Assembly: GCA_016124235.1 (NCBI GenBank)
Contig: WGOC01000017.1
Span: forward strand, 1 to 64,000
From: a bacterium
Lineage (GTDB): Bacteria > Verrucomicrobiota > Verrucomicrobiia > Limisphaerales > RI-55
DNA length: 64,000 nt
Reading direction: 5' to 3'
Position 1 is the stretch's first letter. Each line of letters begins with the position of its first letter. Under the pieces are notes generated by a model. That model worked only from the letters and a program-made list of their open reading frames with translations. It was not told where the DNA came from and did not search any database. Both the position numbers and the translations under genes were made by a program. Of the stretch, positions 1-64,000 are shown piece by piece.

Positions 1-1
1 G

Positions 2-127
2 ATCTACGAGTATATCCAAGCGCACAACGAAGATCCCGCCCCCTTCATCTGGACCGCCTCGGCATTCGACATCCTTGAAAAAGTCAAACGGGGCAGAGCA
101 AAACTGAATAATTTGCCGTCTGCTTGA
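2..127 (+). mobile_element. 3' end of an IS630-family transposase gene (partial)
   Basis: The window opens inside a reading frame that ends at 127. The last 41 residues, including the stretches AHNEDPAPFIWTAS and DILEKVKRGRA, match the C-terminal end typical of IS630/Tc1-mariner-type DDE transposases (recalled from family knowledge, not searched). The catalytic DDE core lies outside the window. The right end of the element should lie just after the stop, probably at the TA of the sequence near 138, because IS630 elements insert at TA. The next gene, in the same frame, appears cut by this insertion. Confidence 0.8.
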
Positions 128-160
128 CGGACTACACTAGCAGCGAGCAGCTGGCCCGGA

Positions 161-421
161 GTGCTCGCTGATCCCCTACCCTACAACGGGATTGACTTTC
201 GCATCGGTTATCGGGAGATCGGGCATGTCCACGGAAAGGAAACAGTGGACATTCCATTTCCAAAACGCGTCCGCGATGATCTTGTCGCCAGCGGCCGAGC
301 CCAGCCCCATCACACGCTGAAAACCAGTGGCTGGGTCAGTGTCGCATTGCGATCGAACGCCGATGTGGAACAAGCGCTCGAACTGCTGCGCTTGTCATAC
401 GAACTTGCGATTAGGAACTAA
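161..421 (+). CDS. Luciferase-like DUF5519 domain protein, 5'-truncated
   Basis: This 86-aa product has the hallmarks of the small DUF5519 'luciferase-like' family: IDFRIGYREIGHVHG, then DIPFPKRVRDDLV, GRAQPHHTL, SGWVSVALRS and a final leucine-rich helix. The family has no firm function, and the name does not imply light emission. The only usable start is GTG at 161, with no good ribosome binding site. Family-like residues (SSWPG) continue in the same frame upstream of it, back to about 146, until the end of the neighbouring transposon. The 5' part was therefore probably lost when the IS inserted, and the gene may be non-functional. Confidence 0.7.
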   Translation: MLADPLPYNGIDFRIGYREIGHVHGKETVDIPFPKRVRDDLVASGRAQPHHTLKTSGWVSVALRSNADVEQALELLRLSYELAIRN

Positions 422-438
422 GTCTATCTGAAAACAAA

Positions 439-466
439 CGCCCGACGGTGCGAAAACCGTCGGGCG
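439..466 (-). terminator. Hairpin terminator between convergent genes
   Basis: A perfect 11-bp GC-rich inverted repeat (439-449 with 456-466) closes a 6-base loop. On the minus strand it is followed by a T-rich run (complement of 431-438), so it looks like the intrinsic terminator of the minus-strand Bax inhibitor gene ending at 494. It can also stop transcripts from the plus-strand DUF5519 gene ending at 421. Confidence 0.75.
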
Positions 467-493
467 TAAAGAATTTCAGATCGCGATGCCTGG

Positions 494-916
494 TTAATTG
501 CGTGATCCGATGAAGAGGCGGAGCACGTACCAGAACATAAACGCGACCGACGCAAACAATTCCAACGCGGCGGCGACGTACCGATCTTCCGAATAGTGGT
601 GAAGAACGTTGGACGTATCATACAACACAGCCGCACCAGCCAGACCGATCATTCCCACGCTGAACCAAGTGCCCAGCTGCATTCCAAAAAGTGCCGCGGC
701 TACAATCGCGATAATCGCCAGTATGCCTCCCCAGCAAAGGATCCCACGCAGAAACGAAAAGTCTCTGCGCGTGAAGAACACAACGGCGGTGAGCCCGGCA
801 AAACCGAGAAACGTCACCAGGGCCGCGCTGGAAATCGCGCCCGGAGCAAAGTTGTCAGCGATGAACAGTAGCGGCACAAACAAAAGAGCCTCCGCGACCA
901 CATAACCGGCGAGCAT
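494..916 (-). CDS. Bax inhibitor-1 family membrane protein, N-terminally truncated
   Basis: The 140-aa product is nearly all transmembrane helix and ends with the conserved block YDTSNVLHHYSEDRYVAAAL followed by FASVAFMFWYVLR, typical of bacterial BI-1/YccA-like proteins. Family members are usually 220-250 aa with seven helices; this one begins at about the third helix, so roughly 90 residues are missing. ATG at 916 has a GAAGG motif nine bases upstream; TTG at 925 is an alternative. No matching upstream coding sequence is visible, because the divergent glycosyltransferase occupies that side. It is either a decayed remnant or a short variant. Confidence 0.7.
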   Translation of the reverse strand: MLAGYVVAEALLFVPLLFIADNFAPGAISSAALVTFLGFAGLTAVVFFTRRDFSFLRGILCWGGILAIIAIVAAALFGMQLGTWFSVGMIGLAGAAVLYDTSNVLHHYSEDRYVAAALELFASVAFMFWYVLRLFIGSRN

Positions 917-953
917 GCCAGTCAACCTTCACCAGGGAACTTTTGACTGGCAT
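915..953. repeat. 11-bp perfect inverted repeat at the divergent start region
   Basis: The sequence at 915-925 (ATGCCAGTCAA) is exactly inverted at 943-953, with a 17-base spacer. It spans the start of the truncated BI-1 gene and lies about 40 bases upstream of the glycosyltransferase start. It could be an operator for the divergent pair or the scar of the rearrangement that removed the BI-1 5' end. Confidence 0.4.
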
Positions 954-990
954 AACGTCGGGTCGCGATCTCAAATTTCGTAAAGAACGC

Positions 991-2073
991 ATGTCCGCGA
1001 CTGATCCCTTCGAGCACCCGATCCACATCTTTCATCACTCGTTTAGCCAGGGCGGCGGAGTGGAACGCTACAGTCGCGAGTTCGCCAATGAACTGGTGCG
1101 GCGGGGGCGCCAGGTAAGATTTCACGCGCGCCGCATTGACGATCGAATTTCGATTCCGCCCGGGCTCAAGGTCGAACCGGTTCGCAGTGGCACGTTTCCC
1201 CGCAAGATGCGCGACTTCTACTACCATCGCGCAATCCGGCGTTTGGGCGCCGACCTGCCCGGAACTCAGTTCGCGATGACTCGAGTACCTGCGCGGCACG
1301 GAGAGATCTGCGGAGGTACACATCGCGGCTATTTGAGCCGTGCCCGGAAATTCGTCGGCTTGTTTGATCGACTGCAGATCTGGATGGAGATGCAGAGCTA
1401 CCACTTTACCCGCCGGATGATTTCGCATTCGCATCTCTGCGCGAATGAACTTCGACAACTTTACCAACTCCCTTCCGAAAAAATCGTTACGATCCATCCG
1501 CCAGCTGATGTGCAACGGTTCAAAGTTCCCACCGACGAACGACGCGCGCTTGCCCGACAGCAGCTCGGTTTGCCACAGGACAAAATCGTTTTGGCGTTTC
1601 CTTCAAGCGGACACAAGCGCAAGGGACTTTATCCATTGATCGATGCGTGTCGGGAATTTGGTGCCGACGTCGTTCTGGCGGTTACGGGCAAACCGCCCGG
1701 CCGCGTGCCCGATTTCGTCCGGCATCTCGGTTACGTCGACGACATTGCCGATGTTTATATCGCCGCCGACTTCACTGCGATGGCTTCGTACTATGAACCC
1801 TTTGGACAAGTGGGTGTCGAATCGATCCTCTGCGGCACGCGCTTGCTCTTCGAGGAAGCGATGGGTTGTCTGGAAGTGATCAAGGATGGCGCTGCGTTCA
1901 CGTTCAACGTGTGGCAACCCAACACGATTCGCCGGGCCATCTCGGAGGCCATCGAACTCGCCAAGACAAATCAACATCGGCTCGAAGATCCGGCGGCCCA
2001 TCTATCGTACGATCCCTCGGTCGAACACCATGTGACGCAGGTCATGGCCGTCCTTGAAAAGCCGAAAGCGTAA
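991..2073 (+). CDS. Glycosyltransferase family 4 (GT-B fold)
   Basis: The 360-aa product has a two-domain GT-B layout. The N-terminal domain carries the acceptor-side motif GGGVER (residues 21-26). The C-terminal nucleotide-sugar domain includes YVDDIADVYIAADF and the EPFGQVGVES motif starting near residue 269, the E-x7-E element of retaining GT4 enzymes. The pattern resembles lipopolysaccharide-core glucosyltransferases of the WaaG type, so a role in cell-surface glycan synthesis is likely; the sugar is unknown. ATG 991 is preferred over the in-frame TTG at 943 because homology starts there. No other glycan genes adjoin it. Confidence 0.8.
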   Translation: MSATDPFEHPIHIFHHSFSQGGGVERYSREFANELVRRGRQVRFHARRIDDRISIPPGLKVEPVRSGTFPRKMRDFYYHRAIRRLGADLPGTQFAMTRVPARHGEICGGTHRGYLSRARKFVGLFDRLQIWMEMQSYHFTRRMISHSHLCANELRQLYQLPSEKIVTIHPPADVQRFKVPTDERRALARQQLGLPQDKIVLAFPSSGHKRKGLYPLIDACREFGADVVLAVTGKPPGRVPDFVRHLGYVDDIADVYIAADFTAMASYYEPFGQVGVESILCGTRLLFEEAMGCLEVIKDGAAFTFNVWQPNTIRRAISEAIELAKTNQHRLEDPAAHLSYDPSVEHHVTQVMAVLEKPKA

Positions 2074-2332
2074 TTCAGCGGATCAGCCCACACCTTCTCC
2101 CGAACACCGATCCAACCGGAATTGCGCAGTTCAAAACCGCATTTGTTATCGCGCGTGATATTACCAAGCAACTCTTGCATTCCCCCGCGTATCGCTTCAT
2201 CCTCACGATGGTTTCTGTTCGCTACATGACGACGGATGTCGTCAAGTTCTGAAACGGGCACGGCGACGTTATTTGCCGAAAGCCACGCGGAACGCACGAA
2301 TTGCTTCCGCCCAACAACACAGCACACGCTGC

Positions 2333-4150
2333 ATGAGCAACGAAGTCAAAGACGCAGACTTGAATCTGGACCTGGCCTTTTTACCCGCCTGGGCCCAGGA
2401 ATCACCGGAAATCAATCGTTACGCCAATTACGAAGGCGAACGCGAAGGCCGCCGTGGCGGTGGGGGTCGAGGCCCCAGAAGAGATCGTCCCCCGGGCGAT
2501 CGGCCGCGCGGGCCCCGCCTGCCGCGCGATCAACGCCGGGATAATGACGGACCTCGCGGAAAGCGCGGAAAATTCAGCAAAGGTGGGCGGCCCCCTTTCG
2601 AGCAGCGGCAGGAACTGCCACCGCTGGACGTCGATATTAACGTGTCACCCGAAGCGAAAGGCGTCGATTCGCTCACGCGCCAAATCCGAATCACCGGCCG
2701 GGCGTATCCGCTTTTCGACATCGCTCGACTCATTTTGCAAAAGGACGATCGGTTTGGGATCGAACTGCGCGCCAAAAAACCAGCTGACGGCAAACCGGCG
2801 CAAGCGCTGTTCGTTTGCGCACTCGACGATACCGTCTGGTTGACGGAAGACGAAACGATCAATCACGTCCTGGAGAAGCATTTCGATACCTTTTACCAAA
2901 CGGAAAAGACGCCCACCGACCCACCAAAGGGCACGTACACTTTCGTGGCCCAATGTGGCATGAGCGGCGTGATCCTTGGTCCACCCAATTATCACGATTA
3001 TCAAACGAAATTGCACAAGCTGCATCAGGAGCGCTTCGCCAACATGCCGTTTGAGCGATTCCGTTCGCGCGTCAAGATTGTGCGCGATGAAGAAGTCGTG
3101 AAAAAATGGATTGAAGAACAGAGCTTCAAAACTGAATACGTCGCGCTCAATGTCCCCGAGCCGCTCAAGCTCCAAAGCTGGAACGAGGTGCGCGACCACT
3201 TCCGATCGGTGCATTTCCCAAATATCATCAAAGCGGTGGAACAACACCTGTTGCCCGCCGCCAATGCCCGCCGCTCCGGCTCGCGGTTGCTGCAACGTCA
3301 CGTCGCTCACGAGATCGATCAGCAACGCCGGTTTCCGCTCAAGATGGCCACGGGTTTGAGCCAGCAATTTGCCTCCCGCGGTCTGCAGTTTTTCAAGGTC
3401 AACAAGACGATCGTGCATGTGTCGGTGGCACGTCCACACTTCCTCGACATCGAGACGGAACCCGTTTCCGAAGGCGTAAAAAAGATCGTTCAGTTTGTAA
3501 ACGAACACCCGCGCTGCACGGTCAAGGACTTGGTGGACGCCTTGGCTCCCGCTTCTGCGATCGAAGCGCAGACATCGGCGGCTCCGGCTGTTCCTGATTC
3601 GACCGCAACGACAGCCACCACGGACGCGGCCCCAACGGAACTTGGCGCCGACTCCAAGGCACCGGAACATCACCAACCCACCCCGCAACAGAACGCAGTG
3701 CTCGCGGACCTTCACTGGTTGGTCCATTCCGGGCATGTAATTGAATTCGCCAGCGGTGAATTGGAGACGGCAAAAAAGCCACTGCCAAAACCGCAGCCCG
3801 CGCCGAAGAAAAAAGAGAAAGTCGAAAAGGCCGCAGAGCAGCCGGCATCGCCTTCACCGACAGCCGGTGAAGTGACTCCGGGTCCGGAAACGAATACACC
3901 GGCAAACGAAGCATCTACTGCGGAATCAACACCAACGGCATCTATCGACCAGCCGGCCGAACCGCCAACTCCTTCAAACAATGAAGTGCCTGCTGCGGAA
4001 GCAATCACTCCTGAAATAGCAAAACCTGCCGCATCAACAGCGCCGTCAATCACCGCAAGCAACTCGACTGAAACCGCGAGTTCTGCCCAGCCCGCCACCT
4101 CAGAATCACCAGCTCAACCAGAAAAGAAGGAACCGGAGGCGTCGGCATAG
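2333..4150 (+). CDS. Conserved protein of unknown function with Arg/Gly-rich N-terminus
   Basis: The 605-aa product has three parts. A highly basic Arg/Gly/Pro-rich segment (about residues 30-90, with repeated RGP/RGG-like tracts) suggests nucleic-acid binding. A folded central part of about 310 residues is rich in charged helices. A long Pro/Ala/Ser/Thr tail with Lys-Pro tracts runs from about residue 425 to the end and looks disordered. A short helix-turn-helix-like stretch, VNEHPRCTVKDLVDAL, precedes the tail. I recognise no named domain; I believe similar proteins occur in other Verrucomicrobia, but that is from memory. ATG 2333 opens the conserved part. A strong terminator follows. Confidence 0.75.
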   Translation: MSNEVKDADLNLDLAFLPAWAQESPEINRYANYEGEREGRRGGGGRGPRRDRPPGDRPRGPRLPRDQRRDNDGPRGKRGKFSKGGRPPFEQRQELPPLDVDINVSPEAKGVDSLTRQIRITGRAYPLFDIARLILQKDDRFGIELRAKKPADGKPAQALFVCALDDTVWLTEDETINHVLEKHFDTFYQTEKTPTDPPKGTYTFVAQCGMSGVILGPPNYHDYQTKLHKLHQERFANMPFERFRSRVKIVRDEEVVKKWIEEQSFKTEYVALNVPEPLKLQSWNEVRDHFRSVHFPNIIKAVEQHLLPAANARRSGSRLLQRHVAHEIDQQRRFPLKMATGLSQQFASRGLQFFKVNKTIVHVSVARPHFLDIETEPVSEGVKKIVQFVNEHPRCTVKDLVDALAPASAIEAQTSAAPAVPDSTATTATTDAAPTELGADSKAPEHHQPTPQQNAVLADLHWLVHSGHVIEFASGELETAKKPLPKPQPAPKKKEKVEKAAEQPASPSPTAGEVTPGPETNTPANEASTAESTPTASIDQPAEPPTPSNNEVPAAEAITPEIAKPAASTAPSITASNSTETASSAQPATSESPAQPEKKEPEASA

Positions 4151-4176
4151 TCGAACCACTGATTTTGGAATACGCC

Positions 4177-4208
4177 AAGGGCGGCCACCAAGGCCGCCCT
4201 TTTCATTT
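4177..4208 (+). terminator. Intrinsic terminator after the Arg/Gly-rich protein gene
   Basis: A 10-bp perfect stem (4177-4186 with 4192-4201) with a 5-base loop is followed by a T-rich run. It lies 26 bases after the stop codon at 4150 and before the convergent gene ending at 4255. Confidence 0.85.
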
Positions 4209-4254
4209 CGCAAACGCGGTTGTTTGGGTTTTATCAACTCGGCGACGGTCCCCT

Positions 4255-5160
4255 TCAAGCGCGAATGCGGGTCGCGTGCGGATTGAAGGTTGGCCGTGCG
4301 AGCGTCCTGCGTGGCGCCCCCATCAACCGAGCATGTCTGGCCGACGAACCAGCGCTCTCGTTCAGTGGAGTTTCGATGATGTGGCCATCGCGAGCGATCT
4401 TTGCGTTGGCCGCAGTGGCATTGGCATAAGGCAAATACTCCGGAGCGACGTCGGAATGCATCAGCTCATCCGCAGCCTGCTCGCGGTCGATATGATGGTC
4501 GCCACCGTCCAAGGCAAACGGAGGAACGCACGCCTGTCCGCTGAGCGGATCACTGGCCCGACCACGCATTCCCGGGAACATGACGGTGGTGCTAAAGCCC
4601 ACCACCGAACGACCTGGCCATCGATACGATAACTGGATCAACAGCCGGCTGCCTTGAGGCCCGGCCGCGGTGTTGCACGCCACAATTAAAATCGTCGACG
4701 CCGGGAATTCAGTCGGCGCAGCGGCGAAAGGGGGCCGTTCCAGTGGGTTGACGGCTTGATGCGCTTCTGAAGCCGTCATCAGACCAATTTGCCGAAGGGC
4801 CTCGCCGTGGCGATCCAAATTCCGAGCCGTGATCGCAAGGTCGCTCCTTACTCCGGCGGGATAAAACCGACCGGCGCTCCCATGACAATCGATCGCCAAA
4901 GTTTGAATCTCACCACGCTGCAAGCGGCGTGGTTCGCGCTGGATGAAATCTGGCAGCTCGAGATTTGAAAGGCGATCCGCGAGATCTTCCAGACTCGCAA
5001 ACGGCAGGGCGAGATGCCACTGCTGATCCCGGAGCCACGGCGCGCTTGCATCGCCCATGCGGGTTGCCGATGCACTGCCGTCCGAGCACACCGGCGTCCT
5101 TTCATAACCGGGAATGCTTGGCAGACTTGCTTGCCAGGCCCAGATGTTGATCGCGCGCAT
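4255..5160 (-). CDS. Putative caspase-like (DUF4347-type) His/Cys protein
   Basis: The 301-aa product is not a familiar housekeeping protein. It holds two motifs spaced like the catalytic dyad of clan CD caspase-like folds: LAIDCHGSAGRF with His93, and STILIVACNTAAGPQGSRLL with Cys162 after a hydrophobic strand. The following stretch (LIQLSYRWPGRSVVGFSTTV) resembles the part after the Cys in DUF4347 and CHAT domains. No signal peptide or membrane segment is evident. ATG 5160 is chosen; an upstream in-frame start at 5235 would add 25 unlikely residues. It is divergent from tilS. Substrate and partner are unknown, and the fold assignment is inferred from motifs only. Confidence 0.5.
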   Translation of the reverse strand: MRAINIWAWQASLPSIPGYERTPVCSDGSASATRMGDASAPWLRDQQWHLALPFASLEDLADRLSNLELPDFIQREPRRLQRGEIQTLAIDCHGSAGRFYPAGVRSDLAITARNLDRHGEALRQIGLMTASEAHQAVNPLERPPFAAAPTEFPASTILIVACNTAAGPQGSRLLIQLSYRWPGRSVVGFSTTVMFPGMRGRASDPLSGQACVPPFALDGGDHHIDREQAADELMHSDVAPEYLPYANATAANAKIARDGHIIETPLNESAGSSARHARLMGAPRRTLARPTFNPHATRIRA

Positions 5161-5323
5161 GATGGTTGAGCAAAGCTCGCTGGCTTTAACTAAGGTCAAC
5201 GCTATTCGATGGTCCAAGGCAAGCGCAAGCGGCAACCCTTGTTTCCGAGGCCAAGGTCATACGAAAATCGTAATTGCGCGGGACGAATTGCTACGGCAAT
5301 GCGTATCGGCTTAGACTGCGCTC

Positions 5324-6697
5324 GTGGCCGATTTTCTCGCCAAGTTATCGCAAGTGATCGTGGATGAACGACTGATTCCGCGGCGCAGCTCCATTCTGCT
5401 CGCCGTGTCCGGGGGCCTCGATTCCATGACGTTGCTCAGCGCACTGGCACAACTTCAACCGCGATTCAGCTGGCAGCTCCATGTCGCTCATTTCAATCAT
5501 CATTTGCGACGTCGCGCAGCGGATGCCGATCAGCGGTTCGTTGAGCGGCAGTGCAAAAAATTGAAGATTCCCTGCTCGGTTGGCCACTGGGATTCCGAAG
5601 CCAAAGCAGCCGCTATCAAAAAGCATGGCGTTGAACACGCAGCACGCGAGGCTCGTTTGCACTTTTTGAATTCGACCGCCACCCGGCTAAGCATTCGCCG
5701 GGTGATCATGGCCCACCACGCCGACGACCAGGTGGAGTTGTTCTTTGTGCGATTGTTGCGCGGCGCCGGCAGCAAAGGACTTGGCGGCATGAGTTCGCGA
5801 TCGCAAGTTTCCCCGCTGAAAGGCGTCACAGTCGTTCGTCCGTTGCTCCGGTTCACGCGATGTGAATTGCAAGATTGGGCCACAAAGAATGACGTGCGAT
5901 TTCGAGAAGACGCAACCAATGCAGATTCCCGTTATCTTCGAAACCGCGTTCGGCATGAACTACTACCTTTCCTCCAGCAGCGTTTCTCGATCACCACCAA
6001 GGAAAATATTCTGCGGACAATGCAGATCTTGAGTGACGAATCAGACTGGTTGCGCGCCGAAGCTCGAAAGCATTTGGCGTCACGATCGCGGTCGTTCGCC
6101 AATTTCGAAACGCTGCATCCCGCATTGCAGCGGCAAATGCTGGTGCTCCAACTCGAAAAGTTGGAACTCCATTTCGACGCCGCGCTGGTTGAGCGGCTTC
6201 GCCAGTGTGCCGACGTCCAAATCAATTCGCCGGGCAATTGCTTCATCTCCCGCGATCACCGAGGGCGGATCCAGATTCATCAAATGGATGCTGACCGCCC
6301 GTCCGGCCAGGTCCGCACAATTTCGTTGTCGGCCAGGCATGGCAATCATCGCATCGAGAACATCATGTTGGACTGGTCAAAGACCCGTTCGAAAAGCCAA
6401 CTGGAATTTGGTGCTGGCCGGGAATTCTTTGATGCTGCAGCGATTGGCACAACCGTCACAATTCGACACTGGCGACCGGGCGATCGATTCCAACCAATCG
6501 GCATGAGTCAGGGCGTCAAAGTGCAGAACCTCTTCACCAACGCAAAGGTCCCGCGTAACAAACGGCACAAGCGATTGCTGGCCACAACCGCTATGGGCGA
6601 AATATTCTGGGTCGAAGGATTGCGCATCGGTGAACGATTCAAAGTGACTTCGCAAACCAAAACGTGTCTGGTATGGTGCTGGCGCGAAGTGTCGTAA
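5324..6697 (+). CDS. tilS: tRNA(Ile)-lysidine synthetase TilS
   Basis: The enzyme attaches lysine to C34 of the CAU-anticodon isoleucine tRNA using ATP, so that AUA is read as isoleucine. The 457-aa product has the PP-loop motif SGGLDS at residues 29-34, the ATPase core with HADDQVELFFVRLLRG, and a C-terminal TilS domain with VTIRHWRPGDRFQPIGM and KVPRNKRHK. Length is normal. Translation starts at GTG 5324, where homology begins. It stands alone; neither hpt nor ftsH, its usual neighbours in other bacteria, is present. Confidence 0.93.
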   Translation: MADFLAKLSQVIVDERLIPRRSSILLAVSGGLDSMTLLSALAQLQPRFSWQLHVAHFNHHLRRRAADADQRFVERQCKKLKIPCSVGHWDSEAKAAAIKKHGVEHAAREARLHFLNSTATRLSIRRVIMAHHADDQVELFFVRLLRGAGSKGLGGMSSRSQVSPLKGVTVVRPLLRFTRCELQDWATKNDVRFREDATNADSRYLRNRVRHELLPFLQQRFSITTKENILRTMQILSDESDWLRAEARKHLASRSRSFANFETLHPALQRQMLVLQLEKLELHFDAALVERLRQCADVQINSPGNCFISRDHRGRIQIHQMDADRPSGQVRTISLSARHGNHRIENIMLDWSKTRSKSQLEFGAGREFFDAAAIGTTVTIRHWRPGDRFQPIGMSQGVKVQNLFTNAKVPRNKRHKRLLATTAMGEIFWVEGLRIGERFKVTSQTKTCLVWCWREVS

Positions 6698-6748
6698 AAC
6701 GGTCAAAGAATTGCTGCCGGCAGGCTCGCGAAAGTCCCCAACTGCCCC

Positions 6749-8518
6749 ATGAAATCGAGATTATTGCAGTTACCGCCCCTCAAAGTGAAACCACGAAAAT
6801 TAAAGAACATTCATACAGTTGCAATCCTCGCCGTTCTGCTGACGACCTGCCTGACGTCAGCATTCGGCCAAACAGGCGTGGTCCGCTTCAAGCAATCGGC
6901 CGTCACCGTGTCGGAAGGCATTGGCGTGGCCCTCATTGATCTGGAACGCACCGGCGCGGATGCCGGCACCCAGATCTCCTTTCAGACCGAAGCAATTTCC
7001 GCAGTCGAAGGCGTCGACTATTTTCCGGTGTCGGAAACCTACTCCTTTGCGGGAACCGAGACATCGGTTTCCATCGCCGTCCAGATCTACGACAATACCC
7101 AGAAGCAAGGCGACCGACAGTTCAAATTGACTCTGAGCAATCCGGTCGACCTCACCATCGACACGCCATCCGAAGTCACCATCACGATTGCGGACAACGA
7201 CGAACTCACTGTTCCCGGATTCGGAGCGGCCGGAACCAACATCTTTCAAGGCATTTACGCGTTGGGCACCAACTCGACCGGTTCCATCATCGCCGGAGGA
7301 GTCTTTCGCACGTTCAACGGAACTCTTCGAAAAAACCTCGCCCGCGTGCTGCCAAGCGGTGAATTGGATCCGAGCTTCACGCCGGGTTCTGGTCCGGACC
7401 GTCAGGTCTGGGCGCTTGCCGTGCAACCGGATGATCACATTCTAATCAGTGGCGATTTTCAAAACATTGACGTGATACCGCGCAATCGAATCGCGCGGTT
7501 GACGGACACCGGAACCGTCGATGCGAGCTTCAATCCAGGCACCGGCGCCGATAATCAAGTCAGCTCCATCGAATTGCAGAGCAACGGCCAGATTTTGATC
7601 GCGGGACAATTCGCCAACTACAATGGCACCCCACGCTCCGATGTCGCTCTGCTGAACAGCAGCGGCACACTTGACCTGTCATTCAATGCCGTGACGCCCG
7701 ATTCCTTTTTTGGCAGCACGGCCCGGCGCCAAGGTGATCACTTCCTCGTTGGAGGTTTTGTGTATGGCACCGGTGCGAACGTCACGAACAGCTTGATGCG
7801 TTTTGACTCAGCCGGTAATCGCGACACCGGCTTTCAGGTTTCTGTCGGCGATATCTTTTACAATCAGGTTTACGACATTCTCGTCCTGCCTGATCAGAAG
7901 ATCCTGATCTGCGGAAATTTTCTTGGCGTCAATGGCATGAACAGCAGTGGAATCGCTCGCTTGAATTCGAATGGATCTTTTGATTCAAGCTTCGATGTCG
8001 GGACTGGAGCCGACGACACGGTTCTCCACATGCAACGGCAAACGGATGGCAAAATTCTGGTCGCCGGCGTATTCACCACTTTCGATGGCCAACCTCGCTC
8101 AAGCATTGCGCGCCTGAACGAGAATGGTTCATTGGACACCAGTTTCGATCCGGGCGCCGGAGCCGACGATTTTGTGTACGACGCGCTGCCTCTGGCCGAT
8201 GGCGGCACTTTGGCCGGCGGTGCTTTTGACAGTTTCGACGGTTACGATCGTTTTCGCCTGGCCGAGCTCGATGCGAATGGCGCACTTCGAACGAACCCCA
8301 TCTCGATCAGCAGTTACCAATTGGAAGCCGGCCAAAATCTACGATTGAATTTAAAAGTGGAGCCAGGTCGAAGATTCCGAATTCTGTCGGCCCCGACCTT
8401 GGCCGGATGGAATCCGATCATAACCAACAGCACGGCTCGTAGTAGTTATGAAGCGGTCCTTCCCGCGAGTTCGGACCACGATTTCTTCAGAATTGAGCAG
8501 GCGTTCGATACTCCGTGA
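6749..8518 (+). CDS. Secreted Calx-beta and delta-60 repeat protein
   Basis: The 589-aa product starts with a basic stretch and a hydrophobic signal segment ending near residue 41 (SAFGQ). A Calx-beta domain follows (about 42-150: VTVSEG, VEGVDYFPVS, LSNPVDLTI, TITIADND). Roughly seven delta-60 repeats then run from about 165 to 530, each with a pattern like NGSFDSSFDVGTGADD and QTDGKILVAGVFTTFDG, predicted to form a beta-propeller. The last 55 residues resemble a verrucomicrobial C-terminal beta module. It is probably exported or surface-attached, and the ligand is unknown. It lies 51 bases after tilS. Confidence 0.85.
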   Translation: MKSRLLQLPPLKVKPRKLKNIHTVAILAVLLTTCLTSAFGQTGVVRFKQSAVTVSEGIGVALIDLERTGADAGTQISFQTEAISAVEGVDYFPVSETYSFAGTETSVSIAVQIYDNTQKQGDRQFKLTLSNPVDLTIDTPSEVTITIADNDELTVPGFGAAGTNIFQGIYALGTNSTGSIIAGGVFRTFNGTLRKNLARVLPSGELDPSFTPGSGPDRQVWALAVQPDDHILISGDFQNIDVIPRNRIARLTDTGTVDASFNPGTGADNQVSSIELQSNGQILIAGQFANYNGTPRSDVALLNSSGTLDLSFNAVTPDSFFGSTARRQGDHFLVGGFVYGTGANVTNSLMRFDSAGNRDTGFQVSVGDIFYNQVYDILVLPDQKILICGNFLGVNGMNSSGIARLNSNGSFDSSFDVGTGADDTVLHMQRQTDGKILVAGVFTTFDGQPRSSIARLNENGSLDTSFDPGAGADDFVYDALPLADGGTLAGGAFDSFDGYDRFRLAELDANGALRTNPISISSYQLEAGQNLRLNLKVEPGRRFRILSAPTLAGWNPIITNSTARSSYEAVLPASSDHDFFRIEQAFDTP

Positions 8519-8551
8519 CCTAAATCCGCGAGAATCGTTAATCGCAATACA

Positions 8552-9640
8552 TCACGCTGGCAGCTCCATGGTGACGGTCGTCATCATCATGGGCTCACTC
8601 TGCACGCTAAACTTGCCACCGTGTAATTCCGCCAACCGCTTGGCGATGATCAACCCCAGACCGGCTCCCTGTTGCTCGTAGTATTTACGGTCAAACTGCA
8701 TGTGGGCGCCTACTCGCGTGATTTGATCCGGTGAGAAGCCACGCCCCTGATCGCTGATGCGCAAATGCAGTTTGCTGTCCTGGTTGAACGCCTCCACCGA
8801 CACTGCCTGTCCCGCGGTTGAGAACTTGAACGCATTATCGAGCAGTTCGGTGAAAATCTTTTTGAAATGCTCGGAAGGCACAGCACACGTGACGGGCAAC
8901 ATGTTCATTTGCAGGTCACCTTCGCGATTGCGCGATGTGGCCACTTCCGCGGCCCAGCCGTTGAGCACACCCTCGACTTTGACCGAGTCCCCCAGGCGGA
9001 GTTTCGCTTCCTGATCGGGATCACGAACCATCAGTTCGATCTGCGAGTAGACGAGGAAGTTTTCAATCAGCCGGTGCAGGCGATTGGCAGACTGATGAAT
9101 GAACTGAAGATTCTCCCGCACCTCGTCCTGGGTCATCGATTCACCATCCTCCAGGAGCATCGAGGAAAGCCCTAGGATGCCATTCAATGGGGTGCGAAGT
9201 TCATGCGGCAGGGCCATGGTAATGTTGCCCCGCAATTCCTCGAGTCGTTGATCGGCCTGGCGTTTAATGGTCGCCTGTTTTTCAAACTGGGCGGTGACTG
9301 AAGCAATCAGTTCCTGAATGCTGAAGGGCTTGGTCAGATAATCGTCCGCGCCAAGCTCCATGCCGCGCCGGATGTTTACACGTTCGGCCGCGCCGGTCAG
9401 AAAAATGAAGGGCATCGTGGACATCGAGCCTTCCGAACGAATCGCCTCCAGCACGCCGTAACCATCCATGCGTGGCATGTGGATATCGCAAATCACCAGG
9501 TCAGGATGGTGCCGTCGCGCCGCCTCCACACCCGCCAGGCCGTCGTCCGCGGAGACGCACTCGTAGCTCTGCGTCGCCAGTGTGTCGACGATAAGATCAC
9601 GCATTGCAGGCGTGTCTTCGATGACGAGGATTTTTTTCAT
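8552..9640 (-). CDS. Response regulator-histidine kinase hybrid (REC-HisKA-HATPase)
   Basis: The 362-aa soluble protein has an N-terminal receiver domain (residues 2-118, phosphoacceptor Asp52 in LVICDIHMP, Lys104 in LTKPF), then a HisKA domain with the H-box ALPHELRTPLNG (His146), and a C-terminal HATPase with DQGRGFSPDQ and GAGLGLIIAKRLAELHGG. The order receiver-then-kinase suggests it is phosphorylated by another kinase and passes the signal on. No sensor or output domain is present. It lies 128 bases downstream of pheT on the same strand, but a shared role is not suggested. Confidence 0.9.
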   Translation of the reverse strand: MKKILVIEDTPAMRDLIVDTLATQSYECVSADDGLAGVEAARRHHPDLVICDIHMPRMDGYGVLEAIRSEGSMSTMPFIFLTGAAERVNIRRGMELGADDYLTKPFSIQELIASVTAQFEKQATIKRQADQRLEELRGNITMALPHELRTPLNGILGLSSMLLEDGESMTQDEVRENLQFIHQSANRLHRLIENFLVYSQIELMVRDPDQEAKLRLGDSVKVEGVLNGWAAEVATSRNREGDLQMNMLPVTCAVPSEHFKKIFTELLDNAFKFSTAGQAVSVEAFNQDSKLHLRISDQGRGFSPDQITRVGAHMQFDRKYYEQQGAGLGLIIAKRLAELHGGKFSVQSEPMMMTTVTMELPA

Positions 9641-9768
9641 GCCCGGCGGTCTGACCTGTTCCTCCAGCTGAAATCCGCCACCAATGAGATTTCACACATT
9701 TCCAGGCGGCGGGCCGGGAACAACGAGATTGTTATCGAAGGACCCCGTCCTTGGCAACGGGATTGGCG

Positions 9769-12201
9769 CTATTGATCGCGAATGGTCGCACTCAATTGTT
9801 CACGCAACGCGTTTACCACCCTGGCATGGCTGGCGTTGGCTTCGTCGTCTTTTAACGTGCGTTCGCCGTGCCGATATGTAAACGCGTAGGCCAGACTCTT
9901 TGATCCTTCGGCGATATTCTTGCCACGAAATACATCAAACAATTCAACCCCTTCGAGGAATTCGGCCTTCGACCGCTTCACGGTTTGGAGGACTTGTTCG
10001 TGCGTCACCGTCTCGGGAACGATCATGGCCACATCACGGGAAATGGAAGGAAATGCCGGCAATGATTTGAAGTTGCCCGTCGTGCCGCGACGCGCCAGAA
10101 CCTGATCAAGATCGAACTCCGCCAGAAACACCGCACCTTTCAGGTCAAGCTGCTTGCCGATCAACGGCGAAAGTTGCCCCATCTCACCGATCCACAGTTT
10201 ACCGCCCAATTTGATCTCGGCACTTTCGACAAAAAGGTGGGTCGGTTCACCCCGTCGTTGAAAGGCAAGACCGCGTAAACCCAGCCGCTCGGTCAGTTCT
10301 TCAACGATCCCCTTGAGGTCGCTCACATCCACCAACTCACGATTGCCGGACCAGAAACCCGGTTGGCGAGCGCCGGTCATCGCGATAGCCAACCGCCGTT
10401 CTTCGACCAGCTTCCCCTGCCGCTTGAGAAACACGCGACCAATCTCAAACAGAGCCACGTCATGTTCTTTTCGATGCGCGTTGTGCCGCAGCATTTCGAG
10501 CAATCCGGGAAGCAGACTCGGGCGCAGGACATTCATATCGCTGCTCAATGGATTGGCGAGGCGAACCACCACATCGGACGCTGTCGACTGCCCGGCCGCC
10601 GAATCGGCGATCAAGGTTTGCCCCTGCGCTTCGTCGAGACCCAGGCTGGTCAGGATTCGCCGCACGTCGCTGTGTTGATCAAAAACCCCATCGAATGCAT
10701 TCGTGCCGAGAGCGCCTCGCGGCGGCGTGGCGGGAATGCGGTCGACGCCGTAAAGCCGCGCAATTTCCTCGATCAAATCCGCTTCGCGTTTCAAATCCAC
10801 CCGCCAGGTCGGAACGCTGAATGTTGCGTTGTCGCCCGAATCGTCGCCCACCCGTTTGAGTTCGAGTTTCGCGAGAAATCCCACTTGATCTTCGCCCGGC
10901 ACCTCGATGCCCAACAGACTGTTCGTCCGCTCGAAACGCAGGGAAATGGTCTTCTCTTTTGGCGGAGTGGGCCAGGCATCAACCAAACCGGAAAGCAACT
11001 GCCCGCCGGCCGTCTGTAAAATCAATTGTGCCGCCCGCTGGCTGGCCCAATCACATACGCCGATGTCGGCACCGCGTTCAAACCGGTAAGAAGCGTCGGT
11101 TCGTTGACCAAGTTTCTTTGAGGTCCGGCGGACGTTCGTCGGCGCGAAGTAAGCACTCTCGAGCAGAACGTCGACGGTCTGGTCATTGATCTCGGTGTTC
11201 AAACCGCCCATCACACCAGCCAGCGCAATGCCCTTTTGTTCATCAGCAATCAACAAGGCTTCACGGTCGAGTTCGTGTTCATTGCCATCGAGGGTTGTAA
11301 ACTTTTCGCCGTCCGTTGCCCGGCGAATCACGACAGTCGGTTTGCCGTCGGCTCCCTTTCCGATCAAGTGGTAATCGAACGCGTGCAACGGTTGACCGCT
11401 TTCCAGCATCACGTAATTGGTGACATCGACGACGTTGCTGATGCTACGGATGCCGACCTTTTCGAGCGCTTCACGAAGCCAGGCCGGACTCGGTCCGATC
11501 TTCACGCCCTTGATCACCCGCGCGGTGTAACGCGGGCAAAGCTCCGCGTCGTCAATTCGAACGGCCACCGCGTCCGCCGCACTTTCGCCAGCTTCGGTCA
11601 CTTCAACACCGGGAATCTTCAACGGGTTTCCAGTCACGGCCGCGATCTCTCGGGCGATGCCGATCACGCTGTTCAAGTCCGGCCGATTGGGCGTGACTTC
11701 CAGATCATAAACGACGTCGGAACCGGTCCTGCCAAGGTACTCGGCGAAGGGCTGGCCCACCTTTGCCTCCGGCGAAAGGATCAACAACCCATCCACTTCG
11801 TCCGACAATCCTAGCTCCTGGGGCGCACACATCATCCCGTGCGATTCCACACCGCGGATCTTGCCGACCTTGATTGTGAAAGGCTCCTTTTCGCCGGGCT
11901 TGGGCGGGAGCGAGGCGCCGGGCAAAATCAACGGAACCTTGTCACCAGCCTTGAAGTTTTGCGCACCGCAAACGATCTGGCGTTCACCTTGTCCGTCGTT
12001 CACCCGGCAGAGCGAGAGCTTGTCCGCGTTCGGGTGCTTGTCCTTGGTGATGACCTGGGCAACGACGATGCCGTCGAACTCACCACCGCGCTTTTCAACG
12101 CCCTCGACCTCAAGGCCGAGCATGGTAAGGCGTTCGCTAAGTTCGTCCGGTGACCAGTCGAAATCGACGTATTGTTTGAGCCAGTTCAGCGTGACTTTCA
12201 T
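9769..12201 (-). CDS. pheT: Phenylalanyl-tRNA synthetase beta subunit
   Basis: The 810-aa product is the beta chain of the (alpha-beta)2 enzyme that charges tRNA(Phe). Visible domains, in order, are the N-terminal segment MKVTLNWLKQYVDF, the EMAP/tRNA-binding domain (DGIVVAQVITKDKHPNADKL), the B3/B4 editing domain (YEVTPNRPD-like VTPNRPDLNSVIGIAREIAA; YTARVIKGV), B5, the catalytic-like core, and the C-terminal FDX-ACB anticodon-binding domain (KSLPAFPSISRDVAMIVPE, FTYRHGERTLKDDEAN). Length is normal. ATG 12201 is chosen because the family starts there; an upstream frame to 12261 lacks homology. The alpha-subunit gene pheS is not adjacent, which is less common. Confidence 0.95.
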   Translation of the reverse strand: MKVTLNWLKQYVDFDWSPDELSERLTMLGLEVEGVEKRGGEFDGIVVAQVITKDKHPNADKLSLCRVNDGQGERQIVCGAQNFKAGDKVPLILPGASLPPKPGEKEPFTIKVGKIRGVESHGMMCAPQELGLSDEVDGLLILSPEAKVGQPFAEYLGRTGSDVVYDLEVTPNRPDLNSVIGIAREIAAVTGNPLKIPGVEVTEAGESAADAVAVRIDDAELCPRYTARVIKGVKIGPSPAWLREALEKVGIRSISNVVDVTNYVMLESGQPLHAFDYHLIGKGADGKPTVVIRRATDGEKFTTLDGNEHELDREALLIADEQKGIALAGVMGGLNTEINDQTVDVLLESAYFAPTNVRRTSKKLGQRTDASYRFERGADIGVCDWASQRAAQLILQTAGGQLLSGLVDAWPTPPKEKTISLRFERTNSLLGIEVPGEDQVGFLAKLELKRVGDDSGDNATFSVPTWRVDLKREADLIEEIARLYGVDRIPATPPRGALGTNAFDGVFDQHSDVRRILTSLGLDEAQGQTLIADSAAGQSTASDVVVRLANPLSSDMNVLRPSLLPGLLEMLRHNAHRKEHDVALFEIGRVFLKRQGKLVEERRLAIAMTGARQPGFWSGNRELVDVSDLKGIVEELTERLGLRGLAFQRRGEPTHLFVESAEIKLGGKLWIGEMGQLSPLIGKQLDLKGAVFLAEFDLDQVLARRGTTGNFKSLPAFPSISRDVAMIVPETVTHEQVLQTVKRSKAEFLEGVELFDVFRGKNIAEGSKSLAYAFTYRHGERTLKDDEANASHARVVNALREQLSATIRDQ

Positions 12202-12320
12202 ACGGCAAATGAGCGCGGAAGATACTGACCGCCCGAGCGCCTGCCCAGCTTTGATTTGCAAATCACCGTGACCGGACCAACCAGTAATTGGCAGTCAAAC
12301 GATCCAAGCGGCCGCCGACC

Positions 12321-12359
12321 AAAAAGCCCAACTCGGAAGAGCTTCCTACCGGGCCTTTT
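12321..12359 (-). terminator. Intrinsic terminator after the DUF1080 gene
   Basis: On the minus strand a long hairpin (outer GGCCC/GGGC arms, inner GGAAG/CTTCC stem) is followed by TTTTT. It sits 27 bases past the stop of the DUF1080 gene (12386) and upstream of pheT, so it insulates pheT from read-through. Confidence 0.75.
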
Positions 12360-12385
12360 CCGACATTCTCATATGGAATCGTCGC

Positions 12386-13453
12386 CTACTTTACACGTTT
12401 GATGGGCATGCCGCCTTCCCCGACGGAGAGTGTTCCGCTTTGGCCGGACTCATCGAACTCGATCTGCACATCGGTCGTTTTGGCGAAGAAATGCGTGGGC
12501 GATTCAGCGAACATCAGAAACTTCGCGCCACTGAAGGACACCGCCAGTTGGCCGTTGGCCGCCCGACGAACCGTGACGATATCGCCGCCCCGATCAAATT
12601 CACCGACGTAACGATCGAGCACGCTTTCCGCGAGGTAGTATTCATGCTTGCCGGACTTGTCGAGTGGCCGCACCCATACGTTGCGATAACGAACCGGGTT
12701 CCCGTGATCCTGGAAGGCGATCGGGAGTTTTTCCGGTTGCACCGGATACGGCGCGCGTTGCAGCCAGGAAGTCGGGCCGGTCAATTCCACGTTGTTCTGC
12801 ACCAACACGCCGTTGTGAAAAACCGTGACGTGCGCCTTCGATTGAAGCACTCCGTCCTGGTCAAACTTCGGCGCCGTCCAAATGATGTCATAGTATTGCC
12901 ATTGGCCCGGCGCACGCGAGGCGTTCACCAACGGCGGATACTGGCCATAAACCGAAGCAGCCGAGCCATCCGAATAAGTGCGGCTCCCATACGAATCCAG
13001 CACCTGGATCTCGTAGCTTCCCATTCCGAAAAAGACGCCGCTGTTGCCGCGTCCCTGCCCTTCACCATGTGGTGGATTCGGAGTGGCCCATTCCACGTGA
13101 AACTGGCAGTCGCCAAACGATTCGAGCGTGCGGACGTAGCCGCTGCCCGGCACGCATTCCATCGCACCATCCTTGATCACCCATTGAGTCGGGCTGCCAT
13201 CCATGGCCACCCATTTGGAAATGTCGTGGCCGTCAAAAAGTACAACCGCGTCAGAGGGCGGTCGCCCCGGCTGCTCCTGCGTACTAAATGTTCCCGGATC
13301 CACGACCGGCGGCGCCGGACGATCGCGATCGTGATCGAGCCAGTGGGGATCGGGTTGGGCGAATAGATTGGTCTGCGCCAGCAGCCCTATCAATCCCAGC
13401 GAAGCGATGATTGAAGACAAAAAGCAAATGCGTGAGCGGTCAAATTCTTTCAT
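12386..13453 (-). CDS. Secreted DUF1080 (3-keto-disaccharide hydrolase-like) protein
   Basis: The 355-aa product has a signal peptide (hydrophobic run to about residue 32, LFAQP) and a DUF1080 concanavalin-like jelly-roll domain: VVLFDGHDISKWVAMDG, GDCQFHVEWATP, RGNSGVFFGMGSYEIQVLDSY, QWQYYDIIWTAPKF and LPIAFQDHGNPVRYRNVWVRPL. These blocks are the standard family pattern. A further beta-rich segment of about 75 residues follows. DUF1080 proteins are very abundant in Verrucomicrobia and Planctomycetes, and some hydrolyse 3-keto-glycosides. ATG 13453 is preferred to GTG 13459. A terminator follows; it appears monocistronic. Confidence 0.88.
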   Translation of the reverse strand: MKEFDRSRICFLSSIIASLGLIGLLAQTNLFAQPDPHWLDHDRDRPAPPVVDPGTFSTQEQPGRPPSDAVVLFDGHDISKWVAMDGSPTQWVIKDGAMECVPGSGYVRTLESFGDCQFHVEWATPNPPHGEGQGRGNSGVFFGMGSYEIQVLDSYGSRTYSDGSAASVYGQYPPLVNASRAPGQWQYYDIIWTAPKFDQDGVLQSKAHVTVFHNGVLVQNNVELTGPTSWLQRAPYPVQPEKLPIAFQDHGNPVRYRNVWVRPLDKSGKHEYYLAESVLDRYVGEFDRGGDIVTVRRAANGQLAVSFSGAKFLMFAESPTHFFAKTTDVQIEFDESGQSGTLSVGEGGMPIKRVK

Positions 13454-13736
13454 AAGCACGGTGAAGAATTTGTGCCCTTTTTATAGTTTCTAATCAAGTC
13501 TTCGAGCGCGCGCTCGGTAGAATTTCAAAACCTCAAAACGCCCGCGCGGCGGCACTCCAATGAAGCATCAAAGCGATCGGCGAGCTCTACAAAGCAGGGT
13601 AGGCTCCTCCGGACCGTTGGAGAAACCGGATCCGCGTCGCTTTGGGAACTTTGGCAAAATGGGTGAGCGATTCCGCAAGTAATTGCCCAAAAGTCATTCG
13701 GTCGGAATTCTTTAGCCGAACCCCGGCAAACGGCTT

Positions 13737-14672
13737 CTAACGAATGTAATCGAGCAGCGACTGATTGAGGATCGTGCCGGCGCTTTGGATCGCGGCCTGG
13801 TAAGCGTTTTGCGTCTGATTCAATCGCACCAGCGTTTGCGACAGATCCGCGTCCGCTTCCTTGGAAACGAGCTTTTCCACAGACTGCGCTCGGGTGTTGG
13901 AAATACTCGAAGCTGCCTCGAGTCGCGCCTGCACCGCACCGATGTTGCCGTATTGAATCAAAAAGTTTTCCTCATCCTTACCGAGGTTCTTTGAATCGGT
14001 GTTGGCTATAGTGTCCGTATTTCCCGCGCGCAGATTGTCCCGCAACGCAATGAGGTGATTGAAGAAATCCGCGCCCGACCGGCTGTCCGTGATCAAGCCA
14101 CGTGGCCCCGATCCCGAAGTGTTCTCGCCGATCGTCATGCTTGAGATCGTCACGCCTTCAGCGATTTCAGCGGATGCGACCTGGTCATTTCCCTGGTAGG
14201 TGACGGAAGTCACATTGCCATCGGCATCCTTAACGGCGACGTACGGCGGCGTGTCGCTCTTCGTGCCCGAAAAAAGATAATCACCGTTGTGCTGGGTGTT
14301 GACGTCTTGAATGCCCTGCTGCAGCAGTTGCTCCACCTGCGTTGCGTAGGTGTTTAGTTCCTCCTGAGATTTGGTCCCGTCCGCGAGGGTCGCGATCTCT
14401 CCCGCCCGATCCAGCAACCCTTTGATGTCGTGAACGGCGCCGTAACTGATTTGGGAATAATCGTGCAGTCGTTGAATATTGCTTTGGTACTGGCTGATCG
14501 CGCCCGCTTCGCTTTGCAACCCCAACACGCGACGCATGGCGGTGGGATCGTCCTCCGGCAACTGAATCCGCTGTCCGGTGGCGGCCTGGTTTTGCAGGCG
14601 GTTCTGGCGTTGGGCCAATTGGCCAAGCTGGTTGACCAGCAGGTCCGGAAAAGTGTTTGAGGTAACGCGCAT
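13737..14672 (-). CDS. flgL: Flagellar hook-filament junction protein FlgL
   Basis: FlgL (HAP3) sits between hook protein FlgK and the flagellin filament. The 311-aa product begins with the flagellin-like helix MRVTSNTFPDLLVNQLGQLAQRQNRLQNQAATGQRI (quoted in two parts as MRVTSNTFPDLLVNQL and ATGQRI), followed by PEDDPTAMRRVL. It ends with LVRLNQTQNAYQAAIQSAG and LNQSLLDYI, matching the N- and C-terminal D0/D1 coiled regions of the family. The length is typical. It is the last gene of the minus-strand flagellar run, 23 bases after flgK. Confidence 0.93.
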   Translation of the reverse strand: MRVTSNTFPDLLVNQLGQLAQRQNRLQNQAATGQRIQLPEDDPTAMRRVLGLQSEAGAISQYQSNIQRLHDYSQISYGAVHDIKGLLDRAGEIATLADGTKSQEELNTYATQVEQLLQQGIQDVNTQHNGDYLFSGTKSDTPPYVAVKDADGNVTSVTYQGNDQVASAEIAEGVTISSMTIGENTSGSGPRGLITDSRSGADFFNHLIALRDNLRAGNTDTIANTDSKNLGKDEENFLIQYGNIGAVQARLEAASSISNTRAQSVEKLVSKEADADLSQTLVRLNQTQNAYQAAIQSAGTILNQSLLDYIR

Positions 14673-14695
14673 GAGTTGGTTCAGGTTCGATCGAA

Positions 14696-16126
14696 CTAAC
14701 GTTTCATGTTCAACACCGTGTCGAGCATCGTATCGACGGTTGAAATCAACCGCGCCGATGCCTGATATGCCCGTTGAAATTGCATCAGGTTGGTCATTTC
14801 CTCGTCGAGTGACACGCCGCTGATGGAGTCCCGCTGGCTGCGAATCATGCTCTCGACGATGTTCTGGTTGCCGAGTTGGTCATTCACTAGGCTCAGGTTT
14901 TGCCCGAGCGTCGCGACGGATTGACTGTAATTCTCGCTGAGCGTCTGGCCGGACAAGGCGGCGAGTTTCTTGTTCGCCAATTGCGCCACCGAGACGGCGA
15001 TTGAGTTGTCACCGACAGCCCCCGGATCTGCGCTCACTTGCATCTTGGACGGATCATTCAACAGATCGCTGTTCACGCCGATGTCACCCGCGTTCGTGCC
15101 GGTGAAGAAGTTCTGTCCCGTGGCGCCGTTCAACGAATAGCCCGCCTGGTAAATCGAGTTAACCTCGGTGATCAACTGCGCCGCCATGTTGTTGATGTTG
15201 TCGCGCAGCGACTGGACGCCGCCGTCCCGGGCGCTGATCGTGCCGGCGATACTGCCGCCCGTGATGTTCAATGGCGTGCCGGCCGTTTGCAGCTGCACAA
15301 ACGTGCTGCCGGTACCGTCGTCATAGTTTTGCAGCGTGTCCATCACGTTGCTCTCGGACACGAGAAGATTCCCGTCGATCGAGAGATTAATCGCACCGCT
15401 GGCTTGCTCGCTTTGTTGCACATTTACGAGCTTTGAAAGGTCTTCAATTCGCGCCAGGCGTGTGTCCCGCAAATCGTTCGCCGAACCGGGATTCGACTGC
15501 TCCGTCTGGGCGATCTGGTCATTGAGTTGGGCAATCTCCTTCAACAACGTGTTGGCGCGGTCCACATCACTTTGCACAGAGTCATTCAATGACGAATGCA
15601 AGTCCGCCAGCCGCCGGTCCACCTGGTTGAACTGTGTGGTCATGCTCTGCGCCTTGAGAATCAACACCTGCCGCTCAGCCAACGATGACGGATCAGTGGA
15701 AAGACTCTGCCAGGCCGAGAACATCCCATTCAAATAATCGGCGATGCCATTTTGGCCGCCGACACCCTGCGCTGCGGCCGCGCCCTCCGCGCCGGTCGCC
15801 GTGCGATCAATCTGTTGTCCCAGATCCGCCTGGGCATACTGAAAAGCCTGCTGCTGCGATTCGAGTGAGCCGGTAACACTGATTTCCGAAGCGAGCTGAC
15901 GGTCCACCAGCGCGTTGCGGATCTGGCGGATTGCCACCGTTTCGGCACCGGTTCCCTGTGGACCGATTGGATCCGGAATCGTTCCGGCCGCCTGGATGAT
16001 GATGCGTTGGCGCGCGTATGCCGGGTTGTTGACGTTCGCCAGGTTGTGACCGGACACTTCAACGCCCTGCTGCTGCGTCTGCAGCGAGCGAGCGCCCAGG
16101 TTCAATGTGCCAAACAGTCCAAGCAT
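14696..16126 (-). CDS. flgK: Flagellar hook-associated protein FlgK
   Basis: FlgK (HAP1) forms the first hook-filament junction layer and is exported by the flagellar type III system. The 476-aa product has the N-terminal rod/hook motif (LGARSLQTQQQGVEVSGHNL, then ANVNNPAYARQR), a coiled-coil region around residues 150-215, and the C-terminal motif SLDEEMTNLMQFQRAYQASA followed by a helix ending the protein. Length is near the family norm. It follows flgN by 21 bases, consistent with a chaperone-substrate pair. Confidence 0.95.
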   Translation of the reverse strand: MLGLFGTLNLGARSLQTQQQGVEVSGHNLANVNNPAYARQRIIIQAAGTIPDPIGPQGTGAETVAIRQIRNALVDRQLASEISVTGSLESQQQAFQYAQADLGQQIDRTATGAEGAAAAQGVGGQNGIADYLNGMFSAWQSLSTDPSSLAERQVLILKAQSMTTQFNQVDRRLADLHSSLNDSVQSDVDRANTLLKEIAQLNDQIAQTEQSNPGSANDLRDTRLARIEDLSKLVNVQQSEQASGAINLSIDGNLLVSESNVMDTLQNYDDGTGSTFVQLQTAGTPLNITGGSIAGTISARDGGVQSLRDNINNMAAQLITEVNSIYQAGYSLNGATGQNFFTGTNAGDIGVNSDLLNDPSKMQVSADPGAVGDNSIAVSVAQLANKKLAALSGQTLSENYSQSVATLGQNLSLVNDQLGNQNIVESMIRSQRDSISGVSLDEEMTNLMQFQRAYQASARLISTVDTMLDTVLNMKR

Positions 16127-16147
16127 GTGATCGTGGGTTGAGTTGGA

Positions 16148-16645
16148 TCAGCCAACGGCTTCGTAAATCGTGTGTTGGGGCAGATTGCCGCCCCGCATCT
16201 GGCCATCTCCGGAATATGTCGCCGAGCGGGTCGTGGGAAATAGTGAACCGATCAAGCGCTGCATCAGTTCCAATGAACGATTCAGGAGAATGTGATTCTG
16301 CCGCGCGCGCTGCCGAACGCGAACCAGCAATTCATTATTCTCCTCGACCAGCGCCACGACCAGGATGGCGTGGTTGGCGGGCAATCGCCCTTTCAGTTCG
16401 TCGATCGTGGCGTTCGCCGGCAGCCCGGCGAGGACGGCCACCTGGCGTTGGCATTCTTCACGACGCTTCCGCGCCTGGGTGACGACTTCACTTTGGAAAT
16501 TAATGGAGTCGACGGTCTGGAGCAATTCCGCGGAACCGCGGGCCACCACCAACTCCTGCTCGCGATCGAGCAGTGCCAGCATTTCGCCGTATTGCGCCAA
16601 TTCCTCGCGCAGCGCGGCAATCAACAAGGTTAATTCTTCATTCAT
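16148..16645 (-). CDS. flgN: FlgN-like flagellar export chaperone
   Basis: The 165-aa product is mostly alpha-helical, with a long N-terminal heptad-like helix (LIAALREELAQYGEMLALLD), a central Arg/Gln-rich helix and a helix near residues 115-145. Size, helicity and position directly upstream of flgK fit FlgN, the cytoplasmic chaperone that guides FlgK and FlgL to the export gate. Sequence conservation in this family is low, so the call leans on context. The stop of the upstream rod-binding gene's product frame and this start are close: flgJ ends at 16652, six bases before this gene. Confidence 0.8.
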   Translation of the reverse strand: MNEELTLLIAALREELAQYGEMLALLDREQELVVARGSAELLQTVDSINFQSEVVTQARKRREECQRQVAVLAGLPANATIDELKGRLPANHAILVVALVEENNELLVRVRQRARQNHILLNRSLELMQRLIGSLFPTTRSATYSGDGQMRGGNLPQHTIYEAVG

Positions 16646-16651
16646 GGCAGA

Positions 16652-17014
16652 TTAAATATGCGGCTGATCATCGCCCGACTTTTTGCCCTTCCCGGTCGAC
16701 GGTGTTTGCCGAATCAATTGTGCTTCCAGCGACGAAGCCAATCCCAGTCCACCCGATCGGCTGATTGAATCCGCGAGGTGGTAATTCATCATGTCAAAGT
16801 AGATGTCGTTCTTGTTACCGCCTTCGTCGAACATGCCTTTGATTCCCGGTTGGTGAACCGATTTGAGAATTTGGCGTAGCAAAACCGATTCAAACTGACG
16901 CGCCACTTCCTTCGCCTTGTCCACGTCTGAAACGTTCTTGTTTCCGGCAAGTTGCTCGATCGGTATCACGTCGGCGCGTACCCGACCCTGAATTGCGTCA
17001 ATGGGCATGCTCAT
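16652..17014 (-). CDS. flgJ: Rod-binding protein, FlgJ N-terminal domain only
   Basis: The 120-aa product contains the rod-binding domain: KEVARQFESVLLRQILKSV, then a short loop and YFDMMNYHLADSISRSGGLGLA, which match the N-terminal half of FlgJ. The C-terminal muramidase domain of enterobacterial FlgJ (about 160 residues) is absent, as in many non-enteric bacteria, so wall remodelling for rod passage must come from a separate hydrolase. Its ATG overlaps the flgI stop as ATGA at 17011-17014, implying translational coupling. Confidence 0.85.
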   Translation of the reverse strand: MSMPIDAIQGRVRADVIPIEQLAGNKNVSDVDKAKEVARQFESVLLRQILKSVHQPGIKGMFDEGGNKNDIYFDMMNYHLADSISRSGGLGLASSLEAQLIRQTPSTGKGKKSGDDQPHI

Positions 17015-18126
17015 TTGATGATCAGTTCGGCATGAAGCGCACCCGCCTGTTTCATGGCCTGGAAGATGGCCATGATGTCGCGCGGCGTGACGCCCAACGT
17101 GTTCAGGCTGGAGGCCACCGTTTCCACCGTCGGCATTTCCGGCAAGGCGACCATGTGGGATTCATTTTCAGCAGCCACGGTCGTCGTGTTGGGCACGACA
17201 ACGGTCTGCCCTTGCTGCGCGAGCGGATTGGGCTGCGACGCGGTCTGGGTGCTGGCGACGTTGATCGTCAGGTTGCCGTGCGAAACCGCACACGCGGAAA
17301 TTCGAATCTGGGAATTGGCCACGATCGTGCCGGTGCGTTCGTTGATGATGATGCGCGCCGGTGATTCGGGTATGACCGGGACGCTGTCGACCAACGCGAC
17401 AAAATCGATCGGTGAACTGCGCATGGATTCGGGCAGCGTCACGCGCACAGTCGTCGAATCGAGGGCTCGTGAACTTCCCGGGAATTTGACGTTGATCGCC
17501 GCCGCCATCTTTGCCGCCGTGGTGAAATCAGGTTCCCGCAATAGCAACTCCAGGGCATTGTCCTGGATGATCGTCGCGTCGATTTCGCGTTCCACGATGG
17601 CACCACCGATGATCTGACCGACGGTGGGGTGATTCTTTTGCACCGTCGCACCACCCGGTCCGCCCACGCCACCGATGAAACCGCCAACCGCGATCGGTCC
17701 CTGCGCCGACGCGTATAGTTGATGATCGGCACCAAAGAGGAATGTTTGCAACAGCACCCCACCCTGCAAACTCTTCGCATCACCGATCGCCGAAATCGTG
17801 ACGTCGATGCGCGAACCATTCTTGGCAAAGGCCGGAATGTCCGCCGTCACCATCACGACCGCGACATTCTTCGCCGAAATCGATGACGCGGGCAACGTGA
17901 GGCCAAATTCCTGTAACAAGTTCGCCAGCGTTGCCTTCGCGTAAACCGGATCCTTGTCGCCGTCGCCGGCTAGACCAGTCACCAATCCATAGCCGCGCAA
18001 CTGGTTGTCGCGCGCACCGGAGATCGTCGCGATGTCACGCACCTGCACTGACGAGCCGCGGGCATGCAATCCCGCGGTCGTCAGGCCTAGCAGCAAACAG
18101 GCAACAATACGTATGCGATGGGTCAT
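17011..18126 (-). CDS. flgI: Flagellar P-ring protein FlgI
   Basis: FlgI forms the periplasmic ring around the rod at the peptidoglycan. The 371-aa product has a signal peptide (about 1-23, GLHARG), then VRDIATISGARDNQLRGYGL and VTGLAGDGDKD, the well-conserved FlgI opening, FAKNGSRIDVTISAIGDAKSL, GGVLLQTFLFGADHQLYA, and the C-terminal LGVTPRDIMAIFQAMKQAGAL. Length and pattern are typical. P-ring and L-ring genes together indicate a Gram-negative envelope. Confidence 0.96.
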   Translation of the reverse strand: MTHRIRIVACLLLGLTTAGLHARGSSVQVRDIATISGARDNQLRGYGLVTGLAGDGDKDPVYAKATLANLLQEFGLTLPASSISAKNVAVVMVTADIPAFAKNGSRIDVTISAIGDAKSLQGGVLLQTFLFGADHQLYASAQGPIAVGGFIGGVGGPGGATVQKNHPTVGQIIGGAIVEREIDATIIQDNALELLLREPDFTTAAKMAAAINVKFPGSSRALDSTTVRVTLPESMRSSPIDFVALVDSVPVIPESPARIIINERTGTIVANSQIRISACAVSHGNLTINVASTQTASQPNPLAQQGQTVVVPNTTTVAAENESHMVALPEMPTVETVASSLNTLGVTPRDIMAIFQAMKQAGALHAELIIK

Positions 18127-18132
18127 TTGATT

Positions 18133-18753
18133 TCAGAATGGAGAGATTTTGTCCCAGAGACGATGGAACCAGCCCGGGCGTTGTTGATCGCGCAACAAAC
18201 CCTTGTCCACGATGTGAATTTCGGCGTTGGCCACGTTGTAACTGAAAACCGTGTTCGCGGCTGAAACGTCCTCGGCCCGCACGACGCCGCGCAGGATCAC
18301 GTCCGATGTTTCGCCGTTGATTTTGGTTTGCTTGCGGCCCTCGATTACGAGCGTCTGGTTGGGCAGCACGTCAATCACCTGCACCGCGACGCGCGCCGTG
18401 ATCGTTTCCGTGTTGTTCACCTTGCCACCACCATCAAAGCCGCTGGCCGAATTCAATTTCACCGCCGGCATCTCGCCCGCCTTGGCGAGCACGCCCGTGT
18501 AAAACAGCGACTGAAGCTGGGCATCCAGGCTCGCCTTGCGAGAGGTCGAAGTGGAATTCCCTTTGGAGGAAGCCGTATTTTCCTGGACGATGATCGTGAT
18601 GATGTCCCCGACGGCCACGCCTTTCTTGTCGGCAAACAGGGATTTGGCCTGTGGGTTGACGAGTGAATCGGCGTGGACGAAGGCGGGTGATATCGCCACG
18701 AGGCCGACAACCAACGCCGCGCAATTAAAGTTGAATTTCAATGGTCTGATCAC
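18133..18753 (-). CDS. flgH: Flagellar L-ring protein FlgH (no lipobox)
   Basis: FlgH forms the outer-membrane ring. The 206-aa product carries the conserved blocks AVGDIITIIVQENTASSKG, FDGGGKVNNTETITARVAVQV, LPNQTLVIEGRKQTKINGE and IHIVDKGLLRDQQRPGWFHRL. Its N-terminal signal segment ends in SPAFVHADS, a type I cleavage site, with no L-x-x-C lipobox; most FlgH proteins are lipoproteins. The 5' end overlaps the flgA stop by about 29 bases, indicating tight coupling. A later start is possible but would remove the signal segment. Confidence 0.92.
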   Translation of the reverse strand: MIRPLKFNFNCAALVVGLVAISPAFVHADSLVNPQAKSLFADKKGVAVGDIITIIVQENTASSKGNSTSTSRKASLDAQLQSLFYTGVLAKAGEMPAVKLNSASGFDGGGKVNNTETITARVAVQVIDVLPNQTLVIEGRKQTKINGETSDVILRGVVRAEDVSAANTVFSYNVANAEIHIVDKGLLRDQQRPGWFHRLWDKISPF

Positions 18754-19714
18754 TGTTCACCTTTCCTTGGAGTTCGCGTTTTGTGTTGGGATTACGAATG
18801 CGGACGGACTGACCGGGAATGGCGTCCTCCAACACTTGCACCCGCAATGAAATCGTCAGCGCACCGTTCTGCACGAGCGCATCCGCCATCTGCCCGCGGT
18901 AAACCACCGGTTTGCGGCGGACCGACCAGCGGTTAAGCGGCGAACCTCCCGCGAGATTTTCCGCCAGTTCCCACGTGTTGGGTTCGACCTCAAACGAATC
19001 GACCTCCAGATGATTTCGTGCGAGCAACACGTCGCGCTTCTCGCGGCCAAGATCCTGAACACTCAAGACCTCACCACGTTTCATGCGCCGCGATGCCACC
19101 CACACTTCCTTCCACAAACTGGCGTGAACGGCGACCTGCCACGAACCAAAGGTCTCCGTTCCGTTGCCAATTTCGAAGCGCACGGAAAAGCTTTGCATGA
19201 TGCCTTGCGCGGGCATCTGCAGAATCTTCATTTCAAACGGCTCATCAGGAATCAGGGCGTCCGTCCATTGGCGCAGGAGGCGCAATTCTAACTCGCCACC
19301 TTGCGAAAGGTAATCCTTTGAAAGCTTATCCGTTAACAGCTGCTGGACTTCGAATTCGTCGAGGGCGCGGGAACGCCGGCTGATCACGATGCGCGGCGCG
19401 CCGAGCCAATTGGTGCCGGGACGAAGCTGGGTCGCGGCCTGGATCAATGGTGTCAGTTGCGCCGGCTCGTACGTGGCCGATTCGCCAAAATTGGGAGCCG
19501 CCGCCAGGCGTACGTGGGGCAGTTTCACACCCTCCGGAGCGATCGCCACGTCCTCGAGAAAAACTCCCGAACTGGTCACGAGCGCGTTGGTTTTCATGAT
19601 CCACGCCGATGAATCCTCGGCCAACGCACCATTGACCAAACCAACACCGAGACCGGCGAGCGCCAGACTTTGCAGAACTTTCATCAAACCAGCTGTCACG
19701 ATTTCATTCATCAT
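18725..19714 (-). CDS. flgA: Flagellar basal body P-ring formation chaperone FlgA
   Basis: FlgA is a periplasmic chaperone needed for FlgI ring assembly. The 329-aa product has a hydrophobic signal (about residues 11-32), a long N-terminal part, and the C-terminal SAF-type domain with VWVASRRMKRGEVLSVQDLG, LAENLAGGSPLNRWSVRRKP, QMADALVQNGALTISLRVQV and GQSVRIRNPNTKRELQGKV, the family signature. It is longer than enterobacterial FlgA (about 220 aa). Starts at 19714, 19711 or 19684 are possible; the first lies four bases after flgG. Confidence 0.88.
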   Translation of the reverse strand: MMNEIVTAGLMKVLQSLALAGLGVGLVNGALAEDSSAWIMKTNALVTSSGVFLEDVAIAPEGVKLPHVRLAAAPNFGESATYEPAQLTPLIQAATQLRPGTNWLGAPRIVISRRSRALDEFEVQQLLTDKLSKDYLSQGGELELRLLRQWTDALIPDEPFEMKILQMPAQGIMQSFSVRFEIGNGTETFGSWQVAVHASLWKEVWVASRRMKRGEVLSVQDLGREKRDVLLARNHLEVDSFEVEPNTWELAENLAGGSPLNRWSVRRKPVVYRGQMADALVQNGALTISLRVQVLEDAIPGQSVRIRNPNTKRELQGKVNSDQTIEIQL

Positions 19715-19717
19715 TCA

Positions 19718-20503
19718 TTAGCGGCGAAGATTGTTGCTTTGTTGCATCATTTCATCCGCGGCTTGTACGGCCTTTGAATTCACTTCGTAAGCACGTTGCG
19801 CCACGATCAAATTCACCATTTCCTCGACCACCTTGACGTTCGACATTTCCAGGAAGTTTTGTTGCACCGTGCCAAATCCGTTTTCGCCGGGATTACCCAG
19901 CTCCGCCGTTCCGGAACTTTCCGATTCCACATAAATATTGCCGCCCATGCTGGTGAGTCCGGCCGGATTCGCAAAGCGGGCCAGCTGAATCTGAAAGTTG
20001 CTCGTGGTGGTTGTGCCGGATTTTGTGGCCACCGCGCCGTTTTGCGAGATGCTTACGGTTTCGGATCCGGCGGGAATCGGTTGAAAGCCGCCTTGGACGG
20101 GAAAGCCGTCGCTGGTGACGACCGTTCCGTCTTCGCGCGTTTTGAAAGCACCATCACGCGTGTAACCGAGCGTGCCGTTCGGCAACAGCACTTGAAAAAA
20201 ACCGGGCCCCTGGATGGCGACATCCATCTGTTCGCCGGTGTTGGTCAAATCGCCCTGGGTAAAAATCTTTGCCGTCGCCACGGCTTTCGATCCGTGACCG
20301 ATCTGCAGGCCGGTGGGCAATTTGTTGCCGGCACCTTGATCGGCCCCCGCCGGTCGCGACGTTTGGTAGAGCAGATCCTGAAATTCGATTTTGCTCTTCT
20401 TGAAACCGGTCGTGTTCACGTTCGCGAGGTTGTTCGCAATGACGTCGAGATTCATCTGCTGTGAATTCATTCCGGCTGCAGATGAGTAAAGAGCGCGAAG
20501 CAT
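19718..20503 (-). CDS. flgG: Flagellar distal rod protein FlgG
   Basis: FlgG builds the distal rod. The 261-aa product shows the standard pattern: MLRALYSSAAGMNSQQMNLD, VIANNLANVNTTGFKKSKIE, FQDLLYQTSRPAGADQGAGN, LPTGLQIGHGSKAVATAKIF, and the C-terminal FLEMSNVKVVEEMVNLIVAQ plus RAYEVNSKAVQAADEMM. Length is exactly in the family range. It lies 31 bases after flgF and runs into flgA with a three-base gap. Confidence 0.97.
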   Translation of the reverse strand: MLRALYSSAAGMNSQQMNLDVIANNLANVNTTGFKKSKIEFQDLLYQTSRPAGADQGAGNKLPTGLQIGHGSKAVATAKIFTQGDLTNTGEQMDVAIQGPGFFQVLLPNGTLGYTRDGAFKTREDGTVVTSDGFPVQGGFQPIPAGSETVSISQNGAVATKSGTTTTSNFQIQLARFANPAGLTSMGGNIYVESESSGTAELGNPGENGFGTVQQNFLEMSNVKVVEEMVNLIVAQRAYEVNSKAVQAADEMMQQSNNLRR

Positions 20504-20534
20504 AATTTTTTTACCTTAGAGTTGGCGCGTCCTG

Positions 20535-21278
20535 CTAGGGGTTCGGTGACAAATCGTGAAGCGTTTGTGCCAAGTGTTGATCTTCCATTTGCAACAAACG
20601 ACTGTTGGTTTCGAACAACCGCATCGAGGTAATCAACGAGGTCATTTCCGACATGGGCGACGTGTTCGCCGCCTCGACGCTCGACGGGCGAACGGTCACT
20701 TCATCCACCGGTTGCACTTCCAGCCCCGGTGCACCGGCATAGAAATAACCACCCGCGCGCTCAAGCAGCTGCGGGTCATTGAAATCAACCACTTTCAAGC
20801 GACCACGATTCTCGGGCCCCTGGCTCGCCGCCCCGCTGCTGGAAAATGCGAGATCGACCCCCTGATTGAGGTCGGCCTGGATCGGACCACTTTCCCCCAT
20901 CACGAGGTACCCGTCCTTGGTGACCACCTGGCCTTCGGAATTCAGGCCAAATTGACCATCGCGGGTGTAGGCCAGCTGCCCGTCCGGCATCTGCACTTCA
21001 AAGAAACCCTTGCCCTCGATCGCCACATCCAGAGGATTGCCCGTGTAACGCACCTCGCCGGGCGTGAAATTGATCCCCATCTTGGTCGTGGGCATTTGAA
21101 ACTGCTGATTGCCCTCCATCCCCTGCGATTTCATCCAGCCGGCGTCCACGCCGGAAAAGGAAAGATCGTCCTTCTTGAAACCGGGCACGGAGCTGGCGGC
21201 GAGGTTATTGGCAATCACCTCCTGCCATTGCGCCTGCGCATTCATGGCGGCGGCGGCCTGGTAAACACTGATATTCAT
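20535..21278 (-). CDS. flgF: Flagellar hook-basal body protein FlgF
   Basis: A proximal-rod-type protein of 247 aa with the flg_rod/hook N-terminal motif AMNAQAQWQEVIANNLAASS followed by VPGFKKDDLSF, the central FFEVQMPDGQLAYTRDGQF block and the C-terminal helix SEMTSLITSMRLFETNSRLL. It differs from the longer FlgG next door and heads the operon, which is the usual FlgF-FlgG order. The 244 bases upstream are shared with the divergent GYF_2 gene and should contain both promoters; I could not identify a clear sigma-28 or sigma-54 site there. Confidence 0.85.
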   Translation of the reverse strand: MNISVYQAAAAMNAQAQWQEVIANNLAASSVPGFKKDDLSFSGVDAGWMKSQGMEGNQQFQMPTTKMGINFTPGEVRYTGNPLDVAIEGKGFFEVQMPDGQLAYTRDGQFGLNSEGQVVTKDGYLVMGESGPIQADLNQGVDLAFSSSGAASQGPENRGRLKVVDFNDPQLLERAGGYFYAGAPGLEVQPVDEVTVRPSSVEAANTSPMSEMTSLITSMRLFETNSRLLQMEDQHLAQTLHDLSPNP

Positions 21279-21522
21279 CGAGGCCGAAGAAGCAACGACG
21301 CTGCCATCGCTCCAAACGCGCCTGTTTACAGGGGTTTTTGCAATTTCCCTAGGTCGTCACAATGCCTACCGGCAGAAATGAACCCCTTCGGTGGGAAAAG
21401 TTCGCCGGGCACCGGACGGGTGGAACCATGGCCAACTTTTCACGTGAGGTTTTCTTCGGCTTCCCCTACAAACACGTCCGAAAGCCCGAGCAAACAATTA
21501 TTTAATCCACCCCGCACGCAAC

Positions 21523-22641
21523 ATGGAATGGTATTACGCCGTCGGCGACAAACAGATGGGGCCGGTCAACGATGAGGATTTCAAACGGTTGGCCGCCGAA
21601 GGGACCATCCGGCCCGATACCCTCGTCTGGTGCGCCGGCATGGACAACTGGAAGCCTTATCGTGAAGTCACTGCTGCCAGCAGTCCCGGAATTCCGACCC
21701 CCACACCAACCGCCACAAACGCCGGATCAACCGGTTCAGGCACCGGCGCCGGCACGGTCGTGTGCCGGGAATGCGGCAAGATCTTTCCGCTCGAGGACGT
21801 GGTCAAATTCGGCGATTCCTTTGTGTGTGGCACCTGCAAGCCCCTCTACGTGCAACGGATGCGCGAAGGCGTGGGCAACACTGGTTTTGGTGCGGAGATC
21901 TCGGAGGATGAACTGCTTGGCCGCGATTATGACGTCGAGATCGGCGAAGCTCTTTCGCAGGGTTGGGAGTCTTTCAAACAAAATGCCGGAATCATGATCG
22001 GTGCGACGGTCGTCGTGTATGCCATCTTGTTCGGGCTCGGGATTATTCCGTTTGTCGGCGGGTTGATTCAATGGGTGATCAATGGTGCGATGTTGGGCGG
22101 CCTGTGGATGGTGTTCATCAAATGCATTCGCGACCAGAACACCACGATTGGCGACGCGTTCTGCGGTTTCGGTCCGCGTTTCACCAGTCTCTTTGCGACC
22201 TCTCTCGTAACGTCATTGTTGAGCGGTATCTGCATGCTGCCGGCCGTTATTGTTTTCCTGGTCATGGTCGGCGTGCCGGTCGCGATGTCCGGTCAAACCG
22301 GAAGCAATCTGCATCTCAGCACCACCGCGATCATCGCCGTGGTTGCCGCGGGCATCCCCGGGGCGATTGTTGCGGTTTACCTGAGCGTGGCGTGGATGTT
22401 TTCCATCGCCCTCGTCGCCGACAAGGGATTGGGATTTTGGAACGCGATGACCATTTCCCGCAAAGTTGTCACAAAACATTGGTGGGCGACGTTTGGCCTG
22501 ATGCTGGTCGTGGGAATCCTGTCCATGATCGGTGTGATGGCGTGCGGCGTTGGCGTCTTGGTTACGGCGCCCGTGGGCCTGGCCGCGCTTGCCTGGCACT
22601 ACCAACGCGTGTTCGGCGACCTCGCTCCGGAAACCGATTAA
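21523..22641 (+). CDS. GYF_2 (DUF4339) and zinc-ribbon membrane protein
   Basis: The 372-aa product has a GYF_2 domain (residues 2-48: EWYYAVGDKQMGPVNDEDF, GTIRPDTLVWCAGMDNWKP), a Pro/Thr/Gly linker, a treble-clef-like zinc motif (CRECGKIF then CGTCKPLY), and a C-terminal region of about six transmembrane helices (about 155-365). GYF_2 domains are thought to bind partner peptides. It is the first gene of a membrane operon running to 31259, so a scaffolding role in that complex is a reasonable inference. ATG 21523 starts directly at the GYF_2 domain. Confidence 0.82.
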   Translation: MEWYYAVGDKQMGPVNDEDFKRLAAEGTIRPDTLVWCAGMDNWKPYREVTAASSPGIPTPTPTATNAGSTGSGTGAGTVVCRECGKIFPLEDVVKFGDSFVCGTCKPLYVQRMREGVGNTGFGAEISEDELLGRDYDVEIGEALSQGWESFKQNAGIMIGATVVVYAILFGLGIIPFVGGLIQWVINGAMLGGLWMVFIKCIRDQNTTIGDAFCGFGPRFTSLFATSLVTSLLSGICMLPAVIVFLVMVGVPVAMSGQTGSNLHLSTTAIIAVVAAGIPGAIVAVYLSVAWMFSIALVADKGLGFWNAMTISRKVVTKHWWATFGLMLVVGILSMIGVMACGVGVLVTAPVGLAALAWHYQRVFGDLAPETD

Positions 22642-22648
22642 TCGAACA

Positions 22649-23227
22649 ATGGCCGGCGCCATCCTCGAATGCCCAAGTTGCCACGCTCCGTTGCCTGACG
22701 GACTGGACGTGGCACCGACGATTGAACGTTGTGGCGCTTGCAATACCCGGCTCCGCGTCGCCACGTTTCCGGCTTTTTTCAAACCGCCGCCCGAAGCCCA
22801 GCCGGGTCAGACCGCGATCGAGGACGGCGAAGCCACCTGTTTTCATCACGATCAAAAACGTGCCGTCGCGACGTGCGATGCCTGCGGCAAGTTCCTTTGT
22901 CAGTTGTGCGATGTGGAGCTGCCAACCGGCCATTTCTGCACACAATGTTTCGAGCAAGGCGCGCGAAAGGGAAAGATCGCGGAGGTCGAGCGTTCCCGGG
23001 CGCGATATGACACCGTCGTCCTTATGCTTGCGGTGCTCGGGCTGCTTTTCTGGACTGTTCCTCTGTTGCCGCTTGGCGCGCTCATTTTTGGCATCGTTAA
23101 ACGCAATGCGCCACCGAGCCTAATCCATCGCAGCCGAGTGAGATTATATGTGGGCATGACACTGGCGGTGATCGAATTTATTGGCGGCTGCGCATTTTGG
23201 ATCGCCATCTGGGCATCCAACAAGTAA
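22649..23227 (+). CDS. Double zinc-finger membrane protein (B-box-like)
   Basis: The 192-aa product starts with a zinc ribbon (CPSCHAP and CGACNTRL), then a B-box-like cluster (CFHHDQKRAVATCDACGKFL, CQLCDVELPTGHFCTQC) between about residues 66 and 105, and ends with two hydrophobic helices. It is probably an integral membrane protein with a cytoplasmic zinc module. ATG 22649 is eight bases after the previous stop; an upstream frame to 22550 would overlap the previous gene and lacks homology. The same B-box pattern recurs two genes downstream. Confidence 0.8.
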   Translation: MAGAILECPSCHAPLPDGLDVAPTIERCGACNTRLRVATFPAFFKPPPEAQPGQTAIEDGEATCFHHDQKRAVATCDACGKFLCQLCDVELPTGHFCTQCFEQGARKGKIAEVERSRARYDTVVLMLAVLGLLFWTVPLLPLGALIFGIVKRNAPPSLIHRSRVRLYVGMTLAVIEFIGGCAFWIAIWASNK

Positions 23228-23242
23228 CTCATTGGAAGTCCA

Positions 23243-23767
23243 ATGCTGTCCAAGGACCCACAATTTCGGAAGCTGAAGATCAGAGGAGCGGGACTCATTG
23301 GTTCGGCGTCGTACTGGCTGGCACCGGACCATCTCCTGATCGTCACGATCGACGGTTACACCGAGCGGTATCGGCGGATATATTTTCGCGACATCCAGGC
23401 AATTATCATTCGCCGCACCAGCACCTGGATCTGGCTCACCGTTGCGTTGTCCGCGCTGACGATCGTTGCCGGAATTCTACCGATGAGCACCGGTGAGATC
23501 GAAGGCCTCATCTCCGGAGGCATCATGGTGGCCGGTTTCGGATCGGGCCTGGCATTTAATTTGATCGCTGGACCGACGTGCAGTTGTCGCATCGTGACGG
23601 CAGTGCAAAACCGCGATTTGCCGCACATCAATCGCTGGCGAAAAGCCAATCGCCTGCTGGAGGCTCTGCAGAACGAAATCAGCCGCGTCCAACGCCCCAC
23701 CCCCGCCGCGTCGCCGGAAGTGCCGGTTGAACCGATTTCCACTGCGTCCGATCAAGCGACCGCATGA
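23243..23767 (+). CDS. Small membrane protein of unknown function
   Basis: The 174-aa product has a PH-like beginning (YWLAPDHLLIVTIDGYTERY, RRIYFRDIQAIIIRRT), two adjacent transmembrane helices (about residues 62-105), a short cytoplasmic stretch with a Cys pair, and a helical Pro/Ala-rich tail. The pattern of a beta-rich segment that reports on YF-x-DIQAI resembles small bacterial PH-like membrane proteins, but I cannot name a family. Its stop overlaps the next start, so it is co-translated with the B-box protein. Confidence 0.7.
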   Translation: MLSKDPQFRKLKIRGAGLIGSASYWLAPDHLLIVTIDGYTERYRRIYFRDIQAIIIRRTSTWIWLTVALSALTIVAGILPMSTGEIEGLISGGIMVAGFGSGLAFNLIAGPTCSCRIVTAVQNRDLPHINRWRKANRLLEALQNEISRVQRPTPAASPEVPVEPISTASDQATA

Positions 23768-24090
23768 GCGCTCTCCACCAGGCCCGCTGCTTCAATCACG
23801 CGATGCGTGAAGCGGTGGCTAGGTGTCCCGGCTGCCGCCGATTTTACTGTCGGGAATGTGTGACCGAACACGGCGATCGATTGATGTGCGCCGCGTGCAT
23901 CACCGCCGAGACGACGTCGAACGCAGCGTCGGGCTCCGGTTGGCAGAAAGTCATCCGTTGTTTCCAAGCCTTGGCCGGACTGGCGATCATTTGGTTCGCA
24001 TTTCTGCTGCTCGGACAAACCCTTTTGGAAGCGCCGGCGCAGTTTCACGAAGGCACAATGTGGCGACAAAACTGGTTTGACATGGAATGA
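23764..24090 (+). CDS. B-box zinc-finger membrane protein
   Basis: The 108-aa product carries a compact zinc module (CFNHAMREAVARCPGCRRFY, CRECVTEHGDRLMCAAC) in the first 47 residues and one transmembrane helix (about 65-86). It overlaps both neighbours by ATGA junctions (23764-23767 and 24087-24090), so it is tightly coupled to them. The zinc module resembles the one in the 192-aa protein upstream, suggesting duplication within the operon. Confidence 0.75.
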   Translation: MSALHQARCFNHAMREAVARCPGCRRFYCRECVTEHGDRLMCAACITAETTSNAASGSGWQKVIRCFQALAGLAIIWFAFLLLGQTLLEAPAQFHEGTMWRQNWFDME

Positions 24091-25760
24091 GCCGCCGAAC
24101 TGCCAGCCAGGGACGACCCGCGCTTGATTTGATCGAAGACGCCGTTCACCTCCTGCGCACCGTGCCGGCCGGCGTTCTGGCCGTTTACTATGTCGGCGCG
24201 CTGCCGTTCGTGCTCGCGTTCTTGTTTTTCTGGTCGGACATGAGCCGGAGCGCGTTTGCCCGCGAGCGGCTCGAACCGCTCGCCGCACTGCTGACGATTC
24301 TATTCGTCTTGATGAAGGTCAGCCAGTTTGTCTTCGTGCGAAGGATGCGCGAGCAGCTAACCGGTCTGGCACTTCCACCCATCGCGGCACGTTCGTGGCC
24401 GGGCTTGATATCGGCCCTGACGTTTTGGTCGGCGACCGCGTTTGTCTCGCTTCCGGTTTCGGCGATTTTCGTTTGGTGGGTTTATTCGTTTTACCATTCC
24501 CTGGCCGCCGTCGCCGGCGAAAGTGGTCAGCTCGACGCCGCCGCCTGGAAAAAAGCCTTGCGACTGACCTGGCTCTGGCCCGGGCAGAATCTGACTCTTT
24601 TTTTCCTGCTGTTCGCCGCCGGCTTTGTCGTGATCCTGAATATTGGCATTACACTCATGTTGTTGCCGCACTTGCTGAAAATGCTGTTCGGAGTGGAAAG
24701 CCAGTTCACTCAGAGCTTCTGGGTCTTCACGAATTCGACATTCCAAATGACGGTCGTCGCCATCGCCTGGCTTTGTCTCGATCCGCTCGCCAAGACGATT
24801 TATCTGCTGAGGACTTTTCAGGCGGAATCTCTCACCACCGGGGACGACATTCGCGCGGAACTACGTCACATCCGTCGTAACCGTGCGGCCGGCGCCGTTG
24901 TTGCATTTTTGATCTTGTTCATGAGCTTTGGCGGTTTCGCGGCCGATCCAGTCGCGTTTGAAACTACGCCGGTTCGCACGGCAAAAAACGCAATCGCGAC
25001 TGGAAAACTCATGGAGACGGCGTCGCCCGAAAAACTCGATCACGCGATTGATGAAGTCCTGAAACGTCGTGAATACACCTGGCGCATGCCGCGCGAGGAA
25101 TTGGAAAAATCAACCACCAGCGACAACTGGTTGAAGCGAACCCTGCGCCGCATGTTTGATTGGATTGCGAATGGTTTGAAGTCAGTCGCGCGCGGCGTTT
25201 TTCAGATTCTTCGTTGGATCATCGATAAGATTTTTGGTCAGGACCGGGCACCGCATTCCTCCGGCAAGGGCTGGTCCAACGCCGTTCGCGGCATCTTCAT
25301 TCTGCTGCTGATCGCGTTGGCGGCAGCGATCGGCTACCTCATCTACCGTTTTTGGTTGCACTACCGGAATCTCACGACCGATGTCATAGCCGAACCGGTC
25401 GCCGCCGCACCCGACCTTGAGGACGACAACCTCACCGCCGCGCAACTGCCGGAAAATGAATGGCTGCGGCTCGCCCGCGAAATGATGGCCAAAGGCGATT
25501 TTCGGCTGGCCTTGCGCGCGTTGTATCTGGGTGGGCTCGCTCACCTCGCGGGCCGCGGCTTGATCACCATCGCGCGATACAAATCGAATCGAGATTACTC
25601 ACTCGAGTTGGGTCGTCGCGCCCACGCACTGCCGGAAGTGATGAATGCGTTCGCCAACAATGTGAACGTCTTCGATCGGGTCTGGTACGGCCGGCACGAA
25701 GCCACACGCGAAGTCGTCTCGCTTTTTGAATCGAACCTGCAACGCATTACCGCCGCCTAA
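24087..25760 (+). CDS. DUF4129-domain membrane protein
   Basis: The 557-aa product has about six N-terminal transmembrane helices (about 25-250), one near 275-295, a charged periplasmic stretch, a further helix near 395-415, and a C-terminal DUF4129 domain (about 450-550) with NEWLRLAREMMAKGDFRLAL, RALYLGGLAHLAGRGLITI and YSLELGRRA. DUF4129 proteins regularly accompany MoxR ATPases and DUF58 proteins; their biochemical role is unknown. The family blocks fit, and the large N-terminal membrane part is an extension beyond the minimal family. Confidence 0.85.
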   Translation: MSRRTASQGRPALDLIEDAVHLLRTVPAGVLAVYYVGALPFVLAFLFFWSDMSRSAFARERLEPLAALLTILFVLMKVSQFVFVRRMREQLTGLALPPIAARSWPGLISALTFWSATAFVSLPVSAIFVWWVYSFYHSLAAVAGESGQLDAAAWKKALRLTWLWPGQNLTLFFLLFAAGFVVILNIGITLMLLPHLLKMLFGVESQFTQSFWVFTNSTFQMTVVAIAWLCLDPLAKTIYLLRTFQAESLTTGDDIRAELRHIRRNRAAGAVVAFLILFMSFGGFAADPVAFETTPVRTAKNAIATGKLMETASPEKLDHAIDEVLKRREYTWRMPREELEKSTTSDNWLKRTLRRMFDWIANGLKSVARGVFQILRWIIDKIFGQDRAPHSSGKGWSNAVRGIFILLLIALAAAIGYLIYRFWLHYRNLTTDVIAEPVAAAPDLEDDNLTAAQLPENEWLRLAREMMAKGDFRLALRALYLGGLAHLAGRGLITIARYKSNRDYSLELGRRAHALPEVMNAFANNVNVFDRVWYGRHEATREVVSLFESNLQRITAA

Positions 25761-25763
25761 CCC

Positions 25764-26987
25764 ATGAAACGTTCATCCAACGCCATCGTTGCACTCGGCA
25801 TCGTCGTGCTGGTGATGTTTGGCTGGGGGCTTTGGCAGTTGTTCACGTTGCGTTTCGAAACGGGTGATGTTTATCTGCCTTATTCTTCGTTGCGCGCCGA
25901 TCCGCTTGGAGCCAAGGCGCTGTACGATAGTCTGGATTCTCTGGACAGTATTCGCGTGGGTCGCAACTACCGGCCGTTGGAACACCTGCAGGATGCCCAA
26001 CAAACGACGGTCTTTTGGCTCGGCGACGCTCATTCCATCACGCCCGAACCGGAGTGGCGCAATTTCATCCGAGCTGGCGGCCGGCTCGTGGTTGCTTGGA
26101 CGCCATCGCAATTTGTCGATCGCAGCGCCCGTTCGACCAACACGACATCCGGCCCGCTTCCCTGGCAGCAGGCGCGCTATCGCAAGGGGCCGTTGCTGCC
26201 GCGCGAACCTCTTTCCATGAAGCCGGAGGATGTTGAATTTCGCGACTCCTGGCAGTTGGGTATCGATTTCGTCGCATTGCCCGGAATGGCCGCGGAATTC
26301 AAATCCGCGCCCGCAAAACTCGTGACGGATCTCCCGTTACCTGACGAAATCGCGTGGCATTCTACCGTTTGTTTCACGAACCTGAACGACGACTGGAAAG
26401 TCATCTACGAACGGGCCAACCAACCCGTCGTGGTTGAGCGCAAGATCGGCGCCGGCTCGGTCGTCGTGGCTACCGATGCCTGGCCCGTCAGCAACGAGGC
26501 GCTGCGCAAAGAACGTCAGCCCGGTTTTCTCACGTGGTTAATCGGGGACCACTCAACGGTGATTTTTGATGAGCAACACCTGGGCGTCACGGCAAGCCCC
26601 GGCATCGCAAGTTTGATGCGACGTTATCGCATGCAGGGGATCGTCGGCGCGTTCTTCGTACTGGCGATGTTATTTGTCTGGCGCAGCTCAACGAGTTTTC
26701 CGCCGCGTCCAAAAATCGTTCGGCAGGAGGAAATGGTGCCGGACATTATCGGACGCGACGCCGCGTCGGGCTTCGTTAATCTGTTGCAACGCGGCGTCCC
26801 GCGAGCGGACTTGCTGCAAACGTGTTTTGCCGAATGGAAACAAAGTCTCGCGGCTGGCAAAGGTTGTTCCAAGGAACGGCTCGATCGCATGGAAAAACTG
26901 CTGTTGTCGTTTGAAGATACGCCGCCCGATCAACGTAATCCGATCGAAACTTATCGAGAACTGCACCGGGCGTGGAAAGAGAAGTGA
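25764..26987 (+). CDS. DUF4350-domain membrane protein
   Basis: The 407-aa product has an N-terminal transmembrane helix (about 7-28), a DUF4350 domain containing SSLRADPLGAKALYDSLDSL, VFWLGDAHSITPEPEWRNFI and RAGGRLVVAWTP, and a second transmembrane helix (about 287-305) before a cytoplasmic tail. DUF4350 resembles ThuA/GATase-like periplasmic domains and is a standing member of MoxR-DUF58 operons. It starts three bases after the DUF4129 gene. Function is inferred only from association. Confidence 0.85.
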   Translation: MKRSSNAIVALGIVVLVMFGWGLWQLFTLRFETGDVYLPYSSLRADPLGAKALYDSLDSLDSIRVGRNYRPLEHLQDAQQTTVFWLGDAHSITPEPEWRNFIRAGGRLVVAWTPSQFVDRSARSTNTTSGPLPWQQARYRKGPLLPREPLSMKPEDVEFRDSWQLGIDFVALPGMAAEFKSAPAKLVTDLPLPDEIAWHSTVCFTNLNDDWKVIYERANQPVVVERKIGAGSVVVATDAWPVSNEALRKERQPGFLTWLIGDHSTVIFDEQHLGVTASPGIASLMRRYRMQGIVGAFFVLAMLFVWRSSTSFPPRPKIVRQEEMVPDIIGRDAASGFVNLLQRGVPRADLLQTCFAEWKQSLAAGKGCSKERLDRMEKLLLSFEDTPPDQRNPIETYRELHRAWKEK

Positions 26988-27165
26988 TGAACCCGTTACC
27001 CGTCCATTCTCTTTCTTCCTCGTCGTCGTTCTCGGGCTCGTCTTTGATCAAAGCGAGTATCGAATTGAAAGCAGGCACTCAAAAAGTTTTCGACAACGAC
27101 AACGAGCGCGACGACGAGGACGAGCAACGCGCATCGCAGCCGGCAAACAATTTAAGCATTAACTC
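26988..27165. repeat. Intergenic imperfect inverted triplet-rich element
   Basis: The 178 bases between the DUF4350 and MoxR genes interrupt an otherwise tight operon. They contain a pyrimidine-rich arm (about 27006-27044, TCGTCGTC-type triplets) and a purine-rich counterpart (about 27089-27132, GACGACGAG-type triplets) that could pair imperfectly. A short acidic reading frame spans it but looks like a by-product of the repeat. It is probably a dispersed intergenic repeat; a regulatory role is not shown. Confidence 0.4.
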
Positions 27166-28131
27166 ATGAACGACACACTCGACCAATTGAAGGAAGTCCT
27201 CGGCCGCGCGCGGCAGGAAGTCGCCAAGGTCATCATCGGCCAGCAAACGGTCGTCGACCACGCATTGATCGCGATTTTTACAAATCACCACGCCTTGATC
27301 GAAGGCGTGCCCGGCATCGCGAAGACTTTGCTAGTGCGCACGCTCGGTCGCGTGCTCGGCTGCGATTTCAATCGTATCCAGTTCACGCCCGATCTCATGC
27401 CGGCAGACATCACTGGCATCAACGTGTTCAACCTGCAAAAGAACGAATTCACACTCGTGCGCGGACCGATCTTCACCACGTTTTTGCTCGCGGACGAAAT
27501 CAATCGCGCGCCGGCCAAAACGCAGTCGGCACTATTGCAGGCGATGCAGGAACGACAGGTTACGATCGATCGCGAATCGCACGTGCTTTCACCAAACTTC
27601 ACCGTCTTCGCGACGCAGAACCCGGTGGAGTACGAAGGCACCTACCCGCTGCCAGAAGCGCAGAAAGATCGCTTCATGCTCAAAATCAACATGGACTATC
27701 CCGAGCGCGAAGATGAGCTTCTGCTCGCCAAACGTTCGCTCGGGCAGGAAGCGCCAGAAGCGACACTCGCCGCCGGCCATGTGCAATCCGTCGTCAAGGC
27801 CGACGAACTGGGAATACTCCGCGCGCAATTGGAAAAACTGACAGTACGCGACGAGTTGGTGGCTTACCTGGTCGATCTCATTCGAGCGACGCGTCAGCAC
27901 GAAAGCGTGCTCGTGGGCGCCGGACCGCGCGCGACGCAGGCGTTGCTCTTAGCCAGCAGGGCGCAAGGCGCGCTGGCGGAACGAGATTTCGTCACGCCAG
28001 ATGACATCAAGGCGATGGCGTTTCCCGTGTTGGAGCATCGTTTGATCTTGCGGCCGGAGTTCGAAATCGAAGGACTCAGCATCCGCGAAGTGATCGAGAA
28101 GATTTTGCAAACCGTCGCCGTACCCAGGTAG
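27166..28131 (+). CDS. MoxR-family AAA+ ATPase
   Basis: The 321-aa chaperone-like ATPase has Walker A GVPGIAKT (residues 47-54), Walker B LLADEINR (107-114), sensor 1 in FTVFATQNPVEYEGTYPLPE, and the C-terminal lid with TPDDIKAMAFPVLEHRL. MoxR ATPases are thought to remodel or insert metal into partner proteins with von Willebrand A folds; here the candidate partner is the DUF58 protein immediately downstream. Length and motifs are complete. Confidence 0.95.
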   Translation: MNDTLDQLKEVLGRARQEVAKVIIGQQTVVDHALIAIFTNHHALIEGVPGIAKTLLVRTLGRVLGCDFNRIQFTPDLMPADITGINVFNLQKNEFTLVRGPIFTTFLLADEINRAPAKTQSALLQAMQERQVTIDRESHVLSPNFTVFATQNPVEYEGTYPLPEAQKDRFMLKINMDYPEREDELLLAKRSLGQEAPEATLAAGHVQSVVKADELGILRAQLEKLTVRDELVAYLVDLIRATRQHESVLVGAGPRATQALLLASRAQGALAERDFVTPDDIKAMAFPVLEHRLILRPEFEIEGLSIREVIEKILQTVAVPR

Positions 28132-28230
28132 GACAGGCTTCCAGTTTGTCTTCGTTCCATTAGAACCAAAGCTGCTCAAAGCCAACATGCGCCAGAGATC
28201 AAAAACGTCGCAAAACGGGAGCAACCGCAA

Positions 28231-28254
28231 CGTGCTGCCGGCGTCCCGCCGGCA
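28231..28254 (+). repeat. REP-like hairpin, GTGCTGCC head, unit 1
   Basis: A GTG head is followed by 9-bp perfect arms (28234-28242 with 28246-28254) and a 3-base loop. The 24-base unit is identical to the complement of 29414-29437 inside the DUF58 coding sequence. Confidence 0.75.
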
Positions 28255-28297
28255 GTTCAGAATTTCCGACAAGACTTCGGAAGCACGAGAGAACAGT

Positions 28298-28485
28298 GTG
28301 CTGCCGGCAGCTTGCCGGCAGAAATACACCACGAGCAAATCGGAACCCCCGGCCCCTTCGCCGCGGAGAAAAATCGAAATCCAGCGGAACGATCGTCACC
28401 AACGACTGCCAAAAGATTCTACAAGGCTTCGGAAAATCGTTACGGCTTGTGTGTTGCCCCACTGTCGGCTGGCAGCCGACAGCAC
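28298..28485. repeat. REPIN-like inverted pair of hairpins
   Basis: The left unit (28298-28321) and the right unit (28462-28485) are each perfect 9-bp hairpins with 3-base loops, and they face outward with GTG heads at both ends. The 140 bases between them hold no gene. The layout resembles REPIN doublets. Confidence 0.65.
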
Positions 28486-28556
28486 ACTTGTTTCTCAAAC
28501 TCCGCACGGGGCTGTCTATCGATCGCGAGTCCGCGTAAACCTCTTTTCACTATCAA

Positions 28557-28580
28557 GACCGGCTGGAAGCCGGTCCTACC
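28557..28580 (-). repeat. REP-like hairpin with GTAG head
   Basis: An 8-bp perfect stem (28557-28564 with 28568-28575) is followed by CTACC, which reads as a GGTAG head on the minus strand, the tetranucleotide typical of REP sequences. It ends six bases before the DUF58 start codon at 28586 and would cover or sit beside its ribosome binding site. Confidence 0.6.
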
Positions 28581-28585
28581 TTTGA

Positions 28586-30037
28586 ATGATTGCGCCCGGT
28601 TACAGATTGCTCTTTTGGTTTGCGGCACTGGTTGTGCCAGCCGCGCTGGTCGGCACTGCATTGCCGGAGACTTTGCCGATCGTCGCTTTCGTTCTCGTCA
28701 CGGCGTTCCTTGTCGCCATCCTCGACGCGGCACTCGGTTTCAATGTCTTACCTGGCATCACGATCGAATTGCCGCCGGTCGTCCGTTTGTCGAAGGATCG
28801 GGAAGGAAGTTTTCAACTCGAGATTCATAATCCGAAAGAAAAAGCCCGTCGCTTGCGCGTAGGCCTGAACTTTCCCGAATCCATTCACACGGAAGCACCG
28901 GAACAAACGATCGTCATTCCCGCCGATCACAAGAGTTCACGAGTTTCGTGGGCTTGCCTGCCTCGCCAGCGTGGACGGTTCGAATTCAATCGTGCGCACC
29001 TCGAAGGAACGTCCCCGTTGGGTCTTTGGTCGATCCGCGGCTCATGCCCTGTGCAATCGGAGTTTCGTGTTTATCCGAATCTCCTGACCGAACGACGCGG
29101 CATGGCGGCCATGTTTCTGCATCGTGGTTCGTTGGGCATTCACGCTCAACGTCAAGTCGGCAAGGGCCGTGATTTCGAACAACTACGGGATTACATTCCC
29201 GGTGATGGTCTGGACGAAATAAGTTGGAAAGCAACCGCCCGCAGAGGTCAACCGGTGACGAAGGTTTTTCAGATCGAGCGGACGCAGGAAATCTACGTGA
29301 TCGTGGACGCGTCAAGATTGAGCGCACGCGAACAACCGCGACCCAATGATGAGATCAAAAGTGCTGCCAGCGTCCCGCTGGAAGTATCCACTCACGATGG
29401 AGAACTGGGCCGACTGCCGGCGGGACGCCGGCAGCACGTTGACAACGAGATGCTCAGGCACGCAGCCACCATCACCACGCTTGAGCGTTATGTCACCGCA
29501 GCGCTCATGCTGGGACTGGCCGCCGAACAACAGGGTGATTTGTTTGGCCTCATCACATTTACAGACCAAGTGAAAACATTCCTCCGTGCCCGAAATGGTC
29601 GGACGCATTTCGACGCGTGTCGGGACGAGTTGTACACGTTGCAGCCACAACAGGTGACGCCCGATTTCGAGGAACTGGCGTCGTTCATCCGCCTTCGACT
29701 TCGCCGCCGGGCGTTGCTCGTTTTTCTCACCGCGCTGGACGATCCGGTTCTTTCCGAAGCGTTTGTGAAGAGCATGGATGTTTTGTGCCGACAGCATTTG
29801 ATTCTCGTGAACATGCTGCCGCCGCCCGGCGTGGAACCGATCTTCAGCCAGGGCGAAGTCGGCTCGACCGATGAAATTTACGAACGACTCGGGGCGCATT
29901 TTCGCTGGCAAAAATTGCGCGAACTGGAATCCGTGCTGCATCGGCGCGGTGTTCAGTTTGCACAATTGAATAACGAGAAGCTTTGCCCGCAGTTGGTAAC
30001 TCAATACCTCGGCGTGAAGCGGAGGCAGTTGATATGA
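28586..30037 (+). CDS. DUF58 (vWA-like) membrane protein with in-frame repeat insertion
   Basis: The 483-aa product has two N-terminal transmembrane helices (about 5-45), a beta-rich segment, and a DUF58 region with the signature VGKGRDFEQLRDYIPGDGLD, EISWKATARRGQPVTKVFQI and the metal-site-like strand EIYVIVDASRLSAR (around 240). Immediately after this strand, residues 259-284 are encoded by a 77-bp REP-like inverted pair (29361-29437), an insertion not expected in the family. The vWA-like fold resumes at AAEQQGDLFGLITFTDQV. It is the likely client of the MoxR ATPase upstream. Confidence 0.88.
   Translation: MIAPGYRLLFWFAALVVPAALVGTALPETLPIVAFVLVTAFLVAILDAALGFNVLPGITIELPPVVRLSKDREGSFQLEIHNPKEKARRLRVGLNFPESIHTEAPEQTIVIPADHKSSRVSWACLPRQRGRFEFNRAHLEGTSPLGLWSIRGSCPVQSEFRVYPNLLTERRGMAAMFLHRGSLGIHAQRQVGKGRDFEQLRDYIPGDGLDEISWKATARRGQPVTKVFQIERTQEIYVIVDASRLSAREQPRPNDEIKSAASVPLEVSTHDGELGRLPAGRRQHVDNEMLRHAATITTLERYVTAALMLGLAAEQQGDLFGLITFTDQVKTFLRARNGRTHFDACRDELYTLQPQQVTPDFEELASFIRLRLRRRALLVFLTALDDPVLSEAFVKSMDVLCRQHLILVNMLPPPGVEPIFSQGEVGSTDEIYERLGAHFRWQKLRELESVLHRRGVQFAQLNNEKLCPQLVTQYLGVKRRQLI
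29361..29437. repeat. REPIN-like hairpin pair inside the DUF58 coding sequence
   Basis: The left unit (29361-29384) and right unit (29414-29437) are inverted copies with 21 of 24 bases matching. Each is a hairpin around a 3-base loop. One difference in the left unit is compensated across its stem (A pairing with T instead of G with C). The gene's frame stays open across the whole element. Confidence 0.75.
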
Positions 30038-30230
30038 ACGCGGGAATCGACGAGCGAAGGACAAAGGAAAAAGGACAATCGACCAATGAATGTCCCAAAT
30101 CCAAGATTTCACGGTTTGTCCGACCCGAGTCCATGCGCAGACCTGCTTGCGATCGCGCCAGTTCAGAGTTGAAGGTTGCAGATTGGTTCTTCCCTGGTCA
30201 TTGGTCCTTCGTTCTTGGACATTTTGATTC
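30038..30230. repeat. Intergenic imperfect inverted repeat between DUF58 and SpoIIM genes
   Basis: No gene is seen in these 193 bases. Short motifs recur in inverted orientation near both ends: ACCAATGA near 30084 and its complement TCATTGGT near 30199, and GAATGTCC near 30089 against GGACATT near 30217. GAAGGAC/GTCCTTC-like words accompany both. It resembles a decayed dispersed repeat. Confidence 0.35.
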
Positions 30231-31259
30231 ATGATCATCGATCTCGAACGGTTTGTTGTGCAGGAACGACCGCATTGGACGCGGCTCGAACAAATGCTTT
30301 CCAAGTTCGAGCAGGGCCGCGTACGCAATCCGTCGTTGGACGATCTCAAGGAATTTCATTATCTCTACGAACGCACGGCGGCCGGTCTCGCGCGAATCGC
30401 CACCTTTTCCTCTGAACGCGAGCTGCGCGAATACCTCGAACACCTCGTCTCGCGCGCCTACACGGAAATACATTCAACGCGCGAAAAGCCGCATCGCCTT
30501 TCGCCAATCGATTGGTTTTTCAAAACATTGCCGCAGACGTTTCGCCGACAGATCCGCGCGTTCTGGCTAGCGGTCGCGGTGCTTGTGGCGGGTGCGATTT
30601 TTGGCGGAGTGCTGGTCTCGATCGATCCGGACGCGAAGGAAATCATGCTGCCGTTTTCTCATCTGCTCGGCGATCCAAAGGAACGCGTCGCCAAGGAAGA
30701 GGCGGGCGGCACAACCGATCGTTTGTCCGGCGCAAAATCTTCATTCGCAGCCAGCCTGATGCAAAACAACATCCGAGTTTCCATTCTTGCGATGGCCTTG
30801 GGAATGACCTTTGGCACGGGAACGTTGATCGTGCTGTTTTACAACGGGATCATTCTGGGAGCCGTCGTCGTGGATTATGTCGCGGCCGGCGAAACGGTTT
30901 TTCTTCTAGGCTGGCTCCTGCCGCATGGCGCCGTCGAAATCCCGGCGATTTTGGTAGGCGCACAATCGGGTTTGGTATTGGCGCGGGCACTGATCGGTCG
31001 TGGTGACCGCGATCCCATGGGCGTGCGCATGCGTAAAGTGAGCAACGATTTGATGACGCTGATGTTTGGTGTCGCATTGATGTTGATTTGGGCCGGTTTA
31101 ATTGAGGCGTTTTTCTCCCAATATCACGCGCCGGTTCTGCCCTACAGCGTGAAGATCGCTTTCGGGACAGTCGAACTGGCGCTGTTGATTTTCTTCCTGA
31201 GCCGAAGCGGGCGGAAGGAGAAGTCGAATGTGGAAAAGAGTTTCAGCAACGCTGAATAG
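30231..31259 (+). CDS. SpoIIM-family (stage II sporulation protein M-like) membrane protein
   Basis: The 342-aa product has an N-terminal cytoplasmic helical region (about 1-105: LDDLKEFHYLYERTAAGLAR, REYLEHLVSRAYTEIHSTRE) and about five transmembrane helices with the family pattern FAASLMQNNIRVSILAMALG, GTGTLIVLFYNGIILGAVV, FLLGWLLPHGAVEIPAILVG and AQSGLVLARALIG. In non-sporulating bacteria such proteins are linked to MoxR-DUF58-DUF4129 operons; their role is unknown. Here it is the last gene of the operon. Confidence 0.9.
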   Translation: MIIDLERFVVQERPHWTRLEQMLSKFEQGRVRNPSLDDLKEFHYLYERTAAGLARIATFSSERELREYLEHLVSRAYTEIHSTREKPHRLSPIDWFFKTLPQTFRRQIRAFWLAVAVLVAGAIFGGVLVSIDPDAKEIMLPFSHLLGDPKERVAKEEAGGTTDRLSGAKSSFAASLMQNNIRVSILAMALGMTFGTGTLIVLFYNGIILGAVVVDYVAAGETVFLLGWLLPHGAVEIPAILVGAQSGLVLARALIGRGDRDPMGVRMRKVSNDLMTLMFGVALMLIWAGLIEAFFSQYHAPVLPYSVKIAFGTVELALLIFFLSRSGRKEKSNVEKSFSNAE

Positions 31260-31333
31260 CAAGTCACCATTGTGGTTACGCAACCATTCGGCCGGTTTCC
31301 TCTCGCGGCCAAATTCCGGCAGCCGGCAAGTGC

Positions 31334-31879
31334 TTAGGACAGATGCTTTGCGATCAACTTCCGGACGCTGGTCAGATTCCGCATCGTCATCGTCGGCAGG
31401 TGAAGCGCTTTTACCTCCGGCAGAGTCCAGACCTTGGACTCCGAAGTGCGCACGCGACAAAGCCAGTAGATTTCACGCTCGGTGATTTTGAATTCATCGA
31501 CATCCGTGCGAATGCCAGCAAGCTCACGAGCAATTTTGCCCGGGAGCTTTTGATGAAGAAAGCCCACGTGAATCGTGATGCCTTCGCGCCCGTCTTCCGG
31601 GAATATTTTTGAGCGCCCCATCTTGATCACTTCCTTGTCCGTGCGGACGAACGTGTCGACCTCGTAACCCAGTGATTTTTCCAAATGCCCGGCGATCCGA
31701 GATTCCAAGCTACGAGCGTCTTTCTCGCCAGTTGAGAAAATGACATTGCCGCTGGCGATGAACGTCTCCACGTCTGCGAAGCCCAGGTTTTCAAACAGCG
31801 ATTTGAGCTGGCTCATGGGCGGACGTCGCCGACCCAGGTTGATTCCGCGAAGAAAGGCTACGTAGCGATTTGCGTTCAT
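31334..31879 (-). CDS. DUF1697 family protein
   Basis: The 181-aa product matches DUF1697: MNANRYVAFLRGINLGRRRP, MSQLKSLFENLGFADVETFI, ASGNVIFST and a C-terminal VWTLPEVKALHLPTMTMRNL. The family is widespread and uncharacterised. ATG 31879 is used because the conserved AFLRGINLG block should lie within the first 20 residues. It follows the DUF4202 gene by 45 bases on the same strand. Confidence 0.9.
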   Translation of the reverse strand: MNANRYVAFLRGINLGRRRPPMSQLKSLFENLGFADVETFIASGNVIFSTGEKDARSLESRIAGHLEKSLGYEVDTFVRTDKEVIKMGRSKIFPEDGREGITIHVGFLHQKLPGKIARELAGIRTDVDEFKITEREIYWLCRVRTSESKVWTLPEVKALHLPTMTMRNLTSVRKLIAKHLS

Positions 31880-31924
31880 TCGAAGGATTGTTTCATCGCA
31901 GATTGTTTTTGACTGGATTACCAC

Positions 31925-32521
31925 TCACGCGAGTGCCCGTTGAATCAAATCCATTTCCCGTTCGCCGTACTTCAATTCCAACGCTTCAGCGCGGCCTTGT
32001 TCGGACATCTTGGTCCACGATTTTTTGAGCGCGTTCACCATTTTTTCATCAGCAGTTTTGGCGGCTAGATCGGTCAGTTGGTATTGGAGAAACATCAGAC
32101 AGAGCGCGTCTTCCAAAACCTGGCAGTCGTGATCCTTGCCGAGACCTTGTTTCAAATTGAGCGACTGCACGCGTTTGATGGTTTCCTCATCGTAACCGAC
32201 TGCGCGAAGAATCGCGCCTGACTTTTCGGCGTGAAATTTCTTCAAGTCCGAACGCCAGCGCAAGTAGCCGGGCCGGTCCATCGGGTAGCGATCCCGCGGA
32301 ATTTCCCAACGGCACAAGTGCTGGCAGCGCGCGGCGAGTTGAAGCTCCTCCGACGCGTCCGGCTTGAGGCGACGCACCCAATCGGTGAGCCGACGCGCAT
32401 AGAGCAATTCGCGCGGCTGTTCCACGTCGCCGACACGTTCCACCTTGGGATCGGCCGCATTCGCCGCATCGAACCTCCGGATGGCTTCTTCGAATCGTGC
32501 ACGGTTTTTGATGTCGGACAT
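31925..32521 (-). CDS. DUF4202 family protein
   Basis: The 198-aa product matches DUF4202: RFEEAIRRFDAANAADP, PRELLYARRLTDWVRRLKPD, AARCQHLCRWEIPRDRYPMD, GYLRWRSDLKKFHAEKSGAI and LGKDHDCQVLEDALCLMFLQ. The conserved His-x2-Cys and His-Asp residues suggest an HD-like metal site, but no activity is known to me. ATG 32521 is preferred; a longer frame to 32641 has no homology and overlaps a terminator. Confidence 0.88.
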   Translation of the reverse strand: MSDIKNRARFEEAIRRFDAANAADPKVERVGDVEQPRELLYARRLTDWVRRLKPDASEELQLAARCQHLCRWEIPRDRYPMDRPGYLRWRSDLKKFHAEKSGAILRAVGYDEETIKRVQSLNLKQGLGKDHDCQVLEDALCLMFLQYQLTDLAAKTADEKMVNALKKSWTKMSEQGRAEALELKYGEREMDLIQRALA

Positions 32522-32574
32522 GCAGCAAGCAGAATACGAAGTTCGACCGTTGAAAAGAGAAAGACTCTGGCCCT

Positions 32575-32603
32575 CAAAAAATAAAGCCGGCGCAAACCGG
32601 CTT
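32575..32603 (-). terminator. Intrinsic terminator after the sigma-54 activator gene
   Basis: A 7-bp stem (32584-32590 with 32597-32603) with a 6-base loop is followed, on the minus strand, by TTATTTTTTG. It lies about 40 bases past the stop at 32646. Confidence 0.8.
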
Positions 32604-32645
32604 CTGAAGAAACGAATTAAGAACCACCGACCGCGCGGCACACCA

Positions 32646-33998
<1,353 letters not shown>

Positions 33999-34133
33999 CG
34001 CAGCCGGACCATCCAAGTTCGACAGGCTGCTTGACTGAACGATTGCAAATCGACTGACTCGACGAATAGTGGCGGGAACGTTCCCATGCGTCAACGTCGC
34101 ATAAATCAAGTGATTTCCCAGTGCCGCCCTACC

Positions 34134-34409
34134 CTAGTAACCATCGGAGTTGGGGAACATTTCTTTAATACGTTTGCGTAAACGAGGTGCTTCTTCGGGC
34201 TTGAGCAGACGCCGTTGGATGCGTCGTTCCACACCGTCCAACAGCGTCAACCAATCCTCCAAGGGCGGCTCGGGAAATACCTGCCATTGATCAAATCTGC
34301 GGTTTCGTTGGTAGAAACGCCATTCAGCGCCAATGAAGCGCGCATTGACTTCCAGCTTTTCGCCTTCGTCGGTACGCCGCTTCCAAGTGATTTCGGACTT
34401 TTGTCCCAT
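34134..34409 (-). CDS. Small conserved protein of unknown function
   Basis: The 91-aa product has a beta-strand-rich first half (SEITWKRRTDEGEKLEVNAR, FIGAEWRFYQRNRRFDQW) and a basic helical second half (GVERRIQRRLLKPEEAPRLR). No named domain is recognised. It starts three bases after ispF ends, so the two are probably co-transcribed. The even composition and the ATG just after ispF favour a real gene. Confidence 0.7.
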   Translation of the reverse strand: MGQKSEITWKRRTDEGEKLEVNARFIGAEWRFYQRNRRFDQWQVFPEPPLEDWLTLLDGVERRIQRRLLKPEEAPRLRKRIKEMFPNSDGY

Positions 34410-34412
34410 ATT

Positions 34413-34898
34413 TCACGCCGGTTCCGGCAAATCAACCGAAGCCACCGCCATCGCGGCAATGCCTTCGCCGCGACCGATAAAGCCGAGCAACTCGTTCGTC
34501 GTCGCCTTGATGCCAATCCGCCGCGGATCGACGCCCAGTGCGGTCCCGATGTTTTGCTTCATTTGCTCGACGTGCGGCGTGACTTTCGGTGCCTGGGCGA
34601 TCAGGGACGCGTCCACATTGACCAACCGACCGGATTGCGCCTTTACCTGGCGGGCGGCTTCCTCGAGAAAGACACGGCTGGGTACGCCCTTCCAACGCGG
34701 ATCGGTATTCGGAAAGAATCGCCCGATATCCGGCTGGCCCAGTGCGCCAAGCACCGCGTCGCAAACCGCGTGCATCAGGACATCGGCATCGGAATGCCCG
34801 TCCAGCCCTTTTTCGTGGGGAATCTCGACGCCACCGAGCACGCACTTTCGTCCTTCGACCAGTGCATGCACATCGTAGCCAATGCCAACGTGAACCAT
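34413..34898 (-). CDS. ispF: 2-C-methyl-D-erythritol 2,4-cyclodiphosphate synthase IspF
   Basis: IspF makes the cyclic diphosphate intermediate of the non-mevalonate isoprenoid pathway, using a Zn2+ site. The 161-aa product shows the metal-binding start VGIGYDVHAL, the loop LDGHSDADVLMHAVCDA with its Asp and His ligands, FFPNTDPRWKG, and the C-terminal ATTNELLGFIGRGEGIAAMA. Length is normal. ATG 34898 is placed at the conserved start; a longer frame to 34991 lacks homology. ispD is not adjacent. Confidence 0.95.
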   Translation of the reverse strand: MVHVGIGYDVHALVEGRKCVLGGVEIPHEKGLDGHSDADVLMHAVCDAVLGALGQPDIGRFFPNTDPRWKGVPSRVFLEEAARQVKAQSGRLVNVDASLIAQAPKVTPHVEQMKQNIGTALGVDPRRIGIKATTNELLGFIGRGEGIAAMAVASVDLPEPA

Positions 34899-35245
34899 GG
34901 CGCGCGACTGTAAGAGGCGGGCCGAACGCCTCCAAGTACTATTCGCTGAACCTGACTCCTGCACGGCGGGCAGTGTGACCGCTCGGATCAATGGTCTTGA
35001 CTCGCCTTCACTTTATTCAAAGCATTTGAATGACCTTCGCCACTTGCGGATTTTTACCCAGCCTTGAAAACTTGACCCTTCGGGGCGGTAGTGTCTCCCG
35101 CATTGTCTTACCCTGGCAACAACCGGCAACCCGTTACCGCCTCAACTTCGGCACGAGCATTCTGGAGTACCATTTGGTCCCTCAAATCATTGCACTTTCT
35201 TTGTGCTCTTAACGCACGTGGAGAAAAAAGGGATTGTAGCCCCCT
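34899..35245. other. 347-bp gap without a recognised gene
   Basis: I see no coding pattern, strong hairpin or RNA gene here. It is slightly AT-richer than its surroundings and should contain the ispF promoter on the minus strand. Confidence 0.5.
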
Positions 35246-37147
35246 CTATTGCAAAGCACGGAGGTGGTATCGCTCAATTAGTCCAACGGCTTGAGCTACC
35301 ATGAGACTCGCCTTGTGAACGGCCCCAGACTCGGCCTCAACCCATTGGGCCGCGAGTTCACCACGATCCCGCTCGGACGATGGCTGAGCGAGAATCCATC
35401 GCTTAACGTTTCGTTGGCGGCGTGGACTGGGGATTCCATTTATCAGCCGATCTCCCTCAACCCGTAGTCCAACATCGAGAAGTGCACCCGCCAGCGTGGC
35501 GACCGCCAAATCAAGTTGCGCGGTTTCGGCCAGTCGTTTCTGCGCATCAATTGACCGGGGAAAAGAAATGTCAACCAGGCGACTGACAGCATTCGTCGCA
35601 ATGGCTTGGGAATAGTCGATGCGATACCGGGCCCTCTCCATCGCCGCCGCTTCCGCTACCAAGCGCGACCATCGCACCATTATGTTGGGCGATGTGATTT
35701 CTACCGCCGCAATCGTTTCCCATGCTGCCTCGGCGTCACCTAGCATCAGTTGAACTTCCGCTCGATCCATTGTCGGCAACGATGGATCCTCTCGCAGTAT
35801 TGCCAAGGTTCGGTCAACATCAGCGCTCCGATCATTCCGTTTAAAGTAACGAGCGATTCTCATCCGGAATTCGTTCGCTGGAGCACCCCCGTCCACCTGT
35901 GTCTCCAGATAGGCGAGCGCGTCCTCTACCTTGCCCCAGCGCAAAAGGTCCCCACCCACCTGAACGCGGGCTCTTGCACGCATGGGACCCGTTGGCAGCG
36001 CAGCCCAAAGGGTTTCGGCAGCGCCCGAATTCCCATCCAGCCATTCCTGGCCGGCACGCAATACGATCTCAACATATTGATAGGGAAAGCTTCCAACCGG
36101 AGCACGTCGTGCATTCTGAATCAGGGATTCCCGGGGGTCTACGTTGGACAATTCGTCGATGACCCGAATGGGCAATCCGGCGGCACCGAGCAAACGGGCG
36201 CCACCAGTGCCGTAGAATGTCTCCTTCGGTACTTGCATGATCAACTGGCGCGCTTCGTCCCTTCGTCCGGCTGCCGCCAGACTTGAGGCCATCGAAGTCA
36301 ACGCCTGTGGATCGGACGCGAGATAGTTTGTTACGAATTGAAACGCCTGGGCCAGGGCACCCAGCTTCAAATAGGCATCCAACAGCGTATACGGATCACC
36401 ACCTTCCGCCGCCCACGCTCGTTCCGAGGCTATTACAGTTTGCCATGCCGCCAACAGGAGCTCGTTGTCAGCGTAGGCTGATGCCAGTGCCAGACTGGTC
36501 CGCCATGGAACCCCGGGTCGCGAGCGACCTTCGACCAGTTGCGTCATCAGTTCCGTCAGCTCCTCGGATACGTCGGCCCCAATGCGGCTCGAAGATGATT
36601 TCGCGAAGGCGCTGGCTTCGATTCCAGCGGCAACGGCATCCGTCATTTCGTTTTGGCTGAATCCGGTCTCGGGCGTCACGGCACTCAGGAGCTGGATATG
36701 TTCAATGATCAGGTCTTCCCGCCCGAGTGCTGCGAATTGACGAAACTCTGAAGACTCATCAATTCCCAATCGTACGTGCGGATTAGGCCTCAGGATGAGT
36801 TTGCCTGCCGGCCCCAGACGACCGCCCTCGGCGGGGACGAGCAAATGAGTGCGAACCAACGATCGATTCGCGCCTGCCAAACCCTCGGTCCGGAATCTAA
36901 CCAGGGCCAGCAGCGAAGCAGCCGCTGCGTATTCACCGCCAGACGGCGATGAGCCAATTAGAATTCGTTCCGCATCCTCGATCAAGCGTCCGGGGTCTGG
37001 CTCGGCCGCAGCCGACACGCATTCCGTCACGCGGTGCAAGTTGGATAGAACGGCCAGAACCAGCAGCGAGCGAAGGAAATTTGCAAAGGATTGACCTGCC
37101 GACCGGACACATAGGTGGCTTGCTGGGAAAGTGTTCGCATTCATCAA
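35246..37147 (-). CDS. Secreted helical-repeat (TPR-like) protein of unknown function
   Basis: The 633-aa product has an N-terminal hydrophobic segment ending near residue 48 (SAAAEP), so it is probably periplasmic. The rest is almost wholly alpha-helical, with repeated A-x-W / A-x-A-x-L helix pairs (AWQTVIASERAWAAEGGDPY, LKLGALAQAFQFVTNYLASD, LAAAGRRDEARQLIMQVP, MLGDAEAAWETIAAVE), which read like degenerate TPR units. No catalytic motif is recognised. ATG 37147 or 37144. It is divergent from the haem-binding dehydrogenase gene, with 161 bases between the starts. Confidence 0.7.
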   Translation of the reverse strand: MMNANTFPASHLCVRSAGQSFANFLRSLLVLAVLSNLHRVTECVSAAAEPDPGRLIEDAERILIGSSPSGGEYAAAASLLALVRFRTEGLAGANRSLVRTHLLVPAEGGRLGPAGKLILRPNPHVRLGIDESSEFRQFAALGREDLIIEHIQLLSAVTPETGFSQNEMTDAVAAGIEASAFAKSSSSRIGADVSEELTELMTQLVEGRSRPGVPWRTSLALASAYADNELLLAAWQTVIASERAWAAEGGDPYTLLDAYLKLGALAQAFQFVTNYLASDPQALTSMASSLAAAGRRDEARQLIMQVPKETFYGTGGARLLGAAGLPIRVIDELSNVDPRESLIQNARRAPVGSFPYQYVEIVLRAGQEWLDGNSGAAETLWAALPTGPMRARARVQVGGDLLRWGKVEDALAYLETQVDGGAPANEFRMRIARYFKRNDRSADVDRTLAILREDPSLPTMDRAEVQLMLGDAEAAWETIAAVEITSPNIMVRWSRLVAEAAAMERARYRIDYSQAIATNAVSRLVDISFPRSIDAQKRLAETAQLDLAVATLAGALLDVGLRVEGDRLINGIPSPRRQRNVKRWILAQPSSERDRGELAAQWVEAESGAVHKASLMVAQAVGLIERYHLRALQ

Positions 37148-37308
37148 GACATCTTGTGCCTTTTGTCTGCCGTTCTGACAAATTCAGAAACTTAAATCTG
37201 ACATTGATTTTCCCAATTATCTGGAATCCTACTTCGTCAACGACTCATTTGATTCCGTCCTTTTGCGGCGGCTTTGACAAGAGCCGCAACATTCGTTACC
37301 TCCTGCGT

Positions 37309-40300
37309 ATGTCCTTTGTTTCTACCGCTCGCCGATTTTTTGCGTTTCTTCTACTGGTCATGTTTGTGACTACTCTCTCTGCGATTCGTTTATGCGCGGA
37401 AGATCCTTTGCCCCAGGTGCAACGGCTCCAATCCAGCCCGGTCTTGCGCGGACTCGTTCCCAACCCGATCGAAGGCACGCCGAAAACCGATGCCGAGAAA
37501 ACGCTCGCCCAGATGTATGTGCGTCCCGGCTTCAAGGTCGAACTCATCGCCGCCGAACCGGACATCCAACAACCGGTTGCATTCGCGTGGGACGAACGCG
37601 GCCGGATTTGGGTCGTCGAAGCCTACAGCTATCCGACCAAACGTCCCGAAGGTCAGGGGCTCGACAAAGTGATCATACTTTCGGACGAGGACGGCGACGG
37701 GAAGTTCGAGACGCGCAAGGTCTTCGCGGAAGGACTCAACCTGGCGAGCGCCATCGAGGTCGGCTACGGCGGTGTGTGGATCGGCGCCGCGCCGCAACTC
37801 CTTTTCATTCCCGATCGCAATCACGACGACAAACCGGACGGCCCGCCGGAAGTGATGCTCGACGGCTTCGGTTATCAGGACACGCACGAGGTGCTGAACA
37901 GTTTTCTGTGGGGACCGGATGGCTGGCTCTACGGAATCCAGGGCGTTTTTAACACCGCGCGCATTGGCAAACCCGGCGTACCGGTGGACCAGCGTCCCGA
38001 AGTTCGCGCCGCCGTATGGCGTTTTCATCCGATCCGCCACGAGTTCGAAGTATTCGCCAATGGCGGCAGCAATCCTTGGGGGCTTGATTACGACGAACAC
38101 GGCGACTTTTTCATGACACACTGCCGCAGTTACTGGGGCAAGGGTTTCGCCACTCACGTGATCCAGGGCGGGCATTTCTGGAATCAAGTGAACGGCAATT
38201 ACGCGCCGTTCATCATCGCGAATCCGCCGGCTGACTTTCCGGAGTTTCGCAATTACCTGCTGGCGTCGGCGCGTTATGGACACGGCGCCGGCGGTGCGGG
38301 CCCACGCGGAAGCGACGCGATCTACGGCGGCCATTCGCACGTCGGCACCATGATTTATCTCGGCGACAACTGGCCGGACGAATATCGCGGTCATCTGTTC
38401 ACGCACAACCTCGGCGGGCACCAGATTAATCAAGAAATCAACCAGCCAGACGGTTCGGGCTACAACACGGTGAGCGCCGGCAGCGACATGTTGTTCTGCA
38501 CCGATCCGCGATACGTCGCGGTCGATCTCCAATACGGCCCCGACGGGGCGGTTTACATGACGGATTGGGTGGACCGTCAGCACTGTCACAATCCGATGAC
38601 CGAACTCTGGGACCGCACGAACGGCCGGATCTATCGCATGGAATGGCAGGCGACCTACAAGCCGGTAAAAGTAGATCTGAGCAAAATGAGCAATGAGGAA
38701 TTGGTCGAGCAGTTGCAAAAGAAGAATCGGTGGTACGCGCGGACAGCGCTGAGACTTCTCCGTGAACGGCAGGCTGCCGGAATGATAACCAAACCAATCA
38801 ATCTCGACCTGCGTTTCATAGCAAGATACGGCAGTCCGGAAATAAGAGTTCCGACCGTGGAGTTTCAATACGCTCGCACGCTTTTGGGCAGCGAAAGCCC
38901 CACCAATTATATGGGCTCCCCAACCAGCTCCGTAAACGAGCATCGCAAATGGGCGATCGACCAGATCGCAAATGAGCAAAACATCTCCGACGGTGATGCT
39001 CAAAAACTTGTCGATGCGGCAAAAATCGAAACTTCCGCTCCCGTCCGCCTTGCGCTCGCCTCCGCGATTCAGCGGATCCCCGACGAGTATTCCTGGCAAA
39101 TCGCCGAGGCACTTTGTCAGCACGCCGAAGACGCGAATGACCGCAACCTGCCTTACCTGATTTGGGATGGTCTGGCGCCGCTCATGTTCCGGGGAGCGCA
39201 CGCGTCCCGCGTGTCCTCCGAGGCGTCCCGCCGAGGACCACCCGCGCGCAACCAATCGGCGACCACCTTGAACGCCGGCGCGACGCCGGCTGATGCACGC
39301 GAGACGCGTGCGCTCCCCAATATCGATCGCGCGTTTGCGCTGGCGCAGAACACGAAAATCCCCCAGATCGCCGACTGGATTTACTGGTACGCCGCAACGC
39401 TCGAAGGCGATCCGTTGAACCGCGTCGTCGCCTCGCTTAAAAATCTCGACGGAGTCGCATTGCACAAACGCCTCGCCGGTCTCTGGCTGGCGATGGAACC
39501 GCGCGCCAATCTGCCCATGCCATCTGCGTGGAAAGACGTCGCCGCAAAACTTTACTCCGACGCAAATCCGAAAGTCCAAAATCTGGCGGAGCAACTTGCC
39601 GCCGTGTTCGGGGACAATTCCGCGTTCCCTCGGCTGCGCGCCACCCTGGCCGATTCAAGTGCGGACAGCGCGGCCCGCAAACATGCCTTCGCGGTATTGA
39701 GTCGCGCCAAGGATCGCGATTCGCTCGACACATTTGTGGCCCTGCTCGACGACTCGAACTTCCGGCTGCCCGCGATTCAATTGCTGAGCCGCTTCGATTC
39801 ACCGTCGATCCCCTCCGCGTTGATCAAGCAGTTCAATTCATATTCGCCCACCGAGAAATCCGCCGCGTTGGCGACGTTGACCGGCCGCGCCAGTTACGCG
39901 GTCGCGTTGCTCGACGCGGTGAACGACAAAACGATTCCGCGCGATGCCCTGACGGCGTATGACGTCCGCCAACTGACAAGCCTTGGCAATGCCCAAGTGG
40001 ACAAGGACGTCACTTCGATCTGGGGCAAAATCAAGCAAACGCCCGCCGACAAGCTGGCGCGGATCAATCACTTGGAAAAAGTCTTCAACGAAGCGCCGCT
40101 CTGGGCGTACAGCGCGAACGCCGGCAAAAAGCATTTCGAACAACTGTGCGCGACCTGTCATCGCATCGGCGATCTTGGCAATCGCATCGGTCCCGAACTG
40201 ACCGGAGCGGGTCAGCACGGCGTGCGCTACTTCCTCGAGAATGTGATCGATCCCGACGCGGTCGTCGGTGCCGATTTTCAAATGACGACCGTCGAGACGA

Positions 40301-40506
40301 AGTCCGACGAAGTGATCTCGGGTCTCGTCGTGAACGAAACACCGAGCGCGGTCACGCTGCGGACTACCGTCGGCGAAAGTGTGGTGCCCAAAGCGGACAT
40401 CAAGGAACGCACGAAGAGCGAAAAATCATTGATGCCCGAAGGCCTGCTGGAAGCGTTGGGCGACCGCGAACAGATCGAGCTGCTAAAGTTTTTGACGGGA
40501 AGCTGA
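37309..40506 (+). CDS. PVC-type haem-binding membrane-bound dehydrogenase with HEAT-like repeats
   Basis: The 1065-aa secreted protein has a signal segment (about 1-31), a six-bladed propeller-like dehydrogenase domain (about 55-450: YVRPGFKVELIAAEPDIQQP, FAWDERGRIWVVEAYSYP, NPWGLDYDEHGDFFMTHCRS, DGAVYMTDWVDRQH), a HEAT/ARM-like helical region, and a C-terminal cytochrome c motif CATCH at 947-951 followed by the PVC haem-binding tail (GPELTGAGQHGVRYFLENVI). This architecture is typical of Planctomycetes and Verrucomicrobia and probably oxidises a sugar or alcohol. Residues 628-670 derive from an inserted 128-bp repeat. Confidence 0.9.
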   Translation: MSFVSTARRFFAFLLLVMFVTTLSAIRLCAEDPLPQVQRLQSSPVLRGLVPNPIEGTPKTDAEKTLAQMYVRPGFKVELIAAEPDIQQPVAFAWDERGRIWVVEAYSYPTKRPEGQGLDKVIILSDEDGDGKFETRKVFAEGLNLASAIEVGYGGVWIGAAPQLLFIPDRNHDDKPDGPPEVMLDGFGYQDTHEVLNSFLWGPDGWLYGIQGVFNTARIGKPGVPVDQRPEVRAAVWRFHPIRHEFEVFANGGSNPWGLDYDEHGDFFMTHCRSYWGKGFATHVIQGGHFWNQVNGNYAPFIIANPPADFPEFRNYLLASARYGHGAGGAGPRGSDAIYGGHSHVGTMIYLGDNWPDEYRGHLFTHNLGGHQINQEINQPDGSGYNTVSAGSDMLFCTDPRYVAVDLQYGPDGAVYMTDWVDRQHCHNPMTELWDRTNGRIYRMEWQATYKPVKVDLSKMSNEELVEQLQKKNRWYARTALRLLRERQAAGMITKPINLDLRFIARYGSPEIRVPTVEFQYARTLLGSESPTNYMGSPTSSVNEHRKWAIDQIANEQNISDGDAQKLVDAAKIETSAPVRLALASAIQRIPDEYSWQIAEALCQHAEDANDRNLPYLIWDGLAPLMFRGAHASRVSSEASRRGPPARNQSATTLNAGATPADARETRALPNIDRAFALAQNTKIPQIADWIYWYAATLEGDPLNRVVASLKNLDGVALHKRLAGLWLAMEPRANLPMPSAWKDVAAKLYSDANPKVQNLAEQLAAVFGDNSAFPRLRATLADSSADSAARKHAFAVLSRAKDRDSLDTFVALLDDSNFRLPAIQLLSRFDSPSIPSALIKQFNSYSPTEKSAALATLTGRASYAVALLDAVNDKTIPRDALTAYDVRQLTSLGNAQVDKDVTSIWGKIKQTPADKLARINHLEKVFNEAPLWAYSANAGKKHFEQLCATCHRIGDLGNRIGPELTGAGQHGVRYFLENVIDPDAVVGADFQMTTVETKSDEVISGLVVNETPSAVTLRTTVGESVVPKADIKERTKSEKSLMPEGLLEALGDREQIELLKFLTGS
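39191..39318. repeat. REPIN-like 128-bp element inside the dehydrogenase gene
   Basis: The two 23-base ends (39191-39213 and 39296-39318) are inverted copies with one mismatch, and each is itself a hairpin with arms CACGCG/CGCGTG and a 3-base loop. Two further hairpins lie inside (about 39217-39238; 39274-39290 with arms GCCGGCG/CGCCGGC). The reading frame stays open across it and encodes residues 628-670, of low-complexity Arg/Ala/Ser type, in the helical-repeat region. Confidence 0.8.
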
Positions 40507-40557
40507 CCCGACATAAATCGATCTTCATCGAAACCAAAAATCTATTCTGCGTGAGTA

Positions 40558-40620
40558 TTGGGCGGACCGGCAGGTCCGCCCTACCATTTTTCGGTAGGGC
40601 AGAGCTGCCGCTCTGCCCAA
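40558..40620. repeat. Inward-facing pair of GTAG-headed REP-like hairpins
   Basis: The left hairpin (40560-40568 with 40573-40581) ends in CTACC and the right one (40597-40604 with 40611-40618) begins with GGTAG, so both GTAG heads face the central spacer. The pair is bounded by TT and AA. It lies in the gap between the dehydrogenase and the PPK2-type gene and could act as a bidirectional terminator. Confidence 0.7.
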
Positions 40621-40700
40621 ACTTTCGGCGGCCGATCTGACGCGCGGCTGGTCTTTGATGTTTTCTTGTTGCTGCGTGTTTCACCCGGCAAGGTCGGCGC

Positions 40701-42197
40701 ATGTTTGAAACCGCCGAGCTGGGTCGTTCTCTCCAAAAAGACGAATACGAATCCGCCCTGCCCGATTTGCGTGCGCGCCTCGTCCAGGCGCAAATCGACC
40801 TGAAGAAAACCCCGTCACGCGTGTTGGTGATCATTTCCGGTGTGGACGGCGCGGGCAAGGCAATGACGGTGAACCGTCTGAACGAGTGGCTGGACCCGCG
40901 CGGTGTCAACACTCACGCGTTTGACACACCGTCCGACGAGGAACGCGAACGACCCTTTTTCTGGCGCTTCTGGCGGACGATGCCGGTGCGCGGTCGCATC
41001 GGAATTTTTTACGGTTCGTGGTACACGGAACCGCTCATTCAAACCGTTTACAAAAAGCAAAAGCAGGCCGATCTCGACGCGGCGATGCGCCGGATTGCCT
41101 CGCAGGAACAAATGCTGGCGGAAGATGGCGCCATCGTGCTCAAGCTCTGGCTGCACTTGTCCAAGGAAGCGCAATACAAACACCTGAAGGGCCTGGAATC
41201 CGATCCGCACCGCCACTGGCGTGTGCTGCCGACAGATTGGAAACATCACCGGCTTTACGAAAAATTCATCCGTGTCGCCGGTCGGATGATCCGTCTGACC
41301 GACCGACCGCATGCGCCCTGGAATTTGATCGAGGCTACCGATGACCGTTATCGTGATCTTACCAGTGGCAGGTTGTTGCTTGCCGCCATGGAACAAGCAC
41401 TTGAGGTCACCAAAAAAACATCCGCAATTGGTCGGCGCGACGCGGCAAACCCGCGACTCAAGATCACGCCCGTCGGCCGAAATCGGACGATTCTCGACCG
41501 TGTGAACCTGAAGAAATCGCTCAGCAAGGATGCTTATCGAAAACAGTTGGTGCGGCGCCAAGCGGAATGGAATCGACTCGTCTGGAAAGCGGCGGACAAA
41601 GGTGTTTCCAACGTGATCGTCTTCGAAGGCTGGGACGCGGCCGGCAAGGGCAGCTGCATCCGGCGCGTCACCGAAGCGATTGATCCACGCTTGTTTCAAA
41701 TCATTCCCGTGGCGGCTCCCACCGAGGAGGAACGCGCGCACCATTATCTTTGGCGTTTTTGGAAATGGCTGCCGCGGGATGGCCGCGTAACGATCTTTGA
41801 CCGTTCGTGGTTCGGGCGCGTTTTAGTTGAGCGTGTGGAGAAGTTCGCCACCGCGGCCGAATGGTCGCGCGCTTACGCCGAGATCAATGACTTCGAGGAA
41901 CAGCTTTGCCGGCACGGGATCGTCGTTCACAAGTACTGGATTCACCTCAGCAAGGAAGAACAATTGGCGCGTTTCCAAAAGCGGGAAAAGGTCAAATACA
42001 AGCGCTACAAAATCACGGACGAAGACTGGCGCAACCGGGCCAAATGGAATGCCTACAAGGCCGCCGTAAACGACATGGTCGCCCACACGAGCACGGGCAA
42101 TGCGCCCTGGACGTTGGTGCCAGGAAACGACAAACGCTATGCTCGCATCTTCATTCTCAAGGACTTGTGCAAGCGCCTCGAAAAGGTGCTGAAATAG
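40701..42197 (+). CDS. pap: Polyphosphate:AMP phosphotransferase (tandem PPK2 domains)
   Basis: The enzyme transfers phosphate from polyphosphate to AMP to give ADP. The 498-aa product holds two PPK2 domains, as expected for class II PPK2 (PAP): an N-terminal copy with Walker A SGVDGAGK (46-53) and a C-terminal copy with EGWDAAGKGS, RRVTEAIDPRLFQIIPVAAP, YLWRFWKWLPRDGRVTIFDR and SWFGRVLVERVEKFA. In known PAPs only the C-terminal copy keeps the full active site, and the stronger conservation there agrees. ATG 40701 opens the conserved N-terminal MFETAELG. Confidence 0.93.
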   Translation: MFETAELGRSLQKDEYESALPDLRARLVQAQIDLKKTPSRVLVIISGVDGAGKAMTVNRLNEWLDPRGVNTHAFDTPSDEERERPFFWRFWRTMPVRGRIGIFYGSWYTEPLIQTVYKKQKQADLDAAMRRIASQEQMLAEDGAIVLKLWLHLSKEAQYKHLKGLESDPHRHWRVLPTDWKHHRLYEKFIRVAGRMIRLTDRPHAPWNLIEATDDRYRDLTSGRLLLAAMEQALEVTKKTSAIGRRDAANPRLKITPVGRNRTILDRVNLKKSLSKDAYRKQLVRRQAEWNRLVWKAADKGVSNVIVFEGWDAAGKGSCIRRVTEAIDPRLFQIIPVAAPTEEERAHHYLWRFWKWLPRDGRVTIFDRSWFGRVLVERVEKFATAAEWSRAYAEINDFEEQLCRHGIVVHKYWIHLSKEEQLARFQKREKVKYKRYKITDEDWRNRAKWNAYKAAVNDMVAHTSTGNAPWTLVPGNDKRYARIFILKDLCKRLEKVLK

Positions 42198-42367
42198 GCC
42201 TTGGTCGATCGTCTAGTCGCGAAACGGCGACGACCGATCGATTCCGCCGAAAACGGCGCAGACTGGACTCCGTCGTAACCTCGCGACCGTTTCGCCAGTC
42301 TTTTCATGGGTTCACCGTGTCAACCTGCCAAAACCGCTGTTTTTTGGCGAAGCCACCTGAATCGAAC

Positions 42368-43639
42368 ATGAAACTTGATGGCACCTTTTCACGCGTTGTG
42401 ATTCTCGGAAGCGTCGTTTTCGCGTCTGTTTCACTCGCCTCAGCCCAGGACTGGCCACAGTGGCGCGGTCAGCACCGGGACGGCCACGCTGCCGAATTCA
42501 AAGTCCCGGCGACCTGGCCCGCGGATATCCAATCGAAATGGAAGATCAAGATCGGTGAAGGAGCGGCGTCGCCGGCTGTGGTGGGCAACCGCGTCTACAC
42601 TTTTTCCCGCGAAGGCACCTACGAGGTCACTCGATGCTTGGACGCATCAACCGGCAAGGAAGTGTGGCAGGACAAATATGAATCGCTGCCCGCCACCGGT
42701 CCGGCCGGCCGGCATCCGGGACCGCGCAGCTCGCCGACCGTCGCCGACGGCAAAGTCATTACCTACGGCGTTCGGGGTACGCTTTCCTGTCTGGACGCCA
42801 CTTCCGGAAAAGTCATTTGGCGCAAGGACAGCCATCCGGACGCTTGGCCACGATTTTTCACTTCGAGTTCGCCGATGGTCGTCAATGGTCTGTGCATTGC
42901 CCAACTCGGGAGCGAGTCCGCCGGTTCCGTCACGGCGTTCGATCTCGCAACCGGCGATGAAAAATGGAAATGGTCCGAGGACGGCACCGCCTACGCATCC
43001 GCGACCACCGCAACGGTCGACGGGACAACACTGATTATCACTCAAACCGCCGGCAAGGTGGTCGCGCTGGAACCCGCCAGCGGCAAAAGCGTTTGGGAGA
43101 TTCCATTTGTCGCTCAGGGTCGCGGCTACAACACCGCCACACCCAATGTCGACGGCGACGTTATCATTTATTCCGGCTCCGGCCGCGGGACGACGGCAGT
43201 CAAACTGGAAAAGGATGGCGCAGGATTCAAGGCGAGCGAACTTTGGTCGAACAAGGACGGTTCGGTTCAGTTTAACAATCCCATCCTCGCGAACAGTCTG
43301 ATTTTGGGACTCAACCCGGGCGGCGAACTTTTTTGCCTCGACGAAAAGTCCGGGAAGACGGCATGGACGAAGTCGCTTTCTGGCGATGCCGGCAACCAGG
43401 GCGGCGGTCGCCGCGGCCGCGGCGGCGGTGGTTTTGGATCCATTGTTGAAGCGGGCCCGATCTACTTTGCCCTGACGCCGACATCCGATTTGATCGCGTT
43501 CAATGCCAAGGAATCCGGCTACGAGGAACTCGGCCGCTGGCACGTAGCCGACTCACCGACCTACGCGTATCCCGTCGTTTCCGGAGATCAAGTCTTTATC
43601 AAGGATGAGGATTCCCTTGCGCTCTTCAGTTTCAACTGA
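42368..43639 (+). CDS. Secreted PQQ-like beta-propeller protein
   Basis: The 423-aa product has a signal peptide ending about residue 26 (SLASAQDWPQWRGQ, the usual start of verrucomicrobial and planctomycete PQQ-like proteins) and about seven propeller blades with the motif LDATSGKVIW, FDLATGDEKWKW, LEPASGKSVWEI and LDEKSGKTAWTK. Blades of this BamB-like type bind partners or, in some proteins, PQQ. No catalytic calcium or PQQ ligands could be assigned. A Gly/Arg-rich loop (about residues 345-358) interrupts one blade. It precedes a sugar dehydrogenase gene by 45 bases. Confidence 0.87.
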   Translation: MKLDGTFSRVVILGSVVFASVSLASAQDWPQWRGQHRDGHAAEFKVPATWPADIQSKWKIKIGEGAASPAVVGNRVYTFSREGTYEVTRCLDASTGKEVWQDKYESLPATGPAGRHPGPRSSPTVADGKVITYGVRGTLSCLDATSGKVIWRKDSHPDAWPRFFTSSSPMVVNGLCIAQLGSESAGSVTAFDLATGDEKWKWSEDGTAYASATTATVDGTTLIITQTAGKVVALEPASGKSVWEIPFVAQGRGYNTATPNVDGDVIIYSGSGRGTTAVKLEKDGAGFKASELWSNKDGSVQFNNPILANSLILGLNPGGELFCLDEKSGKTAWTKSLSGDAGNQGGGRRGRGGGGFGSIVEAGPIYFALTPTSDLIAFNAKESGYEELGRWHVADSPTYAYPVVSGDQVFIKDEDSLALFSFN

Positions 43640-43684
43640 AATTTTCCCCGTATCCCAAATCATTCAGCTCGAAGCATTCATTCA

Positions 43685-46537
43685 ATGAAGTATCGATACA
43701 TCTGTCAGCTCGCTCTGGCGGGCCTCGTTATGTCCGCGGTTCATTCCCGCGCCGAAGCGTACGATCCCAACACCAAACCGGACGACAACCGGTTTACGAT
43801 CGACCGACTCACCCAGCCCAACACCCTCAATGAACCGATGGAGTTTCAGGTGTTGAAGGACGGTCGGGCGTTCATAATCGAACGCCGGGGCGGGATCGTC
43901 ATGTTTGATCCGGCCACACAAAGCGTGAAACCCGTCGGCATGCTCACCGTGAATAATTCTGCGAAGGTAGGCAACGGCGAGCAGGGCCTCGTCGGCATGA
44001 CGCTCGACCCCAACTTTGTCACGAACGGCTGGATGTATCTTTATTATTTCCATCCGACGGAGGAGAAAGGCGTTTTCTCCCGTTGGGAAATTCGCGACAA
44101 CGTGCTGGTCGCCAACTCGGAAAAAGTGATGTTCGAATGGCCCGCTCAACGCGAAACCTGCTGCCACACCGGCGGCGGCATGGCGTGGGATGCCGATGGC
44201 AATCTCTTCATCACGATCGGCAACAACCGCGGCAATCATCTCTCCGCACACACGGACGAACGACCAGGTCGCTCGCCGTGGGACGATCAAGGTGGCACCG
44301 CGAATTCCAATTCGCTCGAGGGCAAAATCCTGCGCATCCACCCGGAACCCGACGGCACTTACACGATTCCAAAAGGAAACCTCTTCCCGCCCGGCACGCC
44401 GAAAACCCGGCCGGAGATTTACACGATGGGCCATCGCAACGCCTGGCGCGTTTCGATCGACAGCAAGACCGGCTACATTTATTGGGGTGAAGTGGGACCC
44501 GATGCGCGTGAGGATTCGGACATCGGCCCCATGGGCTACGACGAACTGAACCAGGCACGGCATCCGGGTTTCTTCGGATGGCCTTACTTCGTCGGCGAAT
44601 CGGCGTTTCCGATGTTTGACTACGCGGCCAACAAACCCGGCGCCTACAAGGATCCACAACACACGATCAACAATTCGCCAAACAACACGGGCATCCATGA
44701 ACTGCCGCCGTTGCAGCCATCCTTCATTTACTACCCGTATGGCGTTTCGGACAAATTCCCGGTCCTGGGCTCGGGCGGACGTTCCGCGACCGGCGGCCCG
44801 ATTTATCACCGGTCCGATTTCGAAAATCCCAAACGTCCCTGGCCAGCCTACTACGAAGGCAAATGGTTGGCCGCGGATCTTTCCCGCCGACTGATCGTCG
44901 CGATTTCGATGGACGAAAACAGCAACTACAAATCGATGGAGCGGTTTCTGCCCGACTATAAACCGGTCGAACCAATTGATTTGAAATTTGGTCCCGAGGG
45001 CGATCTTTACGTGCTCGAATACGGCGGACGCTGGTTTCAACCGAGCCCCGACGCCAAGCTGGTGCGCATCGAGTTCGAAGGCGGCAACCGCAAACCGATC
45101 GCCGTCGCCTCAGCCGACAAGATCGGTGGCATTCCGCCGTTCCCCGTCAAACTTTCGTCACAAGGTACGGAAGATTTTGATCACGACAAGTTGACCTACG
45201 AATGGGATGTGCGGGACGTCGGCGGCAACACCCGCACGTTCAAAGAACCGAACCCCACAGTCACCCTGGATGGACTTGGCACCTACGTCGCCAGCCTCAC
45301 CGTGACCGATCCGAGTGGCGCCAGCGATTCGAAGAGCGTGAGCGTTGTCTCCGGCAACGAACCCCCGGTCGTTTCAGTCAATGTTTCCGGCAATGAAACG
45401 TTTTACTTTCCCGACAAGCCATTTGGTTACGAAGTCAACGTGACCGACCGCGAAGATGGCAGCACCAAGGATGGGCGCATCGCCGCGGACAAAGTTTCGT
45501 TGAGCATCGATTACGCTTCGGCTGATTTTGATTTGAAATCATTGTCCGAGCTGACCCCGGGCGACGACGCAGCCGCCAAATTCCCGGTCGCGCAGGCGTT
45601 GATCGCCAAGGGCAATTGCAAGTCGTGTCATTTGCCGAACGCAAAACTCGTGGGGCCGGCGTTTGCCCAGGTCGCCGAGAAGTATCGCAACGACCCGGAC
45701 GCTCCGGCGCGTCTGGCGAAAAAGATCGTCACCGGCGGCGCCGGCGTGTGGGGTCAGGTCGCAATGCCGCCCAACGCTGCGGTCACGGAAAGTGACGCGG
45801 CAGCGATCTTGAAATACGTGTTGAGTCTCGGCCATAACAACACTCAGAAACTGCCGCTGGCCGGCGAATTCAAGCCTGTGCCACCTGAGGGTGATGATGG
45901 AAATGGTTCGTTCGTCATCCGCGCGATGTACACCGACAAGGGCGAGGAAATCGCGCCGCCGCTTTCTGCCCAAAGCATCCGCCTGCTGCGCAGCCCCAGT
46001 CTGTCCGTCGCATCGGCGAACAAAAATCACGAAGTGTCTCGCGGCGGTTTTGGTGCCTCGGTGAAATCGGGATCATACCTGGCTTACAGCGACATTGACC
46101 TCACCGGCATCAAACAACTCGATGTCGCGGCCAACGCCATCAGCTTCGCGAAGCACAAGGGCGGAGACATTGAAGTCCGCCTGGGCTCACCCGACGGGAA
46201 ATTGATTGGCTCGGCCAAGATCGCGGTGACGCAGCCAAACTTCGGTGGTGGCGGCGGTGGCGCAGCCAATCGCCGTCCCGCGGCGCAGGATGCCGACGCC
46301 GTGCGGCCGGGCGGTCGTAACAACGCCGCGCGTCCGGCTCGCAACAATGCCAACCGCCCGGCGGCCCGCGGCAATCGCCGGGCCGGTGGACGCGGTCGTG
46401 GATTTGGCCCGCCTCCGACCCCGATTTCGATCGAGCCCACGTCGGGCCACCAGGATCTTTACCTTGTGTTCCACAACAAGGACGCCGCTGAGGATGACAC
46501 CTTGATGACGGTCAGCAGCATCAAGGTCGCTGAATAA
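43685..46537 (+). CDS. Sugar dehydrogenase-PKD-cytochrome c-CBM6-like fusion
   Basis: The 950-aa secreted protein has a signal peptide (about 1-22), a glucose/sorbosone dehydrogenase-type propeller (about 35-460: GRAFIIERRGGIVMFDP, GEQGLVGMTLDPNFVTNGWM, ETCCHTGGGMAWDADGNLFI, MGHRNAWRVSIDSKTGYIYW), a PKD domain (about 470-560), a cytochrome c motif CKSCH (645-649) with a Met-ligand-like VAMPP, and a CBM6-like domain whose C-terminal SGHQDLYLVFHNKDA is intact. A Gly/Arg/Asn/Pro-rich insert of about 58 residues (852-909) splits the CBM. It probably oxidises a bound polysaccharide end and passes electrons through the haem. Confidence 0.88.
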   Translation: MKYRYICQLALAGLVMSAVHSRAEAYDPNTKPDDNRFTIDRLTQPNTLNEPMEFQVLKDGRAFIIERRGGIVMFDPATQSVKPVGMLTVNNSAKVGNGEQGLVGMTLDPNFVTNGWMYLYYFHPTEEKGVFSRWEIRDNVLVANSEKVMFEWPAQRETCCHTGGGMAWDADGNLFITIGNNRGNHLSAHTDERPGRSPWDDQGGTANSNSLEGKILRIHPEPDGTYTIPKGNLFPPGTPKTRPEIYTMGHRNAWRVSIDSKTGYIYWGEVGPDAREDSDIGPMGYDELNQARHPGFFGWPYFVGESAFPMFDYAANKPGAYKDPQHTINNSPNNTGIHELPPLQPSFIYYPYGVSDKFPVLGSGGRSATGGPIYHRSDFENPKRPWPAYYEGKWLAADLSRRLIVAISMDENSNYKSMERFLPDYKPVEPIDLKFGPEGDLYVLEYGGRWFQPSPDAKLVRIEFEGGNRKPIAVASADKIGGIPPFPVKLSSQGTEDFDHDKLTYEWDVRDVGGNTRTFKEPNPTVTLDGLGTYVASLTVTDPSGASDSKSVSVVSGNEPPVVSVNVSGNETFYFPDKPFGYEVNVTDREDGSTKDGRIAADKVSLSIDYASADFDLKSLSELTPGDDAAAKFPVAQALIAKGNCKSCHLPNAKLVGPAFAQVAEKYRNDPDAPARLAKKIVTGGAGVWGQVAMPPNAAVTESDAAAILKYVLSLGHNNTQKLPLAGEFKPVPPEGDDGNGSFVIRAMYTDKGEEIAPPLSAQSIRLLRSPSLSVASANKNHEVSRGGFGASVKSGSYLAYSDIDLTGIKQLDVAANAISFAKHKGGDIEVRLGSPDGKLIGSAKIAVTQPNFGGGGGGAANRRPAAQDADAVRPGGRNNAARPARNNANRPAARGNRRAGGRGRGFGPPPTPISIEPTSGHQDLYLVFHNKDAAEDDTLMTVSSIKVAE

Positions 46538-46575
46538 CGGCGGCCGCGACACTCGCGTCCCCATTGATTGTCCCA

Positions 46576-47487
46576 ATGCAAGAGCAGGCGATGCTTCTTG
46601 AGCTCTCCACCGGGCGCCGCCGACCGATGCGGTCGACGGCGCCCGTCTGCTCCAGTGTTGGGAAAGGTTGGGACGGGTTTCTTGTCGAGGAACACCCACC
46701 GGTCACCGCGATGTCCACGAACGTCGCGCTCTTTGAAAGCGCCGTGTTCATTCCCATCGACGGCCGGATCCACCTCGAGTGGAAAAGTGGCCGGGAGGCG
46801 GTAACCAAGGAAATTGCTCCCGGACAGATTAGCATTCTACCGGCAAACCATCCGTATTCGGTGAAGCTGCGCGCGGCCGGGGAAAGCGTGGTGGTTTCCC
46901 TCGCTGAAAAACTAATCGCACTGGCGGCGGCCGATCAGGGCGTCTTCACTGCGATTCAACCCGTGTGGGTCCACGGTGTCGAAGATGCGCTCGTGCGGGA
47001 ACTCGTCATGTCTTTGCGCGAAGAGATGCGGAGCACCTCGGTCAGTGGCGAGCGATATGCGCATTCCCTGGCGTCAACTCTGGCCGCTCACATCGTCCGT
47101 CGTTACTCCACGGATCGATTGAGCATTCCTTCGCCGAGTGGAGGCCTGTCGATTGTCGCTCTGCGGCGGGTGGTGCATTACATTCACGATCATCTTGGTG
47201 AAAATCTGACGCTCGGCACGCTGGCCGCCAAAGCCAACCTGAGCACGTGTCATTTCGCGCGCATGTTCAAGGTTTCAACGGGTATCTCGCCCCACCGTTA
47301 CTTGTTGAACTGCCGGATCGCCCGCGCCAAGAAGCTAATGACCCAGGGCAAAGGCACGCTGGCGGAAATCGCGCTCCGGTCGGGCTTTTGCGATCAAGGA
47401 CACCTGACCCGCAGTTTCCGCGATATTGTCGGCACCACGCCCGCCGCATTTTTGAGAGACCTCGCCGTCGCCGGACAACGCGGTTGA
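46576..47487 (+). CDS. AraC-family transcriptional regulator
   Basis: The 303-aa product has an N-terminal cupin-like sensing part (about 1-190, PGQISILPANHPYSVKLRA) and a C-terminal AraC-type double helix-turn-helix (about 205-300: LGTLAAKANLSTCHFARMFK, GISPHRYLLNCRIARAKKLM, LAEIALRSGFCDQGHLTRSF). It most resembles single-gene regulators of carbohydrate or ester use. It sits directly upstream of the two esterase genes on the same strand, 116 bases before the first, so they are candidate targets. ATG 46576 is chosen over TTG 46564. Confidence 0.88.
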   Translation: MQEQAMLLELSTGRRRPMRSTAPVCSSVGKGWDGFLVEEHPPVTAMSTNVALFESAVFIPIDGRIHLEWKSGREAVTKEIAPGQISILPANHPYSVKLRAAGESVVVSLAEKLIALAAADQGVFTAIQPVWVHGVEDALVRELVMSLREEMRSTSVSGERYAHSLASTLAAHIVRRYSTDRLSIPSPSGGLSIVALRRVVHYIHDHLGENLTLGTLAAKANLSTCHFARMFKVSTGISPHRYLLNCRIARAKKLMTQGKGTLAEIALRSGFCDQGHLTRSFRDIVGTTPAAFLRDLAVAGQRG

Positions 47488-47603
47488 TGCGGTTTTCCGA
47501 TCCCCCGTCGAATCGGAACGGTCCGAACAGGAACCGCAATCCTTTCCCATCCGCATCAAACGCGTCCAATCATCTCGGGAGTTTTCCGGGTAATGGTTAT
47601 CTC

Positions 47604-49738
<2,135 letters not shown>

Positions 49739-49764
49739 CAACCGTTGAATCAATCAAAAACTCG

Positions 49765-49791
49765 AAGGCCGCGGTATCCCACCGCGGCCTT
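49765..49791. terminator. Hairpin terminator after the esterase pair
   Basis: An 11-bp perfect inverted repeat (49765-49775 with 49781-49791) and a 5-base loop lie 26 bases after the esterase stop. The minus-strand side is flanked by TTTTT (complement of 49756-49760). It probably ends the AraC-esterase transcript. Confidence 0.75.
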
Positions 49792-49805
49792 CGTCATTCA
49801 AGGCA

Positions 49806-49827
49806 GGGCGGCGTTGCCGGGCCGCCC
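49806..49827 (+). repeat. REP-like hairpin remnant
   Basis: Arms GGGCGGC (49806-49812) and GCCGCCC (49821-49827) with an 8-base loop resemble the hairpins at 40560-40618, but the GTAG head is degenerate (GCAG). It lies just after the esterase terminator. Confidence 0.45.
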
Positions 49828-49892
49828 GATTGCGTGCCGTCTTGCGATCGATATCAAATCAATAGAACACCGACTCGAAATCATGACCGTAT

Positions 49893-50100
49893 TTGGCGCA
49901 GACAGCCCCTCAGCTGGAAATCGTGTGCTTGCTTGACTTTGCTGCCGAGAAGAACCCCAAAAGCAAAGCCCTCTACCAACCGCGCTGCCATCTCGGAGCC
50001 ACTCAGGGCGACATTGCGAATTTAAAAGCCGAGGACATGGACCAGACGCGCGGCACGATCAGCTTCACGCGGCGCAAGACCGGCGTGCCAGTGTTCGGGC
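49893..50100 (+). pseudogene. Tyrosine recombinase (phage-type integrase) remnant
   Basis: A reading frame here contains CHLGATQGDIANLKAEDMDQ and TRGTISFTRRKTGVPV, which match the central part of tyrosine recombinases around the first catalytic Arg region (usual form LGGSQ-DIA-L--EDID, then R-KTG-PV). The upstream SAM-like domain and the downstream His-x-x-Arg and Tyr motifs are missing, so only a fragment of about 60 codons remains. It is not the integron IntI type. It borders the AT-rich cassette-like region and fits an eroded mobile element. Confidence 0.6.
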
Positions 50101-50145
50101 AACGTTGCCATCAACCTGGAATGCCGGCGGTCAGGTCCGCCGGGG

Positions 50146-50316
50146 CTATGGGGTGAGAATTGAGCCGAAGGGCTTGCGCCGTGTTGCACCGAAGCGCCCT
50201 TGTTTGGAGTTGGCGGTGAGCCACTCGGCTGCGTTAACGATGAAAGGAATGGCGACGCACGCAACGGCGATGTTACTTCGAAACAAGTTCACAGAATGTC
50301 CGTTCATGCTGGGCAT
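50146..50316 (-). CDS. 56-aa orphan protein with one membrane segment (cassette-like)
   Basis: The product begins MPSMNGHSVNLFRSN, has a hydrophobic stretch (about 16-31, IAVACVAIPFIVNAAEWL) and a basic tail, and ends at a TAG. Its ATG lies eight bases after the predicted R' box of the hairpin at 50325-50456, the position expected for the first gene after an integron attC site. No family is recognised. Such short orphan genes are common in integron cassettes. It could be a chance frame. Confidence 0.4.
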   Translation of the reverse strand: MPSMNGHSVNLFRSNIAVACVAIPFIVNAAEWLTANSKQGRFGATRRKPFGSILTP

Positions 50317-50324
50317 GAGGAAAC

Positions 50325-50456
50325 GCCTAACGCAAATATTGGTCAGAGGCTGGCTCGCAAGCCGCGCTGTCGATGCTCAAATGATGGTTCAGATTTCACG
50401 GCAAGGTATCGAATCGCAGCGGCGGAAGCCATATGTCTCGGACTACCTGGTTAGCC
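50325..50456 (-). repeat. attC-like imperfect hairpin, site B
   Basis: The ends are GCCTAAC (50325-50331) and GTTAGCC (50450-50456); on the minus strand these read R'' GGCTAAC and R' GTTAGGC. Inside, four short stems pair in register (348-351 with 427-430; 361-365 with 419-423; 368-369 with 417-418; 371-374 with 413-416, all plus 50000), separated by small bulges. It begins at the stop codon of the 82-aa gene. Length 132 bp is within the attC range. Confidence 0.5.
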
Positions 50457-50699
50457 GACTAAACTGCTTCCACATTTCGAGCAAAAGCGAGCCGCGTCGC
50501 GACCGATCCCGATATGTAACTGACGACAACTTGGACAACGTTTGGCGCTGGACATGATCGCAACGACAAAAGCTGCAAATCCAATCCCAAACCATCCGAC
50601 CAAAGGCGTCCCGGTAAAGAAACCAAAACTCGCAACGGCAATACTCAGAACGTAGATCCAGAAAACCAACCGATACTTGGACTGTGTCATCGAAGGCAT
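50451..50699 (-). CDS. 82-aa membrane protein with zinc ribbon (cassette-like)
   Basis: The product has two transmembrane helices (about 11-28 and 33-50) and a C-terminal zinc ribbon (CPSCRQLHIGIGRD, FCSKCGSSL). The regular zinc-ribbon pattern argues for a real gene. It is bounded on both sides by attC-like hairpins and starts 13 bases after one (GTTAGCC on the minus strand at 50718-50712) and stops at the next. This is the single-gene, single-promoterless-cassette layout. No known family name. The region is AT-richer than the rest of the window. Confidence 0.6.
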   Translation of the reverse strand: MPSMTQSKYRLVFWIYVLSIAVASFGFFTGTPLVGWFGIGFAAFVVAIMSSAKRCPSCRQLHIGIGRDAARFCSKCGSSLVG

Positions 50700-50711
50700 A
50701 GGAACTTTTCA

Positions 50712-50834
50712 GGCTAACACCAAAATCACTGACTCCCATGTAGACGGGGCAGGAACGGAACGAAAGGGTACAAATGATCAATAACCGTCAATCGAAACGC
50801 CGTATGGGAGTCCTGGTGATTCGTCTTGTTAGAC
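50712..50834 (-). repeat. attC-like imperfect hairpin, site A (best candidate)
   Basis: The ends are GGCTAAC (50712-50718) and GTTAGAC (50828-50834), matching R boxes at 6-7 of 7 positions. After unpaired spacers of 5 and 6 bases, AATCAC (50724-50729) pairs with GTGATT (50816-50821) and GACTCCCAT (50731-50739) with ATGGGAGTC (50804-50812), 15 perfect pairs interrupted by an asymmetric bulge (one base against three), like the extrahelical bases of attC. The 123-bp length and position between two minus-strand genes fit a cassette recombination site. Confidence 0.65.
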
Positions 50835-50849
50835 ATTTTCTTCTTGGAT

Positions 50850-51248
50850 TTAACGCTTTCGGAAACGCCACTGTATCGCCACTCCAAGGACCAGAAATAC
50901 CAGGGAGATGGATAGCCCTAGTGCTGCACCCGATCCAAAGTGCAAAGCTATACAGAAAATTCCAGAGGCAAATAAAAGCAGGCAAGTGTAGAAACACCAC
51001 GAATAAACGGCGAAGAGGACTGGTTGTTCATTCATATCCGGCCACCGCATCGCAGACTGAAAAGTAAACGGAACAAGAACCGTCATGAAACAAGAAGCCG
51101 CCCATCTTAACTCATCTGGAAGCGGATTAATTGAGAGCATTGTTAGAATGGAACCGAAAGATGCTGCCGCGAATCCGAGACACATCGGCCGATACAGATG
51201 GTCATTCGTGTCCAAAGTATTAATAAACCAATAGAGTATGCACAACAC
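50850..51248 (-). CDS. Small integral membrane protein of unknown function (cassette-like)
   Basis: The 132-aa product (GTG start at 51248; ATG at 51185 would give 111 aa) is mostly four transmembrane helices: CLGFAAASFGSILTMLS, LRWAASCFMTVLVPFTF, VLFAVYSWCFYTCLLLFASG and LGLSISLVFLVLGVAIQW. It ends 15 bases before attC-like site A and starts after a third hairpin, so it also looks like one cassette. No family is recognised. Codon usage is AT-richer than the neighbouring esterase genes. Confidence 0.55.
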   Translation of the reverse strand: MLCILYWFINTLDTNDHLYRPMCLGFAAASFGSILTMLSINPLPDELRWAASCFMTVLVPFTFQSAMRWPDMNEQPVLFAVYSWCFYTCLLLFASGIFCIALHFGSGAALGLSISLVFLVLGVAIQWRFRKR

Positions 51249-51264
51249 CGCGCTCGGTCCAATT

Positions 51265-51414
51265 TCCTAACGTGTTCTTTTCCTGAGGAATTACGGAAGC
51301 CCATGCGCCAATTTTTCGCAAGATTCTTCCCCATTCTTTTCGGCGCTCGGAGCGGACCCGTTGCGCGTGAGTTGGCGCTCGGAACCGTCCTTCCGTTGCC
51401 AGAATTGGTTTAGA
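51265..51414 (-). repeat. attC-like imperfect hairpin, site C (weak)
   Basis: The ends are TCCTAAC (51265-51271) and GGTTTAGA (51407-51414), only loosely R-box-like. Inside, ACGGAAG (51293-51299) pairs with CTTCCGT (51390-51396) and GCGCCAA (51305-51311) with TTGGCGC (51372-51378). It lies just upstream of the 132-aa gene in its direction of transcription. Confidence 0.35.
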
Positions 51415-51530
51415 GCATTGTTCACCCGCGCCAGTCACGCCCGGTCCTCTGCCAGTTCCATCACCTGCTGAGTTCGCACACCCGCTCGACCGTTTCTTTC
51501 AATCGAGCGGGGTTGAACGCTTTCAAAGCC

Positions 51531-52763
51531 TCAATACAACACCGACTCAAAAAACGCCTTCATCTCGGCCGCATAATAGACACCGTACTTTTCAAAAGTG
51601 GCTTTCGTGCGCGCGTCGGGTTTCCAATCGAAGAAGGCGTGGCTCGCGCCGCCGACCTGCACGTATTCGGCTCGCTGTCCGGCGTCGACCAGCGCGTCCG
51701 TGAATTCCTTCACCATCTGATCGTTAATCAGCGGATCTTTCGTGCCGCGGGTGAGGAATTGCGGAACCGATCGTTCCGATGCTTTGGGGATTTGTTTGAT
51801 CGGCGAAATCGCGTCGCGCCAGCTTTCATCCGCAGCCGGGTCTTCGGAATACGTGTTCAAGAACCGCCCGCCAAACACCCCGTAGCTGGGAGCCGCCGCT
51901 TTAATCGAAGAGAGCATTTCGGCCTTCACCTGTTCGATCGTTTTGTCCTTCGGCATATAAGTTGGCTTGTATTCGAACACACCCGGCGTTTTACCAAAGC
52001 CGCGATCGCCAATCATATTCACCATCAACGAACAGGCCGCCGAAAGATGGCCGCCCGCGCTGTCGCCGGTGAGGCCGATCCGAGTGGGATCACCGCCGTA
52101 TTCCTTGGCGTGCTCCATGATGTGCGCCACCGCGCCGTAAACGTCCTCGATCAGGTTCGCCATCGTATTCGGCGTCGCATCGCCATCCGCCTTGCCACCC
52201 CAACGATAGTCGATCGAGCAAACGACGAACTTGCCGCCCTTGGTCAATTCGCGCGCGAGCCCGCGCATGATATCCTCGTCGTTCGTCACCCACCCGCCAC
52301 CGTGGATGATCACGATGATCGGCAAGTTGTTCGCCCCTTTTGGCGAATACACGTCATACTTGAGCTCCTTCACGCCCGGGTGGCCATACACGACATTCTG
52401 AATGACGTTGATGTGATCGACCGCCGATTTCTCGATGAACGACGCGCCGATGTGTTTGTCCTGGTCAATGGTGACCTTGAAAACCGGCGTCATCGATTCG
52501 TGATACATCGCGCCCCAGCGACCGGGAATCGAGTAGTAACCCGAGTCGAGCGCGAAACCGTCCGCTGGCGCGGTTGTCACGGTGACCACCGTTCCGGAGG
52601 GATACTTGCCGTCCGCCGGCAACGGCGGGACCAGCGTGAAACTACCGTTGACCGGCTGATCAAGGGTCACGGTGAAGTCTTCGGCGTGGGCGGAAATCGC
52701 GGCTCCGTAAAAAACAGGCATGGCGGCAAGGAGCGCGACGGTTCGAAAAAATGCGGGTTTCAT
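51531..52763 (-). CDS. Secreted alpha/beta hydrolase with N-terminal InlB-like repeat domain
   Basis: The 410-aa product has a signal peptide (about 1-28, AISAHAEDF), a divergent InlB B-repeat-like beta domain (about 29-112: PSGTVVTVTTAPADGFALD, VFKVTIDQDKHIGASFIEK), and an alpha/beta hydrolase domain of the acetyl-esterase/BD-FAE type with VIIHGGGWV (HGGG at 154-157), the elbow GDSAGG (Ser235) and GGASHAFFDW with the likely catalytic His. It probably deacylates small or polymeric esters outside the cell. The InlB-like module may bind sugar or the cell surface. Confidence 0.87.
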   Translation of the reverse strand: MKPAFFRTVALLAAMPVFYGAAISAHAEDFTVTLDQPVNGSFTLVPPLPADGKYPSGTVVTVTTAPADGFALDSGYYSIPGRWGAMYHESMTPVFKVTIDQDKHIGASFIEKSAVDHINVIQNVVYGHPGVKELKYDVYSPKGANNLPIIVIIHGGGWVTNDEDIMRGLARELTKGGKFVVCSIDYRWGGKADGDATPNTMANLIEDVYGAVAHIMEHAKEYGGDPTRIGLTGDSAGGHLSAACSLMVNMIGDRGFGKTPGVFEYKPTYMPKDKTIEQVKAEMLSSIKAAAPSYGVFGGRFLNTYSEDPAADESWRDAISPIKQIPKASERSVPQFLTRGTKDPLINDQMVKEFTDALVDAGQRAEYVQVGGASHAFFDWKPDARTKATFEKYGVYYAAEMKAFFESVLY

Positions 52764-52987
52764 GGTTGATGAAGTTTAACAAGTCAGCCCAGCCATGCGC
52801 AATGCTGCAACGCTCTCCGCACCGAATCTCTGCATTTCGCAAGGGCGTCCCAACAACGACAAGGCGCTCCAATTTCCCTTTAAGGCATCGACTTTTTTCC
52901 GCACGTTGATCACATTCTTTCCACTCAGCGAATCGATCAACCAAGCCTGGCCAACATCATTGCGGCAGGCAAACCAGCAACCGGATC

Positions 52988-53773
52988 ATGAAAACATTCA
53001 AACCAAAACTCGGCGCAGTCGCGCTCAGCATTTTTACTTCACTTCATCTTTTTGCCGCCGACGTCACCGGCGATTGGAAGGCCGAATTTGACACTCAGAT
53101 TGGCGCTCAAAAATACACCTATCACCTCAAGCAGGACGGGGAGAAAATCACCGGCAAAGCCAACTCCGACATCGGCGGCGAGAAGCGCGAGGTCGAATTG
53201 AAGGACGGCAAGATCGCAGGCGATCAGATCACTTTTTACGAGACGTTCGATTATCAGGGCAACTCGATCCGCATCGATTACACAGGTAAAATCGCCGGTG
53301 ATGAAATCAAGTTCACCCGCAAGGTCGGCGACTTCGCGACGGAAGAACTGGTGGCGAAGCGGGTGAAAGACGAATCGGCTGCCGCCGGATTCGACGCCGC
53401 AAAACTGGTCGGGACATGGACCTATGTAAGCGGCGAGAAAGACGGCGCCAACCTCGACAAGGACCATTTCGCCGGACAGAAAGCGACGTTCACCGACAAG
53501 GAAATCAAAGTGAGCGGCCCGAACGGGGAATACGATTTCACCTACAAGCTGGATACCAAGAAACTTCCGGTGGCCATCACGATGGAAATGACCGCGGGCG
53601 GCGGCGGTGGGGACTCGAAGGCGGCTGGCATCATTGCGCTCGATGGAAATAATTTGAAGCTGTGCTATCCACCGAGAGGAGGCGCCGCACCAACCAAGTT
53701 CGAAGCACCTTCGGGCAGCGGCCTTCATTACTTCGTGTTCGAGCGCGCGTCCGACAAAGCGGCTGCAAAATGA
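52988..53773 (+). CDS. Secreted lipocalin-like protein (TIGR03067-like C-terminus)
   Basis: The 261-aa product has a signal peptide (about 1-24, HLFAADVTG), a first beta-barrel-like half (TGDWKAEFDTQIGAQKYTYH, then repeated KIAGDEIKFTRK-type strands), and a second half resembling TIGR03067 (KLVGTWTYVSGEKDGANLDK, GEYDFTYKLDTKKLPVAITM, GIIALDGNNLKLCYPPRGG). The family is common in Planctomycetes and Verrucomicrobia and is uncharacterised. It opens a plus-strand group of ester-hydrolase genes. Confidence 0.75.
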   Translation: MKTFKPKLGAVALSIFTSLHLFAADVTGDWKAEFDTQIGAQKYTYHLKQDGEKITGKANSDIGGEKREVELKDGKIAGDQITFYETFDYQGNSIRIDYTGKIAGDEIKFTRKVGDFATEELVAKRVKDESAAAGFDAAKLVGTWTYVSGEKDGANLDKDHFAGQKATFTDKEIKVSGPNGEYDFTYKLDTKKLPVAITMEMTAGGGGGDSKAAGIIALDGNNLKLCYPPRGGAAPTKFEAPSGSGLHYFVFERASDKAAAK

Positions 53774-53801
53774 AATTCCACGTCATCACATAACACGTCC
53801 C

Positions 53802-54680
53802 ATGAACAAAACTTGGTTGAACATCTTCATCGTTCTTTTGCTCAGCGCCGCCGCCAGCACCGCGCAGAATCAAGTCATCCGCCTTTATGATGGCAAGGCG
53901 CCCGCCTCGGAAAACTGGACGCAAACCGAGCAGACCAACACGCACAATCTTTGGAATACACGCGTCGTCTTCAACGTGGCGGATCCGACGATGACCGTTT
54001 TCAAACCAGCTCCCGACAAAGCCAACGGCACGGCCGTCGTGATCTGTCCCGGCGGCGCATTCTTCGCCTTGTCGATCGACAGCGAAGGCAATGACGTTGC
54101 CCGCTGGCTCGCGGAAAAGGGCGTCACGTGTTTTGTGCTCAAGTATCGTCTCGTCGAATGCAAGACGGACGATCCGACTCGCGAAGTCGGCACGCGCGGT
54201 CCGCTGGATCAGATCGTAAAACCCATTGTTCCTTTGGCGATGGCTGATGGTCTCACCGCAATTGGTCATGTGCGAAAACATGCGCAGGAATTTGGGGTGA
54301 ATCCCGACAAGATTGGCATCATCGGCTTTTCAGCCGGCGGCACGGTTACCGCATCCGTCGCGTTCAATTACACGCCCGAAACGCGTCCGAATTTCGTCGC
54401 GCCGATTTATCCCGCCTACAGTTGGGCGATTCATGACAAAGGTGTTCCCGCAGATGCGCCGCCGCTGTTCGTCCTGGCTGCCACCGATGATCAACTCGGT
54501 CTGGCACCGCAGAGCGTCCAGATTTATCAGGACTGGGTCGCCGCCGGCAAATCCGCCGAGTTGCACCTGTTCGCCAAAGGCGGTCACGGTTTCGGCATGC
54601 GCTAACAAAATATTCCCACTGACCACTGGATTCGTCTGTTCGCCGACTGGCTGGACCTCCAAGGCTTCATGAAAAAGTAA
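53802..54680 (+). pseudogene. Acetyl-xylan-esterase-like alpha/beta hydrolase with in-frame stop near the C-terminus
   Basis: The product has a signal peptide (about 1-21), VVICPGGAFFAL, the nucleophile elbow GFSAGG (Ser177 in IGIIGFSAGG) and the catalytic His region GGHGFGMR. A TAA at 54603-54605 follows that Arg, but the same frame continues 24 codons (QNIPTDHWIRLFADWLDLQ...) to a second stop at 54678-54680 just before the next gene. The continuation reads like the normal family end. A single base change (A to T in a Lys codon) would create the first stop. The truncated protein of 267 aa retains Ser and His and may still work. Confidence 0.75.
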
Positions 54681-54683
54681 GTT

Positions 54684-56210
54684 ATGAAAATCGCGCTTCA
54701 ATCATTTGTCTTCGTTCTGGCCTCACTCGCAACCGCATCTGCTCTCGATGTTGTTACCACGCAATCTGGCAGGGTATCGGGCACGAAAACCGCCGACGGT
54801 GAGATCACAAGTTTCAAAGGCGTACCGTTCGCCGCTCCGCCAGTCGGCGATTTGCGCTGGAAAGCTCCGCAGCCGGTCAAACCGTGGGACGGGGTACGCG
54901 AATGCACCAAATTGGGAGCGAGCCCGATGCAGGGCAAGCCGGCGCCCTTCAGCATGTGGAGCAAGGAATTCCTGATTCCCGACGAACCGATCAGCGAGGA
55001 CTGCCTCTATTTGAACGTGTGGACCGGGGCCAAGTCAGCAGGCGAGAAGCGCCCCGTCCTCGTCTGGATTTACGGCGGCGGATTTTCCAGCGGCGGCAGC
55101 GGTTGCCCGATTTACGACGGCGAAGCGATGGCGCGAAAAGGAATCGTCTTCGTGAGTATCAATTACCGCGTCGGCCCTTTTGGCTTTTTTGCGCATCCCG
55201 AACTGACGAAAGAATCCGGCTACAACGCTTCCGGCAATTACGGTTTGCTGGACCAGATTGGGGGGCTGAAGTGGGTCCAGGAAAATATCTCCGGCTTTGG
55301 CGGTGATCCGAAAAATGTGACGATCGCCGGGCAGTCCGCCGGTTCAATGAGCGTCAATTGCCTAGTCGCCTCGCCGTTGGCAAAAAGTTTGTTTGAACGC
55401 GCGATTGGTGAAAGTGGCGCCAGCTTTTCCCGAAATCAAATGTCCCTGGAAGCGGCCGAGAAAGCCGGGGTCGAAGCCGCAAAATCGGTTGGGGCGTCGT
55501 CACTCGCCGAACTGCGTGCCAAGTCGTCGGATGAAATCATGAAGATGCGAAGCCGCGGCGGACCGATCATTGATGGATACGTTTTGCCCGAGCAGGTCGC
55601 GGATATTTTTGCCGCGGGCAAACAAAACAAAGTCGATCTGTTGACGGGATGGAATCAGGACGAGGGCTTGATGTTCGGTCCGATCCGGAAGGCGGAAGAA
55701 TTCAAGGAACAGATGAAGCAGCGGTACGGTGACAACGCGGAAAAGATGCTGGCGTTCTATCCGGCCACCGACGACGAACTCGCGGCCCAATCGCAAAGGG
55801 ATCTCTCGCGCGACATGATTTTCGGCGCCGCGAATTACACCTGGGCCAACGCCACGGCACAACAGGGTGCGGGCCAGGTTTACGTTTATCGATTCACCCG
55901 CAAGGTTCCCGGCACCGGCGAATATGCGAAGTACGGCGCCTTCCACACCGGTGAAGTTCCTTACGCCTACGACAACTTGAAATTCGTCGATCGCCCCTGG
56001 CAACCAGTCGATCATGAACTCGCAAAAAAGATGTCCAGCTACTGGGCCAACTTCATTAAGACCGGCAACCCGAATGGCGACGAACTAACCGACTGGCCGG
56101 CGTACGAGTCGGCCACCAAGAACGTGATGATTCTGGGCGCGACGGTGGAAGCAAAACCGTTACCGGACCGGGCGGCCTTGGATATCCTCGCGCCCAACCG
56201 ACAGCGATAG
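54684..56210 (+). CDS. Secreted type B carboxylesterase
   Basis: The 508-aa product has a signal peptide (about 1-20), the family start GRVSGTKTADGEITSFKGVP, PPVGDLRWKAPQPV, the disulphide-loop region EDCLYLNVW, WIYGGGFSSGGSG, the nucleophile elbow GQSAGS (Ser218), an acid in NQDEGLMFGP and a His in YGAFHTGEVPYAYDNL. These are the catalytic triad regions of carboxylesterase/para-nitrobenzyl esterase enzymes. It starts three bases after the second stop of the preceding gene, so they are co-transcribed. Confidence 0.93.
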   Translation: MKIALQSFVFVLASLATASALDVVTTQSGRVSGTKTADGEITSFKGVPFAAPPVGDLRWKAPQPVKPWDGVRECTKLGASPMQGKPAPFSMWSKEFLIPDEPISEDCLYLNVWTGAKSAGEKRPVLVWIYGGGFSSGGSGCPIYDGEAMARKGIVFVSINYRVGPFGFFAHPELTKESGYNASGNYGLLDQIGGLKWVQENISGFGGDPKNVTIAGQSAGSMSVNCLVASPLAKSLFERAIGESGASFSRNQMSLEAAEKAGVEAAKSVGASSLAELRAKSSDEIMKMRSRGGPIIDGYVLPEQVADIFAAGKQNKVDLLTGWNQDEGLMFGPIRKAEEFKEQMKQRYGDNAEKMLAFYPATDDELAAQSQRDLSRDMIFGAANYTWANATAQQGAGQVYVYRFTRKVPGTGEYAKYGAFHTGEVPYAYDNLKFVDRPWQPVDHELAKKMSSYWANFIKTGNPNGDELTDWPAYESATKNVMILGATVEAKPLPDRAALDILAPNRQR

Positions 56211-56342
56211 GGCGACCGGCGTTTTGAGAACTGGATTTGTCGACGCCGATAATCGGTGGACAAACCACGCCACAACCACTGCGCTTTCATCGGAGCGCAA
56301 AGCCGGTGATTTTCTTGCGCTCTGCCACTTTACGTCTCGTCC

Positions 56343-56768
56343 TCAGACCTCCGCATTTTTCTGCCCGTGGAAAAACCAATGAACACCAAATTTGTCAGCC
56401 AGATGACCATAGCTGCCAAACGGCATTTCGCGCAGGTCGTCCACTAACGCCTCGTCAGCCCCTACAGCAAGTTTATCGAAGATGGCTCTGAGTTCTTTGT
56501 AGCTTCCTTCGCTGAGGTACATACAAACAGTGTTTCCCGGGTTCCGCTTCCTCGTCGGGTGTCGCCAGTCGGTGGCCGTAAACTGGATCACGCCACTTTT
56601 CAACTCGGCAATGGCGACCTTGTTTTGGTGGTCCGGTGGCGCCTGGTGTTTCATAGGTGTATCGCCAACTTTCGTAATGGACATGTCTCCGCCGAGACAC
56701 GATTGGTAAAACGTCATGGCTTCCGCACAGTTGCCGTCAAACAACAGGAAGGGCTTGAGATTTATCAT
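56343..56768 (-). CDS. PhnB/VOC-type glyoxalase-fold protein
   Basis: The 141-aa product matches the VOC-type PhnB-like family: KPFLLFDGNCAEAMTFYQSC, LGGDMSITKVGD, GVIQFTATDW, and the C-terminal LREMPFGSYGHLADKFGVHW. These proteins often have no demonstrated enzyme activity. ATG 56768 is used because the conserved KPFL block should be close to the N-terminus; an upstream frame reaches 56798. It is convergent with the carboxylesterase gene. Confidence 0.9.
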   Translation of the reverse strand: MINLKPFLLFDGNCAEAMTFYQSCLGGDMSITKVGDTPMKHQAPPDHQNKVAIAELKSGVIQFTATDWRHPTRKRNPGNTVCMYLSEGSYKELRAIFDKLAVGADEALVDDLREMPFGSYGHLADKFGVHWFFHGQKNAEV

Positions 56769-57003
56769 AACGTGGAGATTGAAACGTAGTGGTGCCATTC
56801 ACAACGCCAAATGCAAGAAGTGCCGCGTTCAAAGCTTAAGTCCAATGCTTATTCGACGATCCCGCTCCAATTAAGAATTCTTTGGTTCACTTTAATCATA
56901 TGCACATTGGTCTTAAGGGCAGAGCGCATAGCCAAACGAGCGATCCCGAATTTCCTCAATTCGGAACGCGCGCCGTAGGGCGATCATTTTCATCGCCAAG
57001 CGG

Positions 57004-58617
57004 TTATACCTTGATCGTGGTGAGGAATTCCGGCTTTCGTCGAAACTTGGTGGCTTGCTCAAACGCGTAGGCGATTCTGAGCAGTGTCGGCTCGCTCCAC
57101 GCCCGGCCAAAAAAAGAAATTCCGACGGGCAAGCCATGCACAAAACCAGCCGGCACCGTGATGCTCGGATAGCCGGCGATGGCCGCGGGTGAAGAACTAC
57201 CGCCAAGATAGTTGTCGCCGTTGATGTGGTCCGTGAGGAAAGCCGGACCGCCGGTCGGCGCGATCAAGGCATCAAGCTGATGTTCGTTCATGACGGCGTC
57301 GATGCCTTCATCACGACTCAGCCGGCGAGCCTTTTCCAGCGCCGTACGATATGCGTCATCTGTCAATGGTCCGCGTTCCTGGGCATGGATCAACGTCTCC
57401 TGGGCGAAGAAGGGCATTTCACGATCATGATATCGTTCGTTGAATTCAATCAGTTCAGCGATGTTGTGCACGGGCAAATGCTTCGCGACCTGTCCCAGGT
57501 AGAGATTGAGATCGTTTTTGAATTCGTACGTCAGGACAGTGTACTCGGCTTCTCCCAGGTCGTCGTGAGCCGGCACCTCCGCCGGATCAATCATCACCGC
57601 ACCGGCATTTTCCATGGCTTGAATGGCTTCCCCCATCACGACCTCAACGTCCGGGAGAAAGCCAAAGAATTCCCGGGCAATGCCAATCCGAGCGCCTTTC
57701 AACCCGTCCTCATCGAGAAACTGAGTATAGTCGTTGGAAATCATGCCCGCGCTATCGCGAGTCGCGGGATCGCGCGAATCGACTCCGGTGAGAAGTCCCA
57801 AAACCAATGCTGCGTCGGCGACCGTTCGCGTCATCGGACCGGCCGTGTCCTGGCTGTGCCCGATCGGGATGATGCCCGACCGGCTGATCAGGCCCACCGT
57901 TGGTTTGAGCCCCACAATGCCGCAGGCGGTGGAGGGCGAAACAATGGAACCGTCCGTTTCGGTGCCGATGGCAAACGCACAAAGATTCGCGGCGACGGCA
58001 GCTCCGGAGCCGGAGCTTGAACCCGAGGGATTGCGATTGAGAGCGTAGGGATTATTCGTCTGCCCACCGCGGCCGCTCCAACCACTGGTCGAATGCTCCG
58101 ATCGGAAGTTGGCCCACTCGCTTAGGTTGGTCTTGCCGAGTAACACCGCACCGGCTTCGCGAAGCTTTTGAGCAACCACGGAATCCTCTCTCGCAAAATG
58201 GCCTTCCAAAGCGAGCGACCCGGCGGTCGTCATCATGCGATCGCCGGTATCGATATTGTCTTTGAGCAGAACCGGAATCCCGTGCAGCGGACCTCGCGTG
58301 TGCCCACTCTTGCGTTCCTGATCCAACTCACGCGCGATCGACTCGGCGTCGCGGTTCACTTCGATTACGGACCGGATCTCCGGACCGCGTTGGTCAATGG
58401 CCGCAATCCGCGCAAGATAGAGTCGCGTCAGGGACGTGGCGGAAAAACGGCCCGCTTCAAGACCGGCCTGGAGTTCGGAAACGGTCAGTTCATCCAGCTC
58501 AAAGGGACGAACCGTGATCGGCCCTGGTTGGCGCGAAGTGGAGCAACCCAATTCGCCAAACGCCGGCATGGCCAGGGCGGCCAAACCGGCGCGTTTGAGA
58601 AATTCTCGGCGCAGCAC
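57004..58617 (-). CDS. Tat-exported amidase-family lipoprotein
   Basis: The 537-aa product (GTG start; TTG starts at 58635 or 58707 are possible) begins with a twin-arginine motif RREFLKRAG and a lipobox (ELGCS, Cys25), so it is probably exported folded by Tat and lipid-anchored. The amidase signature domain shows the catalytic Lys in VLLKDNIDTGDRMMTTAGS (Lys119), the Ser-rich GSSSGSGAAVAA and DGSIVSPSTACGIVGLKPTVG. It is not the GatA subunit: there are no gat neighbours, and the protein is exported. Its amide substrate is unknown. Confidence 0.9.
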   Translation of the reverse strand: MLRREFLKRAGLAALAMPAFGELGCSTSRQPGPITVRPFELDELTVSELQAGLEAGRFSATSLTRLYLARIAAIDQRGPEIRSVIEVNRDAESIARELDQERKSGHTRGPLHGIPVLLKDNIDTGDRMMTTAGSLALEGHFAREDSVVAQKLREAGAVLLGKTNLSEWANFRSEHSTSGWSGRGGQTNNPYALNRNPSGSSSGSGAAVAANLCAFAIGTETDGSIVSPSTACGIVGLKPTVGLISRSGIIPIGHSQDTAGPMTRTVADAALVLGLLTGVDSRDPATRDSAGMISNDYTQFLDEDGLKGARIGIAREFFGFLPDVEVVMGEAIQAMENAGAVMIDPAEVPAHDDLGEAEYTVLTYEFKNDLNLYLGQVAKHLPVHNIAELIEFNERYHDREMPFFAQETLIHAQERGPLTDDAYRTALEKARRLSRDEGIDAVMNEHQLDALIAPTGGPAFLTDHINGDNYLGGSSSPAAIAGYPSITVPAGFVHGLPVGISFFGRAWSEPTLLRIAYAFEQATKFRRKPEFLTTIKV

Positions 58618-58755
58618 GGATGAGACATTGATCAAGCCCCTGAACGCCGGCAATTGGAAAAGATACGAACCAAGCCGCCGGTCAATCCGACGGGCTTTCA
58701 CGCTCAATCGACCGCCGGCCGGAGCGATTTTCGCCGCCGGCCGTCGTTAATTTGA

Positions 58756-59502
58756 TCAGCCAAGGAGCTTTTCCAATTCCTTTCGCAACTCTCCCAGTTC
58801 CTTGCTTTTGAAGTGTCCGCGCGTGCTCTCCAATACCGATACCGTCTTGCGCAGCGCGGCCATCAAAGTCTGGCGCTCGATCGCCTGTCCCACGCCGGAT
58901 TGCACGGGTTCGTCATCCATCAGATTCTCGAGTTCCACGAGACTCACGACCAGGTTGCGCATCATGAGGCGCAGGTAGCTGCGCATCGTGGCCTGACGCG
59001 TGGCCGTTGAGGTTTGCTCAAGCAACTGCTGCAAACGCGCCACTTCCTTTTCCCAATCCTGCAGCCGCGCCCGGCTGTCGGTCAGAATCCGGGCACTTCG
59101 TGAATCGGTGACCGCCGCCGAAAGGACGCCGAGCAGCTCTTCAAAATCAGGCGGTTTTACCAGATACGCCGCAACCTTTAAGGCCACTGATTTTGCCGCC
59201 GTTTCGACCGTGGGTTTGCCCGTCAGCAGTACGACCGGCAGGGATCCAACAACCGTCGAAATCTCCTCGATCAATTCCAGGCTCTGATTGCCGGGCATGT
59301 TGATGTCGGCGAGCAACACGTCGTAACTACCTTCGGCCAGCATCTTCAGAGCTTCGCTGCCAGTGGCCGCGAGATCGCACTCGAAACCGGCTCGTTGAAG
59401 GCGGCGGCCCAGGCCCATTCGAAACTGGCCATCATCATCGGCAAAGAGAATCCGACCGTTCGTTTTCTTTGGTGGTATGTCTTCGAGCGAATTCAAGTTC
59501 AT
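58756..59502 (-). CDS. Response regulator with C-terminal coiled-coil region
   Basis: The 248-aa product has a receiver domain (about 16-130; Asp66 in DVLLADINMPG) followed by a helical segment with a coiled coil (RLQDWEKEVARLQQLLEQTS) and no DNA-binding or enzymatic output domain. It lies 12 bases downstream of the large MASE1 hybrid kinase on the same strand and is its likely partner. Its output is probably protein-protein contact. Confidence 0.88.
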   Translation of the reverse strand: MNLNSLEDIPPKKTNGRILFADDDGQFRMGLGRRLQRAGFECDLAATGSEALKMLAEGSYDVLLADINMPGNQSLELIEEISTVVGSLPVVLLTGKPTVETAAKSVALKVAAYLVKPPDFEELLGVLSAAVTDSRSARILTDSRARLQDWEKEVARLQQLLEQTSTATRQATMRSYLRLMMRNLVVSLVELENLMDDEPVQSGVGQAIERQTLMAALRKTVSVLESTRGHFKSKELGELRKELEKLLG

Positions 59503-59514
59503 GTCGGCGTGAGC

Positions 59515-62500
59515 TTAAGACAACGACACATTCCTCTGGACATGCCGGCTTCCAATCGCGTCGGCGATTTTATGCGCTAGCAACGCGTAGTCGAGGGGTT
59601 TAACCACCAACTCAGCGATGCCCAGGTTTTTTGCGGCGTCGGAACTGAAGGCACCAGCGAACCCGGTCATCAGAAACACCGGCAAATCCGGTTGTCTTTC
59701 CAGGATTCGGCTGGCGAGTTCGGTGCCGGTCATGCGAGGCATGGTCAGATCGGTAATCACCGCTTCAAACCGGCCGGGGTCCTGCATGAATCGTCGCAAC
59801 GCCTCATCCGGTCGCACGAATACTTCGACTTCGAAACCATACCGCTTGAGCAGAAGACGCGCGCTCTCGCCGAGCGGACGTTCGTCATCAACAAACATCA
59901 CCCGCTGAGTTGCTCGGACTTCGTGCAAAAGGGTGTCTTCGGCAATTGATTCCTGAAACTTCTCGCTGGCTGGCAGGATCACGCGGAACGTGGTTCCGAC
60001 GCCGGGTTCACTTTCGACTTCGATCTTGCCTTCGTGCTCTTCGATGATTCCGTGGACCACAGCCAGCCCGAGGCCGGTGCCTTCCCCCGGATCCTTCGTT
60101 GTAAAGAAGGGGTCGAATATCCGATCGACCGTGGCGGCATCCATGCCATGACCATTGTCACTCACGGTCATCATTACATTTGGGCCGCGGCCGATCGCGG
60201 AGGGCACACCGCCTGAAGTTGAAGTTGCGAGCCTGCCGGTCGGTCCGAGCGACACGCGCAATATGCCGGCCTTGCCGCGCATGGCATGACCAGCGTTAGT
60301 GCACAAATTCATGATGACCTGGTGAATCTGCGTGGGATCAGCAAAGACCGCCGGTAAATCGGGCGCCAAGTCCACTTCCAGTTCAATCGTGGAGGGCAAC
60401 GTGGAGCGAATCAGCTTGAGCACTTCGCGGACGATGGGAGCCAGCTGGATGTGTTGCCGTTCGTGCCGCTGCTGCCGACTGAACGCGAGAATCTGTCGCA
60501 CCAGCCCGGCGGCGCGATGCGACGCTTTCAGCACCTCGCCCAGATTTTCCTGCAGTTCGGCATCCTCCGGATGGTCCATTCGCGAAAGCTCGGTAAAGGA
60601 AATGATCGCGCCCAGGATATTGTTGAAATCGTGAGCGATCCCCCCGGCCAGCGTGCCCAGCGATTCGAGCTTTTGCGTTTGGCGCAATTGCGCCTCCAGA
60701 CGTTGCTGCTCGAGTTGCGCAAAAAACATCGAGACCAGATTCGCAACCGCGACGGCGAAGGTTTGTTCATCGGGTGTCCATTGACGAGCGGGCCCCACGT
60801 GTTCGCAACACAGAACGCCGGTAATGCCGCTCCGCGCATGCAACGGGACGTCGAGCATCGAACAAATCCCCAGCGGTTTCAGGTAGTCCACAGCGAACGA
60901 TTGAGTACGGGCGTCAGTCAGTGCGTTGTCGGCCACGATGACATCCGAGTTGTCCATCGCGTCGAAATAAGCTTCATGGCCGGCGCGTGACAGTTCGATT
61001 CCTTGTGAGTGCAGCTTTTTGCTACGTTCGAACAACTCCAGACAAACGATTGACGACCGGGAATTGTTGTAGGTCCAAATACTGACGCGCTCAGTCGCAA
61101 GCGTCGAGGCAAGTACCTCCGCGATCTGGCGCAGCAATGTCGAAAATTCTTCGGGTCGAACGGCGTAGTTCCGGCTCAGCGTGCTGAGTGCGGCTTCGTG
61201 GCGGGCGTAACGCTCGTTTACTTCAAGCAGCGCTTTTTGCGATCGCTTCCGCTCCGTGACATCCTGGATCTGGCAAACGAAATGTCGCGGGGTTCCGTCG
61301 GGATTCCACACGAGCGAACCATTGATCTGCACCCAGATGATATGCCCGTCTTTGTGGACATAGCGTTTTTCAAATTCGCCCGCCAACGCTTCGCGGCGCA
61401 TCAACTTGTCGACGAGTTCCTCATTGGCCGTGCGGTCGTCGGGATGGGAAATGTCCCGGAAATTAAGTTTGAGCAATTCTTCGCGCGTGTAGCCAAGTAT
61501 CCGACACAACATCGGATTCACTTCGAGCCATTTTCCTTCCGGCGAAATCAAACCCAACCCGATCGCCGAATCATGCATGGCCGACCGCATGCGTTCCTCA
61601 CTTTGGCGCAGCGCTTCCTCGCTCAACTTCTGGTCTTCGAGGATGCTCAGCAACGCCGAACGCGATCGCTCCGCCTCGTCCAACAAGTTTCGCACCTCTG
61701 CTTCCGAAAGCTCGTGACGCATGCGCGCGCGCAGAGCGCCGATGCCAAAAGCGAGATCATCGGCCAACTCGGTCAGCAGCTTCAGCTCCTGCTCGTCGAA
61801 CGCATGGGGATCCCCAGAATAGATGGCGAGCAGACAGGCCACCTTGCCATCAAGCCGGAGCGGCAGAGCAACGGAGGATCGAAAGCCAAGCGCAATCGCC
61901 AGCTCCCGCCAGTTCTGCACTTGGGGATCGTTCAGGAAGTCATGGCACACCGCAACTTTGCCATGTTCAATCGCCCATTTTGACGGAACGCAATCGGTTT
62001 TCACGCCACTCCACGTGAGCCGCAAATCCTTCACCACCTCGGGGGGAATGCCAGCTTGGCCGGCCAACTCAATCGTGCGATCCGCCCCACGATGGACATA
62101 GCCGACCCAAGCCATATTGTGTCCGCCATGTTCGACGATCACCTGGCAAATCTCGTTGAACAACTGCCGCTCGTCCGTGGCTCGCACCAGGACTTGATTG
62201 CAATTGCTGATCGTCCGCAGTGCCCGGTTGACGCGGCGCAATTCTGTTTCCACATCTTTCCGGGCCGTGACATCAGCCATTACCGAAAGCACGCAATGTT
62301 CACCGCCAACGTCGATGACTTCCGCCGAGTACTGTGCATAAGCAGGAGTACCTTGTTTTGTCACGAATGCGATTTCCCGGCATTCCACCACGTTGGATTT
62401 CGCCAGCTCATCGACGATGGCTTTCCGGTCGGCAACGTTCTGCCAGAGCCCCAGTTCGACGGTCGTCCGCCCAATCATTTCATCCCGACGGTAACCAACG

Positions 62501-63567
62501 AATCGTTCCAACGCGGCATTCACATCCACCAACCGCCCGTCCGCCTGGCGCGTCAGGACAATGGCGACCGGACTTGATCGATAGAGTTTGGAGAATTTTT
62601 CGTCCGACGCTCGAAGCGATCGTTCGATGGCCTTTCGTTCGGCAAAGCTGGCGGCCAGCAGCAACGCGATCGAACATTTGGTGGCAATGAAGAGTTGGAC
62701 CCAACGCACGTGCTCGATTGCGGTTTCTCCACCAAGGGGAAACCGACCACCGCCAAAGGCCGTGATTCCGATTTCCATCACCGCCGCAAGAAACAATACG
62801 GTCGCGGTGCCGCGAACCCCCAGTCGCAACGCGGCCCAGATGGCGGGCGCGAACAGCATGTAGGAATGGGGACGAAAGAAGCTTTCCTCGTGCGCCGGCC
62901 CCAAGAAGAACCAGGCCAACAGGAGAGCCGCCGCGATGGCACCCAGTGCCTCCAAAATCCGTGGCCAAACGAAGTTGGTCTCCATTGCCGGATCGGGCCG
63001 GAGCCAACCGATGATCAGTGGCGTGATCAACAAGATTCCCAGCCCGTCCGCCGTCCACCACGTCAAATAAAGGGAACTGAACGAATGATCAAATGTCAGG
63101 CCCGCCGCGGCCGCGCCGAGTAGGGCCGAGATGCCGTTGACCACCAACGTCGCCAGCACCAGCGATGCGACTTCGCCGATCCGCGCAAACGTGATCGGTC
63201 GCGGATTCAAACGCGTGATCACCCAGGCGCTCAATCCAGTTTCCGCAGTGTTGGCCGCCAGGTATCCCAGCTCTTTTACGAAACCATGACCGGACGCCAG
63301 CCATACCAAAAAATTGGCGACCGAGACGGTGATCAAAATCGCGATCCACTCCTTGCGTGAGCTCAATAACATCGCTGCCAGGGCCACACCGCTTGCAGGC
63401 CAAATCGCGGCGACGGTGGCGCCGGGACCGGTGATGAAATAGGCCAACTCGAACGCGATCACATAAACCACGGCGACGACAGCCAGCTTCAACGGCAAAC
63501 GCCACCGGTCGGGCAGCGCGTCCCATTTGCTCTGGCGTTGAAATCGTTCGGTCACAGATCGAATCAC
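59515..63567 (-). CDS. Membrane hybrid sensor histidine kinase (MASE1-PAS-GAF-PAS-GAF-HisKA-HATPase-REC)
   Basis: The 1350-aa product starts with a MASE1 membrane sensor (about 25-310; AAIWPASGVALAAMLL, YLTWWTADGLGILLITPLI), then a PAS domain (about 325-440), a GAF domain (about 455-610), a second PAS (about 650-770; GYTREELLKLNFRDISHPDD), a second GAF (about 800-950), HisKA with GTLAGGIAHDFNNILGAIIS, HATPase (TVSDNGHGMDAATVDRIFDP, GTGLGLAVVHGIIEEHEG) and a C-terminal receiver (EAVITDLTMPRMTG). It overlaps the PAS gene upstream by ATGA at 63564-63567. Confidence 0.94.
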   Translation of the reverse strand: MIRSVTERFQRQSKWDALPDRWRLPLKLAVVAVVYVIAFELAYFITGPGATVAAIWPASGVALAAMLLSSRKEWIAILITVSVANFLVWLASGHGFVKELGYLAANTAETGLSAWVITRLNPRPITFARIGEVASLVLATLVVNGISALLGAAAAGLTFDHSFSSLYLTWWTADGLGILLITPLIIGWLRPDPAMETNFVWPRILEALGAIAAALLLAWFFLGPAHEESFFRPHSYMLFAPAIWAALRLGVRGTATVLFLAAVMEIGITAFGGGRFPLGGETAIEHVRWVQLFIATKCSIALLLAASFAERKAIERSLRASDEKFSKLYRSSPVAIVLTRQADGRLVDVNAALERFVGYRRDEMIGRTTVELGLWQNVADRKAIVDELAKSNVVECREIAFVTKQGTPAYAQYSAEVIDVGGEHCVLSVMADVTARKDVETELRRVNRALRTISNCNQVLVRATDERQLFNEICQVIVEHGGHNMAWVGYVHRGADRTIELAGQAGIPPEVVKDLRLTWSGVKTDCVPSKWAIEHGKVAVCHDFLNDPQVQNWRELAIALGFRSSVALPLRLDGKVACLLAIYSGDPHAFDEQELKLLTELADDLAFGIGALRARMRHELSEAEVRNLLDEAERSRSALLSILEDQKLSEEALRQSEERMRSAMHDSAIGLGLISPEGKWLEVNPMLCRILGYTREELLKLNFRDISHPDDRTANEELVDKLMRREALAGEFEKRYVHKDGHIIWVQINGSLVWNPDGTPRHFVCQIQDVTERKRSQKALLEVNERYARHEAALSTLSRNYAVRPEEFSTLLRQIAEVLASTLATERVSIWTYNNSRSSIVCLELFERSKKLHSQGIELSRAGHEAYFDAMDNSDVIVADNALTDARTQSFAVDYLKPLGICSMLDVPLHARSGITGVLCCEHVGPARQWTPDEQTFAVAVANLVSMFFAQLEQQRLEAQLRQTQKLESLGTLAGGIAHDFNNILGAIISFTELSRMDHPEDAELQENLGEVLKASHRAAGLVRQILAFSRQQRHERQHIQLAPIVREVLKLIRSTLPSTIELEVDLAPDLPAVFADPTQIHQVIMNLCTNAGHAMRGKAGILRVSLGPTGRLATSTSGGVPSAIGRGPNVMMTVSDNGHGMDAATVDRIFDPFFTTKDPGEGTGLGLAVVHGIIEEHEGKIEVESEPGVGTTFRVILPASEKFQESIAEDTLLHEVRATQRVMFVDDERPLGESARLLLKRYGFEVEVFVRPDEALRRFMQDPGRFEAVITDLTMPRMTGTELASRILERQPDLPVFLMTGFAGAFSSDAAKNLGIAELVVKPLDYALLAHKIADAIGSRHVQRNVSLS

Positions 63568-64000
63568 CTGGGTTTGGATTCTGCCGTTTCCACCGACGAG
63601 GCGTCGCTGGCATCGACCTCGGTACGCGATGCACTTGGATAGCGAATACCGCCACCGAAGCGGCGAGTGAGTTCATTGACTTCCGTTTTCAGCTGCAATA
63701 CGCGGTCCTCACGATCAAGTGTCAAGTTATGCCAGCGCTGGAGTTCGGCCATTTGATCACGCATTTTTTGACTGGCCAGTTTCCGTTCCGTGATGACCTG
63801 GGTGAACATGATGATTCCCCCGATCTCACCCGAAGCCGTCCGCCATGGTTGGATGTCCCACTGGAGCCATTCGACGGAACCATTCGCGCGTTCAAAGGGA
63901 TCTTCCTCGGCACGCAACGTTTCCCCGGCGAGCGCCTTGCGGTGTTGCACCTTCCAGCGCTCGGGAATATCGGGAAACACGTCGTAATGAGAACGCCCGA
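63564..64000 (-). CDS. PAS-domain signalling protein, 5' end outside the window
   Basis: The frame is open to the right edge and ends at 63564. It starts within a PAS domain (GRSHYDVFPDIPERWKVQHR, GSVEWLQWDIQPWRTASGEI, GGIIMFTQVITERK), followed by a coiled-coil tail (QMAELQRWHNLTLDREDRVL, LKTEVNELTRRFGGG). No kinase domain follows, so this is the C-terminal end. Its stop overlaps the start of the MASE1 kinase (ATGA), so it belongs to the same operon, perhaps as a redox or light-sensing partner; the cofactor is unknown. Confidence 0.85.
   Translation of the reverse strand, partial: GRSHYDVFPDIPERWKVQHRKALAGETLRAEEDPFERANGSVEWLQWDIQPWRTASGEIGGIIMFTQVITERKLASQKMRDQMAELQRWHNLTLDREDRVLQLKTEVNELTRRFGGGIRYPSASRTEVDASDASSVETAESKPR

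Follow-up and report, generated by a model that had tools for sequence, protein, structure and literature searches.

A probable degenerate CALIN within the remains of an int X/Z element in a verrucomicrobial genome

The 64 kb stretch of DNA analysed here (the window) contains three small minus-strand ORFs at 50146-51414, which the initial annotation described as a CALIN-like array of orphan gene cassettes separated by attC-type hairpins. All three ORFs, of 56, 82 and 132 amino acids, are present at the coordinates given there, and the segment is AT-richer than its surroundings, with a GC content of 50.0% against 57.2% for the window, a value equally low in 3 of 315 windows. Cassette 1 carries ORF3 (50850-51248, minus strand), which encodes a hydrophobic protein listed at 132 amino acids. 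Its codons ahead of position 51215 belong to right-end sequence common to the window and a second locus of the same genome, on contig C8, and the in-cassette start is probably the ATG at 51185, giving a product of about 111 amino acids. Cassette 2 carries ORF2 (50451-50699, minus strand), which starts 13 bases past a GTTAGCC motif and whose product combines hydrophobic segments with a C-terminal zinc ribbon (CPSC...CSKC), matched by Pfam zinc-ribbon profiles below their cut-off. Cassette 3 carries ORF1 (50146-50316, minus strand), which starts 9 bases past a GTTAGGC; this cassette is truncated upstream of any attC. ORF2 and ORF3 look like orphans, with no convincing relatives among 293 genomes of the order or in plasmids, nor, respectively, in viral contigs and GTDB contigs; their best match in these searches was 48% over 33 amino acids in a Terriglobus MAG. 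ORF1 was compared with profile libraries only. Pfam, NCBIfam and PHROGs profiles gave sub-threshold matches alone to the ORFs, and an Rfam scan of the window matched nothing.

The hairpin at site A (50712-50834) has the attC plan that had been ascribed to it. On the minus strand it reads GTCTAAC-AAGAC-stem ... stem-GTTAGCC, with R'' (GTCTAAC) and R' (GTTAGCC) boxes, spacers of 4-6 bases, a stem of about 15 pairs and a 5' arm with two additional unpaired bases; attCs of related integrons carry their extra bases in this arm too. In a log-odds scan for hairpins of this plan, site A ranked first or second in the 64 kb window with a score of 22.2, reached in one of 150 shuffled windows. No non-attC site reached 22.2 in 134 kb of other sequence from the same genome, and the highest in 236 kb from relatives was a single site at 22.1. 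The 32 known attCs of the order score 4.8-36 on this scale, and the two scored from the same genome 17.1 and 18.0. Folded as a single strand, the plus strand of site A reaches -19.6 kcal/mol (z -2.5) and resembles the genome's true attCs. Another window hairpin, at 26955-27034, has AAC/GTT ends and a plan score of 23.5, on a par with site A, and no attC model match. Site B (50325-50456, minus strand) is a degenerate attC at best: its R boxes, GGCTAAC and GTTAGGC, are good and the stop codon of ORF2 falls within its R'' box, but its stem is at chance level (5.8), and the combination of extra bases in one arm with a better-folded bottom strand is displayed by site A and not by site B. The R boxes of both sites fit the pattern RYYYAAC ... 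GTTRRRY with one mismatch each. The third proposed attC, site C, is discarded: what lies there is the end of a decayed gene together with a spacer, a sequence also present at the C8 locus, and the supposed R box of the site, GTTAGGA, lies within this shared stretch (51209-51373).

Covariance-model matches had been predicted at sites A and B. In IntI-bearing loci of the order, 36 candidate attCs were identified; the arms of 34 were aligned, and a model (R1) was built from these 34. R1 retrieves about 45 attCs at 38-70 bits in an orientation-specific manner and scores the source genome's true attCs at 40-58 bits, but matches neither site A nor site B, even with filters off, and an array of at least two attC sites recognised by the model was not found in the window. 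As R1 misses both sites while finding true attCs, the hairpins alone are little proof; because R1 is order-specific and G+C-rich, the lack of a match is still compatible with a divergent attC.

A TIGR02249 profile search of the source genome (G000; an assembly 56% complete, in 47 contigs) agreed with the initial annotation that no IntI lies within the window. The genome as a whole is not integrase-less, however. Positions 1-3584 of contig C19 (locus L020) carry a full-length IntI ORF of 480 amino acids, scoring 377 bits against a cut-off of 265, together with four model-supported attCs at 330, 845, 1364 and 1746, all on the minus strand. The C19 array extends toward the start of the contig. 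Genome-wide, R1 recognised one strong attC outside C19: a site of 47.7 bits on contig C8.

The window segment is bordered by remnants of a different tyrosine recombinase element, which the initial annotation had not seen. At 49938-50124 on the plus strand lies a fragment of a phage-type tyrosine recombinase (Phage_integrase, not IntI), here called int X, detected by tblastn at 56% over 52 amino acids (E 2e-12). It covers codons ~174-225, lacks the first ~173 codons and is followed by an internal deletion. int X is present in 128 of the 293 genomes of the order, IntI in 102. Its usual convergent neighbour is a small gene, Z, detected in 48 of 110 int X loci. At the other end of the window segment, positions 51375-51500 (minus strand) are the decayed C-terminal part of Z (31% over 42-49 amino acids by tblastn, one stop, E 8e-5 to 1.5e-4), the N-terminal part being absent. 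The window cassettes therefore sit between Z and int X, whose remnants retain their usual relative orientation. Among copies that lack cassettes and whose gap could be measured, the stops of Z and int X mostly overlap or lie at most 75 bases apart; this gap sometimes contains a hairpin. No relaxase ORF was found between the window remnants, nor is the integrase intact. Insertion of int X itself into attC sites was considered and set aside, since Z is found beyond the cassettes, on the side away from int X.

A 22-base direct repeat, also overlooked before, flanks the segment. Its left copy (49859-49880, plus strand) is identical at 20 of 22 positions to the right copy (51531-51552, plus strand), which coincides with the 3' end of an esterase gene (51531-52763); no such repeat is expected in shuffled sequence. 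The two copies are at most putative att sites of the element, both of its outer ends being missing. An esterase/alpha-beta hydrolase gene cluster flanks the element remnant on both sides (47247-49738 and 51531-56210).

The best other match to the int X fragment (49.9-50.1 kb) in the same genome lies a few hundred bases from the attC on contig C8, and comparison of the two loci reveals a common frame around different contents. At the left end, window positions 49984-50101 are 82% identical to C8 over 118 bp of the int X recombinase. At the right end, the tail of Z and a spacer (51209-51373, minus strand) are 89% identical to C8 over 166 bp, a stretch found in these two copies only. The cargo between the shared ends is wholly different: that of C8 consists of one ORF of 151 amino acids followed by the 47.7-bit attC, the R' box of which adjoins the recombinase stop codon. 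The right-end alignment finishes in C8 at ...TTTATTAATACTG^TTCGAC, with an integron core of G^TTCGAC, and in the window at ...TTTATTAATACT-TTGGAC, where the G of the core has been lost; in both loci homology stops there. Two related frames that are homologous up to an integron core and then diverge into different ORFs, one of these followed by a true attC, are taken as the trace of cassette exchange, and the replacement of cargo within the same frame suggests that cassettes were exchangeable at the G^TT core. Judged from sequence, the C8 comparison outweighs the hairpins and supplies the decisive evidence. The shared right end was also read as a conserved small protein (MGKNLAKNW...), but this reading was rejected, 7 of the 12 codon changes altering the amino acid when counted by eye. 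The sister element on C8 (locus L115) is itself flanked by a 115-bp direct repeat, 90% identical, at 6750-6864 and 9331-9444, and next to it there is a further repeat of 297 bp (9049 and 10566).

The site at which homology breaks in the window, GGTTTATTAATACT|TTGGAC (51210-51229, minus strand), resembles an attI core from which the G of G^TT has been lost. An attI profile was derived from G^TT cores lying ~180-360 bases upstream of 14 IntI genes. Against this profile, which contains the core itself and whose training sites were identified from position and core rather than experimentally, true attI sites score 7-21 (leave-one-out), the C8 core 16.9 and a corresponding core in a second genome (G076) 22.4; the window core, lacking its G, scores 11.8, and a core in a third genome (G268) 10.8. 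Counting duplicate copies of both sites, 6 of 15,466 GTT sites reach the score of the C8 core and 2 that of the G076 core, and among 485 R-box-like cores alone the two rank 6 and 2, respectively. In the window, C8 and G076, the attI-like core adjoins Z rather than intI. A functional attI next to intI, as in a complete integron, was not found in the window, where intI is absent and the core G is lost.

In three further int X loci of the order, the 3' side of the gene is occupied by an attC or by cassette-like cargo. In G011 (contig C147), an attC of 28.4 bits begins 23 bases past the aligned end of the integrase, and Z lies 3.5 kb further on. In G268 (contig C193), an attC of 35.2 bits lies in a complete-looking element comprising int X, a small gene Y, a TrwC relaxase and Z. 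This locus (L236 1-8273) contains two cassettes, one of which encodes a zinc-ribbon/membrane protein broadly similar in type to the ORF2 product. In G076 (contig C95), the sites are degenerate: two ORFs each start 17-20 bases past a GTTAGGC, and the first ends in a 23-bp stub, GCCTAAC-N9-GTTAGGC (L235 1382-1404), which lies between the two cassette ORFs and is an attC reduced to its R boxes. Without exception, the attCs of int X loci share one strand, which is antisense to int X. Among the roughly 110 int X 3' flanks looked at, three have a model-supported attC, and its orientation is identical in all three. From our count of non-IntI attC clusters in the four genomes searched (~0.4 per Mb), about 0.07 would be expected in these flanks, an approximate figure that was calculated once the data had been seen. 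Cassette-bearing int X loci are few and were recognised partly by inspection and partly by the model. Most int X 3' flanks examined lack an attC, and the non-IntI attCs fetched from two other genomes, G009 and G018, do not adjoin int X, which implies that most CALINs of the order arise otherwise.

We consider it likely that the window segment is a degenerate CALIN, made up of decayed cassettes, inside a decayed int X/Z element. The C8 sister locus, the break at the core, the Z remnant, the other int X loci and the IntI on C19 all lead to this reading, as do the ORF starts close to GTTAG[GC]C motifs, the ORF2 stop within R'', the standing of site A against background and the attI-like cores. 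Of the array first proposed, what survives through the C8 comparison is a set of cassettes without a neighbouring IntI; site C and the model matches do not. Counting against the CALIN reading are the lack of a model match at sites A and B, the chance-level stem of site B, the missing core G, the absence of an attC from cassette 3, the many int X 3' flanks without attCs, the location of the G009 and G018 attCs, and the part played by inspection in recognising cassette-bearing loci. We propose that an ancestral int X/Z element acquired cassettes at a G^TT core of integron type, situated directly beyond the end of Z, and that these cassettes read away from Z in the direction of int X. The chromosomal IntI, acting in trans, would be the likeliest agent of insertion, and site A was probably once a working attC. 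Copies of the element would then have diverged and their cassettes turned over, C8 receiving or keeping a different one. The window copy presumably decayed afterwards: recombinase and Z, the core site, the final cassette and the stems of the attCs all deteriorated. Exchange of cassettes in its array has therefore probably ceased, although the cell may still produce the membrane and zinc-ribbon proteins.

A more ordinary origin is unlikely but has some features in its favour. The ORFs could be normal cargo genes of the int X element that reached the interval between Z and int X through a deletion, a duplication or the action of another recombinase, with chance or terminators accounting for the hairpins and R boxes. 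The failure of sites A and B against the attC model fits this account, as does the hairpin at 26955-27034, which scores as high as site A without matching the model, and so does another int X copy in which an 820-base gap to Z contains no recognised attC. It does not, however, anticipate a strong attC in exactly the same frame on C8, a homology break at the G^TT core, R' boxes 9 and 13 bases ahead of ORF starts or an ORF2 stop inside R''. Quite improbable, in our view, is descent from a complete ancestral integron (intI-attI-cassettes) that was invaded by int X/Z or rearranged and then lost intI, leaving attI and cassettes behind. The attI-like heads of the arrays are in keeping with such a history, and loss of intI is a published route to CALINs (PMC8618304), but none of these arrays was seen to have an intI remnant next to it, and in the window, C8 and G076 the attI-like core has Z as its neighbour instead.

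The remaining alternative is a stronger form of the degenerate CALIN reading and compatible with it. The int X/Z element, with its TrwC relaxase, could be a satellite integron that has its own attI-like docking site and no integron integrase, is regularly loaded with cassettes by a resident IntI in trans and spreads them within and between genomes of the order by mobilization. We regard this as possible but doubtful. It would account for the attI-like cores that head the arrays of C8 and G076, whose scores fall inside or slightly exceed the range of true attI sites, for the cassettes inside the complete-looking, relaxase-bearing element of G268 and for the uniform orientation of the attCs. Yet only a handful of the roughly 110 int X loci carry cassettes, an empty docking site is not apparent in cassette-less copies, the score of the G268 core is only 10.8 and the shared right end is limited to the two copies of one genome. 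The element may have a dedicated docking site or may simply be a favourable target.

Returning to the degenerate CALIN reading, the array would be of a known kind, unusual in its location and possibly in an attI-like docking site. It shares with CALINs, clusters of attC sites lacking an integron integrase, its short, co-oriented cassettes, orphan ORFs, R boxes at the junctions, the lack of a nearby intI and the presence elsewhere in the genome of an IntI that could act in trans. It differs from them in attC stems too divergent for the attC model, in being embedded in a phage-type tyrosine-recombinase element and in the attI-like head of its sister copies. Off-target insertion by an IntI encoded elsewhere in the genome is a published route to CALINs (PMC8618304). 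According to papers (PMC12901181, PMC11023631) that cite Loot et al. 2024, Nat Microbiol 9:228, off-target IntI activity inserts cassettes at attG sites; as these papers describe them, such insertions likewise place cassettes away from the integron with a junction at the G^TT core, whereas here the same interval holds cassettes in several elements, and their junction is attI-like rather than an arbitrary genomic site. The G268 element, with int X, Y, TrwC relaxase and Z, resembles integrative mobilizable elements (MobF/TrwC relaxase, tyrosine integrase), from which the window copy differs in being a remnant with neither a relaxase nor an intact integrase.

CALINs are common, and their origin and travel have mostly been guessed from single genomes. 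Two sister copies of a single mobile element that hold different cassettes at one core suggest cassette turnover outside the integron, and the presence of different cassettes at this spot in copies from the same and other genomes hints, on sequence comparison, that such elements could ferry cassettes without an integron integrase of their own. If the cassettes are attached to a mobilizable element, integrase-less arrays would have a route between cells. CALINs have been described as hitchers of integrons, mobilised in trans by complete integrons (PMC11389934), and a carrier with its own docking site, if real, would make that idea concrete and testable. As a separate observation, several contigs of the order stop just upstream of intI, as if the assemblies had been broken by arrays.
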